Shown one piece after another: positions 1 through 64,000 of a stretch of 64,000 nt of DNA (within the stretch, counting starts at the first letter, position 1; each line of letters opens with the position of its first letter). The notes under the pieces were generated by a model that made no database searches, was not told the DNA's origin, and was given only the letters and a program-made list of their open reading frames with translations. This DNA is from Cyclonatronum proteinivorum. GTDB lineage: Bacteria; Bacteroidota; Rhodothermia; Balneolales; Cyclonatronaceae. Both the position numbers and the translations under genes were made by a program. The stretch covers positions 2,066,501 through 2,130,500 of the forward strand of contig NZ_CP027806.1 in NCBI RefSeq assembly GCF_003353065.1, given 5' to 3'.

Positions 1-1
1 T

Positions 2-76
2 CGTCATTTCGAAGATTCGGCCTATAAACAGGCGATTCTTCATCTGATTGAAACTCTCAGGGATCGCGAAAACTAA
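2..76 (+). CDS. C-terminal end of an unidentified protein (partial)
   Basis: An open frame enters from the left edge and ends at a TAA at 74-76, giving 24 residues ending in HLIETLRDREN. It lies just upstream of the bamD-like gene on the same strand. The fragment is helical and charged and too short to assign to a family. It is included because the frame is open to the window edge and the next gene starts 43 bases later. Confidence 0.45.
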   Translation, partial: RHFEDSAYKQAILHLIETLRDREN

Positions 77-119
77 ACCAAGGTTCCGCTCACTTTCATT
101 AACGTCCAAAACGTAAGCT

Positions 120-965
120 TTGAAGTTATCCTCATCATCAGTTTTAATTTTGCTGACCCTAATTCTGGGCAGCTCCCTTTTACTCAGTTGTACCAATCAA
201 AATCAAATCCGTCCGGGAGACTCTCTTGAAGTAGCCTTCGATAAAGCGATGGCTTTTTATGACCGCGGGCGTTTCGGTGACGCGGCACAGGCTTTTGAAA
301 CGGTAATTACCGTTGGTCGCGGCACGGATATCGGGCAGGAAGCACAGTTTTTTCTGGCAGAGAGCTATTTTAAAAACAGACAATATCGCTTAGCTGCTTC
401 TGAATATCAGCGCTATCACATCTTCTTCAACCGCTCCGACAGATCACCTGACGCTCAGTTTATGGAAGCTTACAGCTATTACCTGCTGAGTCCCCGCTAC
501 GAGCTTGATCAGACAGACACGTTTCAGTCAATCGAACTTTTTCAGCTGTTTGTGAGCCGAAACAGGGCGTCGCCCCGGGTCGAAGAAGCGGTTCAGTATA
601 TTGATGAAATGCGTGAAAAACTGGCGCAAAAGAATTTTTCTGCCGCCAATCAGTATATGCGTTTGGGGCGCAGAACGGCCGTAAACTTCAGGGCTGCTGC
701 CATCTATTACGGTCTTACGATCGACAGATACCCTGAAACCAGTTTTGCAGAAAAATCACAGGCAAATCAGATTCGGGCCTGGGTTTATTTTGCTGAAAAC
801 AGCACGCTCAACCGTCAGGAAGAACGCTTTAACAAGGCAATCGAGTCCTATGAGACCTATGTGCAGCTGTTTCCGCGCGGTGCGAACCGTTCATTGGCTG
901 AAGAATATTTCGACCGTGCGGTACAAGGGCGTGATCAGGCAGTAAGTCAGCTTGCGAACCTTTAG
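120..965 (+). CDS. bamD: BamD-like outer-membrane assembly lipoprotein
   Basis: Protein of 281 aa with a signal peptide ending in a lipobox (LLLSC, Cys24) and then helical TPR-type repeats, as in YfiO/BamD, the lipoprotein that works with BamA to insert beta-barrels into the outer membrane. Repeat-like stretches include the segment AMAFYDRGRFGDAAQAFE (about 43-60) and later pairs near 180-260. The start must be TTG at 120, because an in-frame TAA sits at 114-116 and the signal peptide begins right after it. Length fits the family (about 240-290 aa). Other TPR lipoproteins look similar, so the family call is good and the exact orthology probable. Confidence 0.82.
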   Translation: MKLSSSSVLILLTLILGSSLLLSCTNQNQIRPGDSLEVAFDKAMAFYDRGRFGDAAQAFETVITVGRGTDIGQEAQFFLAESYFKNRQYRLAASEYQRYHIFFNRSDRSPDAQFMEAYSYYLLSPRYELDQTDTFQSIELFQLFVSRNRASPRVEEAVQYIDEMREKLAQKNFSAANQYMRLGRRTAVNFRAAAIYYGLTIDRYPETSFAEKSQANQIRAWVYFAENSTLNRQEERFNKAIESYETYVQLFPRGANRSLAEEYFDRAVQGRDQAVSQLANL

Positions 966-974
966 AAGCCGGAT

Positions 975-1009
975 GTAACCCAGCAAAGCTGAAGCTTTGA
1001 CAGGGTTAC
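975..1009 (+). other. Long hairpin between bamD and nadD
   Basis: GTAACCC at 975-981 pairs with GGGTTAC at 1003-1009, and inside it CAAAGCT pairs with AGCTTTG around a 2-base loop. No T-tract follows, so it is not an ordinary Rho-independent terminator. It lies in the 71-base gap before the nadD start and could act on the nadD mRNA or stabilise the bamD 3' end (inference). Confidence 0.5.
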
Positions 1010-1036
1010 CGGACGGGCTGGTAGTCCCATCAAATT

Positions 1037-1636
1037 ATGCGACAGACAGCTGGGGCAAAAATAATCGGTATTTACGGGGGCAGTTTTGATCCGGTACACA
1101 AAGGGCATGTTTCCGTTGTGAAATCGGTCTTATCAGACGGCGCTGTAAATGAAGTTTGGATTACCCCTGCTGCGCAATCCCCATTTAAGCACAATGGGGC
1201 CGTTTGCCCGTTCAGGCACCGCTCAGCGATGCTTAAACTTGCATTTCAGGATGAAATGCGGGTTCGGGTTTGCGAAATTGAACAGGAGCTTCCGAAGCCC
1301 AGCTTCACCCTGCAAACCTTGCGGACCTTACGTGCGAAATATCCTGCTTACAGCTTCATGCTGTGTCTGGGGAGCGATAATCTGCGTCATTTTACCGCAT
1401 GGCATGGGTATGATGAAATACTGAAAACAACAAAACTGCTTGTAGCCCTGAGACCTGCCTTTTCAGCTGATGCGATTCCCAAAGAAGTCCTGAAGTCTGT
1501 GCAGTTTCTGAACCATCAGCCTGTAGCTGTTTCCTCAACCGATGCACGTGCGAAACTGCGTACCGAACAGTTTTCGCATGACGTTCCTGATGAAGTGAGC
1601 GCCTATATCAAGGCACATAAGCTGTACGAAACCTGA
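1037..1636 (+). CDS. nadD: Nicotinate-nucleotide adenylyltransferase
   Basis: Makes nicotinic acid adenine dinucleotide from NaMN and ATP in NAD synthesis. The 199-aa protein has the nucleotidyltransferase motif GGSFDPVHKGH near residues 14-24 (the family's GGTFDPxHxGH) and the C-terminal SSTDARAKL segment that corresponds to the ISSTxIR motif. Length is normal for bacterial NadD. It follows bamD on the same strand after a 71-base gap containing a hairpin and converges with tadA 16 bases downstream. Confidence 0.93.
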   Translation: MRQTAGAKIIGIYGGSFDPVHKGHVSVVKSVLSDGAVNEVWITPAAQSPFKHNGAVCPFRHRSAMLKLAFQDEMRVRVCEIEQELPKPSFTLQTLRTLRAKYPAYSFMLCLGSDNLRHFTAWHGYDEILKTTKLLVALRPAFSADAIPKEVLKSVQFLNHQPVAVSSTDARAKLRTEQFSHDVPDEVSAYIKAHKLYET

Positions 1637-1652
1637 ATTATGGCTACAGGTC

Positions 1653-2138
1653 TTATCGTCTGCCTTTGAAGAAAAGCTTTAACAGCGCACTGCATTCTTC
1701 TTCGAGTATACTGTGTACAATTTCAACCTGATGATTGAGCTTTTGGTTGGATGAAACGTTCATCATAGTACCACAGGCACCTGTTTTGGAATCAAGGGTG
1801 CCTATGCAAATCTGCTTCAGACGTGCAAGCACAGAAGCGCCGGCGCACATCGGGCATGGTTCAAGCGTGACATAGAGCGTACATTCCTTCAGGAATTTAT
1901 CGTTCAGCGTGCTGCAGGCAGCTGTAATTGCCTGCATTTCAGCATGGGCGGTAGGATCGCTTAAGGTCTCCACAAGATTATGACCACGTCCGATCACCTG
2001 ATTTTTATGGACTACCACTGCGCCAACCGGTATTTCTCCCTTCTGCATTGCGAGCTGAGCCTCATTCAAGGCAAGGCGCATAAATCGCTGATGATTGCGC
2101 CATGCAGAAGGATCTGTAGGTTGCTGAAACGGGGCCAA
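1653..2138 (-). CDS. tadA: tRNA-specific adenosine deaminase
   Basis: Deaminates A34 to inosine in tRNA-Arg(ACG). The 161-aa protein has the zinc-dependent deaminase signature: HAEMQAI (zinc His and catalytic Glu) near residue 65 and PCPMCAGA (two zinc Cys) near 95. The N-terminal MRLALNEAQLA segment is also typical of TadA. All three zinc ligands are present, unlike in AccD and Tdk of this window. It is a single gene on the minus strand between nadD and apt. Confidence 0.93.
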   Translation of the reverse strand: MAPFQQPTDPSAWRNHQRFMRLALNEAQLAMQKGEIPVGAVVVHKNQVIGRGHNLVETLSDPTAHAEMQAITAACSTLNDKFLKECTLYVTLEPCPMCAGASVLARLKQICIGTLDSKTGACGTMMNVSSNQKLNHQVEIVHSILEEECSALLKLFFKGRR

Positions 2139-2259
2139 TTTTTTAAGTCGTGATTAATTCAGTATTTTAGTTAGTTATTAGAAATGTAAGCATTCAAATG
2201 GTAAAATTGTCGTTTTTATATTCATCAACAATCTATGATCTGTCCCGGGGAAGAGTGCT

Positions 2260-2802
2260 ATGGATTCCATAACTAAAGATGAGCACGCGTTTTTGCTGTC
2301 GTGCATTCGTGATATTCCGGATTACCCCAAGAAAGGGATTATTTTCAAAGATATCACGCCGCTGCTGCAAAATCCTGAAGCTTTGAAAATCACCACCGAA
2401 GCCCTTACACGTCCTTATCGTGGTAAAGAAATCGATCTTGTGGTAGGACTTGAATCACGTGGTTTCTTGTTTGGTCCGTCCGTAGCCCAAAATCTGGGTG
2501 CAGGCTTTATACCCGTCCGTAAGCCCAATAAGCTGCCTTTTCATAAAATTGCAGCAAGCTACGAACTTGAATATGGCGCAGATACGGTTGAAATGCATAG
2601 TGATGCCGTAAAAAAAGGACAGCGGGTACTTATCCATGACGATTTAATTGCAACAGGTGGTACTGCCGCGGCAGCTACTGAGTTGGTGCAGAAATTAGGT
2701 GGCGAAATTGTCGGCTATTCGTTTCTGATAAACCTCAGTTTCCTTAACGGAAAAGACAAGCTCGATAAAAACGGGCTTTTTGAGGCCGTAATAACGCTCT
2801 GA
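2260..2802 (+). CDS. apt: Adenine phosphoribosyltransferase
   Basis: Salvages adenine to AMP with PRPP. The 180-aa protein shows FKDITPLL near the N-terminus, GLESRGFLFG in the middle and the PRPP-binding loop DDLIATGGTA near residue 126. Length matches bacterial Apt. The upstream 120 bases are A/T-rich and shared divergently with tadA, so they should carry both promoters, but no clear promoter elements stand out. Confidence 0.95.
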   Translation: MDSITKDEHAFLLSCIRDIPDYPKKGIIFKDITPLLQNPEALKITTEALTRPYRGKEIDLVVGLESRGFLFGPSVAQNLGAGFIPVRKPNKLPFHKIAASYELEYGADTVEMHSDAVKKGQRVLIHDDLIATGGTAAAATELVQKLGGEIVGYSFLINLSFLNGKDKLDKNGLFEAVITL

Positions 2803-2877
2803 TATTTGCGTATTTTGTAGCTGCAATTGCCGTAATTTTCAATATTATCACACGACCCTAAATAACCCTAAAACAGT

Positions 2878-3333
2878 ATGATGACAAAGAATCTAATTCA
2901 TATATCCATGCTTGTGCTACTGACGCTAACGCTTTCAGCTTGTGGCGGTCAGATGGTAATTCAAAATGTGAATTTTGCCCACCCCTTTGAAATGGTAATG
3001 GAGGCGGATGCAGAAGCCAATGTCTCAGATACCCGCTCCGGACTTACCTTCAGCATGGACAAAATTCTTGAGAAAGAAAATATCAGCCGTGCCGACTTTG
3101 CGGGCACAAGTGTCCACATGATTCGTAATCAGGATGGGCTGTACTTTTTGACTGCCCCCGGCTTCCGTCATGTATTTATTCTTGAAAGCGGCGAAGGTGA
3201 GTTAAAAGAAGCTGAAACGGTAAGAATACCCGGAGAGCGTTTGCAAAACCCTGCATTTAACCAGCGGGCACCCTTCATTCAGCTCGTTGACGGCGACCGC
3301 ACCTTCAGTCTTTCCGCAACCGGACTAAATTAA
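2878..3333 (+). CDS. Small putative lipoprotein, function unknown
   Basis: A 151-aa protein with a lipoprotein signal peptide: a hydrophobic stretch ending LTLSACGG (lipobox Cys near residue 22). The mature part has no recognised domain and looks like mixed beta-strand (for example GLYFLTAPGFRHVFILESGEG). A second ATG at 2881 is an equally good start. It precedes the coiled-coil membrane protein at 3395 by 61 bases, so the two may be co-transcribed. I do not recognise a family. Confidence 0.72.
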   Translation: MMTKNLIHISMLVLLTLTLSACGGQMVIQNVNFAHPFEMVMEADAEANVSDTRSGLTFSMDKILEKENISRADFAGTSVHMIRNQDGLYFLTAPGFRHVFILESGEGELKEAETVRIPGERLQNPAFNQRAPFIQLVDGDRTFSLSATGLN

Positions 3334-3394
3334 GCCCACACACGCTATTGCGTATTAAGATTTTAAAACACAAACAAACCAAAGTATTTTTATC

Positions 3395-4651
3395 ATGAAT
3401 CTTTTTGTCAGAGCATGCTTCATCCCTTTGTTCCTGATATTTTTTGCAGGGATAAATCAGGATATTATTGCACAGCAGTCTGATTTTCAAATTGTTCGCT
3501 CCTATCAGACGGAGTACAATGCTGTAATGGGGCAACTTCAGAATATTGAAAGTCTTCAGGATGCCGAAGATGTTATCCTGCGAATCAATCAGCTTGAGCG
3601 TGAGTTTGATGAGCACGCATCGCTTATCAACCGGTTTATTTATCCGGATGAGTTTACGGCGCAAATCAGCAATCTTCGTGAAATTTCCCGTGCGGCACGC
3701 GCTTACCTCGTCCGTATCGGAGAGCAGGCGGAGACCATAGAAGAGCTGACAAATCAGATTTCGGAGCTTACCTCCGAACTCGAACGTTTCAGCGACGAAA
3801 CAGAAAGCCTGCGTTCGCAGCTCCAAAGCATGACACGCGACAGAAATGCGAACAGAGCAATGGCACAGAGTCTGAGACGTGAGCTCGATTCACGCGACGA
3901 TTTCATCCTGAATCTTGTGGATTCCCTGTTTGTAGCCTACGATAACCTTGATATCGCAAGCCTGACCGCAGCTGAGCGACAGGAAATGACGCTGCGCGCA
4001 GACCGTGAAAACGTTGTAGGACACATTCAAGGAATTGTCGAAAGCAATATTGATTTCATTGATACGCACGGCGATTTATCAAGCGAAGAGTTTCTGCGCC
4101 TGCGTACGGTTCAGCAGCGTTTTTCAGAATCATGGGGAAGCCTGGGGACACGCCTCGCCGAAATGTATGAATCCTCTGCATCGCAGCAGGAGCAGGTTGA
4201 ACAGGTTAACGACCTGATGACAACCTGGAATAACCGGATTGAGCAGAGCGTCTGGCGTTCACTCGAAAACAGTTTTGCAAATGCAGGAATTAACCTTTCC
4301 TCTTTCAATAGCTCTGCCTCGTTTTATGCTGCGCTTAATACGCACATAGACGGAGCCATCCAAAGAACCATGGAAGAAGGTGGTAGCGAAGAAGAGTTAA
4401 GCCGCTACAACACATTTGCAGGCATCTGGTTCAATGATGTGAAGGAAAGGTGGCATGCCTTTATCGTAGAAGGCCGCGTGCTTACCTTTGAAAATATGGC
4501 TACAATTGACCGTAAGCTGAGTGACTGGAACGTAAATGCACAGCCTCCGGGACCCAATTATCTTCTGTTTGTCATTTTACTCGGGCTGGTTGTCCTAATC
4601 CTCCTGGTAGTCGTACTTACAAAAGCTTCCGGTACAAAACCGGCAAAATAA
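3395..4651 (+). CDS. Secreted coiled-coil protein with C-terminal membrane anchor
   Basis: A 418-aa protein with an N-terminal signal sequence (cut probably after IIAQQ), long coiled-coil segments with heptad-like Leu/Glu/Arg patterns (roughly residues 30-165) and one strong transmembrane helix near the C-terminus (YLLFVILLGLVVLILLVV), followed by a short basic tail. This predicts a mostly periplasmic rod anchored to the inner membrane. No enzymatic motif is visible and I do not recognise the family. It is followed by a good terminator at 4685-4727. Confidence 0.72.
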   Translation: MNLFVRACFIPLFLIFFAGINQDIIAQQSDFQIVRSYQTEYNAVMGQLQNIESLQDAEDVILRINQLEREFDEHASLINRFIYPDEFTAQISNLREISRAARAYLVRIGEQAETIEELTNQISELTSELERFSDETESLRSQLQSMTRDRNANRAMAQSLRRELDSRDDFILNLVDSLFVAYDNLDIASLTAAERQEMTLRADRENVVGHIQGIVESNIDFIDTHGDLSSEEFLRLRTVQQRFSESWGSLGTRLAEMYESSASQQEQVEQVNDLMTTWNNRIEQSVWRSLENSFANAGINLSSFNSSASFYAALNTHIDGAIQRTMEEGGSEEELSRYNTFAGIWFNDVKERWHAFIVEGRVLTFENMATIDRKLSDWNVNAQPPGPNYLLFVILLGLVVLILLVVVLTKASGTKPAK

Positions 4652-4684
4652 ATCTGTTCAGCTTTACAGCTTTGAAGATTCAGA

Positions 4685-4727
4685 AAGGTGGTTTGCGGTG
4701 TTCTCTGTCCGCGAATCACCTTTTTTT
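4685..4727 (+). terminator. Rho-independent terminator after the coiled-coil gene
   Basis: A 13-bp stem (AGGTGGTTTGCGG with CCGCGAATCACCT, including G-T pairs) is followed at once by seven T. It sits 34 bases after the stop at 4651. Confidence 0.85.
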
Positions 4728-4849
4728 ATGTGACTTATGTTTTTCGAAATGAATCAGCAGTTTGCTTTGTTGCGCTTCATAAGTTATAATTGAAAAGCGA
4801 CGCTTACGCTTTTCTGGTTTTATTCAACATTTCTATTGCAACCACTCCT

Positions 4850-5368
4850 ATGCTAACTAATCCTAATCTTAGGCTGATTGACGCCCTTCGTAAAACAGCA
4901 AAACGTCTCGATTCCGGCGCTGAATACAACTGGTGCCACATGGGACGATGTAATTGCGGTCATCTGGCCCAAACCATTACCGAATTGTCACCCGCTGAAA
5001 TCCATGAAATGGCATTGCTTAAAGCAGGAGACTGGACCACGCAATCTGTAGAACACTGTACAGCTACAGGACTCACCATAGATCACATTATAGCATCCAT
5101 GCTTGAGCTGGGGCTTACAAGGCAGGACATTGCTAACCTTGAACGGCTTGCTGATCAGCGCGTTCTTATGCGTATTCCGCTCGAACGGAGAAAAGAAATG
5201 AGTCATAAGAACAGAGCGGATGTTGTCTTATATATGAATACTTTAGCGCAAATGCTTGAAGAGCAGCTTCTTAACTCTGTGCCGCCCGCAGAAGTGCTCT
5301 TATCTAAGATTTCGGAAGAAACCAAATCCAAAAGCATAAAATCGAAAATTGCGGTAGTAAGTCAATAA
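4850..5368 (+). CDS. Conserved-looking cytoplasmic protein with a Cys/His cluster, function unknown
   Basis: A 172-aa protein starting at the ATG at 4850 (MLTNPNLRLIDALR); the longer frame from 4790 begins with an unlikely hydrophobic leader. The most striking part is NWCHMGRCNCGHLAQ near residues 27-41, with three Cys and two His in 11 residues, which could hold a metal. The rest is predicted helical, with a repeated hydrophobic heptad in EQLLNSVPPAEVLL. No known enzyme family is recognised. A strong terminator follows 17 bases after the stop. Confidence 0.7.
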   Translation: MLTNPNLRLIDALRKTAKRLDSGAEYNWCHMGRCNCGHLAQTITELSPAEIHEMALLKAGDWTTQSVEHCTATGLTIDHIIASMLELGLTRQDIANLERLADQRVLMRIPLERRKEMSHKNRADVVLYMNTLAQMLEEQLLNSVPPAEVLLSKISEETKSKSIKSKIAVVSQ

Positions 5369-5385
5369 CAGAAATAAATTTTGAG

Positions 5386-5421
5386 AAAAAAAGACCTGAT
5401 GTTGAATCAGGTCTTTTTTTT
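5386..5421 (+). terminator. Rho-independent terminator
   Basis: GACCTGAT (5393-5400), a 5-base loop, and ATCAGGTC (5406-5413) form a perfect stem flanked by an A-run before and eight T after, so it can end transcription in both directions. It closes the gene ending at 5368. Confidence 0.92.
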
Positions 5422-5552
5422 GGAAGAAGATTTCTGCTACGAGTATTCCATTCGTGTTTTCTATCCGATTAGCTTTATATTACTAAGGCGTGCAAACCAG
5501 CATGGTTGTATCATTCATTTTTGTAACATTAGCCTCCTACAATTAGTCATAA

Positions 5553-6269
5553 ATGGAAGTCCTTAGCTCTGGTAAAACATCGTTTAAAGTAGAAGTCCCT
5601 TACAAACTATTTCAAACCGGCGAAAATCGTCCAAAGCCGCTCATCGTGTATTTGCACGGTTCCGGACAAAATATTGAGGGTTTTGAAAAAAAGATGATAT
5701 CGCTTCAGGGTATAGAAGCCTATCATTTGTTCATTCAGGGACCGTATCCTGATTTCAGGAAAGTTAAGCACAGAGGCAAATGGGGTTTTGGGTGGTATTT
5801 GTATAACGGGAAGCAGGGTGCCTTTAAAAAGTCGCTTGAGTACACATCTGAGTTTATTCAGTCTATTATAGATACCGTAACGCTGCGTCTGCATGTGAAC
5901 CGTTTGTGTATTATCGGCTATTCTATGGGTGCGTATCAGGCAGGCTATTTTGCCTTCAGCAGATGGAAGCATACCAATGATCTTATTATGATAGGTGGCC
6001 GTTTGAAAGCAGAGTCCTTCAACGAAAAGCGTTTTCGCAAATGCGGGCACATAAATGTGATTGCCATACATGGCAAGCAAGATACAATTGTCCCGATAGA
6101 GGCGCAGCGGGAAGCGCTCAACTTAATTAAAGAGCATGGTGTGCCTACACGAATGATTGAACTTGAGTCAGATCATAAAATGACAGATAACGTACCTCAC
6201 CTAATCATTGACACCCTTAGTCAAATTGGGTACGATACCGTCAAAATTACGCAGGATACCAATCAGTGA
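5553..6269 (+). CDS. Alpha/beta-hydrolase, carboxylesterase/phospholipase-like
   Basis: A 238-aa cytoplasmic hydrolase. It has an oxyanion-type segment LIVYLHGSGQN near residue 30, the nucleophile elbow GYSMGA (Ser near 130), an acid in HGKQDTIVP (Asp near 174) and a C-terminal His in SDHKM. This order is that of the esterase/phospholipase or dienelactone-hydrolase branch. The substrate cannot be read from the sequence. It is followed after 34 bases by a response regulator on the same strand. Confidence 0.82.
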   Translation: MEVLSSGKTSFKVEVPYKLFQTGENRPKPLIVYLHGSGQNIEGFEKKMISLQGIEAYHLFIQGPYPDFRKVKHRGKWGFGWYLYNGKQGAFKKSLEYTSEFIQSIIDTVTLRLHVNRLCIIGYSMGAYQAGYFAFSRWKHTNDLIMIGGRLKAESFNEKRFRKCGHINVIAIHGKQDTIVPIEAQREALNLIKEHGVPTRMIELESDHKMTDNVPHLIIDTLSQIGYDTVKITQDTNQ

Positions 6270-6303
6270 GTTTGGTACTATTTTTTAGTTAAATACAGGA
6301 AAA

Positions 6304-6984
6304 ATGAAAGTATTAGTTGTCGAAGACGATGTTGATATCATAAAGCTCATAAAAATAGTACTGGAGAAAAATAAGTTCGAAGTTGAAATTGCGGAAACAG
6401 GTACACAAGGGCTGCAATATGCGTTGTCCAAAGACTTTGACTGTATCGTTCTTGATATCGGGCTGCCTGAAATAGATGGTTTGGAAGTATGCCGTGCCAT
6501 ACGAAATCATAAAATAACGACACCTATTCTCATATTATCTGCCTTCGGAGAGACGGATACGAAAGTTTCAGGACTCAACTATGGGGCGGATGATTACATT
6601 GAAAAGCCTTTTGAAATTAAGGAGTTGCTTGCAAGAATACACGCGCTCATTCGAAGAAGCAAGCAGCAAAGTCCGGATCAGAGCTATAGTTGTGGTTCAC
6701 TTAAAATTGATTTGGTAGCGAGATCATTTAAAGTGAAACACAAAGATGTGAGCCTTACCAATAATGAGTTTGAGATAATGGCTTTTTTGTTTAAAAATAG
6801 CAATCGTATCGTAAGTATTGATGAGCTTTCTGATTATGTATGGCCAAACGGGGATCGTAAAGAAACCAATCATGTGAATGTGTACATAAGTTATATTCGT
6901 AAAAAAATCAGTGCGATTGACACAACACCATACATTATAACTGTTAGGTATAAAGGGTTTAAGCTCATAGAACCTGATTCCTGA
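6304..6984 (+). CDS. OmpR/PhoB-family response regulator (orphan)
   Basis: A 226-aa two-domain transcription factor. The receiver domain has acidic residues VEDDVD at 6-11, the phosphoacceptor Asp51 in VLDIGLPEIDG, and the conserved lysine in YIEKPFE near 100. The C-terminal winged helix (about 125-225) has the NEFEIMAFLF and NHVNVYISYIRKKI segments typical of Trans_reg_C. No sensor kinase is encoded next to it; trmH follows 19 bases downstream and may share the transcript. Confidence 0.92.
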   Translation: MKVLVVEDDVDIIKLIKIVLEKNKFEVEIAETGTQGLQYALSKDFDCIVLDIGLPEIDGLEVCRAIRNHKITTPILILSAFGETDTKVSGLNYGADDYIEKPFEIKELLARIHALIRRSKQQSPDQSYSCGSLKIDLVARSFKVKHKDVSLTNNEFEIMAFLFKNSNRIVSIDELSDYVWPNGDRKETNHVNVYISYIRKKISAIDTTPYIITVRYKGFKLIEPDS

Positions 6985-7003
6985 AAATTCTTATCAGCAT
7001 TAC

Positions 7004-7753
7004 ATGATATCCGGATTGCAGGCCAATGGTGCAGGTTCAGGTCATTCAAATGACTTAAAAAAGCAAATTTGCCGGCATTTAGAAAAATTTGTTACAACAC
7101 AGCGCCTTACAAGAATGCGGCAGGTGCTTGATAAGCGTACCCGATATGTAACGGTTGTACTCGAAGACATCTATCAGCCACACAATGCAGCGGCAGTGCT
7201 AAGAAGCTGTGAGTGTTTTGGGGTTCAGGATGTGTATGCTGTTGAAGGCCGCAATACGTTTGATATCAGCAGTAAAATCAGCCGCAAAGCACATCAATGG
7301 CTAACCTTACATACTTTTAAGCAGGCGGAAGCCGGAGATGAGTCCTGTTTTAAAGCGTTGAAAAATAAAGGGTACAAAATTGCAACGCTGACGCCTGAAG
7401 CTGAAACACGGCTGGATCAGCTGCCGCTTAATCTCCCTTTAGCATTCGTTTTTGGGACCGAAAAGGAAGGGGTATCGGCTTTGGCAAGGAATGAATCCGA
7501 TTTTCAGGTGCAGGTACCAATGGCCGGCTTCTCAGAGAGTTTTAATGTATCTGTAACCGTTGCCATCACCCTTTATGAGACAATGAAAAGACTGCGTATG
7601 CCGGAGATAGAATCAGGTTTTCCGCTTTCCCTTACTTCAGCCGAAAAAGAAGCTATATGGTATGTATGGCTCAAAAATACGGTCAAGAAATCCCAATTGC
7701 TGGAGCAGGAATTCCTTCAAAATATAAAACGCGCAAGTAATCCGGGCAAATAG
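7004..7753 (+). CDS. trmH: tRNA (guanosine-2'-O-)-methyltransferase TrmH, SpoU family
   Basis: A 249-aa SPOUT methyltransferase expected to methylate G18 of tRNAs. Motif 1 reads YQPHNAAAVLRSCECFG (conserved N and R), motif 2 FGTEKEGVSA and motif 3 SFNVSVTVAITLYE, the knotted SAM site. The C-terminal extension after residue 195 is the part that separates TrmH from short SpoU proteins. It converges with the M23 peptidase gene. Confidence 0.9.
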   Translation: MISGLQANGAGSGHSNDLKKQICRHLEKFVTTQRLTRMRQVLDKRTRYVTVVLEDIYQPHNAAAVLRSCECFGVQDVYAVEGRNTFDISSKISRKAHQWLTLHTFKQAEAGDESCFKALKNKGYKIATLTPEAETRLDQLPLNLPLAFVFGTEKEGVSALARNESDFQVQVPMAGFSESFNVSVTVAITLYETMKRLRMPEIESGFPLSLTSAEKEAIWYVWLKNTVKKSQLLEQEFLQNIKRASNPGK

Positions 7754-7879
7754 ATGAATACGCGATGTGGGTTTTTATGAAACCTGCATATGGGTCAGAC
7801 TATAAATATGTGATAATATTTCACAACAGTCGCTATTATCGCTCAGCAGGCATTTTGCAAGGGCTAAACCTGTAAAGGT

Positions 7880-8854
7880 TTATTCCAGCAAGCCCCTTTG
7901 CTGTGACCGGTGAATGCGGGTAAAGAGCTGATATTCCTGTGGGGTGAGATCAGCAAATAAATAGTTCAGCGGATCAACGGGCCTGCCATTGCGGTGTATT
8001 TCATAATGAAGGTGCGGACCTGATACGACGCCGGAGCGGCCTGTATAGCCAATGTGCTGTCCTCGGGTAACCTGCCTGCCAGCCCTGATGCCCTCACCAA
8101 GCGCAGATAAGTGCGCATAGCGCGTCATGTAGCCATGTCCGTGATCGATGTCGATGGTGAGTCCGTAGCCGCCGGCTCTGTTTGCGGCATATTTGATGAC
8201 CCCATCGCCCGGGGCATAAATAGGAGTTCCGATGCTTGCACGGAAGTCAAGGCCCTCGTGCATACGGCGAACGCCAAGCACAGGATGGGTACGCATACCG
8301 AAACCACTGAGTATGATGCTGTCAATGGGACGAAGGATGGGGAGATGCCGCATTTTTTCATTATTGCGGTTATAAAACTCTCTGACTTCATCAAAACTAT
8401 ATTGCTGTATTCTCAGTCGCTGTTCAATATTCTCTAATTCTGACGACGTTTGTCTCAGCAAGGCCGTAGTCGAAGGGGCTAAGCCTTCAAAAGAAACAAA
8501 TAAATCAGCACCACCAGCACCCGCCATGCGCTCATCCTCATTAATGGGCTCCATCCCTAAAACAGTTCTGTAAACTTCGTTATCTCTTAATGAAATATCG
8601 TAGAGACGATCAGAGAGCTGACCGATCACGTTCTGATGTTGTAAGTGCTGATTCAGAAGTACACGGTTCTCAGCTCTGAGTGCAAGTTCGGCCGGCGATC
8701 CGGAAAGGTAAACCAGCGATGTAATAAAAAAACCAGCTACAACTATACCTATTAGTAGGCTTGTTGTCAGTGTATGAAGAATCTTGTCCTTTTTTGAGTA
8801 TTCAACAACAACAAACTGACACTGATGCGGATCGTAGTAATAGAGATTTTTCAA
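7880..8854 (-). CDS. Membrane-anchored M23 peptidoglycan endopeptidase
   Basis: A 324-aa protein with a short cytoplasmic N-terminus, a transmembrane helix near residues 30-52, a coiled-coil stretch (about 60-165) and a C-terminal LytM/M23 domain. Zinc ligands are visible as RMHEGLDF (HxxxD) and GPHLHYE (HxH), so the peptidase should be active rather than an EnvC/NlpD-like degenerate activator. This architecture is common among Bacteroidota cell-wall hydrolases near division or shape genes. It stands alone here. Confidence 0.9.
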   Translation of the reverse strand: MKNLYYYDPHQCQFVVVEYSKKDKILHTLTTSLLIGIVVAGFFITSLVYLSGSPAELALRAENRVLLNQHLQHQNVIGQLSDRLYDISLRDNEVYRTVLGMEPINEDERMAGAGGADLFVSFEGLAPSTTALLRQTSSELENIEQRLRIQQYSFDEVREFYNRNNEKMRHLPILRPIDSIILSGFGMRTHPVLGVRRMHEGLDFRASIGTPIYAPGDGVIKYAANRAGGYGLTIDIDHGHGYMTRYAHLSALGEGIRAGRQVTRGQHIGYTGRSGVVSGPHLHYEIHRNGRPVDPLNYLFADLTPQEYQLFTRIHRSQQRGLLE

Positions 8855-8994
8855 GACGGAGTTAACTGTTTATAGTCGCGCTTTTGAAAGTCAAATCAAG
8901 GCGGATTAGTTTTGCTGAATAAGATAAGCGCAAGCCGTCATATTTACAAATACTCCGGTCTGTAATTGAGTTGTGCAGTTTGGGTAAGCTTGGC

Positions 8995-10452
8995 TTAGTT
9001 TTGCCCGGCATAGGTATGGTCAAGATCCGCGTAAATGAGATCATCAAGCACATCAACGAGATTCAAAGAAGGACGTATATCATTGTTTCTTAGGATGGTG
9101 CCGTCACGTCCGATCAATACGTAGTAAGGAATACTGCCTGCCCTGTAGCTGCGAAAGGTCTCCTGATCAAAACCGTTTCCGTCGAATGTATGAATCCACG
9201 GTTTGTTTATCCGGCTAAGAGCGGCTCGCCAGGCCTCTTCTGATTCATCGAGTGATACAGATACAATCTGCAGGTCGGTTTCGCCATACGTCTCGCGCAG
9301 CTTAATCAGATCAGCGGTTTCCCGTGCACAGTTGGGGCACCAGCTTGCCCAAAACTCGAGAAGGAGATAGGTTCCCTGAAAATCTTCGAGCGAGATGAAA
9401 TCACCATCAAAGGTTTCCAGCTGAAAGGGTATGGCTTCCATTCCCGGCTGCGAAAGGCTGAGTTCGTAATGGAGATGCTCAAGAAAGGCGAGATATTCCG
9501 GCTTTGCCTCGAGTTCTGACCTGAATTCCTCCAGCATAGCCGAACCGGCCTGAAAATCAAAGTCGCCAAGTTCTTCGGCAATAAAGTACATGAGCGCATG
9601 TAGCCGTGCGTCAGGGTCAGTAATACTATCCAGGAGCTGTAAGCGGTGCATGCGCACTTCGTCTCCGGCCGCGATGACCCAGTTGAGAACAGGTTGTGAT
9701 TCTGAAAGAATTCTGGATTGGATGCCAAAGGTCTGAATCCATTCATTGGAGAAATCCCGAATACCTGCCCGCTGTGCTTTAAGGCTTTCATGACTAAAGA
9801 AACGCTGTAGCTGCGCCTCGGTCAGTACCGAGAGCCGTGCTAAATCTACATTAAAATTCTGATCCTCTTTTCGGAGCTTTATTTCGTGAAGCCTTCCCAC
9901 AAGATATTCACCAATGTAGCCATAAATCAGGAAGCTGAAGGGCGTTTCCCCTAAAAACTCCTTGGCTCTTGAAATTTTGTTGCGGTGGGCATTCAGATAT
10001 TCATTGGGCTGACTGCGGACAAACCTGCTGCGTTCCCGCGCCATGTGTCGGGTAAGAGATTCGGTTTCATCCAAAAAAGCAAGGAGCGATTCGTAGTGCG
10101 CGCGACCAAATCCGGAAACCCGTATACTTCCGGGAAAATGTGCGTGATGGAAGCTCAGTGATGTTTTTTGACCGGGCTTCATGAAAACGGGGAAGCTGTT
10201 GTTGTTGTAGATCAGTTTGAAATGCTGCTCTCCCTCAAGATCGAGCCTGAATTCAAAAAAACCGTTTTCACCGACTGTTGCTTCGATGTACTCCGGGTCA
10301 CTAAACTTGTAGTGTATCCGCTCCGCAGAAAGAATGATGCGGTCAGAGAGGGCGTTTGAGATCGTGCCGCTAAGCACAGCCTCACCGCTATCTCTCGTAC
10401 AAGAAATAATTGCTATTGAAATTATAAAACTTAAGCGTAAAGTCAGACGCAT
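8995..10452 (-). CDS. TlpA-like thioredoxin-fold lipoprotein with DUF4369-type N-domain
   Basis: The start is placed at the ATG at 10452 (MRLTLRLSF), giving about 485 aa with a signal peptide and a Cys in AIISCTRD that fits lipidation; the longer frame from 10506 would bury it. Residues about 30-110 look like the beta-rich DUF4369 domain often fused to TlpA proteins. The C-terminal domain carries the redox motif WASWCPNC (Cys near 372 and 375) followed by the thioredoxin cis-Pro region SIPYYVLIG. Expected to be a periplasmic disulfide reductase. Confidence 0.85.
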   Translation of the reverse strand: MRLTLRLSFIISIAIISCTRDSGEAVLSGTISNALSDRIILSAERIHYKFSDPEYIEATVGENGFFEFRLDLEGEQHFKLIYNNNSFPVFMKPGQKTSLSFHHAHFPGSIRVSGFGRAHYESLLAFLDETESLTRHMARERSRFVRSQPNEYLNAHRNKISRAKEFLGETPFSFLIYGYIGEYLVGRLHEIKLRKEDQNFNVDLARLSVLTEAQLQRFFSHESLKAQRAGIRDFSNEWIQTFGIQSRILSESQPVLNWVIAAGDEVRMHRLQLLDSITDPDARLHALMYFIAEELGDFDFQAGSAMLEEFRSELEAKPEYLAFLEHLHYELSLSQPGMEAIPFQLETFDGDFISLEDFQGTYLLLEFWASWCPNCARETADLIKLRETYGETDLQIVSVSLDESEEAWRAALSRINKPWIHTFDGNGFDQETFRSYRAGSIPYYVLIGRDGTILRNNDIRPSLNLVDVLDDLIYADLDHTYAGQN

Positions 10453-10751
10453 CGGTAATCTGTTTAGTTGAATTCCTAAATAAACTATTTTCAACCCATT
10501 ATGCACCTGAAAGTAAGTCGCTTAACTGCATTTAACTTATGTTTACACTTAATGCTTAAGCCGTTAGGATTTGAATGATGCCAGGTACTGTGCACATCAA
10601 CAGATGAAAAAAATAAGCGGCATAAACGAATTTTATACATTCACCAAAATACAAAGCTATATCGTCTTAATAATCCGGTCCCCGAGGCTTTTCCTGTCTC
10701 TGCTTTGCTGTTAGAGTGCAGGATTGTATCTTCCGCAGAAAATTATTGCAG

Positions 10752-11438
10752 ATGACAACTATTCTTGCTTTTGAAACATCAACCCCTGTCTGCTCGGTAG
10801 CACTGCAAACCGGGGGGCACTCTTATGCAGAAACTCAAACCGGTACTGGTATTCACTCAGAAGCGGTGTTTGTATCGGCTGAAAAACTGCTTCATCGGGC
10901 CGGACTTAGCTTTAAAGAAGTCGGTGCTGTTGTTATTTCGGGCGGACCGGGTTCGTACACCGGACTCCGTATTTCGTCTGCCGCCGTGAAAGGAATGCTG
11001 TTTAACATGGCTGCCCGCTTCTATGCCGCCGACACCCTGGCTTCCATAGCGGTTGGTATTGTGAACAGGAATAAGGATGGTGCAGCAAGACCTCAGCGGA
11101 TACATGCAGTCCTGAATGCACGCAGAACCCATTTATATCATCAGATATTCTGCAGCAAGAATGAAATTGGTTTAGTACCGCAGAGCACCGCAGCTGTCAG
11201 GTCGCTGGATCAGATTGCAGGTCTTATTGCCGGGCAAGATGTTATCGCAGGCACCGGAACAGCCCGTTTGAACCTGCCTGAAAGCCTAAAAAGTACGGTT
11301 GAAATCGTCTCTGATGAAGCAGCAGTACATGCTGGTCATCTCATCGAGATGCTTGTAAGCCCTGCATATAAATCATGGGTCAGAGAAGCGGACCCGGAGA
11401 AGTTTGAGCCGCTGTATGCCCTGCCTGATGCAGAATAG
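10752..11438 (+). CDS. tsaB: tRNA threonylcarbamoyladenosine biosynthesis protein TsaB
   Basis: Partner of TsaD in t6A37 formation on ANN-decoding tRNAs. The ATG at 10752 gives MTTILAFETSTPVCSVAL, the standard TsaB start, so the upstream 12 codons of the frame are rejected. The 228-aa protein has the ASKHA-fold phosphate loop ISGGPGSYTGLRIS near residue 64. Length is typical. accD follows 143 bases downstream in the same direction. Confidence 0.92.
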   Translation: MTTILAFETSTPVCSVALQTGGHSYAETQTGTGIHSEAVFVSAEKLLHRAGLSFKEVGAVVISGGPGSYTGLRISSAAVKGMLFNMAARFYAADTLASIAVGIVNRNKDGAARPQRIHAVLNARRTHLYHQIFCSKNEIGLVPQSTAAVRSLDQIAGLIAGQDVIAGTGTARLNLPESLKSTVEIVSDEAAVHAGHLIEMLVSPAYKSWVREADPEKFEPLYALPDAE

Positions 11439-11581
11439 GCGACAGCCGTTTCCAAAGGTGACGGAAACATCCATTTTATTTGTATTTTTAGATTCGAAAT
11501 ATATTGCGGATAGCAAAAAGTCTTTTTTTTTGTGATGAAGACTAATTCGACAAACTCATCAAATTTTAATTACGCACATTT

Positions 11582-12460
11582 ATGAGCTGGTTTAAGCGCA
11601 AAGGATCGAATATCGTAACCGAAACACCCAAGGATATGCCCGAAGGAATTTGGGTAAAGGTACCCTCAACCGGGGAGACCTTACACCGGCGGGAACTCGA
11701 AGAAAACGCCTGGGTATGTCCTGCAAGTGGCTATCATTTTTCGTTGGGCAGCAAGGGTTACTTCGACCTGCTGTTTGACAGTCAGGAATATACCGAGCTT
11801 TTCAGCGGCATTACGTCATCTGATCCCCTGTCTTTTACAGATCGTAAACCTTACCCAAAGCGGCTCGAAGAGATGCAGCGAAAAACGGGGCTTGAAGATG
11901 CCGTTAGGGTTGCGACAGGCAAGTCACGCAGAAACGACCTCGTTGTCGTTTGTATGGATTTCAGCTTTATCGGTGGAAGTATGGGATCTGTGGTCGGTGA
12001 AAAAATCGCAAGAGGTATCGACTATGCGCGCGAGCATCGCATTCCGTTGCTGATTATCTCCCAATCAGGCGGGGCCCGTATGATGGAAGGCGTGTTGTCG
12101 CTTATGCAGCTCGCCAAGACCTCGGCCAAACTGGCTCTTTTATCCGAAGCCAAGGTGCCGTTCATCAGTCTCATGACCAACCCTACAACTGGTGGTGTTA
12201 CAGCGAGCTATGCCATGCTGGGTGATTTCAACCTGGGTGAACCCGGGGCCCTTATTGGTTTTGCAGGTCCGCGCGTTATTCGTCAGACGATAGGACGCGA
12301 TCTGCCCGAAGGCTTTCAAACGGCAGAATACCTGTTAGAGCATGGCTTCCTTGATTTTATTGTTCCCCGCACACAGCTCAAAAGCCGCATTGCCAAACTG
12401 CTCAACGTATTGCATAAGAAATACGAAAAGAACGAAGACAAAGAAAATACCAAAGCTTAA
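11582..12460 (+). CDS. accD: Acetyl-CoA carboxylase carboxyltransferase subunit beta, zinc ribbon degenerate
   Basis: A 292-aa AccD homologue: the crotonase-like carboxyltransferase core has [11 protein letters not shown] near residue 160 and [12 protein letters not shown] near 200, which bind CoA and carboxybiotin. The N-terminus MSWFKRK...[14 protein letters not shown] aligns with the usual zinc ribbon, but ligands expected at 27, 30 and 49 are Val, Thr and Ser; only Cys46 (VCPASG) remains. Zinc binding by the ribbon, and the mRNA binding reported for the E. coli ribbon, are therefore unlikely here. A terminator follows. Confidence 0.93.
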
Positions 12461-12477
12461 ACCAAGGCTCAGGTTTC

Positions 12478-12508
12478 AGCCAATGCGGCGTGCTGCATTG
12501 GCTTTTTT
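12478..12508 (+). terminator. Rho-independent terminator after accD
   Basis: AGCCAATGC (12478-12486) pairs perfectly with GCATTGGCT (12495-12503) around an 8-base loop and runs into a T-tract. It separates accD from obgE. Confidence 0.9.
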
Positions 12509-12562
12509 ATTCAGGTGAAGGGGCATTTTCCGGAGATCTCCCCCACAAAGATTATTTTTACC

Positions 12563-13549
12563 ATGCGATTTGCTGATTACGCGAAAATCTATCTGAAGGC
12601 CGGAAACGGCGGGTCGGGTTCGGCACACTTCAGGCGCGAGAAATACATCCCTAAAGGCGGGCCCGACGGCGGTGACGGAGGCCGGGGAGCGCACATCATT
12701 CTAAGGGGGAATGCTAACATGAATACCCTACTGGATCTTCGCTATAAAAAATACATTAAAGCGCCGCACGGGATGCCCGGGGGTAAACAGCAATCAACCG
12801 GAAAAAGTGGTGAAGACCTGATTCTTCCGGTTCCGCTGGGGACCATCGCATACGAGTTCGAAACCCGCAAACTCATTGGAGAAGTAACCGAGGAAGGGCA
12901 GGAGCTGATTATTGCCAAAGGCGGTAAAGGGGGCCTGGGAAATACGCATTTCAAAAGTTCCACCAATCAAACGCCCCGTTATGCGCAACCCGGAGAACCG
13001 GGGGAAGAAATCGTGGTAGAAATTGAGCTCAAACTTATTGCTGATGTGGGGCTTGTTGGCTTTCCGAATGCGGGAAAAAGTACGCTGCTCGCAGCGACTT
13101 CAGCCGCACGGCCTAAGATTGCAGACTACCCGTTTACCACCCTTGAGCCCAATTTGGGCGTGGTTCAGCTTCCGGATTACCGCAGCTTTGTCATTGCAGA
13201 CATCCCCGGAATTATTGAAGAAGCACATCAGGGGAAGGGGCTTGGACTGCGTTTTTTGCGCCATATTGAGCGAAACCGCGTCCTGCTGTTCGTTGTTGCT
13301 GCTAACACCGATATTAAAGCCGAATATGAAATTCTGCTCGAAGAGCTTCGGCAGTATCGGGCTGACCTGCTCGAAAAGCCGCGTTTGCTGGCCATTTCCA
13401 AGGCGGACCTTCATCCCGGATACGAGCTGCCGGAAGAACCGCAAGTTGACATTCCCTATGTTACCATCTCTGCGGCTTCCGGGCACAACCTTGATGCGCT
13501 AAAGGAGATGCTCTGGATGATGATGCAAACAATATCGGAAGATGAATGA
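12563..13549 (+). CDS. obgE: GTPase Obg
   Basis: The ATG at 12563 (MRFADYAKIYLKAGNGG) fits the family; the frame upstream is discarded. The 328-aa protein has the glycine-rich Obg domain (AGNGGSGSAHF, GGDGGRG), then the GTPase with G1 GFPNAGKST near residue 167, G3 DIPGIIEEA near 213 and G4 SKAD near 285. Obg proteins act in 50S ribosome maturation and the stringent response. It lacks the C-terminal OCT extension of some relatives. It overlaps dprA by 8 bases. Confidence 0.95.
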   Translation: MRFADYAKIYLKAGNGGSGSAHFRREKYIPKGGPDGGDGGRGAHIILRGNANMNTLLDLRYKKYIKAPHGMPGGKQQSTGKSGEDLILPVPLGTIAYEFETRKLIGEVTEEGQELIIAKGGKGGLGNTHFKSSTNQTPRYAQPGEPGEEIVVEIELKLIADVGLVGFPNAGKSTLLAATSAARPKIADYPFTTLEPNLGVVQLPDYRSFVIADIPGIIEEAHQGKGLGLRFLRHIERNRVLLFVVAANTDIKAEYEILLEELRQYRADLLEKPRLLAISKADLHPGYELPEEPQVDIPYVTISAASGHNLDALKEMLWMMMQTISEDE

Positions 13550-14738
13550 GCAACAAGTGAAGTGTCTGATCGGGCTTAGTTTGGTCAATGGGCTTGGCGC
13601 GGCCCGTATCATGCGTTTGATGGAGGCCTTCCCTGACTTAAACCGGGTTTTTAAAGCGGAAGAGCGGCAGCTGCTGCAAATTCCGGGAGTAGGTAAAGCT
13701 ACGGCGGCAGCCATCAGCCGGTTTGGCGATTGGCAGGAGGTTGACCGTATTCTCAGTGTAACCGAACATACCGATGCCTGGCTGCTAACCATTGATGATG
13801 AGCACTATCCAAAGCGCCTTCGTCATATTTACGACCCTCCGCTGCTGCTTTGGGGGCGGGGAGATGTATCTGCGCTTTCAAGGCCGGGAATTGCCGTAAT
13901 TGGCACCCGGAAGCCAACCGTTTACGGACGTGCGCGCGGACAACAATTTTCCCGTGATATTGCCGGGGCAGGACTAAGTGTCATCAGCGGACTTGCCTAT
14001 GGGGTTGACACCCTCGCCCATGCGGCTGCTTTGGATGCGGGCGGGGTAACGGTCGCGGTGCTGGGGTCGGGAATTGATCGGGTGTATCCGTCTGCAAACA
14101 GGGCTCTTGCAGATAAGATTGCCACCAACAGGGGTGCCGTTATTTCCGAGTTTGCCCCCGGTACCAAGCCGGACCGGGAAAATTTTCCCGTGAGAAACCG
14201 GGTCGTAAGTGGTTTGAGTTACGGGGCGCTTGTTGTGGAATCCGCAACAACGGGCGGAAGTATGATTACGGCCTATTCGGCGCTTGATCAGGGGCGCGAA
14301 GTCTTTGCGATTCCACATGATATTACCAATGAAGCCGGTTCGGGTGGTAACACCCTCATCAAAAAAGGACACGCAAAACTGACCATGTGTTTGCAGGATA
14401 TATTGGAAGAACTCCGTTTACCCGATGAATTTCTGGGTTCCATCAAGCCCGAAACACAGCCCTCAGCTCCGGACCTGTTTGGTCAGACTACGGTAATCAG
14501 TCCGGATACAAAACCTGAGCCAAAGCCTCAACCCTTAAAGTGGAAAACCCTGAAGGATATTTCCTCACGCGATGACCTGCGTCAGCTTTGTCAGGCAATG
14601 GAAGATCAGGTGTGGCACATTGATGATCTTGCGGAGAAGCTAAATAAGCCGGGACATCTCCTACTGGTAGCTCTGCTCGAACTTGAAATGATGGGCTGCG
14701 TGAAAGCGAGTAGCGGAAAACGCTTTCAATTGGTGTAA
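13542..14738 (+). CDS. dprA: DNA-processing protein DprA/Smf
   Basis: A 398-aa protein that loads RecA on incoming single-stranded DNA in transformable bacteria. An N-terminal helix-hairpin-helix-like part (IPGVGKATAAAI) precedes the Rossmann-fold DprA domain with GTRKPTVYGR, SGLAYGVDTLAHAAAL and GSGIDRVYP. Near residue 304 APDLFGQ marks a linker, and the last 70 residues form a winged-helix domain. It overlaps obgE and is probably translated from the same mRNA. Confidence 0.94.
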   Translation: MNEQQVKCLIGLSLVNGLGAARIMRLMEAFPDLNRVFKAEERQLLQIPGVGKATAAAISRFGDWQEVDRILSVTEHTDAWLLTIDDEHYPKRLRHIYDPPLLLWGRGDVSALSRPGIAVIGTRKPTVYGRARGQQFSRDIAGAGLSVISGLAYGVDTLAHAAALDAGGVTVAVLGSGIDRVYPSANRALADKIATNRGAVISEFAPGTKPDRENFPVRNRVVSGLSYGALVVESATTGGSMITAYSALDQGREVFAIPHDITNEAGSGGNTLIKKGHAKLTMCLQDILEELRLPDEFLGSIKPETQPSAPDLFGQTTVISPDTKPEPKPQPLKWKTLKDISSRDDLRQLCQAMEDQVWHIDDLAEKLNKPGHLLLVALLELEMMGCVKASSGKRFQLV

Positions 14739-14799
14739 TACCCGAATGTGTTCCGTAGTCAGAAAAGATATCTTTTTCCGGGCGGGCTTGTAGTTGGGA

Positions 14800-15225
14800 T
14801 TAAAGCGGTGATTTGCTCACGTCAAAGCTGAGATTAAGGATGTTGCCTTTGTCGTTATAGCTGACATCCGCGGTTTGATTCATCAGGTACACGCCGCGTC
14901 CGCTGGGCTTGAGAAGGTTTTCTTCGGCGAGTGGATCGGGTATGGTGTCAGGATTGAATCCATTCCCTTCATCTTCAATCTTGATCATTAGTTTTTTGGC
15001 AGCATCCATTTCGCAGCGCATATGTGCTTTTTTCGTTTCGTCTAATTTGTTCCCGTGCTTAATGGCATTGGTTATACCTTCAGAAACAGCAAGCATCAGA
15101 ATGGCTTCAAAATCCTCAGAAATGGCAAAATGGGTGACGATCTCCGAAATAATTTCCGGTAAGCGGTCAAGTTCCTTAAAATCAGATTCAAAGGTGTAGG
15201 TCAGATTGGAAGGCGTCATTTGCAA
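14800..15225 (-). CDS. RsbW/SpoIIAB-like anti-sigma factor (HATPase_c_2)
   Basis: A 141-aa GHKL-type serine kinase. The N-box reads VSEGITNAIKHGNKLD near residue 55, G1 is IEDEGNGF near 88, and G2 is SGRGVYLMNQ near 115. Such proteins hold sigma factors or STAS anti-anti-sigma partners and can phosphorylate the latter. No STAS or sigma gene is adjacent, so the partner is unknown. It reads in the same direction as gdhA but lies after that gene's terminator. Confidence 0.87.
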   Translation of the reverse strand: MQMTPSNLTYTFESDFKELDRLPEIISEIVTHFAISEDFEAILMLAVSEGITNAIKHGNKLDETKKAHMRCEMDAAKKLMIKIEDEGNGFNPDTIPDPLAEENLLKPSGRGVYLMNQTADVSYNDKGNILNLSFDVSKSPL

Positions 15226-15268
15226 ATTTCATGGGGGTAAAGAAAATTGGAAAACAGTTTCGAAAAGC

Positions 15269-15305
15269 TAAAAAAAAGGGATGAATTATTTCATCCCTTT
15301 TTTTG
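15269..15305 (-). terminator. Rho-independent terminator after gdhA
   Basis: AAAGGGATGAA and TTCATCCCTTT form a perfect stem with a 3-4 base loop and are flanked by A-run and T-run on either side. It is 19 bases past the gdhA stop on the minus strand. Confidence 0.92.
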
Positions 15306-15323
15306 AAAAAATAAGGTGTTACG

Positions 15324-16631
15324 TTAGGCGTAAATACCCCGAAGTTTCAGGGTATCAGCTACTTTCTTGATGGCATAAACGTATGCCGCCTGTCGCAGGG
15401 TGATGTTGTATTCTTCCTTCACGTCAAAAATCAGCTGAAACGCATTACGCATCATCCGGTTCAGGCGTCGGTTTACACGCTCTTCGGTCCAGAAATACCC
15501 CTGACGGTCCTGTACCCACTCGAAGTAGGATACCGTAACGCCGCCGGCATTTGCCAGAATGTCGGGTATAACAAGTACCCCTTTTTCTTCCAGGATAGCA
15601 TCTGCATTGGCTGTGATTGGGCCGTTGGCACCTTCAGAAATAATTTTAGCTTTGATGTTAGGCGCATTGACCCGGCTTATCTGATCCTCTTTGGCTGCCG
15701 GTATCAGCACATCACATTCAAGTTCGAGCAATTCTTCATTGCTGATGGGCGCTGCGCCGGTGAAGCCTTCGAGAGAGAAGCGGTTTTGGGCTGCATACTC
15801 AATGGCCGCCGGAATATCGATACCTTCAGCATTGAAATAACCGCCGCTTACATCAGAAACGCCAATTACGCGCGCGCCCTGCTCGTACATCAGCTTTGCT
15901 GACACCGAGCCGACATTGCCAAAACCCTGTACAACAACTTTCGCATTAACCGGTGAAATGCCCAGCTTGCTCATGGCAGCGAGCGTAACCGTTACAACGC
16001 CACGGCCGGTAGCCTCACGACGACCAAGGGATCCCCCGATAATGGGCGGCTTACCGGTAACAACAGCGGTTACGGTTTTGCGTGAATGCATGGAATAGGT
16101 ATCCATAATCCAGGCCATGGTGTGTTCATTGGTGCCCATGTCAGGCGCGGGAATGTCTTCGTCCGGACCAAAGACTTCCAGCATGCTTGCCGTAAAGCGA
16201 CGGGTAAGCCGCTCAAGCTCACGGGGACTAAGCTCACGGGGATTGCATCGTACACCGCCTTTTGCTCCGCCAAAGGGTACGTTTACAACGGCACACTTCC
16301 AGGTCATCCAGGAAGCCAGCGCTTTTACTTCATCAATGTTCACGTCGGGGGCAAAGCGCAGACCGCCTTTGCTTGGGCCTAACACGTTGTCGTGAATGAC
16401 ACGGTATCCCTCAAAAACTTCGAGACGGCCATCGTCCATTTCAACCGGGATGGAAACAGTGACCTGCTTCACGGGATTCGATAAATACTGAAAAGTTCCG
16501 TCATCAAGTTTGAGAAGCTCGGCTGCAAAGCGGAAACGCTCCATCATAGATTCAAAAGGACTCTCTTTATCAAGCTTAGGGCCTGGCTCCTTGTAGTACA
16601 GCGTGCTGTACGTATCTTTTTTGTAAGGCAT
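15324..16631 (-). CDS. gdhA: Glutamate dehydrogenase (Glu/Leu/Phe/Val family)
   Basis: A 435-aa cytoplasmic enzyme interconverting glutamate and 2-oxoglutarate plus ammonium. The substrate region has KGGLRFAP and the catalytic Lys in FGGAKGGVRCNP; the conserved PAPDMGTNEHTMAWIMD follows near residue 165, and the dinucleotide fold has GFGNVGS near 230. Length and motifs fit hexameric GdhA of the NAD- or dual-specific short type; cofactor preference is not readable with confidence. It is monocistronic with its own terminator. Confidence 0.94.
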   Translation of the reverse strand: MPYKKDTYSTLYYKEPGPKLDKESPFESMMERFRFAAELLKLDDGTFQYLSNPVKQVTVSIPVEMDDGRLEVFEGYRVIHDNVLGPSKGGLRFAPDVNIDEVKALASWMTWKCAVVNVPFGGAKGGVRCNPRELSPRELERLTRRFTASMLEVFGPDEDIPAPDMGTNEHTMAWIMDTYSMHSRKTVTAVVTGKPPIIGGSLGRREATGRGVVTVTLAAMSKLGISPVNAKVVVQGFGNVGSVSAKLMYEQGARVIGVSDVSGGYFNAEGIDIPAAIEYAAQNRFSLEGFTGAAPISNEELLELECDVLIPAAKEDQISRVNAPNIKAKIISEGANGPITANADAILEEKGVLVIPDILANAGGVTVSYFEWVQDRQGYFWTEERVNRRLNRMMRNAFQLIFDVKEEYNITLRQAAYVYAIKKVADTLKLRGIYA

Positions 16632-17062
16632 GGGTGTATGAAAAATAAACGGGTTTAGGATAAACTGACCTTGGTCAAAGTCATTTTTTAAATGTGTATC
16701 AATCCTGCATCAGGTTTGGAGCTGAATTCAGCACAATGTTCATCAGAACATTATCCCACAAACATGCGGTAAAATAAATTTACGTGTCGAATCAAATTTG
16801 GTACCTGAAAGGCTTTTGCTTGGGACGGATACAGGTTTGGACTGACCAAAAATAAGGATTTTAAAAATTGAATCTGACAGCCAAACGGGTAATTTTTTTG
16901 CTGAAAGCGGATGGTATTGTAGCACCTATAAGTATTTTTTAGGAATTGCACGGTATTAAAATTTTATTGTGAATCCTGCAGGAAAGACGTGGTAGTTTGG
17001 ATTTAAAGATAGGGTTTGTTTAATTCAGGCTTTCACAAAGCTCCCAAATCAATTTTGTTCTG
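16632..17062. other. 431-base intergenic region between divergent gdhA and NlpC/P60 genes
   Basis: It must hold the promoters of both divergent genes. One clear inverted repeat, AATGTTC-ATCA-GAACATT at 16735-16752, lies about 105 bases upstream of the gdhA start and could be an operator (inference). Two short open frames on the minus strand are unsupported. Nothing else stands out. Confidence 0.5.
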
Positions 17063-17899
17063 ATGAATCAGGTTTCTGAAAATCTCCAAAAAATAATCAT
17101 ATCAACCGCAGTAGCACCGCAGCGTGGAGAAGCGCGGGACGCTTCAGAAATGGTAAATGAACTGCTGCTCGGCGAAACGGCACAGCTGTTGGAGACAGAT
17201 GAAACAGGCCGCTGGCTGAAAGTCAGGGCAGACCACGACGGCTACGAAGGCTGGGTGAGTGTCGCGCAGGCTTTTGTGTATGAAAGGGAAAGGGAAGGGG
17301 CCGGAACTGCATCCGAAACCGGGCGTTTTTCCATCAATAATACTGTCCGAAACCAAAGAACCGGCATGCTGCTCAGGCGTGAAAACGGAAACCTGCTGCG
17401 GGTTCCTTTGGGTGCCTGCCTGCCACAGGAAGAAAACGGTACTATCCCTTTTATCTTCGGAAACTGCCGAATTGAAAATCCGGGTGTGCCGCTCCCGGCT
17501 GATCTTATGCAGGCCGCAAAGAACTTTGCGGGCATCCCTTACCTGTGGGGCGGGCGATCAGATTTTGGTATTGACTGCAGCGGATTGGTTCAGCAATGGG
17601 GTTTTCTTTGTGGCATTCCGCTTCCCCGCGACGCCTCCATGCAAATAAAAGCTTATCCGCTCATAAGTAAAGATTTGAAAGACGCGCAGGCAGCCGACCT
17701 GGTCTATTTTAGTTTTGACGGTATCCGGATTGTACACGTGGGCCTTTACTGTGGCGACGGGCTGCTGCTTCATGCATCAGGAGATGTGCGGATTGAATGT
17801 ATTGACAGCGACAAACGAAACGCAACGCCTTTCATGTTTAACGAGCGGCTTGCAGGTGCTGTAGCCGGAATACAGCGCCCCGGGTTCCCTTACAGCTAA
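17063..17899 (+). CDS. NlpC/P60 endopeptidase with SH3-like N-domain
   Basis: A 278-aa cell-wall hydrolase of the gamma-D-glutamyl-diamino-acid endopeptidase type. Residues about 15-90 resemble a bacterial SH3 domain (LETDETGRWLKVRA...GYEGWV). The papain-like domain has the catalytic Cys in DFGIDCSGLVQQ near 172, His in IVHVGLY near 223 and the third polar residue in LLLHASG. No signal peptide is visible, so export or use on imported peptides is open, as in YkfC-like enzymes. An HNH gene follows 15 bases later. Confidence 0.9.
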   Translation: MNQVSENLQKIIISTAVAPQRGEARDASEMVNELLLGETAQLLETDETGRWLKVRADHDGYEGWVSVAQAFVYEREREGAGTASETGRFSINNTVRNQRTGMLLRRENGNLLRVPLGACLPQEENGTIPFIFGNCRIENPGVPLPADLMQAAKNFAGIPYLWGGRSDFGIDCSGLVQQWGFLCGIPLPRDASMQIKAYPLISKDLKDAQAADLVYFSFDGIRIVHVGLYCGDGLLLHASGDVRIECIDSDKRNATPFMFNERLAGAVAGIQRPGFPYS

Positions 17900-17914
17900 C
17901 TAACTGCAATTACC

Positions 17915-18415
17915 ATGTTCGATGCCAATGTGTTAATTCTGAATCAGGACTATCAGCCGCTGAACGTCGTAGATGTCCGAAAATCTCTCATGCTGCTCTT
18001 TCTTGACAAGGCGGAACTGCTGCACGATTACCCGAACAAAACCATACGCACGGTTAGTACTGATTTCCAGTATCCGTCGGTGATACGACTTAAACGATAT
18101 GCGCGCATCCCGTTTCGTTTCATCGTACTTTCACGTAAAAACGTGCTGAAACGTGACGGCAATAAGTGTCAGTATTGTGGCAGTACCCGCGATCTGACCA
18201 TTGACCATGTCATTCCCCGCAGCCGGGGCGGGGGAGACAGCTGGGAAAACCTCGTAACTGCCTGTACCCGCTGCAACAATAAAAAAGGGAACCGAACCCC
18301 ACGTGAAGCCCAAATGCCGCTGCTAAGTAAGCCTTACCGACCAAGCCATATTGTTTTTCTGCGCGATTATGGCGGCAGAATTGATGACAGCTGGAAGCCT
18401 TACCTCTACATGTAG
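17915..18415 (+). CDS. HNH endonuclease family protein
   Basis: A 166-aa protein with a zinc-bracketed HNH domain: CQYCG near residue 86, DHVIPRSRGG near 98, WENLVTACTRCNNKKGN near 110-126. The N-terminal VLILNQDYQPLNVVDVRKS segment is typical of the widespread chromosomal HNH family of Bacteroidota and cyanobacteria, whose role is not established. All four zinc Cys are present. It lies 15 bases after the NlpC/P60 gene and 139 before mutS. Confidence 0.88.
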   Translation: MFDANVLILNQDYQPLNVVDVRKSLMLLFLDKAELLHDYPNKTIRTVSTDFQYPSVIRLKRYARIPFRFIVLSRKNVLKRDGNKCQYCGSTRDLTIDHVIPRSRGGGDSWENLVTACTRCNNKKGNRTPREAQMPLLSKPYRPSHIVFLRDYGGRIDDSWKPYLYM

Positions 18416-18554
18416 CGCTATCATTCGCAGTATCAGAGCGCAAAATCAGAAGGTGCAAATTCAGGGCGCAGCTGTGGTTGTATTTTGAAGCCTTTTGTGC
18501 AATCCTTATACTTAAAGGCTAATCCAATTTCAAAAAATGCCGCGCAGCTGAACC

Positions 18555-21296
18555 ATGAAATCATCCAAGAGCGAAACGCCGCTGATGCGGCAATACAATC
18601 AGATTAAAGCAAGATACCCGGGCACGGTTCTGCTGTTTCGCGTTGGTGATTTTTATGAGACCTTCGCCGATGACGCCATCACGATCAGCAAGGAGCTGGG
18701 TATCACGCTCACCAAGCGCAACAACGGCGGCGATCAGACCCCGCTTGCCGGCTTCCCGCATCATTCGCTTGATACCTACCTGCCCCGCCTGGTAAAGCGC
18801 GGACACCGCGTTGCTGTCTGCGACCAAACCGAGGATCCCGCCGAAGCCAAAGCGGCAAAAAAGAAAATCGTGGATAGGGATGTCACCGAAGTCGTCACGC
18901 CCGGCGTTACCCTGAATGAAAAGCTGCTCGAACACAAGCAAAACAACTACGCTTTTGCCGTACACTGGAGCGGCAGTACAGCGGGCGTCGCTTTCTCTGA
19001 TATTTCAACCGGGGAGTTCGCCCTCGCGCAGCTCGACGCGCGGGAACTTAAAAGCTTCCTCACCCTCTTTGCGCCTGCTGAAATTCTGCTCAGTAAAAAG
19101 CTCAAAGGCAACCTGCCGGATGGCCTTGACGGCTACATGCTCACCTATCAGGAAGAATGGATTTTCGAGCATGACTACTGCTATCAGCTGCTGCTCGATC
19201 ATTTTCAGACGCATTCGCTGAAAGGTTTTGGGGTGGAAGAGCTGACCATTGCGCAGGTCGCTGCCGGTGCACTGCTGCACTATATCAAAGAGAATCAAAA
19301 GGCATCACTGGGGCATATCCGGCGGATTTACGCCTTCGAGAACAGCCATTTCATGATGCTCGATGCTTCAACCAAGCGTAACCTCGAGCTGACCGCTTCG
19401 TTGCAGCAGGGGGGCACCGAAGGCACGCTGATTTCCATCCTCGATGAAACCCAAACGGCCATGGGCGCCCGCGAGCTGCGCAAATGGATCATGCGGCCCC
19501 TCAAAAACCTGCGCGACATCCGCCGCCGCCTCGATGCGGTCGAAGCCCTGTTCAAGGCCCACGAAATCCGCAACAGTCTGCGCGATGAACTTGAGCAAAT
19601 TGGCGACCTCGAACGCCTGATCTCGCGCATCTCAGCGGGCCGCGCCAATGCGCGTGACCTGACGCAGCTACGCCTGTCTCTTGAGCGCATCCTGCCGGTC
19701 AAAATGCTGCTTCAAAAACAGGAATCGCCGCTTATTGTAAGCCTTCGGGACGGCCTTTCCGGACTCATCGAACTGCAGGAGCGCATCCGTGAAGCCATCG
19801 TCGATGATCCGCCGGCGAGCCTGCGCGATGGCGGCATTATCCGCGAAAGCTATTCCGAAGAGCTGCGTGAAATCCGTGACATCGCCCGCAACGGCAAACG
19901 CTACATCGCCGACATCCAAAAACAGCTTATTCAGGAAACGGGCATCAACTCCCTCAAACTCGGCTACAACAAAGTTTTCGGGTACTACATCGAGGTCACG
20001 AAAGTGCATCAGGAGAAAGTCCCCGACACCTTCATCCGAAAGCAGACGCTCGTCAACGCCGAGCGCTACATCACGCCCGAGCTCAAGGAGATCGAAGAAA
20101 AAGTGCTTAGCGCCGAAGAGCGCATGTCAACCCTCGAGTACGAGCTGTTCAACGAGCTGCGCATGCAGGTCTCCGAATATGCGGAGCAGATTCAGCAAAA
20201 CGCCGCAAGCATCGCCGCCATCGACTGCCTGCAAAGCCTGGCCGAAACCGCCTTTCTTTTCAACTACGTTAAGCCGGAAGTTGACGATTCCACCGTCATC
20301 GACATCAAGGGCGGACGACATCCCGTCGTGGAGCGCTCGCTGCCGCTGGGTGAGCCCTTCATCCCGAATGATATCTTCCTCGATACCGAAACCGAGCAGC
20401 TCATCATCATCACCGGTCCGAACATGGCCGGAAAGAGCATCATTCTCCGGCAGACCGGCCTGATCGTACTTATGGCGCAGGTAGGCTGTTTTGTACCCGC
20501 GCAGCACGCACGTATCGGCCTCGTTGATAAAATTTTCACCCGCGTCGGCGCGTCCGACAACCTCGCCGCAGGGGAGAGCACCTTCCTCGTCGAGATGAAC
20601 GAAGCCGCAAATATTCTCAACAATGCCACAGATAAATCCTTGATTTTGCTGGACGAAGTCGGGCGCGGTACGAGCACCTTCGACGGTCTCAGCATTGCCT
20701 GGTCGCTGGCCGAGTACCTGCATAATCAGCCCTCCGTAGCCGCGCGTACCCTGTTTGCGACGCACTATCACGAGCTCAACGAGCTGGAAAGCATGTACGA
20801 ACGCGTCGTGAACTTCAATGTGCAGGTAAAGGAGCACGAAGGCAAGGTCATTTTCATGCGCAAACTCGTGAAAGGCGGCGCGGATCACAGCTACGGCATT
20901 CAGGTCGCCGGTATGGCCGGACTGCCAAAAGTTGTCATCAGCCGCGCGCAGGAAATCCTGCACAATCTCGAGCAGCATAGCCTCGACATCACCAACAAAC
21001 ACGGCAAGCTGAACGAGCTTAGAGAAGGTGACGAAAAGCTGTCATCAAACGGAACCGCATCCCTACCTGAAACCGGTGCAGCCGCAGCCGGAACCCGGAA
21101 AAAGGCTGCCTCATCACTTTCTCAGAAAATCCCCAAACAGCAGCCGCTGCCACAGTTCGACCTCTTTGGCGGCGCCCCGGATCCCCAGGCCGAAAAAATA
21201 AAAGAAAAGCTACGCCAGGCGGATCTCAATACAATGACCCCCATCAATGCCATGCTCTTCCTTGTCGAACTCAAAAAAGAAATAGGACAGCTTTAA
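18555..21296 (+). CDS. mutS: DNA mismatch repair protein MutS
   Basis: A 913-aa MutS. The mismatch wedge is GDFYETF (Phe33, Glu35), followed by connector, lever and clamp domains; the ATPase has Walker A GPNMAGKSI near residue 620, DEVGRGTST near 698 and FATHYHEL after it. A C-terminal QFDLFG (about 870) resembles a beta-clamp binding motif, and the end TPINAMLFLVELK is typical of MutS. Its third codon positions are visibly richer in G and C than those of neighbours such as bamD or apt. No mutL is in the window. Confidence 0.97.
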   Translation: MKSSKSETPLMRQYNQIKARYPGTVLLFRVGDFYETFADDAITISKELGITLTKRNNGGDQTPLAGFPHHSLDTYLPRLVKRGHRVAVCDQTEDPAEAKAAKKKIVDRDVTEVVTPGVTLNEKLLEHKQNNYAFAVHWSGSTAGVAFSDISTGEFALAQLDARELKSFLTLFAPAEILLSKKLKGNLPDGLDGYMLTYQEEWIFEHDYCYQLLLDHFQTHSLKGFGVEELTIAQVAAGALLHYIKENQKASLGHIRRIYAFENSHFMMLDASTKRNLELTASLQQGGTEGTLISILDETQTAMGARELRKWIMRPLKNLRDIRRRLDAVEALFKAHEIRNSLRDELEQIGDLERLISRISAGRANARDLTQLRLSLERILPVKMLLQKQESPLIVSLRDGLSGLIELQERIREAIVDDPPASLRDGGIIRESYSEELREIRDIARNGKRYIADIQKQLIQETGINSLKLGYNKVFGYYIEVTKVHQEKVPDTFIRKQTLVNAERYITPELKEIEEKVLSAEERMSTLEYELFNELRMQVSEYAEQIQQNAASIAAIDCLQSLAETAFLFNYVKPEVDDSTVIDIKGGRHPVVERSLPLGEPFIPNDIFLDTETEQLIIITGPNMAGKSIILRQTGLIVLMAQVGCFVPAQHARIGLVDKIFTRVGASDNLAAGESTFLVEMNEAANILNNATDKSLILLDEVGRGTSTFDGLSIAWSLAEYLHNQPSVAARTLFATHYHELNELESMYERVVNFNVQVKEHEGKVIFMRKLVKGGADHSYGIQVAGMAGLPKVVISRAQEILHNLEQHSLDITNKHGKLNELREGDEKLSSNGTASLPETGAAAAGTRKKAASSLSQKIPKQQPLPQFDLFGGAPDPQAEKIKEKLRQADLNTMTPINAMLFLVELKKEIGQL

Positions 21297-21466
21297 GAAG
21301 CTTCCAGCTAAACGCACGGCGTAAATCGAGTTTTAGATGTCTGTACTGTAAGGATTGGTATTTCAGCGGTTTCCCAACAGAAAAAATTTCTGTAACGGTA
21401 AGTGCGTCGGTTTCGGGACTGATTCACATGGATACGGGAAAAATGCGTCTTGAAAAATCAAAGCCG

Positions 21467-21494
21467 TTTGTGGCGTCGGGATTCCGTATTTTTG
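21467..21494 (+). promoter_or_regulatory. Possible Bacteroidota-type promoter of serS
   Basis: TTTG at 21467 and TATTTTTG at 21487 match the -33 and -7 elements used by the Bacteroidota primary sigma factor. They lie about 55 bases before the serS start, but the spacing is a little short. Confidence 0.35.
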
Positions 21495-21547
21495 GGGCTG
21501 TTTGAACAAATCATGCTAATTCATAAACTAATCAGAGATTAGACTTC

Positions 21548-22822
21548 ATGTTAGATATTGCTGTAATTAAGGAACAGCCGGAACGAGTAAAAACGGCTAT
21601 GCTTAACAAGGGAGAAGCCGATACGGCGGTGGTTGATACGTTGCTGGATACCGATAAAAACTGGCGCGAAGCTGTGAAAGAGCTGGATCATTTGCGGAGT
21701 GAGAGCAACAGGAAGGCCAAAATGATCGGCGCGCTGATGGCCAAAGGTCAGAAAACGGAGGCGCAGGCTATTATTAAGGAGACCGGAGAAATGAAGGCCG
21801 CGATTAAGGGTCTGGAGGACAAGGAGAAAATGCTGCGGGAACAGCGGTTTGGCCTGATGCTGCGCATCCCGAATATTCCGCACGAGAGTGTACCGGTCGG
21901 CAAAACCGAGAACGACAACATCGAGGCTTTCCGGCACGGGGAGCTGCGCACCGAGGATTGGGTGAAGCCGCACTGGGAGCTGACTGCTGAGCACGGCTGG
22001 ATTGATTTTGAGCGCGGCGTGAAGGTCACCGGCGCGGGTTTCCCGTTTTACAAAGGCCCTGCGGCCCGCCTGCAGCGCGCGCTGATCAACTATTTTATTG
22101 ATACGGCAACCGAGCGCGGCTATACCGAGCTGATGGCGCCGTTCATGGTGAACGAAGATTCTGCCCGCGGTACCGGTCAGATTCCCGACAAAGAGGACAT
22201 GATGTACACGGTGCCGCGCGACGGCTTTTTTATGATTCCGACCGCTGAGGTGCCGGTTTCTAATTTTCACCGGGATGAGATTTTTGAGCTGAAATCCCTG
22301 CCCGTAAAGTATGTCTGCTACACGCCCTGCTGGCGCCGCGAGGCGGGTTCCTACGGGAAGGATGTGCGGGGACTGAACCGGCTGCATCAGTTTGATAAGG
22401 TCGAGCTGGTAAAGTTTGTGAAGCCGGACACATCCTACGATGAGCTGGAAAGCCTGCGGGAGGACGCAGAGTTTCTGCTTCAGGCCCTCGGACTCAGCTA
22501 CCGTCGCCTGCTGATGTGTACCGGCGATATGGGTTTTACGCAAACCAAAAAATACGATCTCGAGGTCTGGAGCCCCGGTCAGCAGCGCTGGCTGGAGGTG
22601 AGCTCCTGCTCCAATTTTGAAGGCTTTCAGGCGCGCCGGATGATGGTGCGTTACCGTGATGAAAAGGGCAACATCGAAACCCTGCACACCCTGAACGGCT
22701 CCGGACTCGCGCTGCCCCGCGTGATGGCGGCGATCCTGGAAGAATATCAGCTGCCCAGCGGCAAGCTTCGCGTGCCGGAGGTGCTGAAGCCTTATCTCGG
22801 CGGCGCGGAAGAGCTGGGCTGA
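21548..22822 (+). CDS. serS: Seryl-tRNA synthetase
   Basis: A 424-aa class II synthetase. The N-terminal long coiled-coil arm that holds the tRNA-Ser extra arm spans about 30-105. Motif 2 is CYTPCWRREAGSYGKDVRGLNR (quoted in part; near 258-280) and motif 3 includes NGSGLALPRVMAAILE near 380. Length is normal. It is preceded by a 251-base gap after mutS with a possible promoter. Confidence 0.97.
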   Translation: MLDIAVIKEQPERVKTAMLNKGEADTAVVDTLLDTDKNWREAVKELDHLRSESNRKAKMIGALMAKGQKTEAQAIIKETGEMKAAIKGLEDKEKMLREQRFGLMLRIPNIPHESVPVGKTENDNIEAFRHGELRTEDWVKPHWELTAEHGWIDFERGVKVTGAGFPFYKGPAARLQRALINYFIDTATERGYTELMAPFMVNEDSARGTGQIPDKEDMMYTVPRDGFFMIPTAEVPVSNFHRDEIFELKSLPVKYVCYTPCWRREAGSYGKDVRGLNRLHQFDKVELVKFVKPDTSYDELESLREDAEFLLQALGLSYRRLLMCTGDMGFTQTKKYDLEVWSPGQQRWLEVSSCSNFEGFQARRMMVRYRDEKGNIETLHTLNGSGLALPRVMAAILEEYQLPSGKLRVPEVLKPYLGGAEELG

Positions 22823-22908
22823 TCCATTATTGTTAATAACAGAGTTAACTGCATGGTGTCATTTATTGGCATCATGCCTGATTTTTGTCACACCTACTTG
22901 CAGTACAC

Positions 22909-24117
22909 ATGCTGAATCCAAATGAAGTCCTGTCGGCGCGCGATGCCTTTTTCCGTCACGTAGCGCTGACCAGCGACGCGCCTATGGGCATCGAAATTGA
23001 CTATGCCGAGGGGCCTTTTTTTTACGACACCAACGGCCGCCGCTACACCGATTTTATCTCCGGGATTGCGGTCAGCACGCTGGGGCATCGCCATCCGGTG
23101 GTGCTCGACGCGCTGCGGTCGCAGCTCGACCGGCACCTGCATGTGATGGTGTACGGGGAGTTTATTCAGCGTCCGCAGTCGGATTTCGCGCGGCTGCTGA
23201 CGTCAGTTCTGCCCGAAAGCCTGGACCGGATTTACTTTGTGAACAGCGGCACCGAGGCCAACGAAGGCGCGCTCAAGCTGGCCAAGAAACATACGGGACG
23301 CAGCAAGCTCATCGCCTTCCGGAACAGCTATCATGGCGACACGCATGGTTCGCTGAGCGTAACCGGCCGCGATGTGTACCGCGATCCGTACCTGCCGCTG
23401 CTGCCGGATGTGCATTTCTTCGACTTCAACGACCCTGCCGTTTTTGAGGCTTTTGACTCAGAAACGGCTGCGGTCATTCTCGAACCGATTCAGGGGGAGG
23501 GCGGCATCATCCCGGCGAAAAAAGCCTGGCTCCAAAGCGTGCGGGAAGCCTGCACCAAGGCCGGGGCCTGCCTCATTTTTGATGAAATCCAGAGCGGATT
23601 CGGACGCACGGGGCGTCTTTTTGCTTTCGAGCATTACGGCGTCGTGCCGGACATCCTGTGCATGGCCAAGGCCATGGGCGGAGGCATGCCGGTTGGCGGC
23701 TTCGCGGCGTCATCCCGCCTGTTTGAAGCTTTTATGTATGATCCGCCGCTGAATCACGTCACGACTTTCGGCGGGCACCCGATGAGCTGTGCTGCGGGTC
23801 ATGCGGCGCTTCAGTTCACGCTTGAAAACAAATTGTGGGAGCGGGCGCCATCCATCGAGAAACAAATCCGCGAAGGACTTGACCTGCCCGGCGTTGTTGA
23901 AATCCGGGGCAGGGGTGCCATGCTCGGTCTCGTGCTGCCGGATTTTGACACTACCCGCGCGGTCGTTGAGCGCTGCCTGGCACACGGCCTGCTTCTTGGC
24001 TGGACACTGCACTCCAACACGCTGGTCCGCCTCGCACCACCGCTCATCATCGAAGATGAAGTGCTGCAGGACGCTATAGCTATTCTTCGGGAAAGCATTC
24101 TTGCGTGCCAGTCCTGA
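22909..24117 (+). CDS. Class III PLP aminotransferase, acetylornithine/GABA type
   Basis: The ATG at 22909 (MLNPNEVLSARDAFF) is preferred over an upstream TTG. The 402-aa protein has the PLP phosphate-binding NSGTEANEGALKLA near 110, FDEIQSGFGRTG near 225 and the Schiff-base lysine in CMAKAMGGGMPVGG near 255. ArgD-like and GABA/ornithine transaminases share these features, and no arginine genes are near, so the substrate is left open. The dipeptidyl peptidase gene starts 52 bases after the stop. Confidence 0.88.
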   Translation: MLNPNEVLSARDAFFRHVALTSDAPMGIEIDYAEGPFFYDTNGRRYTDFISGIAVSTLGHRHPVVLDALRSQLDRHLHVMVYGEFIQRPQSDFARLLTSVLPESLDRIYFVNSGTEANEGALKLAKKHTGRSKLIAFRNSYHGDTHGSLSVTGRDVYRDPYLPLLPDVHFFDFNDPAVFEAFDSETAAVILEPIQGEGGIIPAKKAWLQSVREACTKAGACLIFDEIQSGFGRTGRLFAFEHYGVVPDILCMAKAMGGGMPVGGFAASSRLFEAFMYDPPLNHVTTFGGHPMSCAAGHAALQFTLENKLWERAPSIEKQIREGLDLPGVVEIRGRGAMLGLVLPDFDTTRAVVERCLAHGLLLGWTLHSNTLVRLAPPLIIEDEVLQDAIAILRESILACQS

Positions 24118-24169
24118 AATCATTTATGACAATACTTTGTCACACCTTCCATTCAAAAAATATTCGCTC

Positions 24170-26422
24170 ATGTATGCTCCCCTTCGCTTAGCCGGACTTC
24201 TTATTTTGTTCGTTGTGATGCAGCCATTTACCGGACTTGCGCAATCCCAAACGCAGGATTTGCAGCGGTACGCATCGTTGCAGCAGGCGCTTTTCAGTGC
24301 CGGAAACCTGTCAGGCGGTAATGGTCCGGCCTCGGTGAACTGGATTGCCGGTGGCGACCGCTTTTCGTACATGACCCGCAACGCGGAAACCGGTCTGAGC
24401 GAAATTTACACCTTCGATCCGGCAACGGGTGAAGATGTGCTGGTTTTTGACGGCTCGGCTGTGACCTTCCCCGGCAGCGAAGTGCCGTTTGCGTTCCGCT
24501 CCTTTCAGTGGTCGGATGACGCCCGTTTTATCATCTTCCAAACCAATTTCGAACCGATTTACCGATACTCCGGCACGGCCGATTACTTCTACTATGCGCT
24601 GGAAGATCAGTCCCTCGAGCTCGTCGCCTCCCGTGCCTTCACCGCGGAGCTTTCTCCGGACGGCATCAAGGTCGCCTATCACAAGGACGGCAATATGTTC
24701 GTGTATGATCTGCTGACCCAAACCGAGCGTCAGCTGACCTTCGGCGATGAGGAGAATGTATTTTACGGCCGCTTCGGCTGGGTCTATGAAGAGGAGTTTG
24801 GTCTGGTGCAGGCCTGGAAATGGTCGCATGACAGCCGCTACCTGGCCTTCTGGAAATCCGATGAGCGGGAGGTGCCGCTGTTCCGCACGACCGATTTCGA
24901 GGGCACGCATCCCGAGTGGTTTGAGATTCCGTTTCCTAAAGTTGGAGATACCAACCCTACAGTCGAAATTGGGGTGATTGATATCAGCAGCGGAGAGCTG
25001 AGCTGGATGGATCTGGATTTGCAGGATGGCCTGGTGCCCCGGATTTACTGGACGGCTGATCCCGAAAAACTGGCGGTAACGACCATGAACCGCGCACAGA
25101 CGGAACTCAGCGTGTACCTGAAGGATGTCCGCACCGGAACCGGTCCCCGCGTGATGCATGAGCAAGGCGAGGCCTGGATAGATGTGTTCGATTTCTTCGC
25201 GGGCATTGACGACTACTTTTTCTTCCCGCAGGAAACCGAGAGTTTTTTCTGGATTTCGGACCGTGACGGCTGGAAGCATTTGTATCATTACAGCTACACC
25301 GGCGAACTGATCCGGCAGGTGACCTCCGGCGATTGGCAGGTGACTTTTGTGCACGCGGTCGACCCCGAAAATGAGATCATCTATTTTACCTCGACCGAAG
25401 TTTCGCCCCTTGAGCGTCACCTGTACCGTATCGGTTTCGACGGCAGCGGGAAAGAGCGACTCACGGAGGTGCCGGGACGTCACCGCGTGGATATGGGTCC
25501 GAACGGGCGCTACTTCATCGACCGCTACTCCAACACCGAACTGCCGCGTCAGGTTGAACTTTGGGGCACAGCCCCGCTCCGCATGATTCAGAAGCTGGAG
25601 GACAATGCCGGCGTGTTGCGTTTTTTGGAGCAGTTTGAATATGCCCCGCGTCAGCTTTTCAGCTTTGAGACATCAGAAGGGGTGCCGCTGGACGGCTACC
25701 TGATTCTCCCGCCGGACTTCGACGAAAGCCAAAGCTATCCGCTGTTGCTCAGCGTCTATGGCGGCCCGAGTGCGCAGGGCGTGTACAACGAGTTTGAGAC
25801 CAACGGCTTTTCGCAGTATTTGGCGCAGCAGGGCTATGTAATAGCGAACGTGAACAACCGGGGCAGCGGCGGCTACGGGCGCGACTTTGAAAAGAGCGTG
25901 TTCCTGCAGCTGGGGCTACTCGAAGCCCGGGATTTTGCGGAAACCGCGCGCTGGCTTTCCGAAAATCATGACTGGATTGATGGTGACCGCATGGCGATAT
26001 ATGGTCACAGCTATGGCGGCTATGTGAGCGCGCTCACGATGGCGCTGGAGCCCGGCGTGTTTCAGAGCGCAATTGTGGCCGCACCGGTCACGGACTGGCG
26101 CCTCTACGACACCATCTACACCGAGCGCTACATGGGGCTGCTGGATGAAAATCTGGAAGGCTACATCCAAAGCTCAGTCATGACGCATGTGTCCAACATC
26201 GAAGGTCAGCTGTTGCTCGTGCACTCAGCCATGGACGAGAACGTCCATCTTCAGAACACCATGCAGCTGGTAACCGCGCTCATCAATGCCGGCAAGGATG
26301 CCGATCTGCGGATTTATCCGCCGGGTAACCATAGTGTGGCATTTAACCTGCCGAGCTATCTGCTGCTTTACGAAACCTATTTTGACTTTTTGGAGCGCAC
26401 CATCGGAGGCCGTTCACGATGA
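24170..26422 (+). CDS. Dipeptidyl peptidase IV (S9B), exported
   Basis: Starting at the ATG at 24170 gives a signal peptide (LAGLLILFVVMQPFTGLAQ) and a 750-aa protein; the upstream frame overlaps the previous gene. The N-terminal beta-propeller contains the diagnostic GWVYEEEFG that anchors the substrate N-terminus in DPP-IV. The catalytic triad is GHSYGGY (Ser near 613), SAMDENVH (Asp near 688) and GNHSVAF (His near 720). It should release X-Pro/X-Ala dipeptides in the periplasm. The stop overlaps the next start (ATGA). Confidence 0.94.
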   Translation: MYAPLRLAGLLILFVVMQPFTGLAQSQTQDLQRYASLQQALFSAGNLSGGNGPASVNWIAGGDRFSYMTRNAETGLSEIYTFDPATGEDVLVFDGSAVTFPGSEVPFAFRSFQWSDDARFIIFQTNFEPIYRYSGTADYFYYALEDQSLELVASRAFTAELSPDGIKVAYHKDGNMFVYDLLTQTERQLTFGDEENVFYGRFGWVYEEEFGLVQAWKWSHDSRYLAFWKSDEREVPLFRTTDFEGTHPEWFEIPFPKVGDTNPTVEIGVIDISSGELSWMDLDLQDGLVPRIYWTADPEKLAVTTMNRAQTELSVYLKDVRTGTGPRVMHEQGEAWIDVFDFFAGIDDYFFFPQETESFFWISDRDGWKHLYHYSYTGELIRQVTSGDWQVTFVHAVDPENEIIYFTSTEVSPLERHLYRIGFDGSGKERLTEVPGRHRVDMGPNGRYFIDRYSNTELPRQVELWGTAPLRMIQKLEDNAGVLRFLEQFEYAPRQLFSFETSEGVPLDGYLILPPDFDESQSYPLLLSVYGGPSAQGVYNEFETNGFSQYLAQQGYVIANVNNRGSGGYGRDFEKSVFLQLGLLEARDFAETARWLSENHDWIDGDRMAIYGHSYGGYVSALTMALEPGVFQSAIVAAPVTDWRLYDTIYTERYMGLLDENLEGYIQSSVMTHVSNIEGQLLLVHSAMDENVHLQNTMQLVTALINAGKDADLRIYPPGNHSVAFNLPSYLLLYETYFDFLERTIGGRSR

Positions 26423-27450
26423 GCGCGGGCGCAGATCTTACCTTTCGTGCCGCGATTGACATCGGCACCAACACGGTGCTGCTGCTGATCGCGGAAGAAC
26501 AGTCTGACGGGCGACTGCGCGTGATCAGGGAAGAGCAACGCATTCCACGGCTGGGCCGCGGCGTTGACCGCGACCGCAGGCTTCACCCGGAGAGTATGGG
26601 GCGTGTCATCAAAGTGCTTCGGGAGTACCGCGAACTGATCGGCGTTGCGCAGGCCCGCTACGGACTTGAAGGGCAAGCCGTAATGCCTGTCGTAACGGCT
26701 ACCTCCGCCGTGCGGGATGCGCAAAACCGCCAGGATTTTCTGGAGGAGGTCAAAGCTCAGACCGGTTGGGAAATCCGGCTGCTCTCGGGGGAAGAGGAGG
26801 CGTCTGCGACCTATCGCGGCGCCCTGCGCGTGCTCCCGGCTACAGCGGCCCAAAAAGCAACGCACGCGCTCGTGCTTGATATTGGCGGCGGCAGCACTGA
26901 AGCCGCGTTCGGCCCTTTCGATTTCTCCGGAGCGCCCGAAATGTTCCGCTCCGTTGACGCCGGCTGCGTCCGCTTCACAGAGCGCTACCTTCAACCCGAA
27001 GCCTCAGCCGACGACAAAAGCTACCCGGAATCCGGCTACTGTCCGACACCGCAGCAAATTGAAGCCTGCCGCGAAGCCATAGCCGACGCCCTTCAGCCCA
27101 TGGCACCGGTAAAACAGTCACTGCAAGCGGCCAAACAGGCCGGAAAAACCAGCATCATGGCGGGCGTTGCGGGCACGGTCATAAGTCTTGCATTCATGGA
27201 ACTCGGCCTCGACGACTACAGTGCAACGGCCATCAACGGCAACCGCATCAGCCTTGAACAGCTTCAGCACCGGATTGCGTGGGCTTCATCCAAAACACCC
27301 GCAGAAATGGAGCACGCCTTCCCCACCGTGATGGAAGGCCGCGCGGACATTGTGCTCAGCGGACTGCTCATTCTGCAGGAGGCGATGCGGTATTTCGGCT
27401 TTGATCAGCTGCTGGTCTCAACCGGCGGGATACGGCACGGGGTAGTCTGA
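26419..27450 (+). CDS. Ppx/GppA exopolyphosphatase family protein
   Basis: A 343-aa ASKHA-fold phosphatase with the phosphate-1 motif AIDIGTNTVLLLIAE near residue 13, the catalytic Glu region VTATSAVRDAQNR and GEEEA, the phosphate-2 motif LDIGGGSTEA near 155, and GVAGTV near 252. It is short, like the single-domain Ppx/GppA type without the C-terminal HD domain. Its start overlaps the DPP-IV stop by four bases, so the two are probably translationally coupled, though no functional link is evident. Confidence 0.9.
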   Translation: MSAGADLTFRAAIDIGTNTVLLLIAEEQSDGRLRVIREEQRIPRLGRGVDRDRRLHPESMGRVIKVLREYRELIGVAQARYGLEGQAVMPVVTATSAVRDAQNRQDFLEEVKAQTGWEIRLLSGEEEASATYRGALRVLPATAAQKATHALVLDIGGGSTEAAFGPFDFSGAPEMFRSVDAGCVRFTERYLQPEASADDKSYPESGYCPTPQQIEACREAIADALQPMAPVKQSLQAAKQAGKTSIMAGVAGTVISLAFMELGLDDYSATAINGNRISLEQLQHRIAWASSKTPAEMEHAFPTVMEGRADIVLSGLLILQEAMRYFGFDQLLVSTGGIRHGVV

Positions 27451-27521
27451 AAGTTAGAAGTAAGCAAGGCCACTTGATCTGACATCCAAATCTGAACCGC
27501 ACATCAGGGGCAGTTCGAAGG

Positions 27522-27610
27522 TTTTTATTTTTTGGGAAAACTTCCAGAGCATCAGGGGCTCAGAGACAGACTTGAAAACCCCAAAGCGAAGATGAAGGCG
27601 TTGCTTTTTT
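27522..27610 (+). repeat. Dispersed 3'-flank repeat, copy A
   Basis: One of five related elements of about 85-90 bp. It opens with a T-tract and GGG-AAAACTTCC, has GCATCAGGGG, then AACCCCAAAGCGAAGATGA, GGCGTTGC and a closing T-tract. It begins 71 bases after the Ppx/GppA stop, in the same orientation. The rest of the 334-base gap to the MFS gene holds an inverted repeat, CATCAGCAT at 27616 with ATGCTGATG at 27648, and nothing else recognisable. Confidence 0.8.
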
Positions 27611-27784
27611 GTCTCCATCAGCATGTTCAGGCAGGCTCAGCCAGAATATGCTGATGAATGGTCTTTAACCCGCATTATTTCACGACGAACAAATTTCTTT
27701 GTGAACTTTGCGGGCTACCTGAACCGGGAAGCAAGCCAAAACAATGCTGAATGATGTTAGAGCCAAAACCCAAAAAATTAGCAA

Positions 27785-29011
27785 TTAATCCAGTGCATCG
27801 CGGTCGTAGGTGCGCATCGCAGCTACGAAGCTGAAGACTGCGATGGTCGCACAGACCACAATTAGTGAAAAGACGGCCTGAGAAGCGGCATAGGGACCTT
27901 CAAACACTTGATCCATCAGGAAACCGGCAACCGGCGGACCGAGTCCGAACCCGGCAATACTGATCACAAACAGATACAGTCCGCCGGCAAGTGCCCTTTG
28001 GTTGGGCTTCACCATGAACTGAATCAGGGCAGCAGCAACGCCGTTGAAGGAAGATGAAAAAAGAACCGCGCCACCAAGCAGGAGCAGGGCGGAGAAGCCG
28101 TCATCCGCAAAAAGTCCCATACCATAAAGCGGAACCGCGCCAACAGCGGGAATGATACCCGCCCAAAAGCGCCAGGCCTTTTTTTTCAGGGCAAGGTAGT
28201 CGGCGAGCTGCCCCATCAGGATTACGGTGCCGGCCACCCCAAACTGAAACCAGCCATAATGCCGGATGAGATCGGGCCTGTCGAATACATCCACGAAAAT
28301 GGTACTCACAAAAGCCAGCACCGTATAGCCGATAGCAGCCAGCATGGCAAAACCAAGCAAATGCAGCTGAATGGTCCGCTTCGCAAGCATTTCCCGAAGA
28401 TTAGCAAAGGTGTCGCCGATAAAGGTTCCCGAAACGACTTTGTTAGCCCGAGCATCGCGGATGAAAAACCAGGCAACCGGCGCGAGAAAAAGTCCGGGAA
28501 GTCCGACGACGATCATAGCCGTCTGCCAGTCGGCGTTTTGCGCAACGGTACCGCCAACGAGAAAGGACAAACCGATGCCGATAAAAATACCGGCAGCATA
28601 AACCGAAAAAACACTTGCCCGCTTTTCGGGTCGAAAGGTTTCAGCAAGCAGGGCATAGGCCGCAGGACCAAGCATCGCCTGACTCACGCCCAAAATAAGG
28701 CGATAAAAAACCAGCAGCGCAAAAGAAGCCGCAAAGCCGCTGAGCACGGTCACCAGGCTCCAGGTAAACACGGCAATGGCAATCATCTTCCGGCGAGACC
28801 ACTGATCCGCCAGCCGTCCCATCGGAATACCCGCAAAGGCATAGATAAGCGAGAAAGCCGTACCATAGAGCAGGCCGATTTGCACATTGGTCAGCTCGAA
28901 ATATCCCCTGATCTGCGGAGCCAGCACGGCCACAATTTGCCGGTCCACAAAACTAAGGACATAAATGGCAAACAAAATAAAGAGCAGCCAGAATGAATAG
29001 CGTTTAAACAT
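27785..29011 (-). CDS. MFS transporter (spinster-like)
   Basis: A 408-aa integral membrane protein with about 12 hydrophobic segments. The first-half signature DRQIVAVLAPQIRGYF and the loop GRLADQWSRRK between helices 2 and 3 are those of MFS permeases close to the spinster/hexuronate branch. The substrate cannot be predicted. It converges with the Ppx/GppA gene and shares its upstream region with the divergent gene at 29102. Confidence 0.88.
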   Translation of the reverse strand: MFKRYSFWLLFILFAIYVLSFVDRQIVAVLAPQIRGYFELTNVQIGLLYGTAFSLIYAFAGIPMGRLADQWSRRKMIAIAVFTWSLVTVLSGFAASFALLVFYRLILGVSQAMLGPAAYALLAETFRPEKRASVFSVYAAGIFIGIGLSFLVGGTVAQNADWQTAMIVVGLPGLFLAPVAWFFIRDARANKVVSGTFIGDTFANLREMLAKRTIQLHLLGFAMLAAIGYTVLAFVSTIFVDVFDRPDLIRHYGWFQFGVAGTVILMGQLADYLALKKKAWRFWAGIIPAVGAVPLYGMGLFADDGFSALLLLGGAVLFSSSFNGVAAALIQFMVKPNQRALAGGLYLFVISIAGFGLGPPVAGFLMDQVFEGPYAASQAVFSLIVVCATIAVFSFVAAMRTYDRDALD

Positions 29012-29101
29012 CAGAATATCAGAAATTTGTAGGCTTAATGAAGGGGCTGAATATACTGAAATTGAGCGAATAAATGGGTATTTTGGGCTTATTCATTATT
29101 A

Positions 29102-29437
29102 GTGGAACAAAATGAAATGTCAGAAGAAAAAACCTGTCCCAAAACGTACCTTGCATCCCTAAGCCCGACGCTTTTTTGGGATATTGATCGTTCAAAACTT
29201 GACGCAGAACAGTCAAAGCGACTTATAATTGAGCGGGTGTTTACAAGGGGAAGCCTTGATGACCTAAGGGCAACCATTGCATGGTATAGCAAAGAGCAGG
29301 CCGGAGAAGTGCTCACCAAATTGAATTACCCGGACCCGAAAACACTCAATCTTGCAAGCATAATTCTTGATATCCCCAAAGAAAAATTCAAATATTACAC
29401 TACCACACCTTCGAAAGAGAGACATTGGAAATCATAG
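29102..29437 (+). CDS. DUF6922-like small protein, possible orphan antitoxin
   Basis: A 111-aa protein starting at GTG 29102 or ATG 29117. The segment LSPTLFWDIDRSKLDAEQ and the following SKRLIIERVFTRGSLDDL resemble small Bacteroidota proteins (DUF6922 type, recalled from family knowledge) often encoded next to AbiEii-type nucleotidyltransferase toxins. The C-terminal half (KTLNLASIILDIPKEKFKYY) also fits. No toxin gene follows: the next 196 bases are non-coding and then glycerate kinase begins. It may be solitary or a remnant. Confidence 0.62.
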   Translation: MEQNEMSEEKTCPKTYLASLSPTLFWDIDRSKLDAEQSKRLIIERVFTRGSLDDLRATIAWYSKEQAGEVLTKLNYPDPKTLNLASIILDIPKEKFKYYTTTPSKERHWKS

Positions 29438-29633
29438 AAATGGTTTGCAGTATTACATAGTCACATTGATAGTTTCAATTTCAGTAAGATTAAAGGCGAA
29501 AAAAGTACAAATTCTGTGATAAGAAATGAGAATCTGAAACGAAAAATGCTGCACAAGATTCACAGCCCCATTTGCCCTTAATCATTCTCTTTTATAGATT
29601 GGAAGCAACTATTTCAAACACAAATAATCAGCT

Positions 29634-30935
29634 ATGGACGCATTAAGAGAGACCGCCCTTCGCATTTTGCGGAAAACACTTGCCGGAATGGCCCCCGATA
29701 AACTCGTTGTCAAATCTGTTACTAAAGACGAAGAACAGGGTACTATAAAATTTGGAGATTCTCAGGCTTTCAGTCTTGATACGCCGGTTTACGTGCTTGG
29801 GGCAGGCAAGGCCGCGGCCGCCATGGCACAGGGCCTGCACGATGTGCTCGGTTCCCAAATTCGTGACGGCCTTGTCATCGCTCCGACCGCCGTTGCCGCC
29901 GAAACCAGCAGGATTGGTGCCATTCAGGTTTTTCCCGGCAGTCACCCGCAGCCGGATGAAGATACCATTGCCTCAACCCTTGAGCTGCTCAGCGTAGCCC
30001 GAAGTATACCGAAAGATGCCCTTACCGTTGTACTGATTTCCGGCGGAGCTTCAGCGCTTTTGGAGCTTCCGGCAGGTAAGCTCACGCTCGAGCAGCTGCG
30101 TGACGTGTATCATGAGCTTCTCCGCAGCGGTGCCCCCATTCAGGAAATGAACACCGTCCGAAAACAGCTTTCCGCCGTCAAGGGAGGTCAATTATTGCAA
30201 CATATTTCATCAGACAAGGTCGTATCCCTGTTGATTTCAGACGTGCCCGGTGATGATCCGGCCTTCATCGCAAGCGGGCCCACAACCCCCGACAGCACAA
30301 GCGCCCAGGATGCACTTGCCGTACTCAAGAAATATGGTCTCGACGTAAAAATCCCGCCCGAAGTGCTTGCTTATCTGCATGAAGTTTCTCAAGACGCAAA
30401 GCCAGCTTTTGAAGGGTACCATCATGTTGAAATCGTGGGCTCATCCGGAATTTTTGCAAAAGAAGCCGAACAGCACTGTCAGGCGGAAGAGTTCGAGACC
30501 TGGATTGATCCGCAGCAGTATGATGCACCCATCGAAGAAGTCGCGGATTACATCATCGAACAGGTCAGAACAAACCGCAAACGCACCCGCGAAGCATTTT
30601 TATTTCACGGGGAAAGCACCGTGCAGGTCAGCGGTGACGGCAAAGGCGGACGCAATCAGCACCTTGCCCTTTTGCTTGCGACCAAAATCACCCGGCGTAA
30701 ACGCACGCTTGTGATGAGCGTCGGAACCGACGGAGGCGATGGAAATACAGATGTAGCCGGCGCATTTGCGGCTCCTGATTCCGTCGCGAGGGCGGAAGCC
30801 ATCGGAGTATCTGAGCAGAAGCACCTGGCAGAATTCGACGCATATCACTTTTTCAAGTCGCTCGGCGACCTTATTTTCACAGGACCAACCGGTAACAATG
30901 TGATGGACTTCCAGCTTATTCTTATTGACTCATGA
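29634..30935 (+). CDS. Glycerate 2-kinase (MOFRL family)
   Basis: A 433-aa enzyme phosphorylating glycerate to 2-phosphoglycerate. It has the N-terminal DUF4147 region with GAGKAAAAMAQGL near residue 57 and LISGGASALLELP near 137, the conserved EMNTVRKQLSAVKGG near 170-185, and the C-terminal MOFRL domain with GTDGGDGNTDVAGAF near 365. Length fits the family. Its stop overlaps the BatA-like start by four bases. Confidence 0.92.
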   Translation: MDALRETALRILRKTLAGMAPDKLVVKSVTKDEEQGTIKFGDSQAFSLDTPVYVLGAGKAAAAMAQGLHDVLGSQIRDGLVIAPTAVAAETSRIGAIQVFPGSHPQPDEDTIASTLELLSVARSIPKDALTVVLISGGASALLELPAGKLTLEQLRDVYHELLRSGAPIQEMNTVRKQLSAVKGGQLLQHISSDKVVSLLISDVPGDDPAFIASGPTTPDSTSAQDALAVLKKYGLDVKIPPEVLAYLHEVSQDAKPAFEGYHHVEIVGSSGIFAKEAEQHCQAEEFETWIDPQQYDAPIEEVADYIIEQVRTNRKRTREAFLFHGESTVQVSGDGKGGRNQHLALLLATKITRRKRTLVMSVGTDGGDGNTDVAGAFAAPDSVARAEAIGVSEQKHLAEFDAYHFFKSLGDLIFTGPTGNNVMDFQLILIDS

Positions 30936-31957
30936 TTTGGGAACACCCAAGCCTGCTCTTCCTGCTCATTTTACCCGTGCTTTTTGCGGCACTGAGCTAC
31001 TTTTTTGGTAAATGGCGTCAGAAAAAGCTCCGGGCATTTTTTTCGGATGAAATGCTTCGCCGTCTCAGTAATCCCGTATGGAGCCGCGGGCGTACTGCCC
31101 GCACTATTTTGCTTTATTTGGGCATAACGCTGCTGGTCATTGGCGCAGCCGGGCCCAAGATAGGGAGCGAAATCCGCGAAATCAGCCGGGAAGGGGTTGA
31201 TCTGATTATCGCACTCGACGTCTCCCGCAGCATGCAGGCACAGGATATACGACCCTCCAGGCTGGATAAGGCCAAATTTGAAATCTCGAGTCTGATCGAC
31301 CGGCTGCAGGGCGATCGGGTCGGACTCATCCTCTTTACCAATACGGCCTTCCTTCAATGCCCGCTCACGACTGATTATTCCGCTTTCCGGATGTATCTCG
31401 ATCTCGCTTCTACCGATCAGCTGCCCTTTCCCGGAACGGATTTTAATGCGCCGCTGCAATTAGCGCGGGATACCTTCAGAAGCAGGACCCGTCAGGAGCA
31501 GCAGGCAGCTCAGGTTCTGCTTTTTATTTCGGATGGCGAAGACCACAGCCCCAGCATTGAGTTCACCCTCAATCAGCTCATTAACGACGGCGTTTTCGTG
31601 TACACCGTTGGCATTGGAACCCAAGCCGGGGCACCTATTCCCATTTATAATCAGGCCGGTCAGTTTACCGGCAATCATGTCGACCGGGATGGTCGGGAAG
31701 TGATTTCAAGACTTGAACCCGATCTGCTGCGCGAAATGGCACAGGCCGGACGCGGCGTGTACTATGAAATCCGGCGCGGTGCCGACCGTATCGACGGATT
31801 TACGGCACAGCTCGTTGACCTTGAGCGCAGAGAATTTGCGACAGAGCAATTCTCCGATTATGCCAACCGCTACCAATGGCCGGCCGCAGCAGGGCTGCTG
31901 TTCCTGCTTGTTTCTTTTATGATTCCCGTTTATAAACCGGTTAAGATAGAACGCTGA
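30932..31957 (+). CDS. BatA/BatB-like VWA membrane protein
   Basis: A 341-aa protein with an N-terminal membrane segment (about 8-25) and a second near 57-73, then a von Willebrand A domain with MIDAS residues in ALDVSRSM (Asp96, Ser98, Ser100), and a last helix near 314-333. This is the layout of BatA/BatB of the Bacteroidota aerotolerance cluster that works with a MoxR ATPase. moxR is nearby at 34402 but on the other strand in a convergent group. Confidence 0.9.
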   Translation: MIWEHPSLLFLLILPVLFAALSYFFGKWRQKKLRAFFSDEMLRRLSNPVWSRGRTARTILLYLGITLLVIGAAGPKIGSEIREISREGVDLIIALDVSRSMQAQDIRPSRLDKAKFEISSLIDRLQGDRVGLILFTNTAFLQCPLTTDYSAFRMYLDLASTDQLPFPGTDFNAPLQLARDTFRSRTRQEQQAAQVLLFISDGEDHSPSIEFTLNQLINDGVFVYTVGIGTQAGAPIPIYNQAGQFTGNHVDRDGREVISRLEPDLLREMAQAGRGVYYEIRRGADRIDGFTAQLVDLERREFATEQFSDYANRYQWPAAAGLLFLLVSFMIPVYKPVKIER

Positions 31958-32073
31958 CAGATAACTGCACTTTTCGGAAACCGGCTCTTTTTACTCTGCT
32001 TGCAGTTCGTGCCCGTTCGTCCTATTCAGTCTGCGTTCAGGCGACGAACGATCACACTGTGGCACTTTTCACT

Positions 32074-32164
32074 AAAAAAAAGCAACGCACTTATCTTCGC
32101 TTTGGGGGTTTTCAATCTATCACGGAGGCCTTGATGTTCTCTGAGTTTACCCAAAAAATAAAAA
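32074..32164 (-). repeat. Dispersed 3'-flank repeat, copy B
   Basis: Read on the minus strand it starts with a T-tract and GGGTAAACTCAGAGAACATC, contains TCA-A-GG-CCT-CC-G-TGA, which can form a hairpin, then AAACCCCCAAAGCGAAGATA, GCGTTGC and eight T. It begins 97 bases after the stop of the VWA-like gene (32262) and has the same orientation. It fills most of the 304-base convergent gap with the BatA-like gene. Confidence 0.8.
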
Positions 32165-32186
32165 GGCCAGACATGTTTGTGTGGCC
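32154..32186 (-). terminator. Terminator hairpin leading into repeat copy B
   Basis: On the minus strand GGCCA (from 32186) and TGGCC (to 32165) form a stem followed by TTTTTATTTTTT. This looks like the Rho-independent terminator of the gene ending at 32262. Its T-tract is also the first part of the repeat. Confidence 0.75.
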
Positions 32187-32261
32187 GGTTGCAGGGGGTG
32201 GTGCGGGGTGAAAGTGGCGCGTAAGTGTTTTTCGCAGGGGTGTTGCGGAAGCGGGTCGCTT

Positions 32262-34388
32262 TTAGGGCATGGTGTAGATTTTGCGGATGGTCCATTCGCA
32301 GCCGATGAGGAGGATGACGAGTAGAAACCACCAGTAGCTGTGGTGGGCCCGTGTGGCTACGGTGAAGGTTTCTGTGCGGAAGGTGCCGAAGCCTTTGTCG
32401 CGCAGGAGGTTTGGGATTTGGGCGGCCTGTTCATGGGTGACGAATGCGCCGCCGGTGCTTTCGGCGATGAAGCGCAGAAGTTCGTCGCGGCGGATGGTGT
32501 CGGTGAGTTCTAAAATACTTTCGTTTACGGTGAAGGAGCCTTGTACCTGATCCAGTTCGCGGGTGCCGCGCAGGGCGGTTGCTTCGTAGGTGTAGGTGCC
32601 GGCAGGCAAGGGGCGGGTTTCGAGGCGGAAGCGTCCGCTGCCGATGCTGCGCATGATAAAGGATTGGGTTTCAATCTGATCGCTGCTGAGGCTGACCTGA
32701 ACGCTTGCTTCGTTGTCGGGCAGGCCGGTTTCTGTGACGACTGCGGCGCGGAAGGTGATGGCTTCGCCTTCATCAAAGCTGTTTCGGGAGGGTGCAAATT
32801 CCAAAAGCCCTTCGCTTACGCCGGTACTCGCCCATTTGATGAGGTTGTTTTTGAGCTCAGCCCGGAAATCCCGGTATTCGGACTGTGTGGATTGCTGCCA
32901 GCGGAACCAGTTCCATGCGTTGACCATGCCTACGCGGTAGTTGCCGAGCTGTTGTATGGAAAGGAGGGGGGCGCCGGTTGTGTCGTTGCGGAAGTTGGTG
33001 AGGAGGAGGTCCCGTGCGGCGGCGGCTGAGTTGTAGTTCCTAACCGGACCCCGAAGCTCGGGACCCCGTGTGAGGTTGAGTGGCAGCTGAAAGTCGAAGA
33101 TGGGGTGATCCTGCTCGGCCGGGTTTACGGATGGGGAGATGGTGCCGATGGGGGTGTTGCCCTGCCGTCGGATGGGCGCGAGGTTGTTGGTGGCTGCCGT
33201 CATGTTTTCCAGATCGGTACCGGGCAGGGTGAAAAAGAGAACGTTGGTCTGTGAAGCGAGGCTCATGACTTTTTCCCGGAGGCTGTTGGGCAGCTGCCTG
33301 TGAGGGAATCCGTGGAGGATGATCAGATCGAGGGTGTCGGCATTTGCCGGGAGGGCGCCGCTGCCGCCTACGAAACCGGAACCGCCGGTCCAGGTCATGT
33401 AGCTGCTTTGAATGCTCTCGTCCGTGACCAGTAACTGACGCAGGGCACCTACATCGGGGTGAACTTCGAAGGCAAGGTGCAGGATACGCAGCTGATCGTC
33501 CTGCACGTCAACTGTAAAGGCATAGGAGTTGTTGGCCGCAGTCCATTCGCCTTCAAGTTCAGGGATTTCAATGCGGAAGCGTTCGGTGCCTTCTTCGTCG
33601 AAATCAACTTCGAAATCGACCTGATGGGCAGATCTTGCTTCTGTGGTTTGGATGGTTTGTACTTCCGCAAGCTGATTGTTCCGGAATAAGCGGACTTCGA
33701 TGGAGCGGTCCGGAAAGCCATCGTTGAGTACTTCCGCACGTATGAGGCCGGTGGCGTTCACGAATGCCGTGCTGTTGTAGATGACGTTTCGAACAAGGAC
33801 ATCCCTGACCTGCGAGGTGTCGCCGATGGCTACAGTAAATACGGGCACGTCCAGGCGCTCTGCGGCTCTTGTGGGATCAAGTCCGCGGTTAAAAATTCCG
33901 TCGGTTACGAGAATTAGAGCGTCCATTTCGCCGGAAGCCTGATTGAGGCTGTTCAGGGAGCGGTTGATGTCCGTAACGCTGCCGGTGAGCGGGAGCTCCT
34001 GCGGATCGCTTTCGAAAAGGTCTGCGTCGAAGCCAAATGTGTTGAACCGAATGGTTGAGGTATCGGCAAGGCCGAGCTGATCAACGACTTGCCAAAAGTT
34101 CTCTTCTCCCTGCCAGTCGCCTTTTTCGATGGTTACGCTGCGGGAGTTATCAAGCATGACCGCGATTTCCTGTTTATGCTCGCGCTCGTCCGTGAATTCA
34201 TACACCGGGTTAAACAGCAACAGGAGTAACAGGAACAGGGCTGAAGCCCTTAGCGTGGTGGCTGTCCATCGTGCGCCGGCAGGTAATTGGGTGTTTCCGG
34301 AGTAGGTCCACCAGCCTGCAGCTGCCGAAAACAGGATGGCAAGCGCCAGAAGTAATATGGCAAGGTCGGAGTCAAAACCGGAAATCAT
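32262..34388 (-). CDS. Large VWA-like membrane protein
   Basis: A 708-aa protein with two N-terminal hydrophobic helices (about 8-27 and 42-64), a degenerate VWA-type segment AVMLDNSRSV near residue 80 with the MIDAS-like DxSxS pattern, a long predicted beta-rich periplasmic part, and a C-terminal helix (HSYWWFLLVILLIGCEW). Bacteroidota genomes often carry such proteins next to MoxR ATPases. It follows moxR by 13 bases, so co-expression is likely. Ligand and partner are unknown. Confidence 0.8.
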   Translation of the reverse strand: MISGFDSDLAILLLALAILFSAAAGWWTYSGNTQLPAGARWTATTLRASALFLLLLLLFNPVYEFTDEREHKQEIAVMLDNSRSVTIEKGDWQGEENFWQVVDQLGLADTSTIRFNTFGFDADLFESDPQELPLTGSVTDINRSLNSLNQASGEMDALILVTDGIFNRGLDPTRAAERLDVPVFTVAIGDTSQVRDVLVRNVIYNSTAFVNATGLIRAEVLNDGFPDRSIEVRLFRNNQLAEVQTIQTTEARSAHQVDFEVDFDEEGTERFRIEIPELEGEWTAANNSYAFTVDVQDDQLRILHLAFEVHPDVGALRQLLVTDESIQSSYMTWTGGSGFVGGSGALPANADTLDLIILHGFPHRQLPNSLREKVMSLASQTNVLFFTLPGTDLENMTAATNNLAPIRRQGNTPIGTISPSVNPAEQDHPIFDFQLPLNLTRGPELRGPVRNYNSAAAARDLLLTNFRNDTTGAPLLSIQQLGNYRVGMVNAWNWFRWQQSTQSEYRDFRAELKNNLIKWASTGVSEGLLEFAPSRNSFDEGEAITFRAAVVTETGLPDNEASVQVSLSSDQIETQSFIMRSIGSGRFRLETRPLPAGTYTYEATALRGTRELDQVQGSFTVNESILELTDTIRRDELLRFIAESTGGAFVTHEQAAQIPNLLRDKGFGTFRTETFTVATRAHHSYWWFLLVILLIGCEWTIRKIYTMP

Positions 34389-34401
34389 CAGCGGATCAGG
34401 A

Positions 34402-35394
34402 TCAGGCTTCTTTGAGAATTCTGTTGATCAGGTCTTCGGCCTTTATGCCTTCGGCTTCAGCGGCATAGTTGTTCACAATGCGATGTCGCAGCACGGGTAT
34501 GGCAATGGCGTTGATGTCTTCTTCGGTAACATTGAAGCGGCCATCGGCCAGGGCACGGGTTTTGCCGCCGAGAATGAGGAACTGAGAAGCCCGCGGACCT
34601 GCGCCCCAGGTCATGTATTTGTTTACGAAATCCGGTGCATAGGAGGTGTTAGGGCGCGTCATGTTAACGATTTTCACAGCGTAGTTAAGCACGCTTTCCG
34701 GAACCGGCACCTGACGGGTGAGTTTCTGGAAGGCAATAATTTCTTCCGCAGACAAGATGGTTTTGACGGGGGTACTCAGGCCGCTTGTGGTGCGGCTCAC
34801 AATTTCGATTTCTTCTTCAAAGCTGGGATAATCCAGCCAAAGGTTGAACATGAAGCGGTCGAGCTGTGCTTCCGGCAGGGGATAGGTGCCTTCCTGTTCA
34901 ATCGGGTTTTGTGTGGCAAGTACGAAAAACGGACGATCGAGCTGATAGGTAGTTCCTGAAGCTGTGACGTGATATTCCTGCATGGCTTCAAGTAGGGCGG
35001 CCTGCGTTTTGGGCGGTGTCCGGTTGATCTCGTCTGCCAGAATGATGTTGGCAAATATGGGGCCTTTGAAAAATTTGAACTCTTTTTTTCCGCTTGCGAC
35101 GTCCGAATCAATGATTTCTGTGCCGGTGATGTCACCGGGCATAAGGTCGGGGGTGAACTGAATGCGGTTGAAGCTGAGATTCAGGGACTCTGAAAGGGTT
35201 CGGATAAGGAGCGTTTTGGCTAAGCCGGGCACGCCGATCAGCACGCAGTGACCGCGGGAAAATAAGCTTATGAGCAAGTTGTCAACGATGTGTTGCTGCC
35301 CTACGACAACCTTGCCGATTTCAGTGCGAAGCTCATTAAAGACTTCATGAAAGCGTTTTGCCTGTGCGATGGTTTCTTTATCCTGGGATTGCAT
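34402..35394 (-). CDS. MoxR-family AAA+ ATPase
   Basis: A 330-aa AAA_3 ATPase: Walker A GVPGLAKT near residue 58, Walker B ILADEINRTPPKTQAALLEAM near 120-137, sensor 1 LATQNPIEQEGTYPLPEAQLDRF (quoted in part; near 157). MoxR proteins act with VWA-domain proteins as chaperones for complex assembly or stress tolerance. Here VWA-type partners are the gene just downstream and possibly the BatA-like gene opposite. It follows the surA gene by 129 bases containing a possible terminator. Confidence 0.93.
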   Translation of the reverse strand: MQSQDKETIAQAKRFHEVFNELRTEIGKVVVGQQHIVDNLLISLFSRGHCVLIGVPGLAKTLLIRTLSESLNLSFNRIQFTPDLMPGDITGTEIIDSDVASGKKEFKFFKGPIFANIILADEINRTPPKTQAALLEAMQEYHVTASGTTYQLDRPFFVLATQNPIEQEGTYPLPEAQLDRFMFNLWLDYPSFEEEIEIVSRTTSGLSTPVKTILSAEEIIAFQKLTRQVPVPESVLNYAVKIVNMTRPNTSYAPDFVNKYMTWGAGPRASQFLILGGKTRALADGRFNVTEEDINAIAIPVLRHRIVNNYAAEAEGIKAEDLINRILKEA

Positions 35395-35482
35395 GCGGTG
35401 TTGTTAAGTTCAAGAAGTTCGCCTGAAGCGCACTCTGCGGGGTTGATGAATGGTTTGTAGTCAGATTTGTAAAAACTAAAGG

Positions 35483-35516
35483 AAACGGGCCATCATTCAG
35501 GGAATAATGACCCGTT
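35483..35516 (-). terminator. Possible terminator between surA and moxR
   Basis: AACGGG-cca-TCATT and AATGA-CCCGTT form a bulged hairpin; on the minus strand it is followed by a modest T-rich stretch. It sits 8 bases after the surA stop. It may only attenuate read-through into moxR. Confidence 0.5.
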
Positions 35517-35523
35517 GTAAATT

Positions 35524-36876
35524 TTAGCGGCTTGCCCGCGGGCTTGCTATGCGGTATTCAATAAACATATCTTCGCGGATGTTCTGAATCCACCGGCTGA
35601 GCTCGCGCATTTGTTTGTCCTGCAGGGCAATGTTGCGGATGATATCGTAATCAATGTCAAGATTTGCCACATGCTCCGGAATGCGGTTGTTGAGCCTGAT
35701 GATGCGGAAAGCCGGCTGTCTGTTTTGTCCGCTTCTGAGCGTATAGCGGATGGGTTCGGTAATATCGCCTTCACCTTCAAGGTTGATGATGGCGCGGTAC
35801 AAGGCAGGTTCAAGTTCATCAACCGCAAGTCGTCGCTGACCGGTTTGCTGATTGATAATGCGACCGCCGGTTGGGGAGGTCTCAGGGTCTTCGGAGTGTC
35901 TGCGTGCCATTTGCGGGAAGGTCTTCCCGTGAACAAGCACACTGTCACGAATAGCTGTGAGGCGTTCGATGGCAAAGTTTTCGTCCACCTGTTCTTCCTG
36001 AACCTGAATCAGAATCTGATTGGTTTCAATCTGATCCCCGCTTCTGCGGTTCAGCCGGATGATGTGGAAACCGGCGTTGGTTCGTACAACCTGTGAGATG
36101 CCGCCGGGTTCTAAGGCTGAAGCGGCAGCGGCATACTCCGGTACGAGATCGCTGAGTGGCAGCATAGGGATAAGGCCGCCCCTGTTTGCACCCGGGCCAC
36201 TGCTGTAGCGGCGGGCGAAGGTTTCGAAATCCGCGCCGTGGTTCAGGAGGGAATCGCGCAGGCTTTCTGCAAACTGACGTGCTGCGACTTCGGCTTCGTC
36301 AAACACGGGTGGAATGGCCACGATATGGGACAGCTCAACGGTTTCCGGAACTACGGGCAGCGAATCAGCGGGAATGCTGTTGAAGAAGGCCACGACTTCG
36401 GGTCTTGTGATACGCACGCTGCGAAGTTTCTGCTGCCGCAGCCGGTCTACCATCATATCCCGGCGGAAGCGGTCGCGATAGTCCGCACGGACCTGAATCA
36501 GGCTTTGTCCCATGGCCTGCTCGAGGGCCTGCTCACTGCCGGCCTGCCCGATGAGCTGCTGAATACGCTGATCCATCACGCGGTTGACTTCATCGGGTGT
36601 TACAACGATGGAGTCAATTTTGGCCTGTTCGTACATCACGTTATTATCAATGATGTTTTCCAGTACTTCAAACCAGAGTTCTTCTGAGAATTGCATGTCA
36701 CGGCGGGCAGAGAGGATTTCGCCGATTTGTTCATCCACTTCTGATTTCAGAATAATCTGATCGTTTACCACCGCCACGATTTTATCCAGCACCTGACGCT
36801 GCTGTGCCTGTGCATTGGTAAAGGCTGCAGCGGTAAGTAAGAGTACAAAAGCGGTTAAAAAAAGTTGATTTCGCAT
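35524..36876 (-). CDS. surA: SurA-like periplasmic peptidyl-prolyl isomerase/chaperone
   Basis: A 450-aa protein with a cleavable signal (ending TNAQAQQ), a SurA-type N-terminal helical domain starting VLDKIVAVVNDQIILKSEVD, and two parvulin domains (about 175-275 with ELSHIVAIP, and 275-385 with IETNQILIQVQ and PTGGRI). SurA escorts outer-membrane beta-barrels from Sec to the BAM complex. It is the last of three consecutive foldase genes on this strand, 16 bases after the previous one. Confidence 0.92.
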   Translation of the reverse strand: MRNQLFLTAFVLLLTAAAFTNAQAQQRQVLDKIVAVVNDQIILKSEVDEQIGEILSARRDMQFSEELWFEVLENIIDNNVMYEQAKIDSIVVTPDEVNRVMDQRIQQLIGQAGSEQALEQAMGQSLIQVRADYRDRFRRDMMVDRLRQQKLRSVRITRPEVVAFFNSIPADSLPVVPETVELSHIVAIPPVFDEAEVAARQFAESLRDSLLNHGADFETFARRYSSGPGANRGGLIPMLPLSDLVPEYAAAASALEPGGISQVVRTNAGFHIIRLNRRSGDQIETNQILIQVQEEQVDENFAIERLTAIRDSVLVHGKTFPQMARRHSEDPETSPTGGRIINQQTGQRRLAVDELEPALYRAIINLEGEGDITEPIRYTLRSGQNRQPAFRIIRLNNRIPEHVANLDIDYDIIRNIALQDKQMRELSRWIQNIREDMFIEYRIASPRASR

Positions 36877-36892
36877 GAAATTTATTTTGGGT

Positions 36893-37744
36893 TTAATCGA
36901 AGATGGTGATGGTGCCGTTGGCTTCTGCCTGTCGCAACAGGTTCTGACGAAGGGCTGATAGCTGATTCTGACGGCGTTCGGTCGTCAGCCATTGTTGAAC
37001 CTGATCTAAGGTCCAATCCAGATCAGGTACGCTGCCGGCGTCCTGATTTTCAACCAGCTGCACAAAGTGGTATTGCCCGCCGATTTGCCGAATCGGGCTT
37101 ACTTCGGTAAGCCCGATAACCCGCAGGAACTGCGCAAGTTCGGGTTCTTCTTCAAAGAGCGAGCTCAGCGGCAGGTAAAGCGCGGCGGTGCGGATAGAAT
37201 ACTCGGGATCGATTGCGTAATTTTGGGCGACCGTTTCCCATTCCACGCCCCGGAGCAACTCGTTGCGGGCATTATTGGCTTCACTAAACGTATTGGTGAA
37301 CAGGTGATTTATCCGCACGTGTCGTTCATTGAGAATGAACTGTTCGCGGTGCATTTCATAAAAGTTGAATGCCTGTTCACGGCTCACATAGACGGCTTCG
37401 GTGCGGTCTTGGTAGGCTTCGGCCAAAAGCTCAACCATCAGCTGTCGCTCAAACCGGTCCATGGCTTCCTGAAAGGTAGGTAGCTGCTGAATGTTCATTC
37501 TCCGCGCTTCTTCTGCGAGAAGTTGTTCGAAGATCCACTGTTCCCGGTATCTTGATACAGCTGCAATGCTGTCTTCCCTAATGCTGCGTGGAGGAATATG
37601 ACGCAGCGCTTTTTCAAGGAAAAGCTGTTCCCCGGCCGCCACAGCAATAATGGTTCCCTGTGGTTCAGTATCCTGGGATGCGCATGCTGTTAACAGCATG
37701 GTCAGGGAGGAGAAGAGGATAAAAAAGAGCGTCAGTCTGTTCAT
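36893..37744 (-). CDS. Parvulin-like foldase lipoprotein
   Basis: A 283-aa lipoprotein (lipobox LLTACAS, Cys21). Residues about 60-135 are helical, and 140-235 resemble a reduced PpiC/rotamase domain (RHVRINHLF, VAQNYAID, SPIRQIGGQYHFVQL). The usual GGDLG-type loop of active parvulins is missing, so it may be a chaperone rather than an isomerase (inference). It is transcribed between the 664-aa PpiC gene and surA with gaps of 34 and 16 bases. Confidence 0.75.
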   Translation of the reverse strand: MNRLTLFFILFSSLTMLLTACASQDTEPQGTIIAVAAGEQLFLEKALRHIPPRSIREDSIAAVSRYREQWIFEQLLAEEARRMNIQQLPTFQEAMDRFERQLMVELLAEAYQDRTEAVYVSREQAFNFYEMHREQFILNERHVRINHLFTNTFSEANNARNELLRGVEWETVAQNYAIDPEYSIRTAALYLPLSSLFEEEPELAQFLRVIGLTEVSPIRQIGGQYHFVQLVENQDAGSVPDLDWTLDQVQQWLTTERRQNQLSALRQNLLRQAEANGTITIFD

Positions 37745-37778
37745 GTAAAGATGGCGTAGCGTGCCTGAAGCGGTAGCC

Positions 37779-39773
37779 TTACTGAATTACGTTGGTGTTT
37801 TCCAAAACTTCGCGCAAACGCTCAGGAAATGCAGTTACCTGAAAACGTTCGCTCAGGTAAGCATTCCATTCCTGTTCCCGAATGGGCTGAAAATCAGCCG
37901 AGACGCGCATAAAAGCTTCTTCGAAAGTCATGCGGCGCGGTTCCTTAATCTCCGCAAGATAAAGCATGGAAGGCCGGTTGCGGTATTCGAAAATTTCGGT
38001 AAAATCGCCTGCTTCCAGTCCCTGAAGGTGATCAAAGGGGAAGTCTGAAAGGTTGTTGATCATATCTGTTCTGAGAATCAGTCCGCTCACAGCTTCCCGC
38101 ACTTCTTCAATAGCGACCCCGTGCCGGATTACTTCCTGTGCCTCGTGCAGCCGTTCTTCGGTGTCTGCGCTGATGCGGTAATAGCGGTAGCGGGTGCCAA
38201 AGCGGTAATTGTCGCGGTTGGCTTCAAATATTTCCTTCAGGCGGGTTGTATCCTGCGCCGCGTAGTTCCAGACCTGTCCTTCCACAAGACGGAAAACGGC
38301 GAGTCCTTCGTGATAGCGGTTGCTTAAATCGGCGAAGTCAGGGAACTCGGCTTTGGTTACGTCAACAATTACTTCTTCGGCCGCAAATTGCTTAAAGTCT
38401 TCAATCATGCCGTAGGAGAAAGGACCTTCACCGGTACCGTTAAGCTGTTGCATGAGGTAATCGTAAAATTCACCAAGGGTGAACGTGCGGTCGTGAATAT
38501 CGTAAAGCGGAAGCGCCCGGTTTTCGGAGCTGAGCGCAACAGATGCGATGTGCCGGTTTTCAGTCTCATTCAGCTTTTGTTCGAAGAGGGCGAAGCTTTC
38601 TTCATGGAAGACTTCACCAGCTGACTGACGCACATTTTGCAGGGTAAAGGAGCGGTTTTCGCGGTAGCGGGGCAGGTTCCGGAGACGTTCGTAAAGTTCT
38701 TCGCGAAGCTGCTCTTCGTTCTGATAGGTACGGATGGAATCCAGACGCGCTATATGAATCCCATACTCACTTTCGAAAGGCTCACTCCATTCACCTTGCT
38801 CGGAAAGGCGGTTGATGTTTTCGAGAAACTGCGGCTGAAAGCGTGCAGGCTGAATCCAGCCGATGTTGCCGCCAGACTGCCGGGTGTCAGGATCTTCTGA
38901 AAAGGCCAGGGTCACGTCGTCCCATGGCTGACCTTCCTGAAGCTGCGTAAATGCTTTTTCGGCCCTTTCCATCGCGGACTCAGGCGTATTCTCGCCGCCT
39001 CTTGTGCGGAAATAGATGTGAGAGTAGCTGCGGTCAGGTACCGTTTCGCGAACTTCATACACGTGTACGATGTGGTAGCCAAAGCTTGTTCGAAAAGGCA
39101 TGGATACTTCGCCGGGCTGCGTGCTGAAGGCGACATCTTCAAAAGGCTTCACAGCCCATCCGCCGGAAATAAACCCGAGGTCGCCACCCATACTCTGACC
39201 TCTCTGCCGGGTAGAAAAACGCTCCGCAAGCGTGTTGAAATCGGTATCGTCTTCCGGATCAAGGAAAATGTCGCGGGCTTCCATCAGCTGATTCCATGCT
39301 GCAAGGGTGTCCGCAGGGGAAGCGTCGGCGGAAACAGAAATAAGTATATGCGAAGTGCCGACTTCCGTTTTGCTGCGCGCTACGAGTTCATCCAGCAATT
39401 CTTCGCGGAAGCGCATTTCGAGCCAGTACGGGAAAACAGATTGCTTTTGGTACTGATTCAGTTCACGCAACACATCTTCATCTTCGAAATACCCTTCGGC
39501 CTTAGCAGCGGCAACGCGGGCTCTGTATATGAGATACATATCAAGGAACGCCATCATTTCTTCCTTGATTTCTTCCGGATCCTGTTCTTCCTGCAGCGGG
39601 GAGATGAAGAAACTTGACCTTAGTTCGGCAAAGGTAATCTCTCCTCCGTCAACTTTTCCGATTACAGCTTCTTCGGGTGAATCTTGCTGTCCGATATTGA
39701 GAATTGAGCAGGCGCCAAACAGGAGTGCTGCGGCAATGAAGGTGATTATTGATGCAAAACCGTTAGGTTTCAT
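37779..39773 (-). CDS. PpiC-type peptidyl-prolyl isomerase lipoprotein, PpiD/SurA-like
   Basis: A 664-aa lipoprotein (LLFGACSIL, Cys21). The start VIGKVDGGEITFAELRS resembles a SurA/PpiD N-domain; parvulin domains follow near residues 138-240 (VGTSHILISVS, MGGDLGFISGGWAVKPFE) and 243-345 (YSHIYFRTRGG, SGGNIGWIQPA). The C-terminal 300 residues are helical and unassigned. It is first in a run of three foldase genes and presumably periplasmic on the outer or inner membrane. Confidence 0.88.
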   Translation of the reverse strand: MKPNGFASIITFIAAALLFGACSILNIGQQDSPEEAVIGKVDGGEITFAELRSSFFISPLQEEQDPEEIKEEMMAFLDMYLIYRARVAAAKAEGYFEDEDVLRELNQYQKQSVFPYWLEMRFREELLDELVARSKTEVGTSHILISVSADASPADTLAAWNQLMEARDIFLDPEDDTDFNTLAERFSTRQRGQSMGGDLGFISGGWAVKPFEDVAFSTQPGEVSMPFRTSFGYHIVHVYEVRETVPDRSYSHIYFRTRGGENTPESAMERAEKAFTQLQEGQPWDDVTLAFSEDPDTRQSGGNIGWIQPARFQPQFLENINRLSEQGEWSEPFESEYGIHIARLDSIRTYQNEEQLREELYERLRNLPRYRENRSFTLQNVRQSAGEVFHEESFALFEQKLNETENRHIASVALSSENRALPLYDIHDRTFTLGEFYDYLMQQLNGTGEGPFSYGMIEDFKQFAAEEVIVDVTKAEFPDFADLSNRYHEGLAVFRLVEGQVWNYAAQDTTRLKEIFEANRDNYRFGTRYRYYRISADTEERLHEAQEVIRHGVAIEEVREAVSGLILRTDMINNLSDFPFDHLQGLEAGDFTEIFEYRNRPSMLYLAEIKEPRRMTFEEAFMRVSADFQPIREQEWNAYLSERFQVTAFPERLREVLENTNVIQ

Positions 39774-39941
39774 ATATAGCTTTCTGTTTGTTGTTCTTTG
39801 GATGAATAAGTATGGGCGTCAAATTGATTAATCAATCAAAATAAGCAAAATTCGCGCGGCTTTGAAATATGCCCGACAAATCAATTCGCAACGCAAACGT
39901 GCTCTTCATGTTGTCTGCCGGCTTAGCTTTGTTGGTTAAAA

Positions 39942-39985
39942 ATACAAAGCCCGTAAGGCGGGATATGAACGCGCTTACGGGCTTT
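39942..39985 (-). terminator. Rho-independent terminator after nupC
   Basis: AAAGCCCGTAAG (39946-39957) pairs perfectly with CTTACGGGCTTT (39974-39985). On the minus strand it is followed by GTATTTTTAAC, 25 bases past the nupC stop. Confidence 0.85.
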
Positions 39986-40009
39986 GGAAAAGAGTTGGCA
40001 ATACGCAGC

Positions 40010-41344
40010 TTAGTACAGCACTCCGGCAATGGTTGCGGTCATCATGTTGGCCAGGGTTCCGGCCATGACCGCGAGCAGTCCGAATTTGGCCAGGTCCGAC
40101 TTCCGGCTTGGGGCAAGGCCCCCGATACCGCCAATCTGAATGGCAATGGATGAAAAGTTCGCGAAACCGCACAATGCAAAGGTTGCCATGAAAACCGTTC
40201 GTTCTTCAAGGGCGCCTTCCATCACGAACTGCGAGAGATCTATAAATGCAATAAACTCGGTGAGTACAATCTTAGTCCCGATCATAGATCCTACGTTTAT
40301 GGCGTCGACCCATGGGACGCCAATTAAGAAGGCCAGCGGCGCGAAAATTATCCCTAAAATGCCCTGTATGGTAAAGTCGAAGTTCTCGGAAATGTTGTTG
40401 ATGCCGGTTGCTTCACCGAAAATGCCGAGGAAATGGTTCATCAGTGCCAGAATAGCGATAAAAGCAAGGAGCATGGCCCCGACGTTAAGGGCCAGTTTAA
40501 GGCCTTCGGTTGCCCCTGATGAAGCGGCTTCGATACCGTTTGCGTCCGTTTTTTCTACCACAAGCTTAACTTCCCCGCGTGTGACCGGCTCTTCTGTTTC
40601 GGGATACAAAATTTTGGCAATAACCAGGGCTGCGGGGGCGGCCATTAGGCTTGCGCCAAGCAGCTGTTCGGCAAAGAGCTGCCGGCCGACTTCGAGTGCC
40701 AGTTCGTTGGCTTGCGCGTAGGCGTCGCCCAGCATTTGGATATAAGCCGCCATAATTCCGCCCGCAATGGTCGCCATCCCGCCGGTCATAACGGCAAGGA
40801 GTTCAGACTGCGTCATTTTTTCGATGTAGGGCTTTACGACAAGCGGGGCTTCGGTCTGACCCACAAAAATATTGGCAACGACAGACAGCGACTCCGCGCC
40901 CGAAGTTCCGAGCAGCTTTTGCATGCCCGTTGCCATGATTTTCACAATAAACTGCAGGATGCCGTAGTGATACAGCAATGTTGTGATGGAAGCGAAGAAC
41001 ACAATGGTTGGCAGTACCTGAAAGGCAAAGAAAAAGCCCAGGCTTTGTTCCATGCCCGGGCCAAAGGCGAGATCCCCGAAAATAAAGGCCGCTCCTTCAG
41101 TCGTAAATTCAAGCACAAGTACAAAGAAGGAAGATACCCAGCTAAAAAACAGTTTAGGCCAGCCAAGGGGGGCAAAAAATTCGGCAAGGTCGCTGCCCTT
41201 CAGAATGAAAACAGCAAGGGTGAGCTGAATGCTCAGGCCAATACCCACAAGTCGCCAGCTCACGGCCTTGCGGTTGTTGCTGAGGGCGTATGCAATTCCC
41301 AGAATTACAGCCATCCCGATAATACCGCGTATCAGTTCCATCAA
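40010..41344 (-). CDS. nupC: Concentrative nucleoside transporter (CNT/NupC family)
   Basis: A 444-aa inner-membrane protein with many hydrophobic segments. It has the CNT nucleoside-recognition regions FVGQTEAPLVVKPYI near residue 172, a gate region with MTGGMATIAGGIMAAYI near 195, and a C-terminal FALCGFANFSSIAIQIGGIGG (quoted in part; near 400). It should import nucleosides with H+ or Na+. The thymidine kinase gene lies 20 bases upstream in the same direction, giving a plausible nucleoside-salvage pair. Confidence 0.93.
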   Translation of the reverse strand: MMELIRGIIGMAVILGIAYALSNNRKAVSWRLVGIGLSIQLTLAVFILKGSDLAEFFAPLGWPKLFFSWVSSFFVLVLEFTTEGAAFIFGDLAFGPGMEQSLGFFFAFQVLPTIVFFASITTLLYHYGILQFIVKIMATGMQKLLGTSGAESLSVVANIFVGQTEAPLVVKPYIEKMTQSELLAVMTGGMATIAGGIMAAYIQMLGDAYAQANELALEVGRQLFAEQLLGASLMAAPAALVIAKILYPETEEPVTRGEVKLVVEKTDANGIEAASSGATEGLKLALNVGAMLLAFIAILALMNHFLGIFGEATGINNISENFDFTIQGILGIIFAPLAFLIGVPWVDAINVGSMIGTKIVLTEFIAFIDLSQFVMEGALEERTVFMATFALCGFANFSSIAIQIGGIGGLAPSRKSDLAKFGLLAVMAGTLANMMTATIAGVLY

Positions 41345-41364
41345 ACAGAATTTAGAAGGTTAAA

Positions 41365-42018
41365 TTAATATTCAGCGTCAGGGGAGGTCTGTTCCTGTCC
41401 GGACGATTGCTGAGGCCGGAAGGGCCGGATTTCACGCCCCCGTTTTTGATCTACAGGCGGGCGGAAACAGTGTCGCGCCCTTGGTTCGTAGGCTTCCTTC
41501 TCCCCAACAAGCACGCGCTCATTGCTTTCGGAAATGCGTTGGGAGAAGTTGGCAATATAGCCGCTTTCCGCACAAATCGCGTGCAGTTTCGTCACATATT
41601 CGGCTATGGCAAGCAGATGGGGCATAGGTTCGAAGGGTCTGCCGAGGTAATCCATATCGAGACCGGCTATGATGACCCGTTTGCCGTCGTTGGCGAGGGT
41701 GTTGGCAACATCAACGAGCCGTTCGTCAAAAAACTGAGCTTCGTCTATGCAAACAACTTCTGCGTCGCCGGTCATGAGTACGATCTGATCGGCGGTATCG
41801 GCAACAATGCCGGGCAGCGCATTGGCATTGTGAGAAACAACCATCTCCTTTGCATAGCGGTTGTCGATGGCAGGCTTGACGATTACAACATGCTGACCCG
41901 CGATGTGCGCCCGCCGCGCCCTTCGGATGAGCTCTTCGGTTTTGCCGCTGAACATGCCGCCGCAAACAACTTCTATCCAGCCGATCCGGCGGTTGAGAAT
42001 GGTTGGTTCATTAAACAT
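41365..42018 (-). CDS. tdk: Thymidine kinase with incomplete zinc site
   Basis: The start is placed at the ATG at 42018 (MFNEPTILNRRIGWIEVV), giving 217 aa; the extra 17 residues of the longer frame do not fit. P-loop CGGMFSGKT is at 19-27 and the DEAQFF motif at 92-97. Type II thymidine kinases usually bind structural zinc through CxxC and CxxC in the lasso domain. Here these read CAES (Cys149, Ser152) and ARHC (Ala181, Cys184), so two of four ligands are gone. The tail is unusually long and charged. Confidence 0.93.
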   Translation of the reverse strand: MFNEPTILNRRIGWIEVVCGGMFSGKTEELIRRARRAHIAGQHVVIVKPAIDNRYAKEMVVSHNANALPGIVADTADQIVLMTGDAEVVCIDEAQFFDERLVDVANTLANDGKRVIIAGLDMDYLGRPFEPMPHLLAIAEYVTKLHAICAESGYIANFSQRISESNERVLVGEKEAYEPRARHCFRPPVDQKRGREIRPFRPQQSSGQEQTSPDAEY

Positions 42019-42360
42019 GCCGCGAATGCCCGAAAAGGTTGAAAAGGACAAAGCGACGCTCCGCAGCAAAAGGAGCGCACGGGGCGATTAGCGGATGGGA
42101 AAAAGTAAAAGACACAATCAGATTTTGGTGACAGTGTAACAGAAAATGGAAAGCACCTAAAATGAGGTATCCCGCCTTAATAGTCAACGTGATAAATCAC
42201 CCCTTAGGGAAAACGCAGGAACAGAACGCGCCTGTTCAATGAGCCCGATTGTTTTTGCAGTTTCTAATAGCCGGAATGCAGTTGGAAGCTTTTCAAACCG
42301 AGACGCAGTTGGTATCCCGGTAGTTTTTTATGTGCTTTTACCTTCGGCTGTGCAACCAAA

Positions 42361-42448
42361 CCCCAAAAGCAAGGGGTTAATCTTTGATTTGGGAACTTAT
42401 GAGCTGCCACGAAAGACCGTGATGTTCACGGAGTTTCCCCCAAAAAAA
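42361..42448 (-). repeat. Dispersed 3'-flank repeat, copy C
   Basis: On the minus strand it reads T-tract, GGGGGAAACTCCGTGAACATC, the hairpin CACG-GTCTTT-CGTG, CAGCTCATAAG, CCCAAATCAAAGATTA and then diverges from the others at its end. It begins 48 bases after the AraC-gene stop, in the same orientation. A short open frame on the plus strand (42239-42463) is made of this repeat and is not a gene. The rest of the 478-base gap between tdk and araC shows nothing clear. Confidence 0.8.
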
Positions 42449-42496
42449 CAGCTTCAGAATTGACGGCAGAGCCGGGTGCAGGGCTTGGTGCCGGGT

Positions 42497-43441
42497 TCAC
42501 TGACCCGCATTTGATCCGGCCTGCAAAGCCTTTTTCATACGCACATATTGCTTGGGCGTGAGTCCGGTTTCTTTTTTGAAGGTTCGGATGAAGTGACTTA
42601 CGCTTGAATACCCGAAAGAAAAGCTCACATCAGCGACCTGTGTGCCGGGCTGCAGCAGCATTTTTTTGGCTTGTCTGACACGGATTTCATTCAGATAATC
42701 CAGCGGACTTTGCCCCATTTCGGCCTTGAAGTGCCGGTAAAAGGACGATTTGCTCATGCAGGCCCTCTCCGCTACTTCTTCGATATTCCGGATTTTACCG
42801 GCGTTGTCGTGCATCCATGCAATAGCCATGCTTAGGCTGTCGGAGTTGCTGCGTTCTCTGAACTGTGAAAGCAGGAAGCCCCTTGACTGAGACTGCATCA
42901 TGTGCACGACCAATTCCGTTGTGTTGATATCGACCAGGAAATCGCTGTTGGCATTGGACTCCGTGAAGAGATGAGAGAGCTTCTGTATTACAAGATCGAC
43001 GGAGCGGTTGTTTGCAAAATGGATGAAGCCTTTTTCGTCATAGCTCCATTCGCTGTGTTCCGGCAGTTTGGGGCATTGCTCATTCATCAGATCCGCTACC
43101 TGCCGGATTTTGGTTACCGGAATTTCAAGGGTAATGCAGCTTGTGGGCTCCTTGAAGCGGGCGTCCGGAAAATCGATGTGTATGGTCTGATTGGGATGGA
43201 GTACCAGCGATTCCCCGGGCAGGAAGTCGAAGCTGTCCTGTTCGGGAATGTGGATAATTTTTCGCCCCGTAACCATCCCGCAGAACATCACAGAAGGGGC
43301 ATGCAGCTCAACCCGCTCTGCCGGCTGATAGGTGTCGTAGATTGAAAACAGGGCTTCGGTGCCGGCATAAGTTGTGCGGTTTTCGACCAGTTTTTCAGGT
43401 TTCCGGTTACGAAAATCCGGGATGAGTGCTTGTTGTTGCAT
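42497..43441 (-). CDS. AraC-family transcriptional regulator
   Basis: A 314-aa regulator with an N-terminal AraC_N-like effector domain and two C-terminal helix-turn-helix units (IEEVAERACMSKSSFYRHFK and VADVSFSFGYSSVSHFIRTF), ending KKETGLTPKQYVRMKKAL. No membrane segment is seen. It is divergent from the pullulanase gene across 463 bases, but the operator-like palindromes there are of LacI, not AraC, type. The inducer is unknown. Confidence 0.92.
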   Translation of the reverse strand: MQQQALIPDFRNRKPEKLVENRTTYAGTEALFSIYDTYQPAERVELHAPSVMFCGMVTGRKIIHIPEQDSFDFLPGESLVLHPNQTIHIDFPDARFKEPTSCITLEIPVTKIRQVADLMNEQCPKLPEHSEWSYDEKGFIHFANNRSVDLVIQKLSHLFTESNANSDFLVDINTTELVVHMMQSQSRGFLLSQFRERSNSDSLSMAIAWMHDNAGKIRNIEEVAERACMSKSSFYRHFKAEMGQSPLDYLNEIRVRQAKKMLLQPGTQVADVSFSFGYSSVSHFIRTFKKETGLTPKQYVRMKKALQAGSNAGQ

Positions 43442-43680
43442 AATGATGTGTTTTGAATACGACCGCCCGTTATGGCGCGGTTTGGGTGCCGTAAAAACCG
43501 GTACCTTTACGAAAGCGGGAAAAGAAAGAAGTAATGAACTGGTGTACCTGTGCAGACCCGGCGTTCTGCCGGCTGCAGTGAAAGTTGAACAACCTTAAAA
43601 CCGCTTACATGAGCTAATGTTCTGAAAGTAATGAATTTAAATGAATTACCGAATTAAAACGGATGTGGTGCCAGGCTTGA

Positions 43681-43694
43681 AGTAAGCGCTTTCG
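43681..43694. promoter_or_regulatory. LacI-type operator half-match, distal site
   Basis: AGTAAGCGCTTTCG contains the AAGCGCTT core of LacI/GalR-family operators. It lies 110 bases upstream of a better match at 43791, a spacing that would allow DNA looping by a tetramer (inference). Confidence 0.45.
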
Positions 43695-43790
43695 GTTGGC
43701 ATTAAATGCAGGATAGGGTTATATTACTTGTTGCTTTGTAAACAGTCATTATTTCGCCTAATGCAGGATAATAGCGCCTGATGTACATAA

Positions 43791-43804
43791 TGTAAGCGCT
43801 AACA
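43791..43804. promoter_or_regulatory. LacI-type operator upstream of pullulanase
   Basis: TGTAAGCGCTAACA is nearly a perfect palindrome and matches the general LacI/GalR-family operator with central CG. It is 101 bases upstream of the pullulanase start. No LacI-family gene is in the window, so the regulator would be encoded elsewhere. Confidence 0.55.
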
Positions 43805-43904
43805 ATTTGCGGTTTAGAGCTCAGGCTCTTCGGCCGTGATCTTTGTGCGGTGTGCAGGCTTTCAGCCTGTCCAGATCCGTATCCCTCTTTATTAATTTAC
43901 CAAA

Positions 43905-46778
43905 ATGAAAAAAATACTTTTAACGGTCTCCATCTTATTATCGGGACTTCTGATTATGAAGTGTACAACTTCCGGAACAGCTCAGGACGAGCCGGCAACC
44001 GATCAGCCGCAGGAGTCGCTTGTTCAGGGCGCATCTGCGCACTGGATTTCACCCGACCGCGTACTGTGGTTTGCCGAGCGCGACGCCGCAAGATTCGAAC
44101 TGCGATACAGTGAAGCCGCCGATATTGAAATTACGGCAGCTGGCGTGAGCGGGGGAGAAGCTCTCGCCCTAACACCAAATGCTGACCTGAACAGCGCACA
44201 GGCCGAAACCTGGCCTCATATTGCGGATTGGCCCGCTTTCTCGCTCACGACCGACCGCGATCTTGCACAGCAGGCCATCCGCGGCCCTGTTTTCGCCATT
44301 GCCTACGATGCACAAGACAACGTTATACAGGCTACCCGCGTGCAGGTGCCCGGCCTGATCGACGCCTTCTTCCGTTTTGATGGTACCCTTGGTCCCGTTT
44401 ACGAAGGCGATGAGATCGTCCTAAATGTCTGGGCACCTACAGCGCAGGCCCTTGAACTCGTGCTCTACAACGACAGTAAAACCGAATCAAGCACCGTTTC
44501 AGGTGCCTATGACCGCGAAACCGGCGTATGGACCTTCACCGGACCCGCCGCTGACTGGGACCGCAAATTCTACCGCTTCGCCATCCGCGTATGGCATCCC
44601 GAAAACGGGGAAATCAACGAATACGAAGTTACCGATCCGTACTCTGTCAGTCTCTCAACCGACAGCTACTTCAGTCAGTTTGCTGACCTTACTGGCGATG
44701 AACGCCTCAAACCCGAAGGATGGGACGACATCCGGAAGGTGCAGCCGCGTCCGGTTGATATCACACTCTATGAAGCCCATGTGCGCGATTTCAGCATCTT
44801 CGATCAGTCTGTTCCCGAACTGCACCGCGGCACTTTCATGGCCTTCACCCACAACGGCATTGACGGGCGTGAGCTTTCCAACGGCATGGCGCATCTGATC
44901 GCCCTGCAGCAGGCTGGTCTTACGCACCTGCACTTGCTGCCCGTAAACGACATCACAACCGTGATCGAAAACCGTGACCTCCGCATCGACCTCGATCAAC
45001 CGTACAGCCGCCTGTGCGAGCAGATGCCCGACGCAGATTCGCTCAAGCCCTACTGCGAGCGCTTTGGCGACACCCCGATTTACGAAGCCTTCCAAACCCT
45101 TGCCGCGGAAGATCCCGCAAACACCAGCATTCAGCTGCCTTACAGCATCCGGGGCCGCTACCACAGCCTCGCCCGCATGGACGGCTTCAACTGGGGTTAC
45201 GATCCCTTCCACTTTAACGCCATTGAAGGCAGCTACGCAACCGATCCCAACGGCGTTGCACGTATCGTCGAATTCCGCGAGATGGTCAAAGCCCTGCACG
45301 AAATCGGCCTCAAGCTGGTCGTTGATGTGGTGTACAACCATACCTCGGCCCACGGTCTCGAGCGCCGCTCCGTACTCGACCGCGTCGTACCCGGCTACTA
45401 TCAGCGCTACGATGTCGTTTCCGGCGAAATCGAAACCTCAACCTGTTGTCCAAACACCGCCGCCGAGCATTACATGATGGAGCGCCTCCTCATCGACTCC
45501 GTGCTGTTCTGGGCCAAGCATTACAAAGTCGATTCCTTCCGCTTCGACCTCATGGGGCATCACCCGCGCGCTGTAATGGAGCGCCTCATGGACGCCCTCG
45601 CAGAACTCACCCTCGAAGAGCACGGCGTTGACGGTGCAAACATTTACGTGTACGGTGAAGGCTGGAACTTCGGTGAAGTAGCCGACAACCGCATTTTCTT
45701 CCAGGCCACGCAGTTCAACATGAACGGCACGGGCATTGGCAACTTCAACGACCGCAAGCGCGACGGCATCCGCGGACGAAACTTTACCGACAGCGGACGC
45801 TTTCAGGGCTTCACAAGCGGTCAGTTCCTCTTCCCGAATGAAGACGCCGGCAGCGATCAGGATCAGCAGCTTAGTGACCTCCTCTTTCAGGCCGATCAGA
45901 TCCGCGTTGGTATGGCGGGTAACCTGCGCAGCTACCCCTACATCAACCGCACGGGTGAGCGTGTAACCGGCATTACCGACTGGATCGGCTTCACCGACCT
46001 GCCGCAGGAAACCGTCAACTACATCGACAAGCACGACAACGAAACCCTCTGGGACAACACCCAAACCAAGCTCCCGCACGACATGAGCATGGATGACCGC
46101 GTGCGCGTGCATATGCTGAGTCTGGCCTTCATCAACTACGGACAGGGTGTGCCCTTCCATCAGATGGGCTCCGACATCCTGCGCTCCAAGTCGCTCGACC
46201 GCAACAGCTTCGACTCCGGCGACTGGTTCAACGAAGTCGATTTCACCATGCAAACCCACAACTGGGGCCGCGGCCTGCCGCCCTCCTGGGATAACGAGCG
46301 CAACTGGGACCGTCAGCGTGAATTCCTCACCAACCCGCTCATTCAGGTCGAAGAACACCACATGCGCCTCGCGCACGACATCTTCCGCGACCAGCTCCGG
46401 GTGCGCTACAGCAGCCCGCTCTTCCGCCTCGCAACCGCCGAAGAAGTCAACACCCGCGTGAGGTTCCACAACACAGGCCCCGATCAGCAGCCCGGCATCA
46501 TCGCCATGACCATCTCCGACGGCCGCTGCGCCGGCGCCGCCCTCGACCCCAACTACGACGGCATCCTGGTCATCTTCAATGCACACAACGAAGCACAAAC
46601 CTTCGAAACCGGCCTCAGCGGCCTCCGCCTGCATGACCTACTCGTAAGCGGTGCCGATCGGGTCGCACGCACCGCTGAAATTTCGGGTGAAGGCACCGTA
46701 AGCCTGCCCCCGCTTACAGCAGCCGTGTTTGTGAAACCGCAGGGCCGCAATCAGGGCGATTTCGTCTGCAACCCCTGA
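43905..46778 (+). CDS. Pullulanase-type alpha-1,6-glucosidase (GH13), lipoprotein
   Basis: A 957-aa secreted debranching enzyme. The N-terminal signal ends LLIMKCTTSG; Cys20 may be lipidated, although Lys before it is atypical. A CBM/N-terminal beta domain (about 140-260, YEGDEIVLNVWAPTAQALELVLY) precedes the GH13 barrel: VVDVVYNHT near 475, nucleophile Asp in DSFRFDLMGHH near 547, acid/base Glu in YGEGWNFGE near 584 and KHDNETLWD near 710. The C-terminal part matches the pullulanase-associated DUF3372-like domain. It probably acts on extracellular starch or glycogen and is likely controlled by the LacI-type sites upstream. Confidence 0.93.
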   Translation: MKKILLTVSILLSGLLIMKCTTSGTAQDEPATDQPQESLVQGASAHWISPDRVLWFAERDAARFELRYSEAADIEITAAGVSGGEALALTPNADLNSAQAETWPHIADWPAFSLTTDRDLAQQAIRGPVFAIAYDAQDNVIQATRVQVPGLIDAFFRFDGTLGPVYEGDEIVLNVWAPTAQALELVLYNDSKTESSTVSGAYDRETGVWTFTGPAADWDRKFYRFAIRVWHPENGEINEYEVTDPYSVSLSTDSYFSQFADLTGDERLKPEGWDDIRKVQPRPVDITLYEAHVRDFSIFDQSVPELHRGTFMAFTHNGIDGRELSNGMAHLIALQQAGLTHLHLLPVNDITTVIENRDLRIDLDQPYSRLCEQMPDADSLKPYCERFGDTPIYEAFQTLAAEDPANTSIQLPYSIRGRYHSLARMDGFNWGYDPFHFNAIEGSYATDPNGVARIVEFREMVKALHEIGLKLVVDVVYNHTSAHGLERRSVLDRVVPGYYQRYDVVSGEIETSTCCPNTAAEHYMMERLLIDSVLFWAKHYKVDSFRFDLMGHHPRAVMERLMDALAELTLEEHGVDGANIYVYGEGWNFGEVADNRIFFQATQFNMNGTGIGNFNDRKRDGIRGRNFTDSGRFQGFTSGQFLFPNEDAGSDQDQQLSDLLFQADQIRVGMAGNLRSYPYINRTGERVTGITDWIGFTDLPQETVNYIDKHDNETLWDNTQTKLPHDMSMDDRVRVHMLSLAFINYGQGVPFHQMGSDILRSKSLDRNSFDSGDWFNEVDFTMQTHNWGRGLPPSWDNERNWDRQREFLTNPLIQVEEHHMRLAHDIFRDQLRVRYSSPLFRLATAEEVNTRVRFHNTGPDQQPGIIAMTISDGRCAGAALDPNYDGILVIFNAHNEAQTFETGLSGLRLHDLLVSGADRVARTAEISGEGTVSLPPLTAAVFVKPQGRNQGDFVCNP

Positions 46779-46820
46779 GCCACGCCCGGTAAGCAGGTAA
46801 ATTAATTCCAGCCTCCCAAA

Positions 46821-46862
46821 CAGGCGGGACAGCACCCAAGCTGTTCCCGCCTGTGTTTTTTT
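46821..46862 (+). terminator. Rho-independent terminator of the pullulanase gene
   Basis: CAGGCGGGA-CAGC (46821-46833) pairs with GCTG-TTCCCGCCTG (46840-46853), then TGTTTTTTT. It is 42 bases after the stop. Its T-tract forms the first bases of repeat copy D. Confidence 0.92.
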
Positions 46863-46944
46863 GGGGGGAAACTCAGAGAACATCACGGTCTTTCGTGGCA
46901 GCTTGAGAGATCCCAAATCAAAGATGAATGCGTTGCTTTTTTTT
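46856..46944 (+). repeat. Dispersed 3'-flank repeat, copy D
   Basis: T-tract, GGGGGGAAACTCAGAGAAC, the hairpin CACG-GTCTTT-CGTG, GCAGCTTGAGAG, CCCAAATCAAAGATGAATG, GCGTTGC and eight T. It begins 77 bases after the pullulanase stop in the same orientation. It is closest to copy C. A minus-strand open frame through it shares IFDLG and PRKTVMF peptides with the one in copy C, but indels break this frame in the other copies. Confidence 0.82.
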
Positions 46945-47008
46945 GGACGGCAGACCGCGGACAGGGGACGGACAGAAGACGGGAGACAGAAGATCATCTA
47001 ATAAAAAA

Positions 47009-47305
47009 GTCATCTCGAACACCGGGACATAGCAACGCCGCAATTAAAGCCCCAATAACACGCCCTGCCCCAAAAGCCCACCGAAGCATCATGTGAGAGA
47101 TCCCCTGAGGCTGTTCGACCCCAATATGAATCAAAGCCCCGAAGCCCTGCACCACGAGATCCTTCGACTCCGCTGTGCTTCGCTCAGGATGACATGCTCC
47201 GCCTCATGGCAAACGGCGCGGCAAGCCGCGCCGGGGGGTGCAACAGTGCCCCTGTCATCCTGAGCGGAGCCGGAGCGCAGCGAAGGCGGAGTCGAAGGAT
47301 CTGGT
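47009..47305. repeat. Long palindromic repeat, copy 1
   Basis: It starts with GTCATCTCGAACACCGGG, passes CATGTGAGAGATCCCCTG, and ends in a long imperfect inverted repeat: the arm GATCCTTCGACTCCGCTG near 47160 and its complement GGAGTCGAAGGATC near 47290, with an inner perfect hairpin GGCGCGGC-AA-GCCGCGCC. Related copies are at 61590 and 61895. No protein is encoded; short open frames through it are repeat-derived. Confidence 0.85.
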
Positions 47306-47390
47306 AATGTGGCTTGGGAAGCCGGTAAAGACCTTGCTGTGAGACTTCGCTGTGTCCATCCCGAAAACGCCCACCCGCATGCATGGCGCC

Positions 47391-47430
47391 GCTGTTGTAG
47401 AGACGCGATTTATCGCGTCTCTACAACAGC
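47391..47430. repeat. 40-bp near-perfect palindrome
   Basis: GCTGTTGTAGAGACGCGAT and ATCGCGTCTCTACAACAGC face each other around TT; only the central bases fail to match. The TAGAGACGCG core is known from short palindromic repeats of several phyla. It interrupts the stretch that is otherwise shared with 62200-62400. Confidence 0.85.
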
Positions 47431-47453
47431 GGCTACTCCGAAACCCACCGTCC

Positions 47454-47522
47454 TTATCCGGGATCTACCAGCTTCGGCCTGCGACCATGCCTGTTGCAGG
47501 CCTGCAAAATCGAATGCACACA
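47454..47522. repeat. Dispersed repeat TATCCGGGATCTAC, copy 1
   Basis: TTATCCGGGATCTACCAG, CTTCGGCCTG, ATGCCTGTTGCAGGCCT, AAAATCGAATGCACACAT. A second copy with few differences is at 62323-62392, again right after the long palindromic repeat. The central CCTGTTGCAGG is itself a small inverted repeat. Confidence 0.8.
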
Positions 47523-47627
47523 TTGCGGTTTTATCCGGTAACAAAGAAGGTGAAGGGGAAGGCTGAAGCAAGACAACTCTCTAATCCGTGAATCTAAAAT
47601 CATCTCATTTCCCAGCAATCGGCATCA

Positions 47628-47658
47628 GCCTTTTTATCACAAAAAAGCCTTATATTTG
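47628..47658 (+). promoter_or_regulatory. Probable promoter of panD
   Basis: TATATTTG at 47651 matches the Bacteroidota -7 element TAnnTTTG exactly, with a T-rich -33 region near 47630. It lies about 90 bases before the chosen panD start and inside the longer open frame, which supports the downstream start. Confidence 0.55.
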
Positions 47659-47748
47659 GAAGCTAATGAAGAAAGCCCGTTTAGATTGAACGAATCCGGA
47701 CCTGAAGGCATTAGCCCAACCGTTTCAAACCAAATCTCACTGCCCGCT

Positions 47749-48150
47749 ATGACCTTAGAAATGTTTAAATCCAAGCTGCACATGCTTACCGTTACGGAGG
47801 CAGAACTGTATTATGAAGGGAGCGTAACGATTGATGAAGACCTCCTCGATACAGCCAATCTGTTGCCCTACGAAAAAGTGCAGATTGTGAATGTAAACAA
47901 TGGTGCCCGAATCGAAACCTACACCATCCCGGGACCAAGAGGCAGCAAAGTCGTTTGTCTGAATGGTCCGGCTGCGCGGCTTACCGCGGTGGGCGACCGC
48001 ATCATTGTTATCTCATATGCGCAGATGACGCCTGAAGAAGCCAAATCGCACAAGCCTCACACGGTTATAATGGGGAAAGACAACGAAGTGAAGCGGATAA
48101 TCCGTGACTCCGTGTACCGTCAGAACTATGCCGATGAAGTCGGCATCTGA
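47749..48150 (+). CDS. panD: Aspartate 1-decarboxylase (pyruvoyl-dependent)
   Basis: Makes beta-alanine for pantothenate. Starting at the ATG at 47749 gives 133 aa, beginning [21 protein letters not shown], the normal PanD N-terminus; an ATG at 47761 is possible too. Self-cleavage occurs at Gly-Ser in YEGSVTID (Ser25 or nearby), creating the pyruvoyl group. [12 protein letters not shown] and LNGPAARL are conserved. The 93 upstream bases of the open frame hold a promoter-like site and are excluded. The next gene starts 14 bases downstream. Confidence 0.94.
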
Positions 48151-48164
48151 GCCCGGCCGTCCTG

Positions 48165-48653
48165 ATGGCATCATCCCAAAACTCAGACAAGACCGCCGGC
48201 CCCGCTTCGCAACCTACGCACTGCGCATGGAGCGGTGAAACCCTTACCCCTGCGGAGGCACACCGGATCAGCCTTACGATCCCCGTACTCCTTGCCCCGC
48301 CCAAAACACTCGAACTCAGCATCGACAATTCGCACGAAGGGGAGCTTCAGGATTATGTCTCCCGCCTGAATCAGCGCAACCTTCGGTTCATGATCTACAT
48401 CTTCGTGCTGCCCCTCGCACTCATCGCCATCCCCGCCATGCACGTGCTTATGCCCGAAAACAGCGGCCTCCTCTGGATCTTCGCCGGCATCCTCCCCCTC
48501 TTCACCGGACTCGTACTGCACGAATACCCCGTGCCGGTTCAGTCCTACACCGACGCCAAAGGCGTCCGGGGCCGCCTCAACCGCAACGCCCTGCTCGGCA
48601 AACTGCTCATGGGCGCAGGCCTGCTCCTCGCGGTATTCGGACTCGTGGGCTAA
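48165..48653 (+). CDS. Small membrane protein, function unknown
   Basis: A 162-aa protein with a soluble N-terminal 85 residues and about three hydrophobic helices: RFMIYIFVLPLALIAIP, SGLLWIFAGILPLFTGLV and LLMGAGLLLAVFGLVG. No family is recognised. It is 14 bases after panD and probably in its transcript. It is the last gene before the defence island, and the hairpin array starts 60 bases after its stop. Confidence 0.75.
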   Translation: MASSQNSDKTAGPASQPTHCAWSGETLTPAEAHRISLTIPVLLAPPKTLELSIDNSHEGELQDYVSRLNQRNLRFMIYIFVLPLALIAIPAMHVLMPENSGLLWIFAGILPLFTGLVLHEYPVPVQSYTDAKGVRGRLNRNALLGKLLMGAGLLLAVFGLVG

Positions 48654-48713
48654 AACAGAAAAAATGCTGCCACTTTTCCCGGGTTGATGCCGCCTCTGCC
48701 CATGCGTGCCCCC

Positions 48714-48825
48714 ATTATAAGCCCCGGAGCTTATACTCCCAATTATAAGCTCCAAACCTTATATTTTGAATTATAAGCCTTGAAGCTTATATTCTTGATT
48801 ATAAGCCCTGGGGCTTATAATTTGG
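48714..48825. repeat. Tandem array of four 28-bp hairpin units, left copy
   Basis: Four contiguous 28-bp units at 48714, 48742, 48770 and 48798. Each starts ATTATAAGC and contains an inverted repeat ATAAG(C)-N6-(G)CTTAT, so each can form a short hairpin or be a dyad site. The spacers between dyads vary while the period is exact. A three-unit version sits at 59810-59893. Confidence 0.93.
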
Positions 48826-48874
48826 CGGGAAGTCTGTCATCCTTTAAAAAAACAACCCAATACCGGGCCGCGCA
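48744..48874. repeat. Direct repeat flanking the defence island, left copy
   Basis: This 131-base stretch matches 59812-59943 (133 bases to the A of the satD ATG at 59944) closely. It includes array units two to four, then TTTGGCG-GAAGTCTGTCATCC, a 10-base divergent part and CAACCCAATACCGGGCCGCGCA. It ends 12 bases before the hsdR stop. Confidence 0.92.
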
Positions 48875-48886
48875 AGGTTGAAGAGT

Positions 48887-51800
48887 TTAGCCGGTCTGAT
48901 TCAGTTTTTTTACCCGTTCCAGCAAATCGTCAATTACGGCCTCATTTCCTCTGAACACGCCTTCGATGCCATCCTGATCAAGGAAATCAAACGGAGGTTC
49001 GTATAAAGTGCCCACTTCAAGGCTGCCTTTTTCGGTATAAAAAGAGATCATCTGTTCAATAAAACTGATTTGGTTGGCCGTCAGACGGTTATCGGTGAGA
49101 TAGTCTTCGAAATGCCTCAGAACGGCCGTTTTTTCAAGCCCGCTGCATGTACGGATGAACTGCACCAGATTGATGCCTTCCCCAATGGCCTCATGTAAAA
49201 CAGACAGGTCTGTATCCGGATCGGATTCCATCAAAAAAGTTTCGAGTGTTAGAAGCTCTTTGTCGGTCAGGGGCTGTGCGTTTCGGATTTTTTGAATGAC
49301 AAGGTGCGTTTGGTGCTCTTCAATGAACTTTTTCAGCTTACGGCGGTAGCGCTCATAATCTACGGTTGTACCTGAGGTATCGTAGTTCACAACCGCCGGA
49401 CTGTCGAAGGTATCCTGAAAATCAGTGTAGACAATGGACCGCTTATGCTGATCTATGTGCTGTATCAGATGGCGCATATCAATTCTGACCTGCTCGAGGT
49501 TTGAAAGGCTTGCTTCATCCCAAAAGGCTTCATCCTTTGCTTTGCGCAGGGTTTCGCTCACTTTTTTGATGGCAGGGATGTGGCGTTTGGCCCAAAGGTG
49601 CTCCGCAAAGCGTACGACGGTTTCTTTGGTCTGACGCGAAGACAGAACGCCATCCAACAGCTGATGCTGCAACACCAGCATCAGGTGATCGAAGTAGCGC
49701 ACGGTCTCGTGCTCGGAAAGATCAACCGGCAGAATCTCGCCAAGCGCAGCGCAGATTTCCTTGCGTTCCCCGGACTGCAGGTGCTCCCAAACACCCCTGT
49801 CCTGCAGGCGGTCGATAAGTCTGAGATGTGGTCTTACCTGTATGCTCTGCCGCTCCAGCCCTGACACCTGCTGATGCAGCATATTGAGCAGTTCTTCGCG
49901 GTAGTGCTGAAGGGCTTCATCCTGTTTCCACGGAGCATTGCTCAGTTTCGCTGCTAACAGCAGACGCTTTTCAAAAATTTGTGCCTTGAGCGACGGAGGC
50001 ACAGTCGTATCTGCTCCTTCGGGGTTCTGATTAAAAAATTCAAAGTTTCCGCAGTAGTCAAAAATCAGAAAGTGTGTTTTGTGTTCACCGGGGCTGAACA
50101 GGTTTTTGCAGAGACGTGTGCCGCGACCTATCATCTGATGAAATTTCACTCTTGATTTGACCGGCTTGAAAAAGACCAGATTCACAACTTCGGGCGCATC
50201 TATGCCGGTATCCATCATGTCAACAGAGACCGCAATAACCGGCGCTTTACTTTCCGTTGAACAAAAAGCATCAATAAGTTCCTGCGCGTACTCAACCTTG
50301 TTATGAATCATTCTGCAGAAATGCCCGGCATAGTGCGGGTAGTTTTCGTCAAAGATTTCACAAATGTACTGCGCATGTTTTTGGTTGCGGGCGAAAATAA
50401 TGGTTTTGCCGAGCCGGTCGCCGCCTTCTACTTTCAGTCCGTGTTCCATCAGCTGCCCGAGTACCTGTTCGACCGTATCGCGGTTAAAAAGCCATCGGTT
50501 GAGTTTTTCAGGTTCAATATGCTTGGGCATGGTGCCGGTTTCGTCATCCCCAAGTAAGTCATCATACTGCTGTTTTTCTTCTTCGCTTAAATCCTCGTAG
50601 CGGATACCCTCGGTAAGGAATTTGCCGGTTACGGATATTTTTTGAGGCGGCACCAGGTAGTTGTCTGCTACAGCCTGCTCCAGTTCATAGGCAAAAGTCG
50701 GATTCCCGTTTTCACAGCCAAAAGTTTTATAGGTATCGTGCTCCAGCTCATCCTTTGGGGTTGCTGTCAGCCCGAGCTGAAGCGCGTCAAAATACCGGAA
50801 GATGGCTTCATACTTGTTGTAGATACTGCGGTGCGCCTCATCTATAATGATGAGGTCGAAGTAGCCCGGGTCAAAGCGCCGAAACCCATGCTCAAGCTTC
50901 TCGATCTGATTGAGCATGGTTGGATAGGTGGAAAACACGATGCGGGCCGCAGCGTCATTTTTATCTTCGACCAGGTTAACAATGGGAATCTCGGGCAGGT
51001 GTTCCGCGAAGCTTTTGTAGGCTTGTCTCACCAGCGGGTTACGGTCAGCCAAAAACAGTACGCGTTTGGCCCATTTATACCGGAACAGCACATCGCAGAC
51101 CGAGATCGCCGTTCTGGTTTTTCCTGTGCCGGTTGCCATAACCAGCAATGCTTTTCGATGACCCTGCTGAAAGTGACCGGTAACTTCCCGGATGGCGTGT
51201 ATCTGATAGTAGCGGCCCGTAATCTCATGTTTTACCGAAACGACCCTGAGTTCCTGTTTTTCGCGTTTCTGAAAGAAGAGTTTTTGAAGGCTCGCCTTGT
51301 TATAAAACCCCAGAACCGGCCGCAGCGGATAGGCGGCATCATCCCAAATGTAGGTTTCGTAGCCGTTTGACAAAAAAATCACGGGGCGCTGCGCAAACTT
51401 TTTTTCCAGGGCATTGGCATAGTGACGGGCCTGCTCCTGACCTTCCAGAAAGTCGCGGTTACTCCGCTTGGCTTCTACCAGCGCAAGCGGCTTACCGGTA
51501 TCATCCCAGAGCACATAATCAATGTACCCTTTCCCGCTTTTGCTGGGCATCCCGCTGATTTCATATTCCCGCACGTTTGGCGCGGCAGGATCCCAGCCGC
51601 TTTCCCGAAGCATCACATCAATAAGCAGCTCACGGGTTTGGGACTCATTATAATCGTGTGTGTCTGCAAACCTGCGGCTCTGCAGCCGCATCTGTTTGAT
51701 TTCCCGGTTCCGCTGTGCCAGGGCTTCATCTTTTTCGCCCAGCGCCTGCTCCAGCGCCCGAAGACGGGCCGCGGCTTCCTCATTTTCTTTGGACAGCCGC

Positions 51801-52264
51801 TCCAGCTCAGCCGGACCAACCGGAGACTGTTCCGGTATGGCCGGTACCAAAGCACGGCTGAAGGTGAAGTTCTGAACGGTGACATCTTCCGGCGCATAGG
51901 TGCTGTAGAGCCAGTACATCACATGAAAACACTCTTCGCAGATTTTGAGCGCTTCTTCCGCAGAAACCCGTCCCTTTTGATGCAGGGCCTGATTGCCCTT
52001 CCGCCGGATCAGGTCCATTTTCTCCCACACCTTGAAGCCTGTGATTTTCTTAAAGGCTACTTCATTTGTGATGGTGTAGAAGGAGGTATCGGCAGGAATC
52101 GTCAGATCTTCATCATTTTTGTACATCCAGAGTACCACCTGTTCCACGAGATGCCGGGCCCGCCCACAGGCCATCTTGGGATCAAAAAATACAAGGCGCT
52201 CAACGGCCTGTGCCTCCTCAATAAATTCAGGCCAGTCCGGCTGCAGAAAGGTGAAATTAGACAT
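48887..52264 (-). CDS. hsdR: Type I restriction enzyme R subunit
   Basis: A 1125-aa EcoEI-like motor/nuclease subunit. Order: DUF4145-like N-domain (about 1-115), a coiled-coil (150-200), a PD-(D/E)xK nuclease with Asp249 in YIDYVLWDD and Glu264/Lys266 in LVEAKR, then a superfamily 2 helicase with Walker A ATGTGKT (377-383), DEAH (475-478) and TATP (500-503). The long C-terminal part should contact HsdM. All catalytic residues are present. It is separated from hsdS by about 4.8 kb. Confidence 0.95.
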   Translation of the reverse strand: MSNFTFLQPDWPEFIEEAQAVERLVFFDPKMACGRARHLVEQVVLWMYKNDEDLTIPADTSFYTITNEVAFKKITGFKVWEKMDLIRRKGNQALHQKGRVSAEEALKICEECFHVMYWLYSTYAPEDVTVQNFTFSRALVPAIPEQSPVGPAELERLSKENEEAAARLRALEQALGEKDEALAQRNREIKQMRLQSRRFADTHDYNESQTRELLIDVMLRESGWDPAAPNVREYEISGMPSKSGKGYIDYVLWDDTGKPLALVEAKRSNRDFLEGQEQARHYANALEKKFAQRPVIFLSNGYETYIWDDAAYPLRPVLGFYNKASLQKLFFQKREKQELRVVSVKHEITGRYYQIHAIREVTGHFQQGHRKALLVMATGTGKTRTAISVCDVLFRYKWAKRVLFLADRNPLVRQAYKSFAEHLPEIPIVNLVEDKNDAAARIVFSTYPTMLNQIEKLEHGFRRFDPGYFDLIIIDEAHRSIYNKYEAIFRYFDALQLGLTATPKDELEHDTYKTFGCENGNPTFAYELEQAVADNYLVPPQKISVTGKFLTEGIRYEDLSEEEKQQYDDLLGDDETGTMPKHIEPEKLNRWLFNRDTVEQVLGQLMEHGLKVEGGDRLGKTIIFARNQKHAQYICEIFDENYPHYAGHFCRMIHNKVEYAQELIDAFCSTESKAPVIAVSVDMMDTGIDAPEVVNLVFFKPVKSRVKFHQMIGRGTRLCKNLFSPGEHKTHFLIFDYCGNFEFFNQNPEGADTTVPPSLKAQIFEKRLLLAAKLSNAPWKQDEALQHYREELLNMLHQQVSGLERQSIQVRPHLRLIDRLQDRGVWEHLQSGERKEICAALGEILPVDLSEHETVRYFDHLMLVLQHQLLDGVLSSRQTKETVVRFAEHLWAKRHIPAIKKVSETLRKAKDEAFWDEASLSNLEQVRIDMRHLIQHIDQHKRSIVYTDFQDTFDSPAVVNYDTSGTTVDYERYRRKLKKFIEEHQTHLVIQKIRNAQPLTDKELLTLETFLMESDPDTDLSVLHEAIGEGINLVQFIRTCSGLEKTAVLRHFEDYLTDNRLTANQISFIEQMISFYTEKGSLEVGTLYEPPFDFLDQDGIEGVFRGNEAVIDDLLERVKKLNQTG

Positions 52265-52494
52265 GACTATGGTTAAGGTTCATTCACATCGGGTGAAATA
52301 GCATCGAGCAGACCGAAGTCGAACGAAAGGCTTCAGATTCCTGAATACCAATTTAATTTAAAATTTACCGGCATAGCATTGTCGGATGGAAAATAAGAAG
52401 TGTATAAGAATAAGCGTATGGTAAACCAATATTAAGGTAAGCAAAAGACAATCATAATACTTCATAATCGAATATCAGAGGGGATTCTGCAGGG

Positions 52495-53424
52495 TTATCC
52501 CCAATCGCGCCAAAGTATTTGCTGCAGTTTCTCACAAGCTGCTTTGTGTTTTTTGGGATTCATTTTTTCCAGATTTGCCATTTTCCAGCGGATGCCCGGT
52601 AAGGACTGTATTTCGCTATGAGGAAACAAATGCCACTTCGGGAATCCCTGCTTAAAACTTAGTATGAATTCCCGCTCACCTTCCGTAAAGTCCTGATTCA
52701 GTTTTTGCACAACCATTTTCCAGGATTCAACCAAATCATCCAGCTTAACCGGCTCAAACGCCATACCTTCAAAGGATTCGTGAAAGGTTTCTTCAAGATC
52801 ATCTTTTAGTTTGGGATCAAGCAATTCGGCAATTGGGCGGTTATGACTTAACAGATATACAATGAATGCCTGACGCACTTTGTCTGTGATTCCTGCATTT
52901 TTATACAGATGATGCACATCGAAAAGATCCCTGGGATGCTGCCTGTCTAAGGCGGCACAAAGTTTTCCAGCATAAAGATCCTCAACCGATAATGTTCTGA
53001 CCTCCATTGTTTTTCCAAACATTTCTTCCACTTTTTTTGCCAAAGGAAGTTTTACCGGCGGATAGACCGAGCCACGAATGGTTAAATTAGGCTCAATTTT
53101 GACGACGATTTGCCCGCAATTGATAATCAGTCCATACGACAGACTTCCCTTTGTTTTGTAATTGATTTCCGCCCCCGCTATAAATTTTTTGCACCTGCTC
53201 CCAATCTCTTTGAGGTGAAGGTCGATTTTTGTTAGGGTTGTCAGCCTGTCTTGTATCGGGAGGTACGTCAGATCAATGTCAACCGATAGCCGTGGAAAGT
53301 CCTGAACAAACAGATTAATTGCAGTTCCCCCTTTGAGTGCAAAATCCTCTGTGCGGGAAACAATTGGCAAAACAGTTAATAGCAGGTCAACCTGTTTAAA
53401 GTAAGCACTGCTTCTTATGTCCAT
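52495..53424 (-). CDS. abiEii: AbiEii-type nucleotidyltransferase toxin
   Basis: A 309-aa protein of the AbiEii/AbiGii family. The nucleotidyltransferase core shows KGGTAINLF (31-39) and SVDIDL (Asp49, Asp51), with a later VKIEPNL segment and the motif LYAGKLCAALDRQHPRDLFD (about 152-171). Such toxins block growth, in some cases by modifying tRNA, and act in abortive phage infection. Its start overlaps the stop of the antitoxin by 10 bases. The 230 bases between it and hsdR show nothing clear. Confidence 0.92.
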   Translation of the reverse strand: MDIRSSAYFKQVDLLLTVLPIVSRTEDFALKGGTAINLFVQDFPRLSVDIDLTYLPIQDRLTTLTKIDLHLKEIGSRCKKFIAGAEINYKTKGSLSYGLIINCGQIVVKIEPNLTIRGSVYPPVKLPLAKKVEEMFGKTMEVRTLSVEDLYAGKLCAALDRQHPRDLFDVHHLYKNAGITDKVRQAFIVYLLSHNRPIAELLDPKLKDDLEETFHESFEGMAFEPVKLDDLVESWKMVVQKLNQDFTEGEREFILSFKQGFPKWHLFPHSEIQSLPGIRWKMANLEKMNPKKHKAACEKLQQILWRDWG

Positions 53425-54200
53425 GATACTTCCGGCACCTCCTTTGGTACTGTTATCTCGAACGTACTGTTTAGTTTCCCGTTTTTCACAATTGTTCTTT
53501 TCCCTGAACCGAGGTCTATTTCACTAACTTTGAGCTTGTCGTACCAGGGCAACCCATGCGTTTCCGCCATAAAAAGAAATAAACGTTTCACTTTCACTGA
53601 GGTGCAGTCTGTTAAAAGGCGCTGTACCAAAGCGGGCCTTAGGGTCATCATTCCTTCTGTCAGCTCCCATGCTTTTATAAATTTGGGTTTTGAGTTCACG
53701 TGAGAAAGCAGTTCCATAATGGCACGCTCGGGCTCTGACATCAGTACCGGTATGCCGCTTGCTGTTTCTATTGCTTGAACCCCTAATTTTTTGCCTTTAA
53801 ACAATGTTGATATATGCAGTTTTATATCGACCTGCCAGTCATAAGAAGTAAACCAGGCGGGAAGCTTTCTCTTTGAGGGGGTGTATAAATGACACTGATT
53901 CAAACGCGGACTTATATTTTGACGAACCCCATGCAGCTCCAATGCGGTCTCTCCGCCTACATGTATGGCGTATCCAAGCTGATGTTGCAGGGCATGCACC
54001 GCGCCCTCCCATAAGGGCTCATCCTGTGTTTTCATAAAGGCCCCGGTTCCGATTGACTTAACCCAGTTGCTTTTTTTGTAGCCAAAGAGCATATCCGGGG
54101 TGTACCCGTTGGCCGAAAGCCAGGGCGACGTATATATCATACCCTCTTTCCACCCTGAAAGCAGTTTGTTGAGTTTCGTGTTTCTTTGATTTGGTGCCAT
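53415..54200 (-). CDS. abiEi: AbiEi-type antitoxin
   Basis: A 261-aa protein with an N-terminal winged-helix part (about 1-60) and the AbiEi segments ALQHQLGYAIHVGGETALEL (near 70-90), HLYTPSKRKLPAWF and MSEPERAIMELLSHV. AbiEi proteins repress their own operon and counter AbiEii in a type IV toxin-antitoxin system. Order antitoxin-toxin with a 10-base overlap is standard. Both catalytic toxin motifs and this gene are intact, so the pair should be functional. Confidence 0.92.
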   Translation of the reverse strand: MAPNQRNTKLNKLLSGWKEGMIYTSPWLSANGYTPDMLFGYKKSNWVKSIGTGAFMKTQDEPLWEGAVHALQHQLGYAIHVGGETALELHGVRQNISPRLNQCHLYTPSKRKLPAWFTSYDWQVDIKLHISTLFKGKKLGVQAIETASGIPVLMSEPERAIMELLSHVNSKPKFIKAWELTEGMMTLRPALVQRLLTDCTSVKVKRLFLFMAETHGLPWYDKLKVSEIDLGSGKRTIVKNGKLNSTFEITVPKEVPEVSWT

Positions 54201-54562
54201 TGGTTTAAAAAAGTCTTGTTTGATAGAATATAAACCAATCTATTGAAACTATTCCAAACCTACAAAGCAGCAGACAAGTTTACTTTGGTTCTCATTAATT
54301 GACGCATAACCCATTAGCGGAAACTTTTTCAAACCAGTAGAGCGGAAATATTTGATTGGCACTTCGGAGCTGTCCTTTTGGCAATTCAGGGATAAGCCGA
54401 AAGCCCGCCTCACTTTCAAACCTCTAATCAGCTCAGTATGGGACTTCTTGACTTCAATACAGACAGGGACAGCTTAAAAAGAAAGATTGTCGTCCGCTTG
54501 TCTTGTTACTTTTTTGTAAGTATATTTATAAGAGTAATATTTTAAACCAAAGTAATTAAGCT
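54201..54562. other. 362-base A/T-rich intergenic region
   Basis: It separates divergent abiEi and the unknown gene at 54563 and must carry both promoters. TATATTTATAAG at about 54522 resembles a -7 element for the plus-strand gene, but its -33 partner is unclear. An abiE operator repeat is expected here but I could not identify one with confidence. Confidence 0.35.
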
Positions 54563-55570
54563 ATGACAACCATCAATCCACACCACTTCAACTCCGTTCG
54601 TACCTCGTTTAAAATAACAGCGGAAGCTGATGCACTGCTTGAGCAGCTTGCCGACAGGTACAACATCACTCAAAAAGAACTCTTACTTACGCTTATGATT
54701 AAACATACCGACTTAGCTGCCCGTGATCTCGTGTCTGTTGATCCCAAGGCAACATTTGTGACGAAAACCAAGGTCATGGCCCAGGCTGTACTACAGTTTC
54801 TGGGAAAAAAGGCAAAAGAGCTGGCAACACATCGGGATACTATTCTTGAATCCCTCATTTATAAAGGCAGGGAAGGATTGCAAACCGAGCAGGAAGAAAT
54901 TGAAGCCGTAATTCCTGACCTGAAAGCGGTCTCGGAGCAGCTCAGACAAATCAGAACCGCTAACGGATTAGGCCCGGAACACCCCGCAAACACAAGAATT
55001 GATATTCTTGAAATTATGGTAGATAATCTTACCTCGAGCCTCGAAAGTTATCTTAAAGAAGGAGTTCCAATTTCTTCCGATGATTTTTCAGACAGCGGAG
55101 CCTCACCCGCACCTCATGTTGCGCAGGCTGATGTAATCCCAGCCAACAGCTCTTACCTCAAGGTTTACAAGTCAAGGGTACCGAATTCAAGCATATCCCT
55201 GGAGCAGGCTGTGCCCACGCAGACCTTCATAAATCTGGTGAAGCGAGAGGCTGATAAGGTGCTGTTAAAACAGAAGAGCGCTCATCACCTGTGGGATTTT
55301 GGTGTTCGTGCATCGCAAGACATTGAGCAGGATGATACGATGTGGATCCTAACGGGTGAAACGCTTTATAAAGCCAGCGTTACGTGCATTATTGCTGATC
55401 CGGCCGGTTCAATAGGGGACGCTATTGGATGGGTGCGCCAATACAAAAAACCCTGGAAAAATGTTTGCGTACTCAGCCAAGTGGAAAAGCAATCTTCCAT
55501 TCCCGCACACATCAGGTCTGCCATGCACAACAAAGCTGCTGAAATCCATCGAAACTTCTTTCGGTTATAG
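54563..55570 (+). CDS. Unknown protein with ribbon-helix-helix-like N-terminus
   Basis: A 335-aa protein I do not recognise. Residues about 13-47 (TSFKITAEADALLEQLADRY, then ITQKELLLTLM) look like a ribbon-helix-helix DNA-binding unit. Residues 75-165 are helical and charged, a Ser/Pro/Ala-rich linker follows near 178-195, and the C-terminal 130 residues are mixed alpha/beta with several Trp and Tyr. It reads opposite to the hsd and abi genes. A DNA-binding or nucleic-acid-sensing role is only a guess from context. Confidence 0.7.
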   Translation: MTTINPHHFNSVRTSFKITAEADALLEQLADRYNITQKELLLTLMIKHTDLAARDLVSVDPKATFVTKTKVMAQAVLQFLGKKAKELATHRDTILESLIYKGREGLQTEQEEIEAVIPDLKAVSEQLRQIRTANGLGPEHPANTRIDILEIMVDNLTSSLESYLKEGVPISSDDFSDSGASPAPHVAQADVIPANSSYLKVYKSRVPNSSISLEQAVPTQTFINLVKREADKVLLKQKSAHHLWDFGVRASQDIEQDDTMWILTGETLYKASVTCIIADPAGSIGDAIGWVRQYKKPWKNVCVLSQVEKQSSIPAHIRSAMHNKAAEIHRNFFRL

Positions 55571-55953
55571 AGGGTCAATACTCCCTTAAAAACCTGACCG
55601 CTGAGCATGCAACATCGGGAAACGACCAACTCAGGCTTGCAATCTATTCAGCCCTTCTGCCTCTCTTCTCTGTAGCTTATCCCCGAGATGTTTAGCCGGT
55701 TTCGGCTTTCCGGGAGCGTTATTTTCATTTCGGGAGCGTTATTTTCATTTGATGATGAAGTCAGAATACTCCTTATGGGTTTTTAAGCTGTATTTTTTGG
55801 GAAAACTCAAATTTTCTGTGCGATTTGAGTTAGCTATAGATTTTTTTAATCCCGATAAACGCGCACATATCCAAAGGTCCATCACATAAGAACGCAGCAA
55901 ATTATGCTGTGCCATGCAATACCGATAGTACAAAGGTTATTTACACTTCAACC
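55571..55953. other. 383-base intergenic region with a 20-bp tandem duplication
   Basis: It contains two exact adjacent copies of CGGGAGCGTTATTTTCATTT at 55711-55730 and 55731-55750. The remainder is A/T-rich with no supported gene; the open frame upstream of 55954 lacks a sensible N-terminus. It should hold the promoter of the gene at 55954. Confidence 0.6.
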
Positions 55954-56730
55954 ATGAGTAAAAAAGAATCCATAACCATCCGCGTAAACGGCAGAATCGG
56001 GGAAAAAGAGATTTCACCTGAGCTGTTCGATATTTCTGATATCAGGAGCTTAATAAACGATTTTGAGAATATGCTTTTTCCCGATTCGAAAAAGAAAAGG
56101 CCTCCTGTTTCATATATGATAGAAAAAGGTTCGGTTGTTAACACATTTACAACCTCGAGACAGGAGGTGCTTGGTTTTCAGGCGCTTCTGATTGATGTCC
56201 AAAAGCATAATTCATTAGATCTCCTCGAACTTAAGTCAGCAGCTGCTTTTGAAAATCTTCAGCGGAATGCTGATGAAACCAATCTTACCTACGAGATTTC
56301 GACATCTCTTGCGGCAGACTCAAGCCCTTTGATAATTTCACCCAATACAGCATGGAAGCGAACAGATGATATATGGGTAGATGCAGAGTTTTATGTTTAT
56401 GGCGAAATCACCAATGCCGGAGGGAAAAACAATAGTAACATACACGTAGATACCAAAGAGTATGGCATACTCACCATAGCCACAGACAGATTTACTTTGA
56501 AGGAAAAAGAAGAAAATATTCTTTACAATACCTACGGCGTACGTGTTAAGGGTAAACAGCACATCGAAACCGGTGAAATGGACCCCAAAAGCCTTCGATT
56601 GATTGAGTTGATCAATATGAACAAAAAGTACGATGAGAACTACCTTGAATCACTAATTGCTAAGGCTACACCACGTTGGGAGGGTATTGACGCAGAAGAA
56701 TGGTTAAACGAGCTAAGAGGGACCAATTAG
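55954..56730 (+). CDS. Unknown cytoplasmic protein of the defence island
   Basis: A 258-aa protein starting at the ATG at 55954 (MSKKESITIRVNGRIGEKEI). Predicted mixed alpha/beta; the N-terminal half has SPELFDISDIRSLINDFENML and YMIEKGSVVNTFTTS, the middle a beta-rich stretch (YVYGEITNAGGKNNSNIHV), and it ends WEGIDAEEWLNELRG. No transmembrane helix or catalytic motif is seen. I recall no named family. It converges with the lone antitoxin, overlapping its stop by four bases. Confidence 0.7.
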   Translation: MSKKESITIRVNGRIGEKEISPELFDISDIRSLINDFENMLFPDSKKKRPPVSYMIEKGSVVNTFTTSRQEVLGFQALLIDVQKHNSLDLLELKSAAAFENLQRNADETNLTYEISTSLAADSSPLIISPNTAWKRTDDIWVDAEFYVYGEITNAGGKNNSNIHVDTKEYGILTIATDRFTLKEKEENILYNTYGVRVKGKQHIETGEMDPKSLRLIELINMNKKYDENYLESLIAKATPRWEGIDAEEWLNELRGTN

Positions 56731-56945
56731 CATTTCAAGCCGCGTAAAATATCACCTTTACTTTCCTCCCAGGGTGAATAGGTGACTTCATCCTTCTTGA
56801 TCGCATTTTTTCGACGATTCAGTTCATCGCCATGCCATGAAGGCAAGGTGTAGTCCGGCGTGGACGATAAATCGTCCCAAAGAGCTTCCATGAGCTGTAT
56901 TTTCTCAGGAAGGCTAAGTTTTTTTATGGAGGGTTTGTTGTTCAT
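56727..56945 (-). CDS. Addiction-module antitoxin (Unstab_antitox-like) without toxin
   Basis: A 72-aa protein from ATG 56945 (or 75 aa from 56954). The pattern LSLPEKIQLMEALWDDLSS, then LPSWHGDELNRR and YSPWEESKGDIL matches the small 'putative addiction module component' family that normally neutralises a RelE/ParE-type toxin. The expected toxin gene just downstream on the minus strand is absent: that position is occupied by the convergent gene. It may be a leftover or protect against a toxin elsewhere. Confidence 0.75.
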   Translation of the reverse strand: MNNKPSIKKLSLPEKIQLMEALWDDLSSTPDYTLPSWHGDELNRRKNAIKKDEVTYSPWEESKGDILRGLKC

Positions 56946-57104
56946 ACCTTTCAAGTTAACATATTATCCATTCATTTCAAGTGCTTAGTTTTTGGGCAAT
57001 ATAATACCCTGCCATCATCACCATACTCAAAACTTTCTCGTATATGTAACTGCAGTTGCCATGATGATGTGGCTTTGGGGTGATGCCATATCCGAATTCT
57101 CTTT

Positions 57105-58220
57105 TCAGGTTTTTGAAAACGCTTGTTGCACGAGAGATAAAAAAAGGCTTTCAGACTTTTGCATAAACTGTTCAGCCGATTTTATCTCAGAGTCAATTTT
57201 TTTGAATATTTCAGTAAAATGTTTTTGACTTTTTATGTCAGGTACTGGAACTAAAATTTCTTGGAATTTAGACTTTTTCAGAATCGGTAAAGTGGTTGAT
57301 TTGGCATTTCTTTTTATTTCATTTTCCAACAGTTTTAAAGCAATGTACCCATATTCATCGGTGACAGCGCCCCGCTTCCATTCAATTGTGTTAATTTGTT
57401 GATTGAAACCACTCGTTTCAGTTGCAATACCCACTTTTCCAATTGTTGCTCCAATACAACAAACCATTGTAGCTCCTTTCCTTACTGACTTACTGTATCC
57501 CAAACCTTCATTAGATAAGAACCTTGTTGGGGATATTTCTCTTTTACCGAGATCTGAAGGAGTGACAAAAGGAATGTCACCTATAAAAAACTCCGGCACT
57601 TTTGTACTTGGTGTTTTTCCCGTTTGCACTTTCCCCACATCCCCCAATTTCCTAACCTCCCACCCCTTCTCATTCCGTACCGGGTCCCCGAACATATCCA
57701 AAAATACGCTTTGGATGAGGGCGTCGTATTTGGCGAGCATTTGACGGTCAATGTCAATCAGGCGCTGCGCACGGTCAAGCTTCGCGACAATGGCGCGCTG
57801 CTCGGACAGGCTGGGGAGGGGGATTTTGAGATTTTTTAAGTCTTTCTGTGTAATTGAATTAAAAGTTGATCCACGTCCGGAGTCAGAAATCTTTTGCTCA
57901 ACTTTACTAAAGTAATACCTCAAATAGCTTCTATCAATTTCAGCTCCAACTCTAATCGCTGCAAGACCACGACCTATACAACACCTTTCATTAGCTATGT
58001 TAGTTGGCCCTACCGGTGCCCTAACTGAAAATAAAATGTCACCTTCATGAGCTATTTTTGTAGGTTTAATGCACCAAGTAGAAACAGATGGGTATTTTTC
58101 TCCAAAGTCAGCCTTGCCTTGGAAAAATGGTATACCTAGGCCTTCACTATTATAAAACTCTGATTTAGGAGATTGACCCTCAATAACTTCAGCTATGTCT
58201 TCAAGCTTCACCCACTTCAC
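57105..58220 (-). CDS. hsdS: Type I restriction-modification specificity subunit
   Basis: A 371-aa HsdS with two target-recognition domains (about 1-150 and 185-330), each followed by a conserved helix: LPSLSEQRAIVAKLDRAQRLI near 140-160 and VPDIKSQKHFTEIFKKID near 328. Repeated hallmarks are GDILFSVRAPVGPTN and the second-half GATMVCCIGATIGKVG. The start is GTG at 58220, overlapping the hsdM stop (GTGA). The recognition sequence cannot be predicted by eye. Both halves are complete. Confidence 0.93.
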   Translation of the reverse strand: MKWVKLEDIAEVIEGQSPKSEFYNSEGLGIPFFQGKADFGEKYPSVSTWCIKPTKIAHEGDILFSVRAPVGPTNIANERCCIGRGLAAIRVGAEIDRSYLRYYFSKVEQKISDSGRGSTFNSITQKDLKNLKIPLPSLSEQRAIVAKLDRAQRLIDIDRQMLAKYDALIQSVFLDMFGDPVRNEKGWEVRKLGDVGKVQTGKTPSTKVPEFFIGDIPFVTPSDLGKREISPTRFLSNEGLGYSKSVRKGATMVCCIGATIGKVGIATETSGFNQQINTIEWKRGAVTDEYGYIALKLLENEIKRNAKSTTLPILKKSKFQEILVPVPDIKSQKHFTEIFKKIDSEIKSAEQFMQKSESLFLSLVQQAFSKT

Positions 58221-59065
58221 AGCATCCCCTCCAATTCATCCAAAATCCGTAGCCGCTCTTCGGCAAGCTGACGCAGGCCCAGCTCGCCGTCTTTTCCGTT
58301 GATGATGGTGAGCGGGTCATCATATTCCACCTCCTCATATTCCATCTCTTTGTAGCGGTTGATCGAAAGATCATAGCCCTGCGCCACGATTTCCGCTTTC
58401 GGCACCATGAAGCTCTTGTCCGTGCGCTTCCGTTTGGCCTCTTCCTCCGGCTTGTGATAGCGGGCCACAATATCCGGAATGTCGTTTTCCTCCACCGGCG
58501 CGCGCTTGTCATCGAGCGAGAAGCCGTCGGCCTGCATGTCATAAAACCAGACGTTCTCGGTACCGCCCGAATTGGTCTTGGTGAAGATGATGACCGCCGT
58601 GCTCACCCCGGCATACGGCTTGAACACCCCGCCTGGCATCGAAATTACGGCGTTGAGCTGATGCCCTTCCACAATCAGCCTGCGGATTTCCCTATGGGCG
58701 GTCGAGCTTCCGAAGAGCACGCCGTCCGGCACGACGACCGCGGCGCGTCCGCCCAATTTCAGCGCCCGAATGAAGAGCGCGTTAAACAGCAGCTCCGTTT
58801 TTTTGGTCTTCACGGTTTGCAGCAGATCGGTTGCTACGCTGTCATAATCCAGCGACCCTTTGAATGGCGGGTTGGCCAGAATCAGGTCAAAGCGGTCGCG
58901 CAGGGCCGCGCTTGTGCTCGAGAGCGAATCCATGTAATCAATCGTTGCCCCGTCGAAGCCGTGCATCACCATGTTCATGTTGCCGATGCGCAGCATAGAA
59001 CTGTCGAAATCATAGCCGGTAAACATGTCCCGCTGAAAATGACGGCGCACCTTTTCATCAATCAT
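58217..59065 (-). CDS. hsdM: HsdM, C-terminal part (motif IV half)
   Basis: A 282-aa ORF holding the second half of a type I adenine methyltransferase: RIGNMNMVMHG, the catalytic motif IV ANPPF near residue 84, and the C-terminal helical region. It starts at an ATG (MIDEKVRRHF) that overlaps the stop of the N-terminal half (ATGA). Together the two parts make about 488 aa, close to a full HsdM. Either the gene is frameshifted or it is a translationally coupled split enzyme. Confidence 0.9.
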   Translation of the reverse strand: MIDEKVRRHFQRDMFTGYDFDSSMLRIGNMNMVMHGFDGATIDYMDSLSSTSAALRDRFDLILANPPFKGSLDYDSVATDLLQTVKTKKTELLFNALFIRALKLGGRAAVVVPDGVLFGSSTAHREIRRLIVEGHQLNAVISMPGGVFKPYAGVSTAVIIFTKTNSGGTENVWFYDMQADGFSLDDKRAPVEENDIPDIVARYHKPEEEAKRKRTDKSFMVPKAEIVAQGYDLSINRYKEMEYEEVEYDDPLTIINGKDGELGLRQLAEERLRILDELEGML

Positions 59066-59682
59066 GGCCGCGGCATGATGTACTCGCCCGCCGCAACCAG
59101 GAAACCCGCCGTGCCACAGGCGAGGTCCGCAATGAAATCGGTCGGCTGCGGACGGGTGAGTTCCACCATCATCTTAATAATATGCCGGGGCGTGCGGAAC
59201 TGCCCGTTCTGACCCGCAACACTCAGTTTGGAGAGCATGTACTCGTACATATCGCCCTTGGTATCGCGGTCGCTGAGGTCGAGTTGATCGAGCAGCTGCA
59301 CGACCCGCGCCAGGGTAGAAGCCTTCGGAAACATGAAAATGGCGCCTTCCATGTGCTTGCGGTAGGTGCTACCGTTGGCACCGCCCAGCGCCTTGATGAA
59401 GGGAAAAACGTCATCCCTGATGCGGTCGAACATCGCCTGCGGTTCAAGCTCCCGCAGGTTGCGCCACCGCAACTGCTGCTCCTGTGGCCAGAAAACCGGA
59501 TGCTGAACCGGGATGCCGGTTCGCTCAGCCCGGCGCTCTTCGCGGCTCTGCTGATCATCGAGCCCTTTGATAAACAGCAGGTAGGTAAGCTGCTCAATAA
59601 CAGTTAGCGGATTGGAGATGCCCGCGGTCCAGAGCGTCTCCCAGATTTTATCGACCTTGTTTTTTAATTCGCCGGTAAGCAC
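59062..59682 (-). CDS. hsdM: HsdM, N-terminal part (SAM-binding half)
   Basis: The GTG at 59682 begins VLTGELKNKVDKIWETLW, the normal HsdM N-terminus; the longer frame to 59823 runs into the flanking repeat. The 206-aa piece contains the HsdM_N helical domain and the SAM motif DLACGTAGFLVAAGEY, then ends six residues later. In intact homologues the chain continues directly into the LxDEKLRxHF region, which here begins the next ORF in another frame. A small deletion of about 8-10 bases would explain the break (inference). Confidence 0.9.
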   Translation of the reverse strand: MLTGELKNKVDKIWETLWTAGISNPLTVIEQLTYLLFIKGLDDQQSREERRAERTGIPVQHPVFWPQEQQLRWRNLRELEPQAMFDRIRDDVFPFIKALGGANGSTYRKHMEGAIFMFPKASTLARVVQLLDQLDLSDRDTKGDMYEYMLSKLSVAGQNGQFRTPRHIIKMMVELTRPQPTDFIADLACGTAGFLVAAGEYIMPRP

Positions 59683-59809
59683 GGAATCTAATTTTGAGTG
59701 ATATCTGATATAAAGGATGTGTTTCGGCCTTACATTACAGGCATTGCCGCAATGATGCAAGCTTTTTCGGGCGAATTTCAACCCTGATGCGTTGCAAGCC
59801 TTGCTCACC

Positions 59810-59893
59810 ACTATAAGCCCCAAACCTTATATTTTGAATTATAAGCCTTGAAGCTTATATTCTTGATTATAAGCCCTGGAACTTATAGTTTGG
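59810..59893. repeat. Tandem array of three 28-bp hairpin units, right copy
   Basis: Units at 59810, 59838 and 59866 with the same 28-bp period and ATAAG-N-CTTAT dyads as the left array. Unit two is identical to left unit three; the first and last show small changes. It lies between the hsdM promoter region and satD. Confidence 0.92.
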
Positions 59894-59943
59894 CGAGAAG
59901 TCTGTCATCCCATACGTAACATCAACCCAATACCGGGCCGCGC
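59812..59943. repeat. Direct repeat flanking the defence island, right copy
   Basis: Counterpart of 48744-48874. It ends CCGGGCCGCGC with the following A being the first base of the satD start codon; identity with the left copy stops exactly there. The intervening 10-base divergence (CATACGTAACAT versus TTTAAAAAAA) is the only larger difference. Confidence 0.92.
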
Positions 59944-60600
59944 ATGATCAAAGCCGTACTCACCGGAGATGTCGAAAACTCCACCGATCTGGATGCGGCA
60001 GAGCTGCAGGCACTCATCGGTTTGCTGCGGGAGGAGCTGGATGCGGCAAAGTCCGCCGGTCTGGTCGAAAATCTGGCTTTTTACCGGGGCGACAGCTTTC
60101 AGCTTATCGTGCCCGATCCTGCTATGGCCCTTGACCTCGCGCTTGCCCTCAAAACGCGGGTGCAGTTCGGCATGGAGCCTGAGGGCGACAAAACCCGCCT
60201 CAAAACCCGCTACGATGTCGCCCTATCGGTTGGCCTGGGCGAGCTCGGCAGCCCGAAAGAGCTCACCACCGCGCACGAGCTCCCGTTCCGGCTCTCCGGA
60301 CGCGGACTCGACGAGCTCAAAAAGAACAAGCGCACCCTCGGCGTGTTCACCGGCAACGAAGCCGCCGATGCGCAGTTCGACGCCCTCCTCTTTCTCTACG
60401 ACTGGATCATGCAGCAATGGACCGTAGCCGGCGCCGAAGTCGTGTACCACAAACTCCGCGGCCTCACCGAACAGGACATCGCGGCGCTGCTCGGCATCAG
60501 TCAGCCCGCTGCCAATCAGCGCAGCCGCGCAAGCTGCTGGAACGGCTGGAAAAAAATTCAGGCGCAGTACGCGCAGCTTCTGGAGGCCCGCTATGGATGA
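59944..60600 (+). CDS. SatD-family protein
   Basis: A 218-aa cytoplasmic protein resembling SatD: N-terminal KAVLTGDVENSTDLDAAEL, then FYRGDSFQLIV and ARLSGRG-like segments of a nucleotide-cyclase-like fold, and a C-terminal helix-turn-helix (LTEQDIAALLGISQPAANQR). The family has no firmly known function. It overlaps the DUF3307 gene by 8 bases, a pairing seen in Bacteroidota. The island direct repeat abuts its start codon, so its upstream region may have been altered by the insertion. Confidence 0.82.
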   Translation: MIKAVLTGDVENSTDLDAAELQALIGLLREELDAAKSAGLVENLAFYRGDSFQLIVPDPAMALDLALALKTRVQFGMEPEGDKTRLKTRYDVALSVGLGELGSPKELTTAHELPFRLSGRGLDELKKNKRTLGVFTGNEAADAQFDALLFLYDWIMQQWTVAGAEVVYHKLRGLTEQDIAALLGISQPAANQRSRASCWNGWKKIQAQYAQLLEARYG

Positions 60601-61348
60601 CCTCCTCGCCCTGAGCACCGCCCTGCTGCTCGCGCACCTGCTCACCGACTTCGTGTTTCAGCCGCGCCGCATGGTCGAAGCCAAACTCGCCCGAAACCTC
60701 CGCAGCGGCTGGCTCTACCTGCACGCCGTCACAGCCGGACTGCTCGCCTGGAGCCTCTCCGGCCTGCTCGCGGGCCAATGGACGGCGCACGAACTGCTGT
60801 GGGTCACCGCCCTCACGCACCTGCTCATTGATGCCGGCAAAATCGCCCTCCAAAAGCGCTTCAAACCCGAACGCGAAACCGCGCTCTTCTTCGGCGATCA
60901 GCTCCTGCACCTGCTTGTCATCGCAGGGCTGGTGATTTGGTTCGCAGGCCCCGAAGCGATTCAAAACCTGTGGACAGAACTGCCCCTTCAGGACGCCGCC
61001 GTGCTGCTGCTCGCGGTCATCTTCCTGCTTCAGCCGTGCAGCATCATCATGCAAAAACTCCTCGCGCTCTTCCCCTCGATTTTCAATGGCGAACCGGGCA
61101 AACTTCCGGATGAGCTCCCCCTCGCCGGTCAGTGGATCGGCTACGCCGAGCGCCTCCTGATCCTCATTTTTGTCCTGATCGGCCAATTCACCGCCATCGG
61201 CTTCCTCGTTGCCGCCAAATCCATCCTCCGTTTCGGAAGCGAACAGAAACAGGGCCCGAAATCCGAATACGTACTCCTCGGCACCCTCTTCAGCTTCACC
61301 ATCGCCCTGATTGCCGCGCTCACAGTCCGCGCTATTCTCCCGGTCTGA
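60593..61348 (+). CDS. DUF3307 integral membrane protein
   Basis: A 251-aa membrane protein with about six hydrophobic segments. The N-terminal LLLAHLLTDFVFQPRRMVEAK, LYLHAVTAGLLAW and TALTHLLIDAGKIALQ are the DUF3307 signature, with several conserved His and Asp in or near membrane helices that might bind a metal. It is translated together with satD. The role is unknown. A dispersed repeat follows 71 bases after the stop. Confidence 0.85.
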   Translation: MDDLLALSTALLLAHLLTDFVFQPRRMVEAKLARNLRSGWLYLHAVTAGLLAWSLSGLLAGQWTAHELLWVTALTHLLIDAGKIALQKRFKPERETALFFGDQLLHLLVIAGLVIWFAGPEAIQNLWTELPLQDAAVLLLAVIFLLQPCSIIMQKLLALFPSIFNGEPGKLPDELPLAGQWIGYAERLLILIFVLIGQFTAIGFLVAAKSILRFGSEQKQGPKSEYVLLGTLFSFTIALIAALTVRAILPV

Positions 61349-61419
61349 AGCAAATAAAAACACGTAATTCCACAAGGGTGCCCTGAGCCCCGCTGCGCAA
61401 GCCAATCCGACGCATCGTA

Positions 61420-61505
61420 TTTTTTTGGGGGAAACTTCCAGAACATCAGGGGCGCCGTGAAAGATTAAAAACCCCAAGTCAAAGATGAATGCGTTGCTTT
61501 TTTTT
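61420..61505 (+). repeat. Dispersed 3'-flank repeat, copy E
   Basis: T-tract, GGGGGAAACTTCCAGAAC, TCA-G-GG-GCG-CC-G-TGA (hairpin-capable), AAAACCCCAAGTCAAAGATG, AATGCGTTGC and eight T. It begins 71 bases after the DUF3307 stop, same orientation. It opens a gene-free stretch of 1.33 kb (61349-62676) made mostly of repeats. Confidence 0.82.
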
Positions 61506-61589
61506 CAGTTGGGGGTGACCGACGGCGGACGCCGGACCGCAGACGGCGGTGGACGGTGCTTACAAATCGCCATCTAACACAAAAAACGA

Positions 61590-61826
61590 GTCATCTCGAA
61601 CACCGGGGCATGGCAACGCCACAATAAAAGACACGGCAACCCAACCTGCCCCAAAAGCACACCGAAGCCTCATGTGAGAGATCTCCTGCGGTAGTCCTGC
61701 CCCGATGTGGATCAGCGCTTAGGAGCCCTGCACCACCAGATCCTTCGACTCCGCTGCGCTTCGCTCAGGGTGACAACGCCGAGTCGCGTCAAACGGCGCG
61801 GCAAGCCGCGCCGGGGGTTTGGGGGC
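61590..61826. repeat. Long palindromic repeat, copy 2 (right arm missing)
   Basis: It shares GTCATCTCGAACACCGGGG, CATGTGAGAGATCTCCTG, the arm GATCCTTCGACTCCGCTG and the inner hairpin GGCGCGGC-AA-GCCGCGCC with copies at 47009 and 61895. The closing arm is absent; instead a different small hairpin follows, GCTCC-TACC-GGAGC at 61852-61865 with a T-tract. Confidence 0.82.
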
Positions 61827-61851
61827 GGTGCTTTCGGGCTACAAAGGTGTC

Positions 61852-61873
61852 GCTCCTACCGGAGCTGTTTTTT
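61852..61873 (+). terminator. Terminator-like hairpin inside the repeat cluster
   Basis: GCTCC, a 4-base loop and GGAGC are followed by TGTTTTTT. It belongs to a repeated motif (CTACAAAGGTGTCGCTCCTA) common in this kind of genome, so it may be a repeat rather than a gene terminator. Confidence 0.5.
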
Positions 61874-61894
61874 AACCAAACAACATAAAAACAA

Positions 61895-62192
61895 GTCATC
61901 TCGAACACCGGGGGATGGCAACGCCGCAACCAAAGCCTCAGCAACCCGACCTGCCCGGGCAGCCCATCGAAGTCTCATGTGAGAGATCCCCTGCGGCGGG
62001 CTTGCCCCGATAGGGATCAACGCTGCGGAGCCCTACACAACCAGATCCTTCGACTCCGCTGTGCTTCGCTCAGGATGACAGGCTCCGCCTCATGGCAAAC
62101 GGCGCGGCAAGCCGCGCCGGGGGTTTGGGGAAATGCCCCTGTCATCCTGAGCGGAGCCGTAGCGCAGCGGAGGCGGAGTCGAAGGATCTGGT
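61895..62192. repeat. Long palindromic repeat, copy 3
   Basis: Complete copy, very similar to 47009-47305, including both arms (GATCCTTCGACTCCGCTG near 62044 and GGAGTCGAAGGATC near 62174) and the inner GC hairpin. Single-stranded it could fold into a hairpin of about 150 bases. Copies 2 and 3 are arranged in tandem in the same orientation. Confidence 0.85.
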
Positions 62193-62322
62193 GATTAGGT
62201 TTGGGATGTTGGTTCGGACGCTCTGTTAATCCGTGCTGTGATGATGACCCGGAGCCCTCCACGCCGTCATCCCGGAAACGCCCACTTAGGTGTATGATTA
62301 TCAATATCATAGATCAACGGCG

Positions 62323-62459
62323 TTATCCGGGATCTACTAGCTTCGGCTTGTTACTATGCCTGTTGCAGGCCTTCAAAACCGAATGCACACATTTCAGAAC
62401 AGGCCTCCCAAACCCACTATTTCATCGCGGCGGCTCCCGCTTGGTAGATCCCGGATAAT
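62323..62459. repeat. Dispersed repeat TATCCGGGATCTAC, copy 2, with inverted end
   Basis: 62323-62392 matches 47454-47522. Beyond it, TGGTAGATCCCGGATAA at 62442-62458 is the inverted complement of the beginning, so this copy is bounded by inverted ends of about 17 bp. The following 217 bases to the ABC gene show nothing recognisable. Confidence 0.75.
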
Positions 62460-62676
62460 GCTGCACGTTAATTTGGGAAGCTAATTAAATGCCGAAGCGC
62501 AGCATTTCCGGGAAGACGGCGTTTGGGTTGATGTTTTCACATCATCCTGTTCATCCTGTAATCATAAAAATCCTGTTCAGACACAGCGATGCGGGAAAGC
62601 CCACTCCGAGTAACCCAGTCCAATCCCTAAAAATATAACTCCTAACAAACCTTTGAGCGAATGCGGGGGCACAGAT

Positions 62677-63360
62677 TTAGGATTCAGCTTCGCTTTCCGC
62701 TTCACCTGAATCAAGCGGGAATTGCAGGACCTGATCGCAGAGGCGTTCGACGATTTCAGGGAGGTGGGAGGAGATGATAATGGTATCGCCGAAGTTTTTT
62801 TTGCGGTGGTTGAGGTAGTCGGTGAGGGCGGTGCGGGTTTCGACGTCGAGGGCGCGGAAGGGCTCGTCGAGCAGAATAAGGGGCGGCTCGGTGATGAGGG
62901 CGGCAGCGAGCAGGGTTTTTTGCATCATGCCGCTGGAGTAAGTGCCGATCAGGGTTTTGCGGCGCTCGTCGAGGGCGAGGAGTTCAAGCAGTGCGGAGAT
63001 TTTTTTCGGGCTTTCGGTGTCATCCCAGAGGCCGCGCGCGCGGAGGATGACTTCGAGCAGCTCGTCGGTGTTGGCGAACTGCGGCAGCTCGGTGCTGTCG
63101 AAGGCGAAGCCGGTGGCCGAGAGGTAGCGGTGCGGCTGCTGATGGATGTCGATATCCCCCCAGAAGATGTTGCCGGTGGTCGGGTAAGCGGCGGTGGTGA
63201 GCATCCGGAGCAGGGTCGTTTTGCCGGAGCCGTTGGGTCCGCTCAGGCCGGTTGCGGTGCCGCGTGGAAAGGTGTAGCTGAAATCCTGAATGATGTAGCG
63301 CGCCTGACCGTAGCGTTTGCTGAGGTTGATGGCTTTGAGGGTGGGTTGGGAATCAGGCAT
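62677..63360 (-). CDS. ABC transporter ATP-binding protein
   Basis: The ATG at 63360 (MPDSQPTLKAINLSKRYG) gives 227 aa; the longer frame with a Pro/Ser-rich leader is discarded. Walker A is SGPNGSGKTTLL near residue 40, the signature is TYSSGMMQK (YSSGM instead of LSGGQ), Walker B LILLDEPFRALD and the switch His in ISSHLPEI. The subtype is that of small ABC-2-like exporters. Its start overlaps the stop of the upstream membrane-protein gene by 8 bases, so the two form one transporter operon. Confidence 0.92.
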   Translation of the reverse strand: MPDSQPTLKAINLSKRYGQARYIIQDFSYTFPRGTATGLSGPNGSGKTTLLRMLTTAAYPTTGNIFWGDIDIHQQPHRYLSATGFAFDSTELPQFANTDELLEVILRARGLWDDTESPKKISALLELLALDERRKTLIGTYSSGMMQKTLLAAALITEPPLILLDEPFRALDVETRTALTDYLNHRKKNFGDTIIISSHLPEIVERLCDQVLQFPLDSGEAESEAES

Positions 63361-64000
63361 AGAGGGATTTGATTCGGAATTCGTGAAGCAGGGTGAAGGT
63401 GACGGCAGCGGCGAGGGAAATGCCGGCATCAATGGCGGCCCATTGCAGGATGAAACCAGCGTCAACGCGTGCGCTGAGCAGCGAAACGACCCAGAGGCTG
63501 ACCATCAGCAGGGGCAGCCAGCGCAGGTTTACGAAGAAGCGGACGGCGATCCAGTCCGCCGCGGGCAGCAGCCGGTACTGAAAAAGGAGGGGCGAAAAGG
63601 GGCGTTTGACGAGCACGTAGCTCATCAGGGTTTTGCCGATGATGATGAAGCTGAGCAAAGTAGCGATGGCCGCGTCGCTGAGGCTGGCGTAGAAAGCAGT
63701 CCACAAAATCAGGTGCATCACGACCATGATGCGGCCCAGCGGCTGTCGCCGGTCGAGCTGCAGCAGGGAAAACCACACGGCGGGTTTCCAACGGGAGGGG
63801 ACCCAGTACAGGGCTTCGTGTTTGAGGGGCTCACGGCCTTCCTGCACGGCTTTTGGATTTAGGAAGAGCTCGGCGTAAAAGGCGTTGGTGTGGTAGAAGA
63901 AGCGGTCGAAGACCGGACGGATTTGCGTGATGCGCAGCAGCCCGTAGCCGAGCAGCAGCATTCCGGGCAGCAGTTCGGCCAGTGGATTCTGCGTGACGGC
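63353..64000 (-). CDS. Membrane protein, probable ABC permease (5' end outside window)
   Basis: The frame is open to the window edge (216 residues visible, beginning AVTQNPLAELLPG), so the ATG at 63961 need not be the start. About four hydrophobic segments follow (for example IMVVMHLILWTAFYASL, AIATLLSFIIIGKTLM, WLPLLMVSLWVVSLL). The overlap with the ABC ATPase gene suggests it is the partner permease. The exact family is not recognised. Confidence 0.75.
   Translation of the reverse strand, partial: AVTQNPLAELLPGMLLLGYGLLRITQIRPVFDRFFYHTNAFYAELFLNPKAVQEGREPLKHEALYWVPSRWKPAVWFSLLQLDRRQPLGRIMVVMHLILWTAFYASLSDAAIATLLSFIIIGKTLMSYVLVKRPFSPLLFQYRLLPAADWIAVRFFVNLRWLPLLMVSLWVVSLLSARVDAGFILQWAAIDAGISLAAAVTFTLLHEFRIKSLYA

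Follow-up and report, generated by a model that had tools for sequence, protein, structure and literature searches.

A probably decaying cargo site in the type I restriction locus of Cyclonatronum proteinivorum appears to hold an orphaned partner of a PIN nuclease

The window, which denotes the whole stretch of 64,000 nt that was analysed (contig NZ_CP027806.1, positions 2,066,501 to 2,130,500), contained a type I restriction locus with additional genes between hsdS and hsdR. The best reading of this interval was a decaying site of defence and toxin-antitoxin cargo. Within it, a 258-aa protein without a database family is probably the antitoxin-side member of a two-gene pair, consisting of an OB-like partner and a PIN nuclease, of which the PIN gene has been lost at this site.

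The features of the locus were as follows.

48887–52264, minus strand: hsdR, restriction subunit of the type I system, bordering the cargo site on one side (Pfam ResIII/EcoEI_R_C; PADLOC REase_I, 2.3e-205).
52495–53424, minus strand: AbiEii, nucleotidyltransferase and predicted toxin (PF08843, 3.3e-37; PADLOC AbiEii, 2.4e-112).
53415–54200, minus strand: AbiEi, predicted antitoxin/repressor (PF11459, 1.6e-43; PF17194, 1.3e-24; PADLOC, 1.8e-80).
54563–55570, plus strand: 335-aa near-ORFan, with an RHH-like tandem head (residues ~10–174), a linker and a C-domain (~196–335).
55954–56730, plus strand: 258-aa orphan partner, candidate antitoxin side of a PIN-nuclease pair (ATG start).
56720–56730, plus strand: junction, defined by the end of DNA homology to locus L022 and the overlapping convergent stops (DNA alignment, ORF ends).
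56727–56954, minus strand: lone Unstab_antitox gene, RelB-like (PF09720, 2.6e-17; TIGR02574, 3.3e-12).
57105–58220, minus strand: hsdS, specificity subunit, bordering the cargo site on the other side (PF01420, 2.4e-47, in two stretches).
58217–59823, minus strand: hsdM, split by a frameshifting 10-nt deletion; the two resulting ORFs (282 and 253 aa) are coupled through an ATGA overlap.

In the ORF list the cargo was bounded exactly by the start of hsdR at 52264 and the end of hsdS at 57105. The gap contained the AbiEi/AbiEii pair, an Unstab_antitox gene on its own and, on the plus strand, two genes (335 and 258 aa) for which the databases gave no match, an arrangement that the earlier note had described and that the ORF positions bore out. 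Its account of hsdM required correction. The gene was broken into two ORFs, 58217–59065 and 59062–59823, by the deletion relative to its homologues, most of which had a single ORF of 491–512 aa. With hsdM frameshifted, the locus did not have an intact set of hsdM, hsdS and hsdR.

The hsdS–hsdR gap was read in eight Balneolales-type relatives. All eight carried extra genes there, other than those of the window locus, and AbiE, RloB/AbiL, TIR, Fic, SocA and PIN-like genes were among them. The gap is a real cargo site for genes of defence and toxin-antitoxin systems, which supported the previous suggestion of nested defence genes. In the window, abiEi was followed by abiEii with a 10-nt overlap, in the gene order of AbiE (type IV) toxin-antitoxin systems. 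Both genes gave strong Pfam and PADLOC matches, confirming that the pair is real, and it appeared to be complete and intact.

The 335- and 258-aa proteins had been considered to be of unrecognised family, and neither found a convincing one in Pfam, NCBIfam, PADLOC or PHROGs. The 258-aa protein had an iHKD match (E 0.02), which was discarded, as none of its relatives showed it. Family loci of the 258-aa protein were retrieved with conserved patterns, so that close relatives were sampled best. An automatic scan of these loci showed that 82 of 88 ORFs of the family had a PIN ORF immediately downstream in the same orientation, and the two genes normally overlapped (usual gap −8 to −17 nt). The remaining six were resolved on reading. 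Two had an intact PIN gene (L057 and L084), one had an interrupted PIN gene (L059) and one a truncated PIN gene (L089); the fifth was a broken-gene fragment (L046), and the sixth was the copy in the window. Only the window copy, among the family loci examined, was without any trace of PIN.

The downstream genes were identified as PIN by Pfam. Their acidic residues Glu50, Asp103 and Asp123 were present in 78 of 78 sequences, and Asp9 in 73 of 78, as expected of the catalytic residues. On the other side of the pair, none of 48 members of the 258-aa family matched a known antitoxin family, VapB-type antitoxins included. Besides the window, about 83 loci with the pair were found in Bacteroidota, in Acidobacteriota and on a Bordetella plasmid, where the homologue was only 24% identical and PIN was still present. 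Two viral contigs also carried it, where its neighbours included structural genes and a methylase-like gene. Judged from these sequences, the partner–PIN pair is a widespread two-gene family that is unnamed in the databases searched, and it constitutes the new part of the finding. A partner of the 258-aa type is absent from the PIN partners described in the passages of Makarova 2009 that were consulted.

The AF2 model of the 258-aa protein (pLDDT 84) contained an alpha/beta region, an OB-like barrel and a flexible tail. The C-terminal 30–40 residues were modelled with less confidence (pLDDT 61–68), and they included an invariant R255 and near-invariant W242, W250 and G256. The barrel matched OB folds at the domain level only (E ~1e-3 to 1e-1), with low whole-query TM-scores. 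The best viral structural match was a DUF6575 protein, with an E value of 3.4e-8 over 259 columns and a TM-score of only 0.37. PF20215 (DUF6575) matched neither any protein of the same genome nor any of the 48 family members, a profile comparison between the family and a DUF6575 protein lent the link no support, and no PIN gene adjoined DUF6575 at the one such locus looked at. The DUF6575 identity was set aside as a similarity of fold only.

At the window locus, the 258-aa ORF was intact (an alternative GTG start, 45 nt further upstream, would extend it to 273 aa) and 74% identical to its counterpart in the closest complete pair, that of Gracilimonas (L022). In a pairwise alignment the DNA homology to this 75%-identical pair stopped at 56720, and the stop codon of the ORF overlapped that of the convergent antitoxin gene at 56727–56730. 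No PIN ORF was present in the 400 nt scanned downstream, and tblastn of five PIN proteins gave nothing significant within the window. The gene looks like an orphaned antitoxin. Its PIN gene was presumably removed by deletion; it could instead have been replaced. Loss of the PIN gene would leave the 258-aa gene without a toxin of its own to control there. The intact ORF and the 74% identity to its counterpart suggested that decay set in recently or that the gene still has a use. It could be no more than a relic, or it may still neutralise related PIN toxins as an anti-addiction gene, for example that of a second, complete partner–PIN pair in the same genome at 700282.

The 335-aa protein presented a separate case. 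Its matches to TRADD-N (E 0.016) and shikimate dehydrogenase were at chance level (Pfam, NCBIfam, PADLOC, PHROGs and PDB sequence searches). No full-length relative was found among several hundred genomes, 72,556 plasmids and 50,697 phage records. The head was shared with L008 and with stand-alone proteins of ~205 aa from one other genus. The C-domain gave only noise across 394 genomes, plasmids and phages, and searches did not support an EVE/PUA-like domain there. The single-sequence AF2 model of the 335-aa protein (pLDDT 40) was too poor to use.

It is possible, on balance somewhat doubtful, that the 335-aa protein regulates transcription at the restriction or cargo locus, with a tandem RHH DNA-binding head and a sensor domain. 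Two RHH-like motifs recognised by eye, a weak hit against a profile of phage regulators (PHROG 3887, E 0.006) and the occurrence of the head as small stand-alone proteins are consistent with this. On the other hand, the AF2 model did not confirm the RHH fold, and the relatives of the head did not adjoin restriction genes. RptR, a published type I regulator, was set aside as its identity: RptR is an all-helical protein of 79 aa, encoded upstream of hsdM. When the translations of genes beside the partial relatives were read by eye, no recognisable defence genes were seen, and nothing linked the protein to defence.

In the complete pairs, the partner and PIN are probably co-translated, and the partner most likely keeps the PIN RNase inactive, perhaps through its flexible C-terminal tail with the invariant Arg. 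Stress or infection would then free PIN, an RNA-cutting type of enzyme, to cut RNA, its presumed target. At 258 aa the partner would be a long antitoxin, and the OB-like barrel could equally belong to a subunit through which an active nuclease binds RNA or DNA. A fuller proposal is tentative and rather unlikely as a whole: that the pair, occurring in several phyla, on a plasmid and in viral contigs, represents a toxin-antitoxin or anti-phage family not yet described, in which the partner both binds nucleic acid and restrains the PIN RNase, and that the window orphan is kept as an anti-addiction gene.

We regard as unlikely the alternative that the 258-aa protein is a nucleic-acid-binding subunit for targeting or sensing in a two-subunit PIN nuclease, the pair acting as an effector complex against phages and the single subunit in the window being inactive. 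The modelled OB-like barrel and the unusual length for an antitoxin would fit it, as would the placement of the viral pairs among structural genes, beside a methylase-like gene, and the structural, not sequence, likeness to a viral protein with DUF6575, a domain that occurs in a defence system obtained by experimental selection (PMC9519451). However, a partner gene that precedes PIN and overlaps it slightly is the usual arrangement in toxin-antitoxin pairs, the conserved Arg/Trp tail also argues against it, and the DUF6575 profile comparison was negative.

The second candidate for an orphan was the Unstab_antitox gene. No RelE-type toxin gene lay directly after it, and the convergent 258-aa gene was there instead. 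Its closest relative (L118, genome G009; 55% identity) likewise had no RelE, and was convergent to a distant 258-aa homologue with its PIN. No convergent Unstab_antitox gene was found beside the partner–PIN pairs of the 83 loci. A single deletion that took two convergent toxin genes (PIN and RelE) and left both antitoxins seems unlikely. The stops overlap exactly where both toxins would sit, and the L022 homology ends just there, at 56720. On the other hand, L118 is also lone and next to a partner–PIN pair, which suggested that the lone state may be older and that RelE was perhaps never present. Under the preferred reading of a decaying site, the cargo looks to hold at least one orphaned antitoxin-side gene.

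The previous suggestion of a single undescribed defence module made up of the 335- and 258-aa genes is very improbable: they lie on the same strand, 383 nt apart, within a defence cargo site, but this gap makes a single operon unlikely, the 335-aa protein lacks full-length relatives in the genomes, plasmids and phages searched, the two were never found together in other genomes, and the 258-aa family recurs with PIN instead.

The two unrecognised genes were resolved in this way into separate cases. A PIN pair with a large unnamed partner, absent here from the databases of families and of defence systems, is common in Bacteroidota and occurs on a plasmid and on viral contigs. With the orphan in the window it can be asked, in a natural setting, whether a lone antitoxin is a relic or serves anti-addiction.

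Compared with known systems, the AbiE pair (AbiEi_3/AbiEii) had both genes, the order and the overlap of the described system, with no visible difference. The complete partner–PIN pairs resembled VapBC-type pairs in being two-gene units with an upstream partner and an overlapping PIN gene with conserved acidic residues. They differed in that the partner is an alpha/beta and OB-like protein of ~258 aa that matches no curated antitoxin family, instead of an RHH, AbrB or PHD antitoxin of 70–90 aa. DUF6575 proteins were structurally like the 258-aa model and differed in lacking sequence or profile support. The hsdS–hsdR gap is already known in other bacteria as a potential recombination hotspot, with DarTG2 in EPEC, and an RNA-binding protein and an AAA ATPase in gammaproteobacteria, as its cargo (PMC12255303). 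The cargo in the window occupied the same place in the type I restriction operon, but in another phylum, to which the hotspot is now extended, with other genes, partly orphaned, and next to a broken hsdM.

The interval from the start of hsdR to the end of hsdS was exactly 52265-57104, as the earlier note had mapped it. The cargo it described there was confirmed by the gene map, the AbiE pair and a family match of the lone antitoxin. The features are as follows.

52265-57104, cargo interval between hsdR and hsdS, with the AbiE pair and the three genes below
54563-55570, plus strand, gene of the 335-aa protein
55954-56730, plus strand, gene of the 258-aa protein
56727-56954, minus strand, gene of a 75-aa Unstab_antitox/TIGR02574 protein

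AbiEii and AbiEi were clear family members that overlapped by 10 nt and looked intact. The 335-aa and 258-aa proteins had no convincing match in Pfam, NCBIfam, PADLOC, PHROGs or PDB sequences. The G+C content of the cargo genes was 40-47%, against 51% in the remaining window leftwards, as expected for acquired genes.

The flanks of hsdR were read in eight relatives with 62-67% identity to the window HsdR. The hsdS-hsdR gap held extra genes in 8/8, from one to about nine, each set being different; in one relative (L169), hsdS and hsdR themselves were broken. Named genes included RloB with an AbiLi-like ATPase, an AbiEi/AbiEii pair, a TIR-domain protein, a Fic protein, a SocA-like antitoxin and a PIN-like DUF5615 protein. 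This cargo bore out the gap as a site for defence genes. This part of the inference in the earlier note was right but not new, since the literature already describes the same gap in gammaproteobacteria as a potential hotspot of recombination for defence systems, with DarTG2 in EPEC (PMC12255303). AbiE, the hotspot and Unstab_antitox are ordinary parts of the locus. One further protein without a name, about 236-250 aa long, also lay in the gap of 5/8 relatives (L163, L164, L165, L166 and L168; for example L164 7570-8286 and L166 8325-9035). Its copies were likened by eye, that of L163 being two ORFs of 118 aa, and the two copies tested had no Pfam match.

The new part is the pair of the 258-aa partner and a PIN nuclease, which is widespread and is seen in the window only as an orphan. 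Within the scope of Pfam, NCBIfam, PADLOC 2023, PHROGs and the searched literature, it is unnamed. Homologues of the 258-aa protein comprised those in the order and 80 more from GTDB genomes (a few being the same loci). A profile built from five PIN neighbours was applied 3' of 88 ORFs, and 82 of them were followed directly, on the same strand, by a PIN ORF, usually with an overlap of 8-17 nt. On reading the exceptions, the PIN gene was intact in L057 and L084, interrupted in L059 and truncated in L089; L046 was only a piece of a broken gene. A number of other PIN ORFs were short or displaced, and these are probably broken too. Only the window locus, among those examined, had no trace of PIN. 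Across 78 PIN proteins, the acidic residues that one would expect in an active nuclease were kept.

The pair was also found on a Bordetella bronchiseptica plasmid (24% identity) and on two viral contigs (L150 3581-4835 and L151 524-3428), one amid phage structural genes and one beside a DNA methylase-like gene. A second, complete pair lay at 700 kb in the same genome; its region (L171, G000 694000-708000) by eye also held a HigBA-like pair, a Doc-like gene and a transposase.

The window 258-aa gene was 70% identical over its whole length to the DNA of the closest complete pair, in a Gracilimonas MAG (L022). The homology ended at window 56720, with about 10 bases left to the end of the stop codon. 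On the plain reading, the PIN gene would have been lost from a complete pair, we infer by deletion. In L022 (960-6083), the pair lay between recJ and a gamma-glutamyltransferase gene, and another relative had its whole hsd locus at the same chromosomal place (L167 2282-15197; genes named by eye in both).

One loss event could have taken two convergent toxins, because the stop of Unstab_antitox overlaps that of the 258-aa gene. However, the best relative of Unstab_antitox, from another genus of the family, likewise lacked RelE and lay in convergent orientation to a PIN-like gene (by eye) and a distant homologue of the 258-aa protein (17.7 bits). This suggested that partner, PIN and convergent antitoxin may be the older order, of which only PIN was lost in the window.

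Compared with relatives, hsdM lacked 10 nt just after the AdoMet-binding motif region (window 59062-59080), which split it into two ORFs that overlap at ATGA. A base-calling error is less likely behind this loss than behind one of 1 nt. The restriction system may be split or inactive. The hsdM break and the orphaned antitoxin together point to a decaying locus.

The earlier note had put forward the 335-aa and 258-aa proteins as the best candidates for an undescribed module. The defence cargo site stood, but the partner of the 258-aa family was PIN, and the 335-aa protein showed no sign of a defence function. Its residues 1-174 were shared, at 27% identity, with a 381-aa protein from another family in the class, and also matched stand-alone proteins of about 205 aa from the genus of the latter. 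The shared head resembles a pair of RHH motifs plus a helical stretch, of which no confident model was obtained. The C-domains of the two proteins differed, and the searches made found no relative of that of the 335-aa protein, which is best called a near-ORFan and is possibly a DNA-binding regulator. A C-terminal domain of the 381-aa relative was read in the loci L008 (1408-2553), L017 (1336-1887) and L020 (5797-6372). It recurred behind an RHH-like head (L017) and on alphaproteobacterial plasmids, in one case immediately in front of a DrmD-like helicase that has a type III restriction-like end.

AlphaFold2 modelling of the 258-aa protein from 44 sequences (mean pLDDT 84) gave an alpha/beta fold in the N-terminal half, then a beta barrel (about 126-221) and, less confidently, two C-terminal helices, which contained the invariant R255 and the near-invariant W242, W250 and G256. 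Foldseek against the PDB grouped the barrel with those of RPA14, IF-1, ExoVII and BrxL, which we take to be OB folds. The best viral-model match was a DUF6575 protein (E 3.4e-8, TM 0.37). Sequence and profile tests did not support membership of DUF6575, and the one DUF6575 locus read had no PIN neighbour. This model-based relation may serve as a lead only; DUF6575 is present in a defence system of E. coli that was obtained by experimental selection (PMC9519451).

The 258-aa protein is most likely an antitoxin, because it forms a constant two-gene unit with the PIN gene; by the argument of Makarova et al. (2009, PMC2701414), a small gene that is constantly coupled to a PIN toxin-type nuclease bears the classical mark of an antitoxin. 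The main rival reading casts the OB-like partner as a guide or sensor of nucleic acid that serves an active nuclease. Toxin-antitoxin genes have been discussed as anti-addiction modules (PMC4803016), and it is a guess that the orphan in the window acts as one. In a complete pair, the flexible tail of the putative antitoxin would block the PIN active site, by analogy with VapB proteins.
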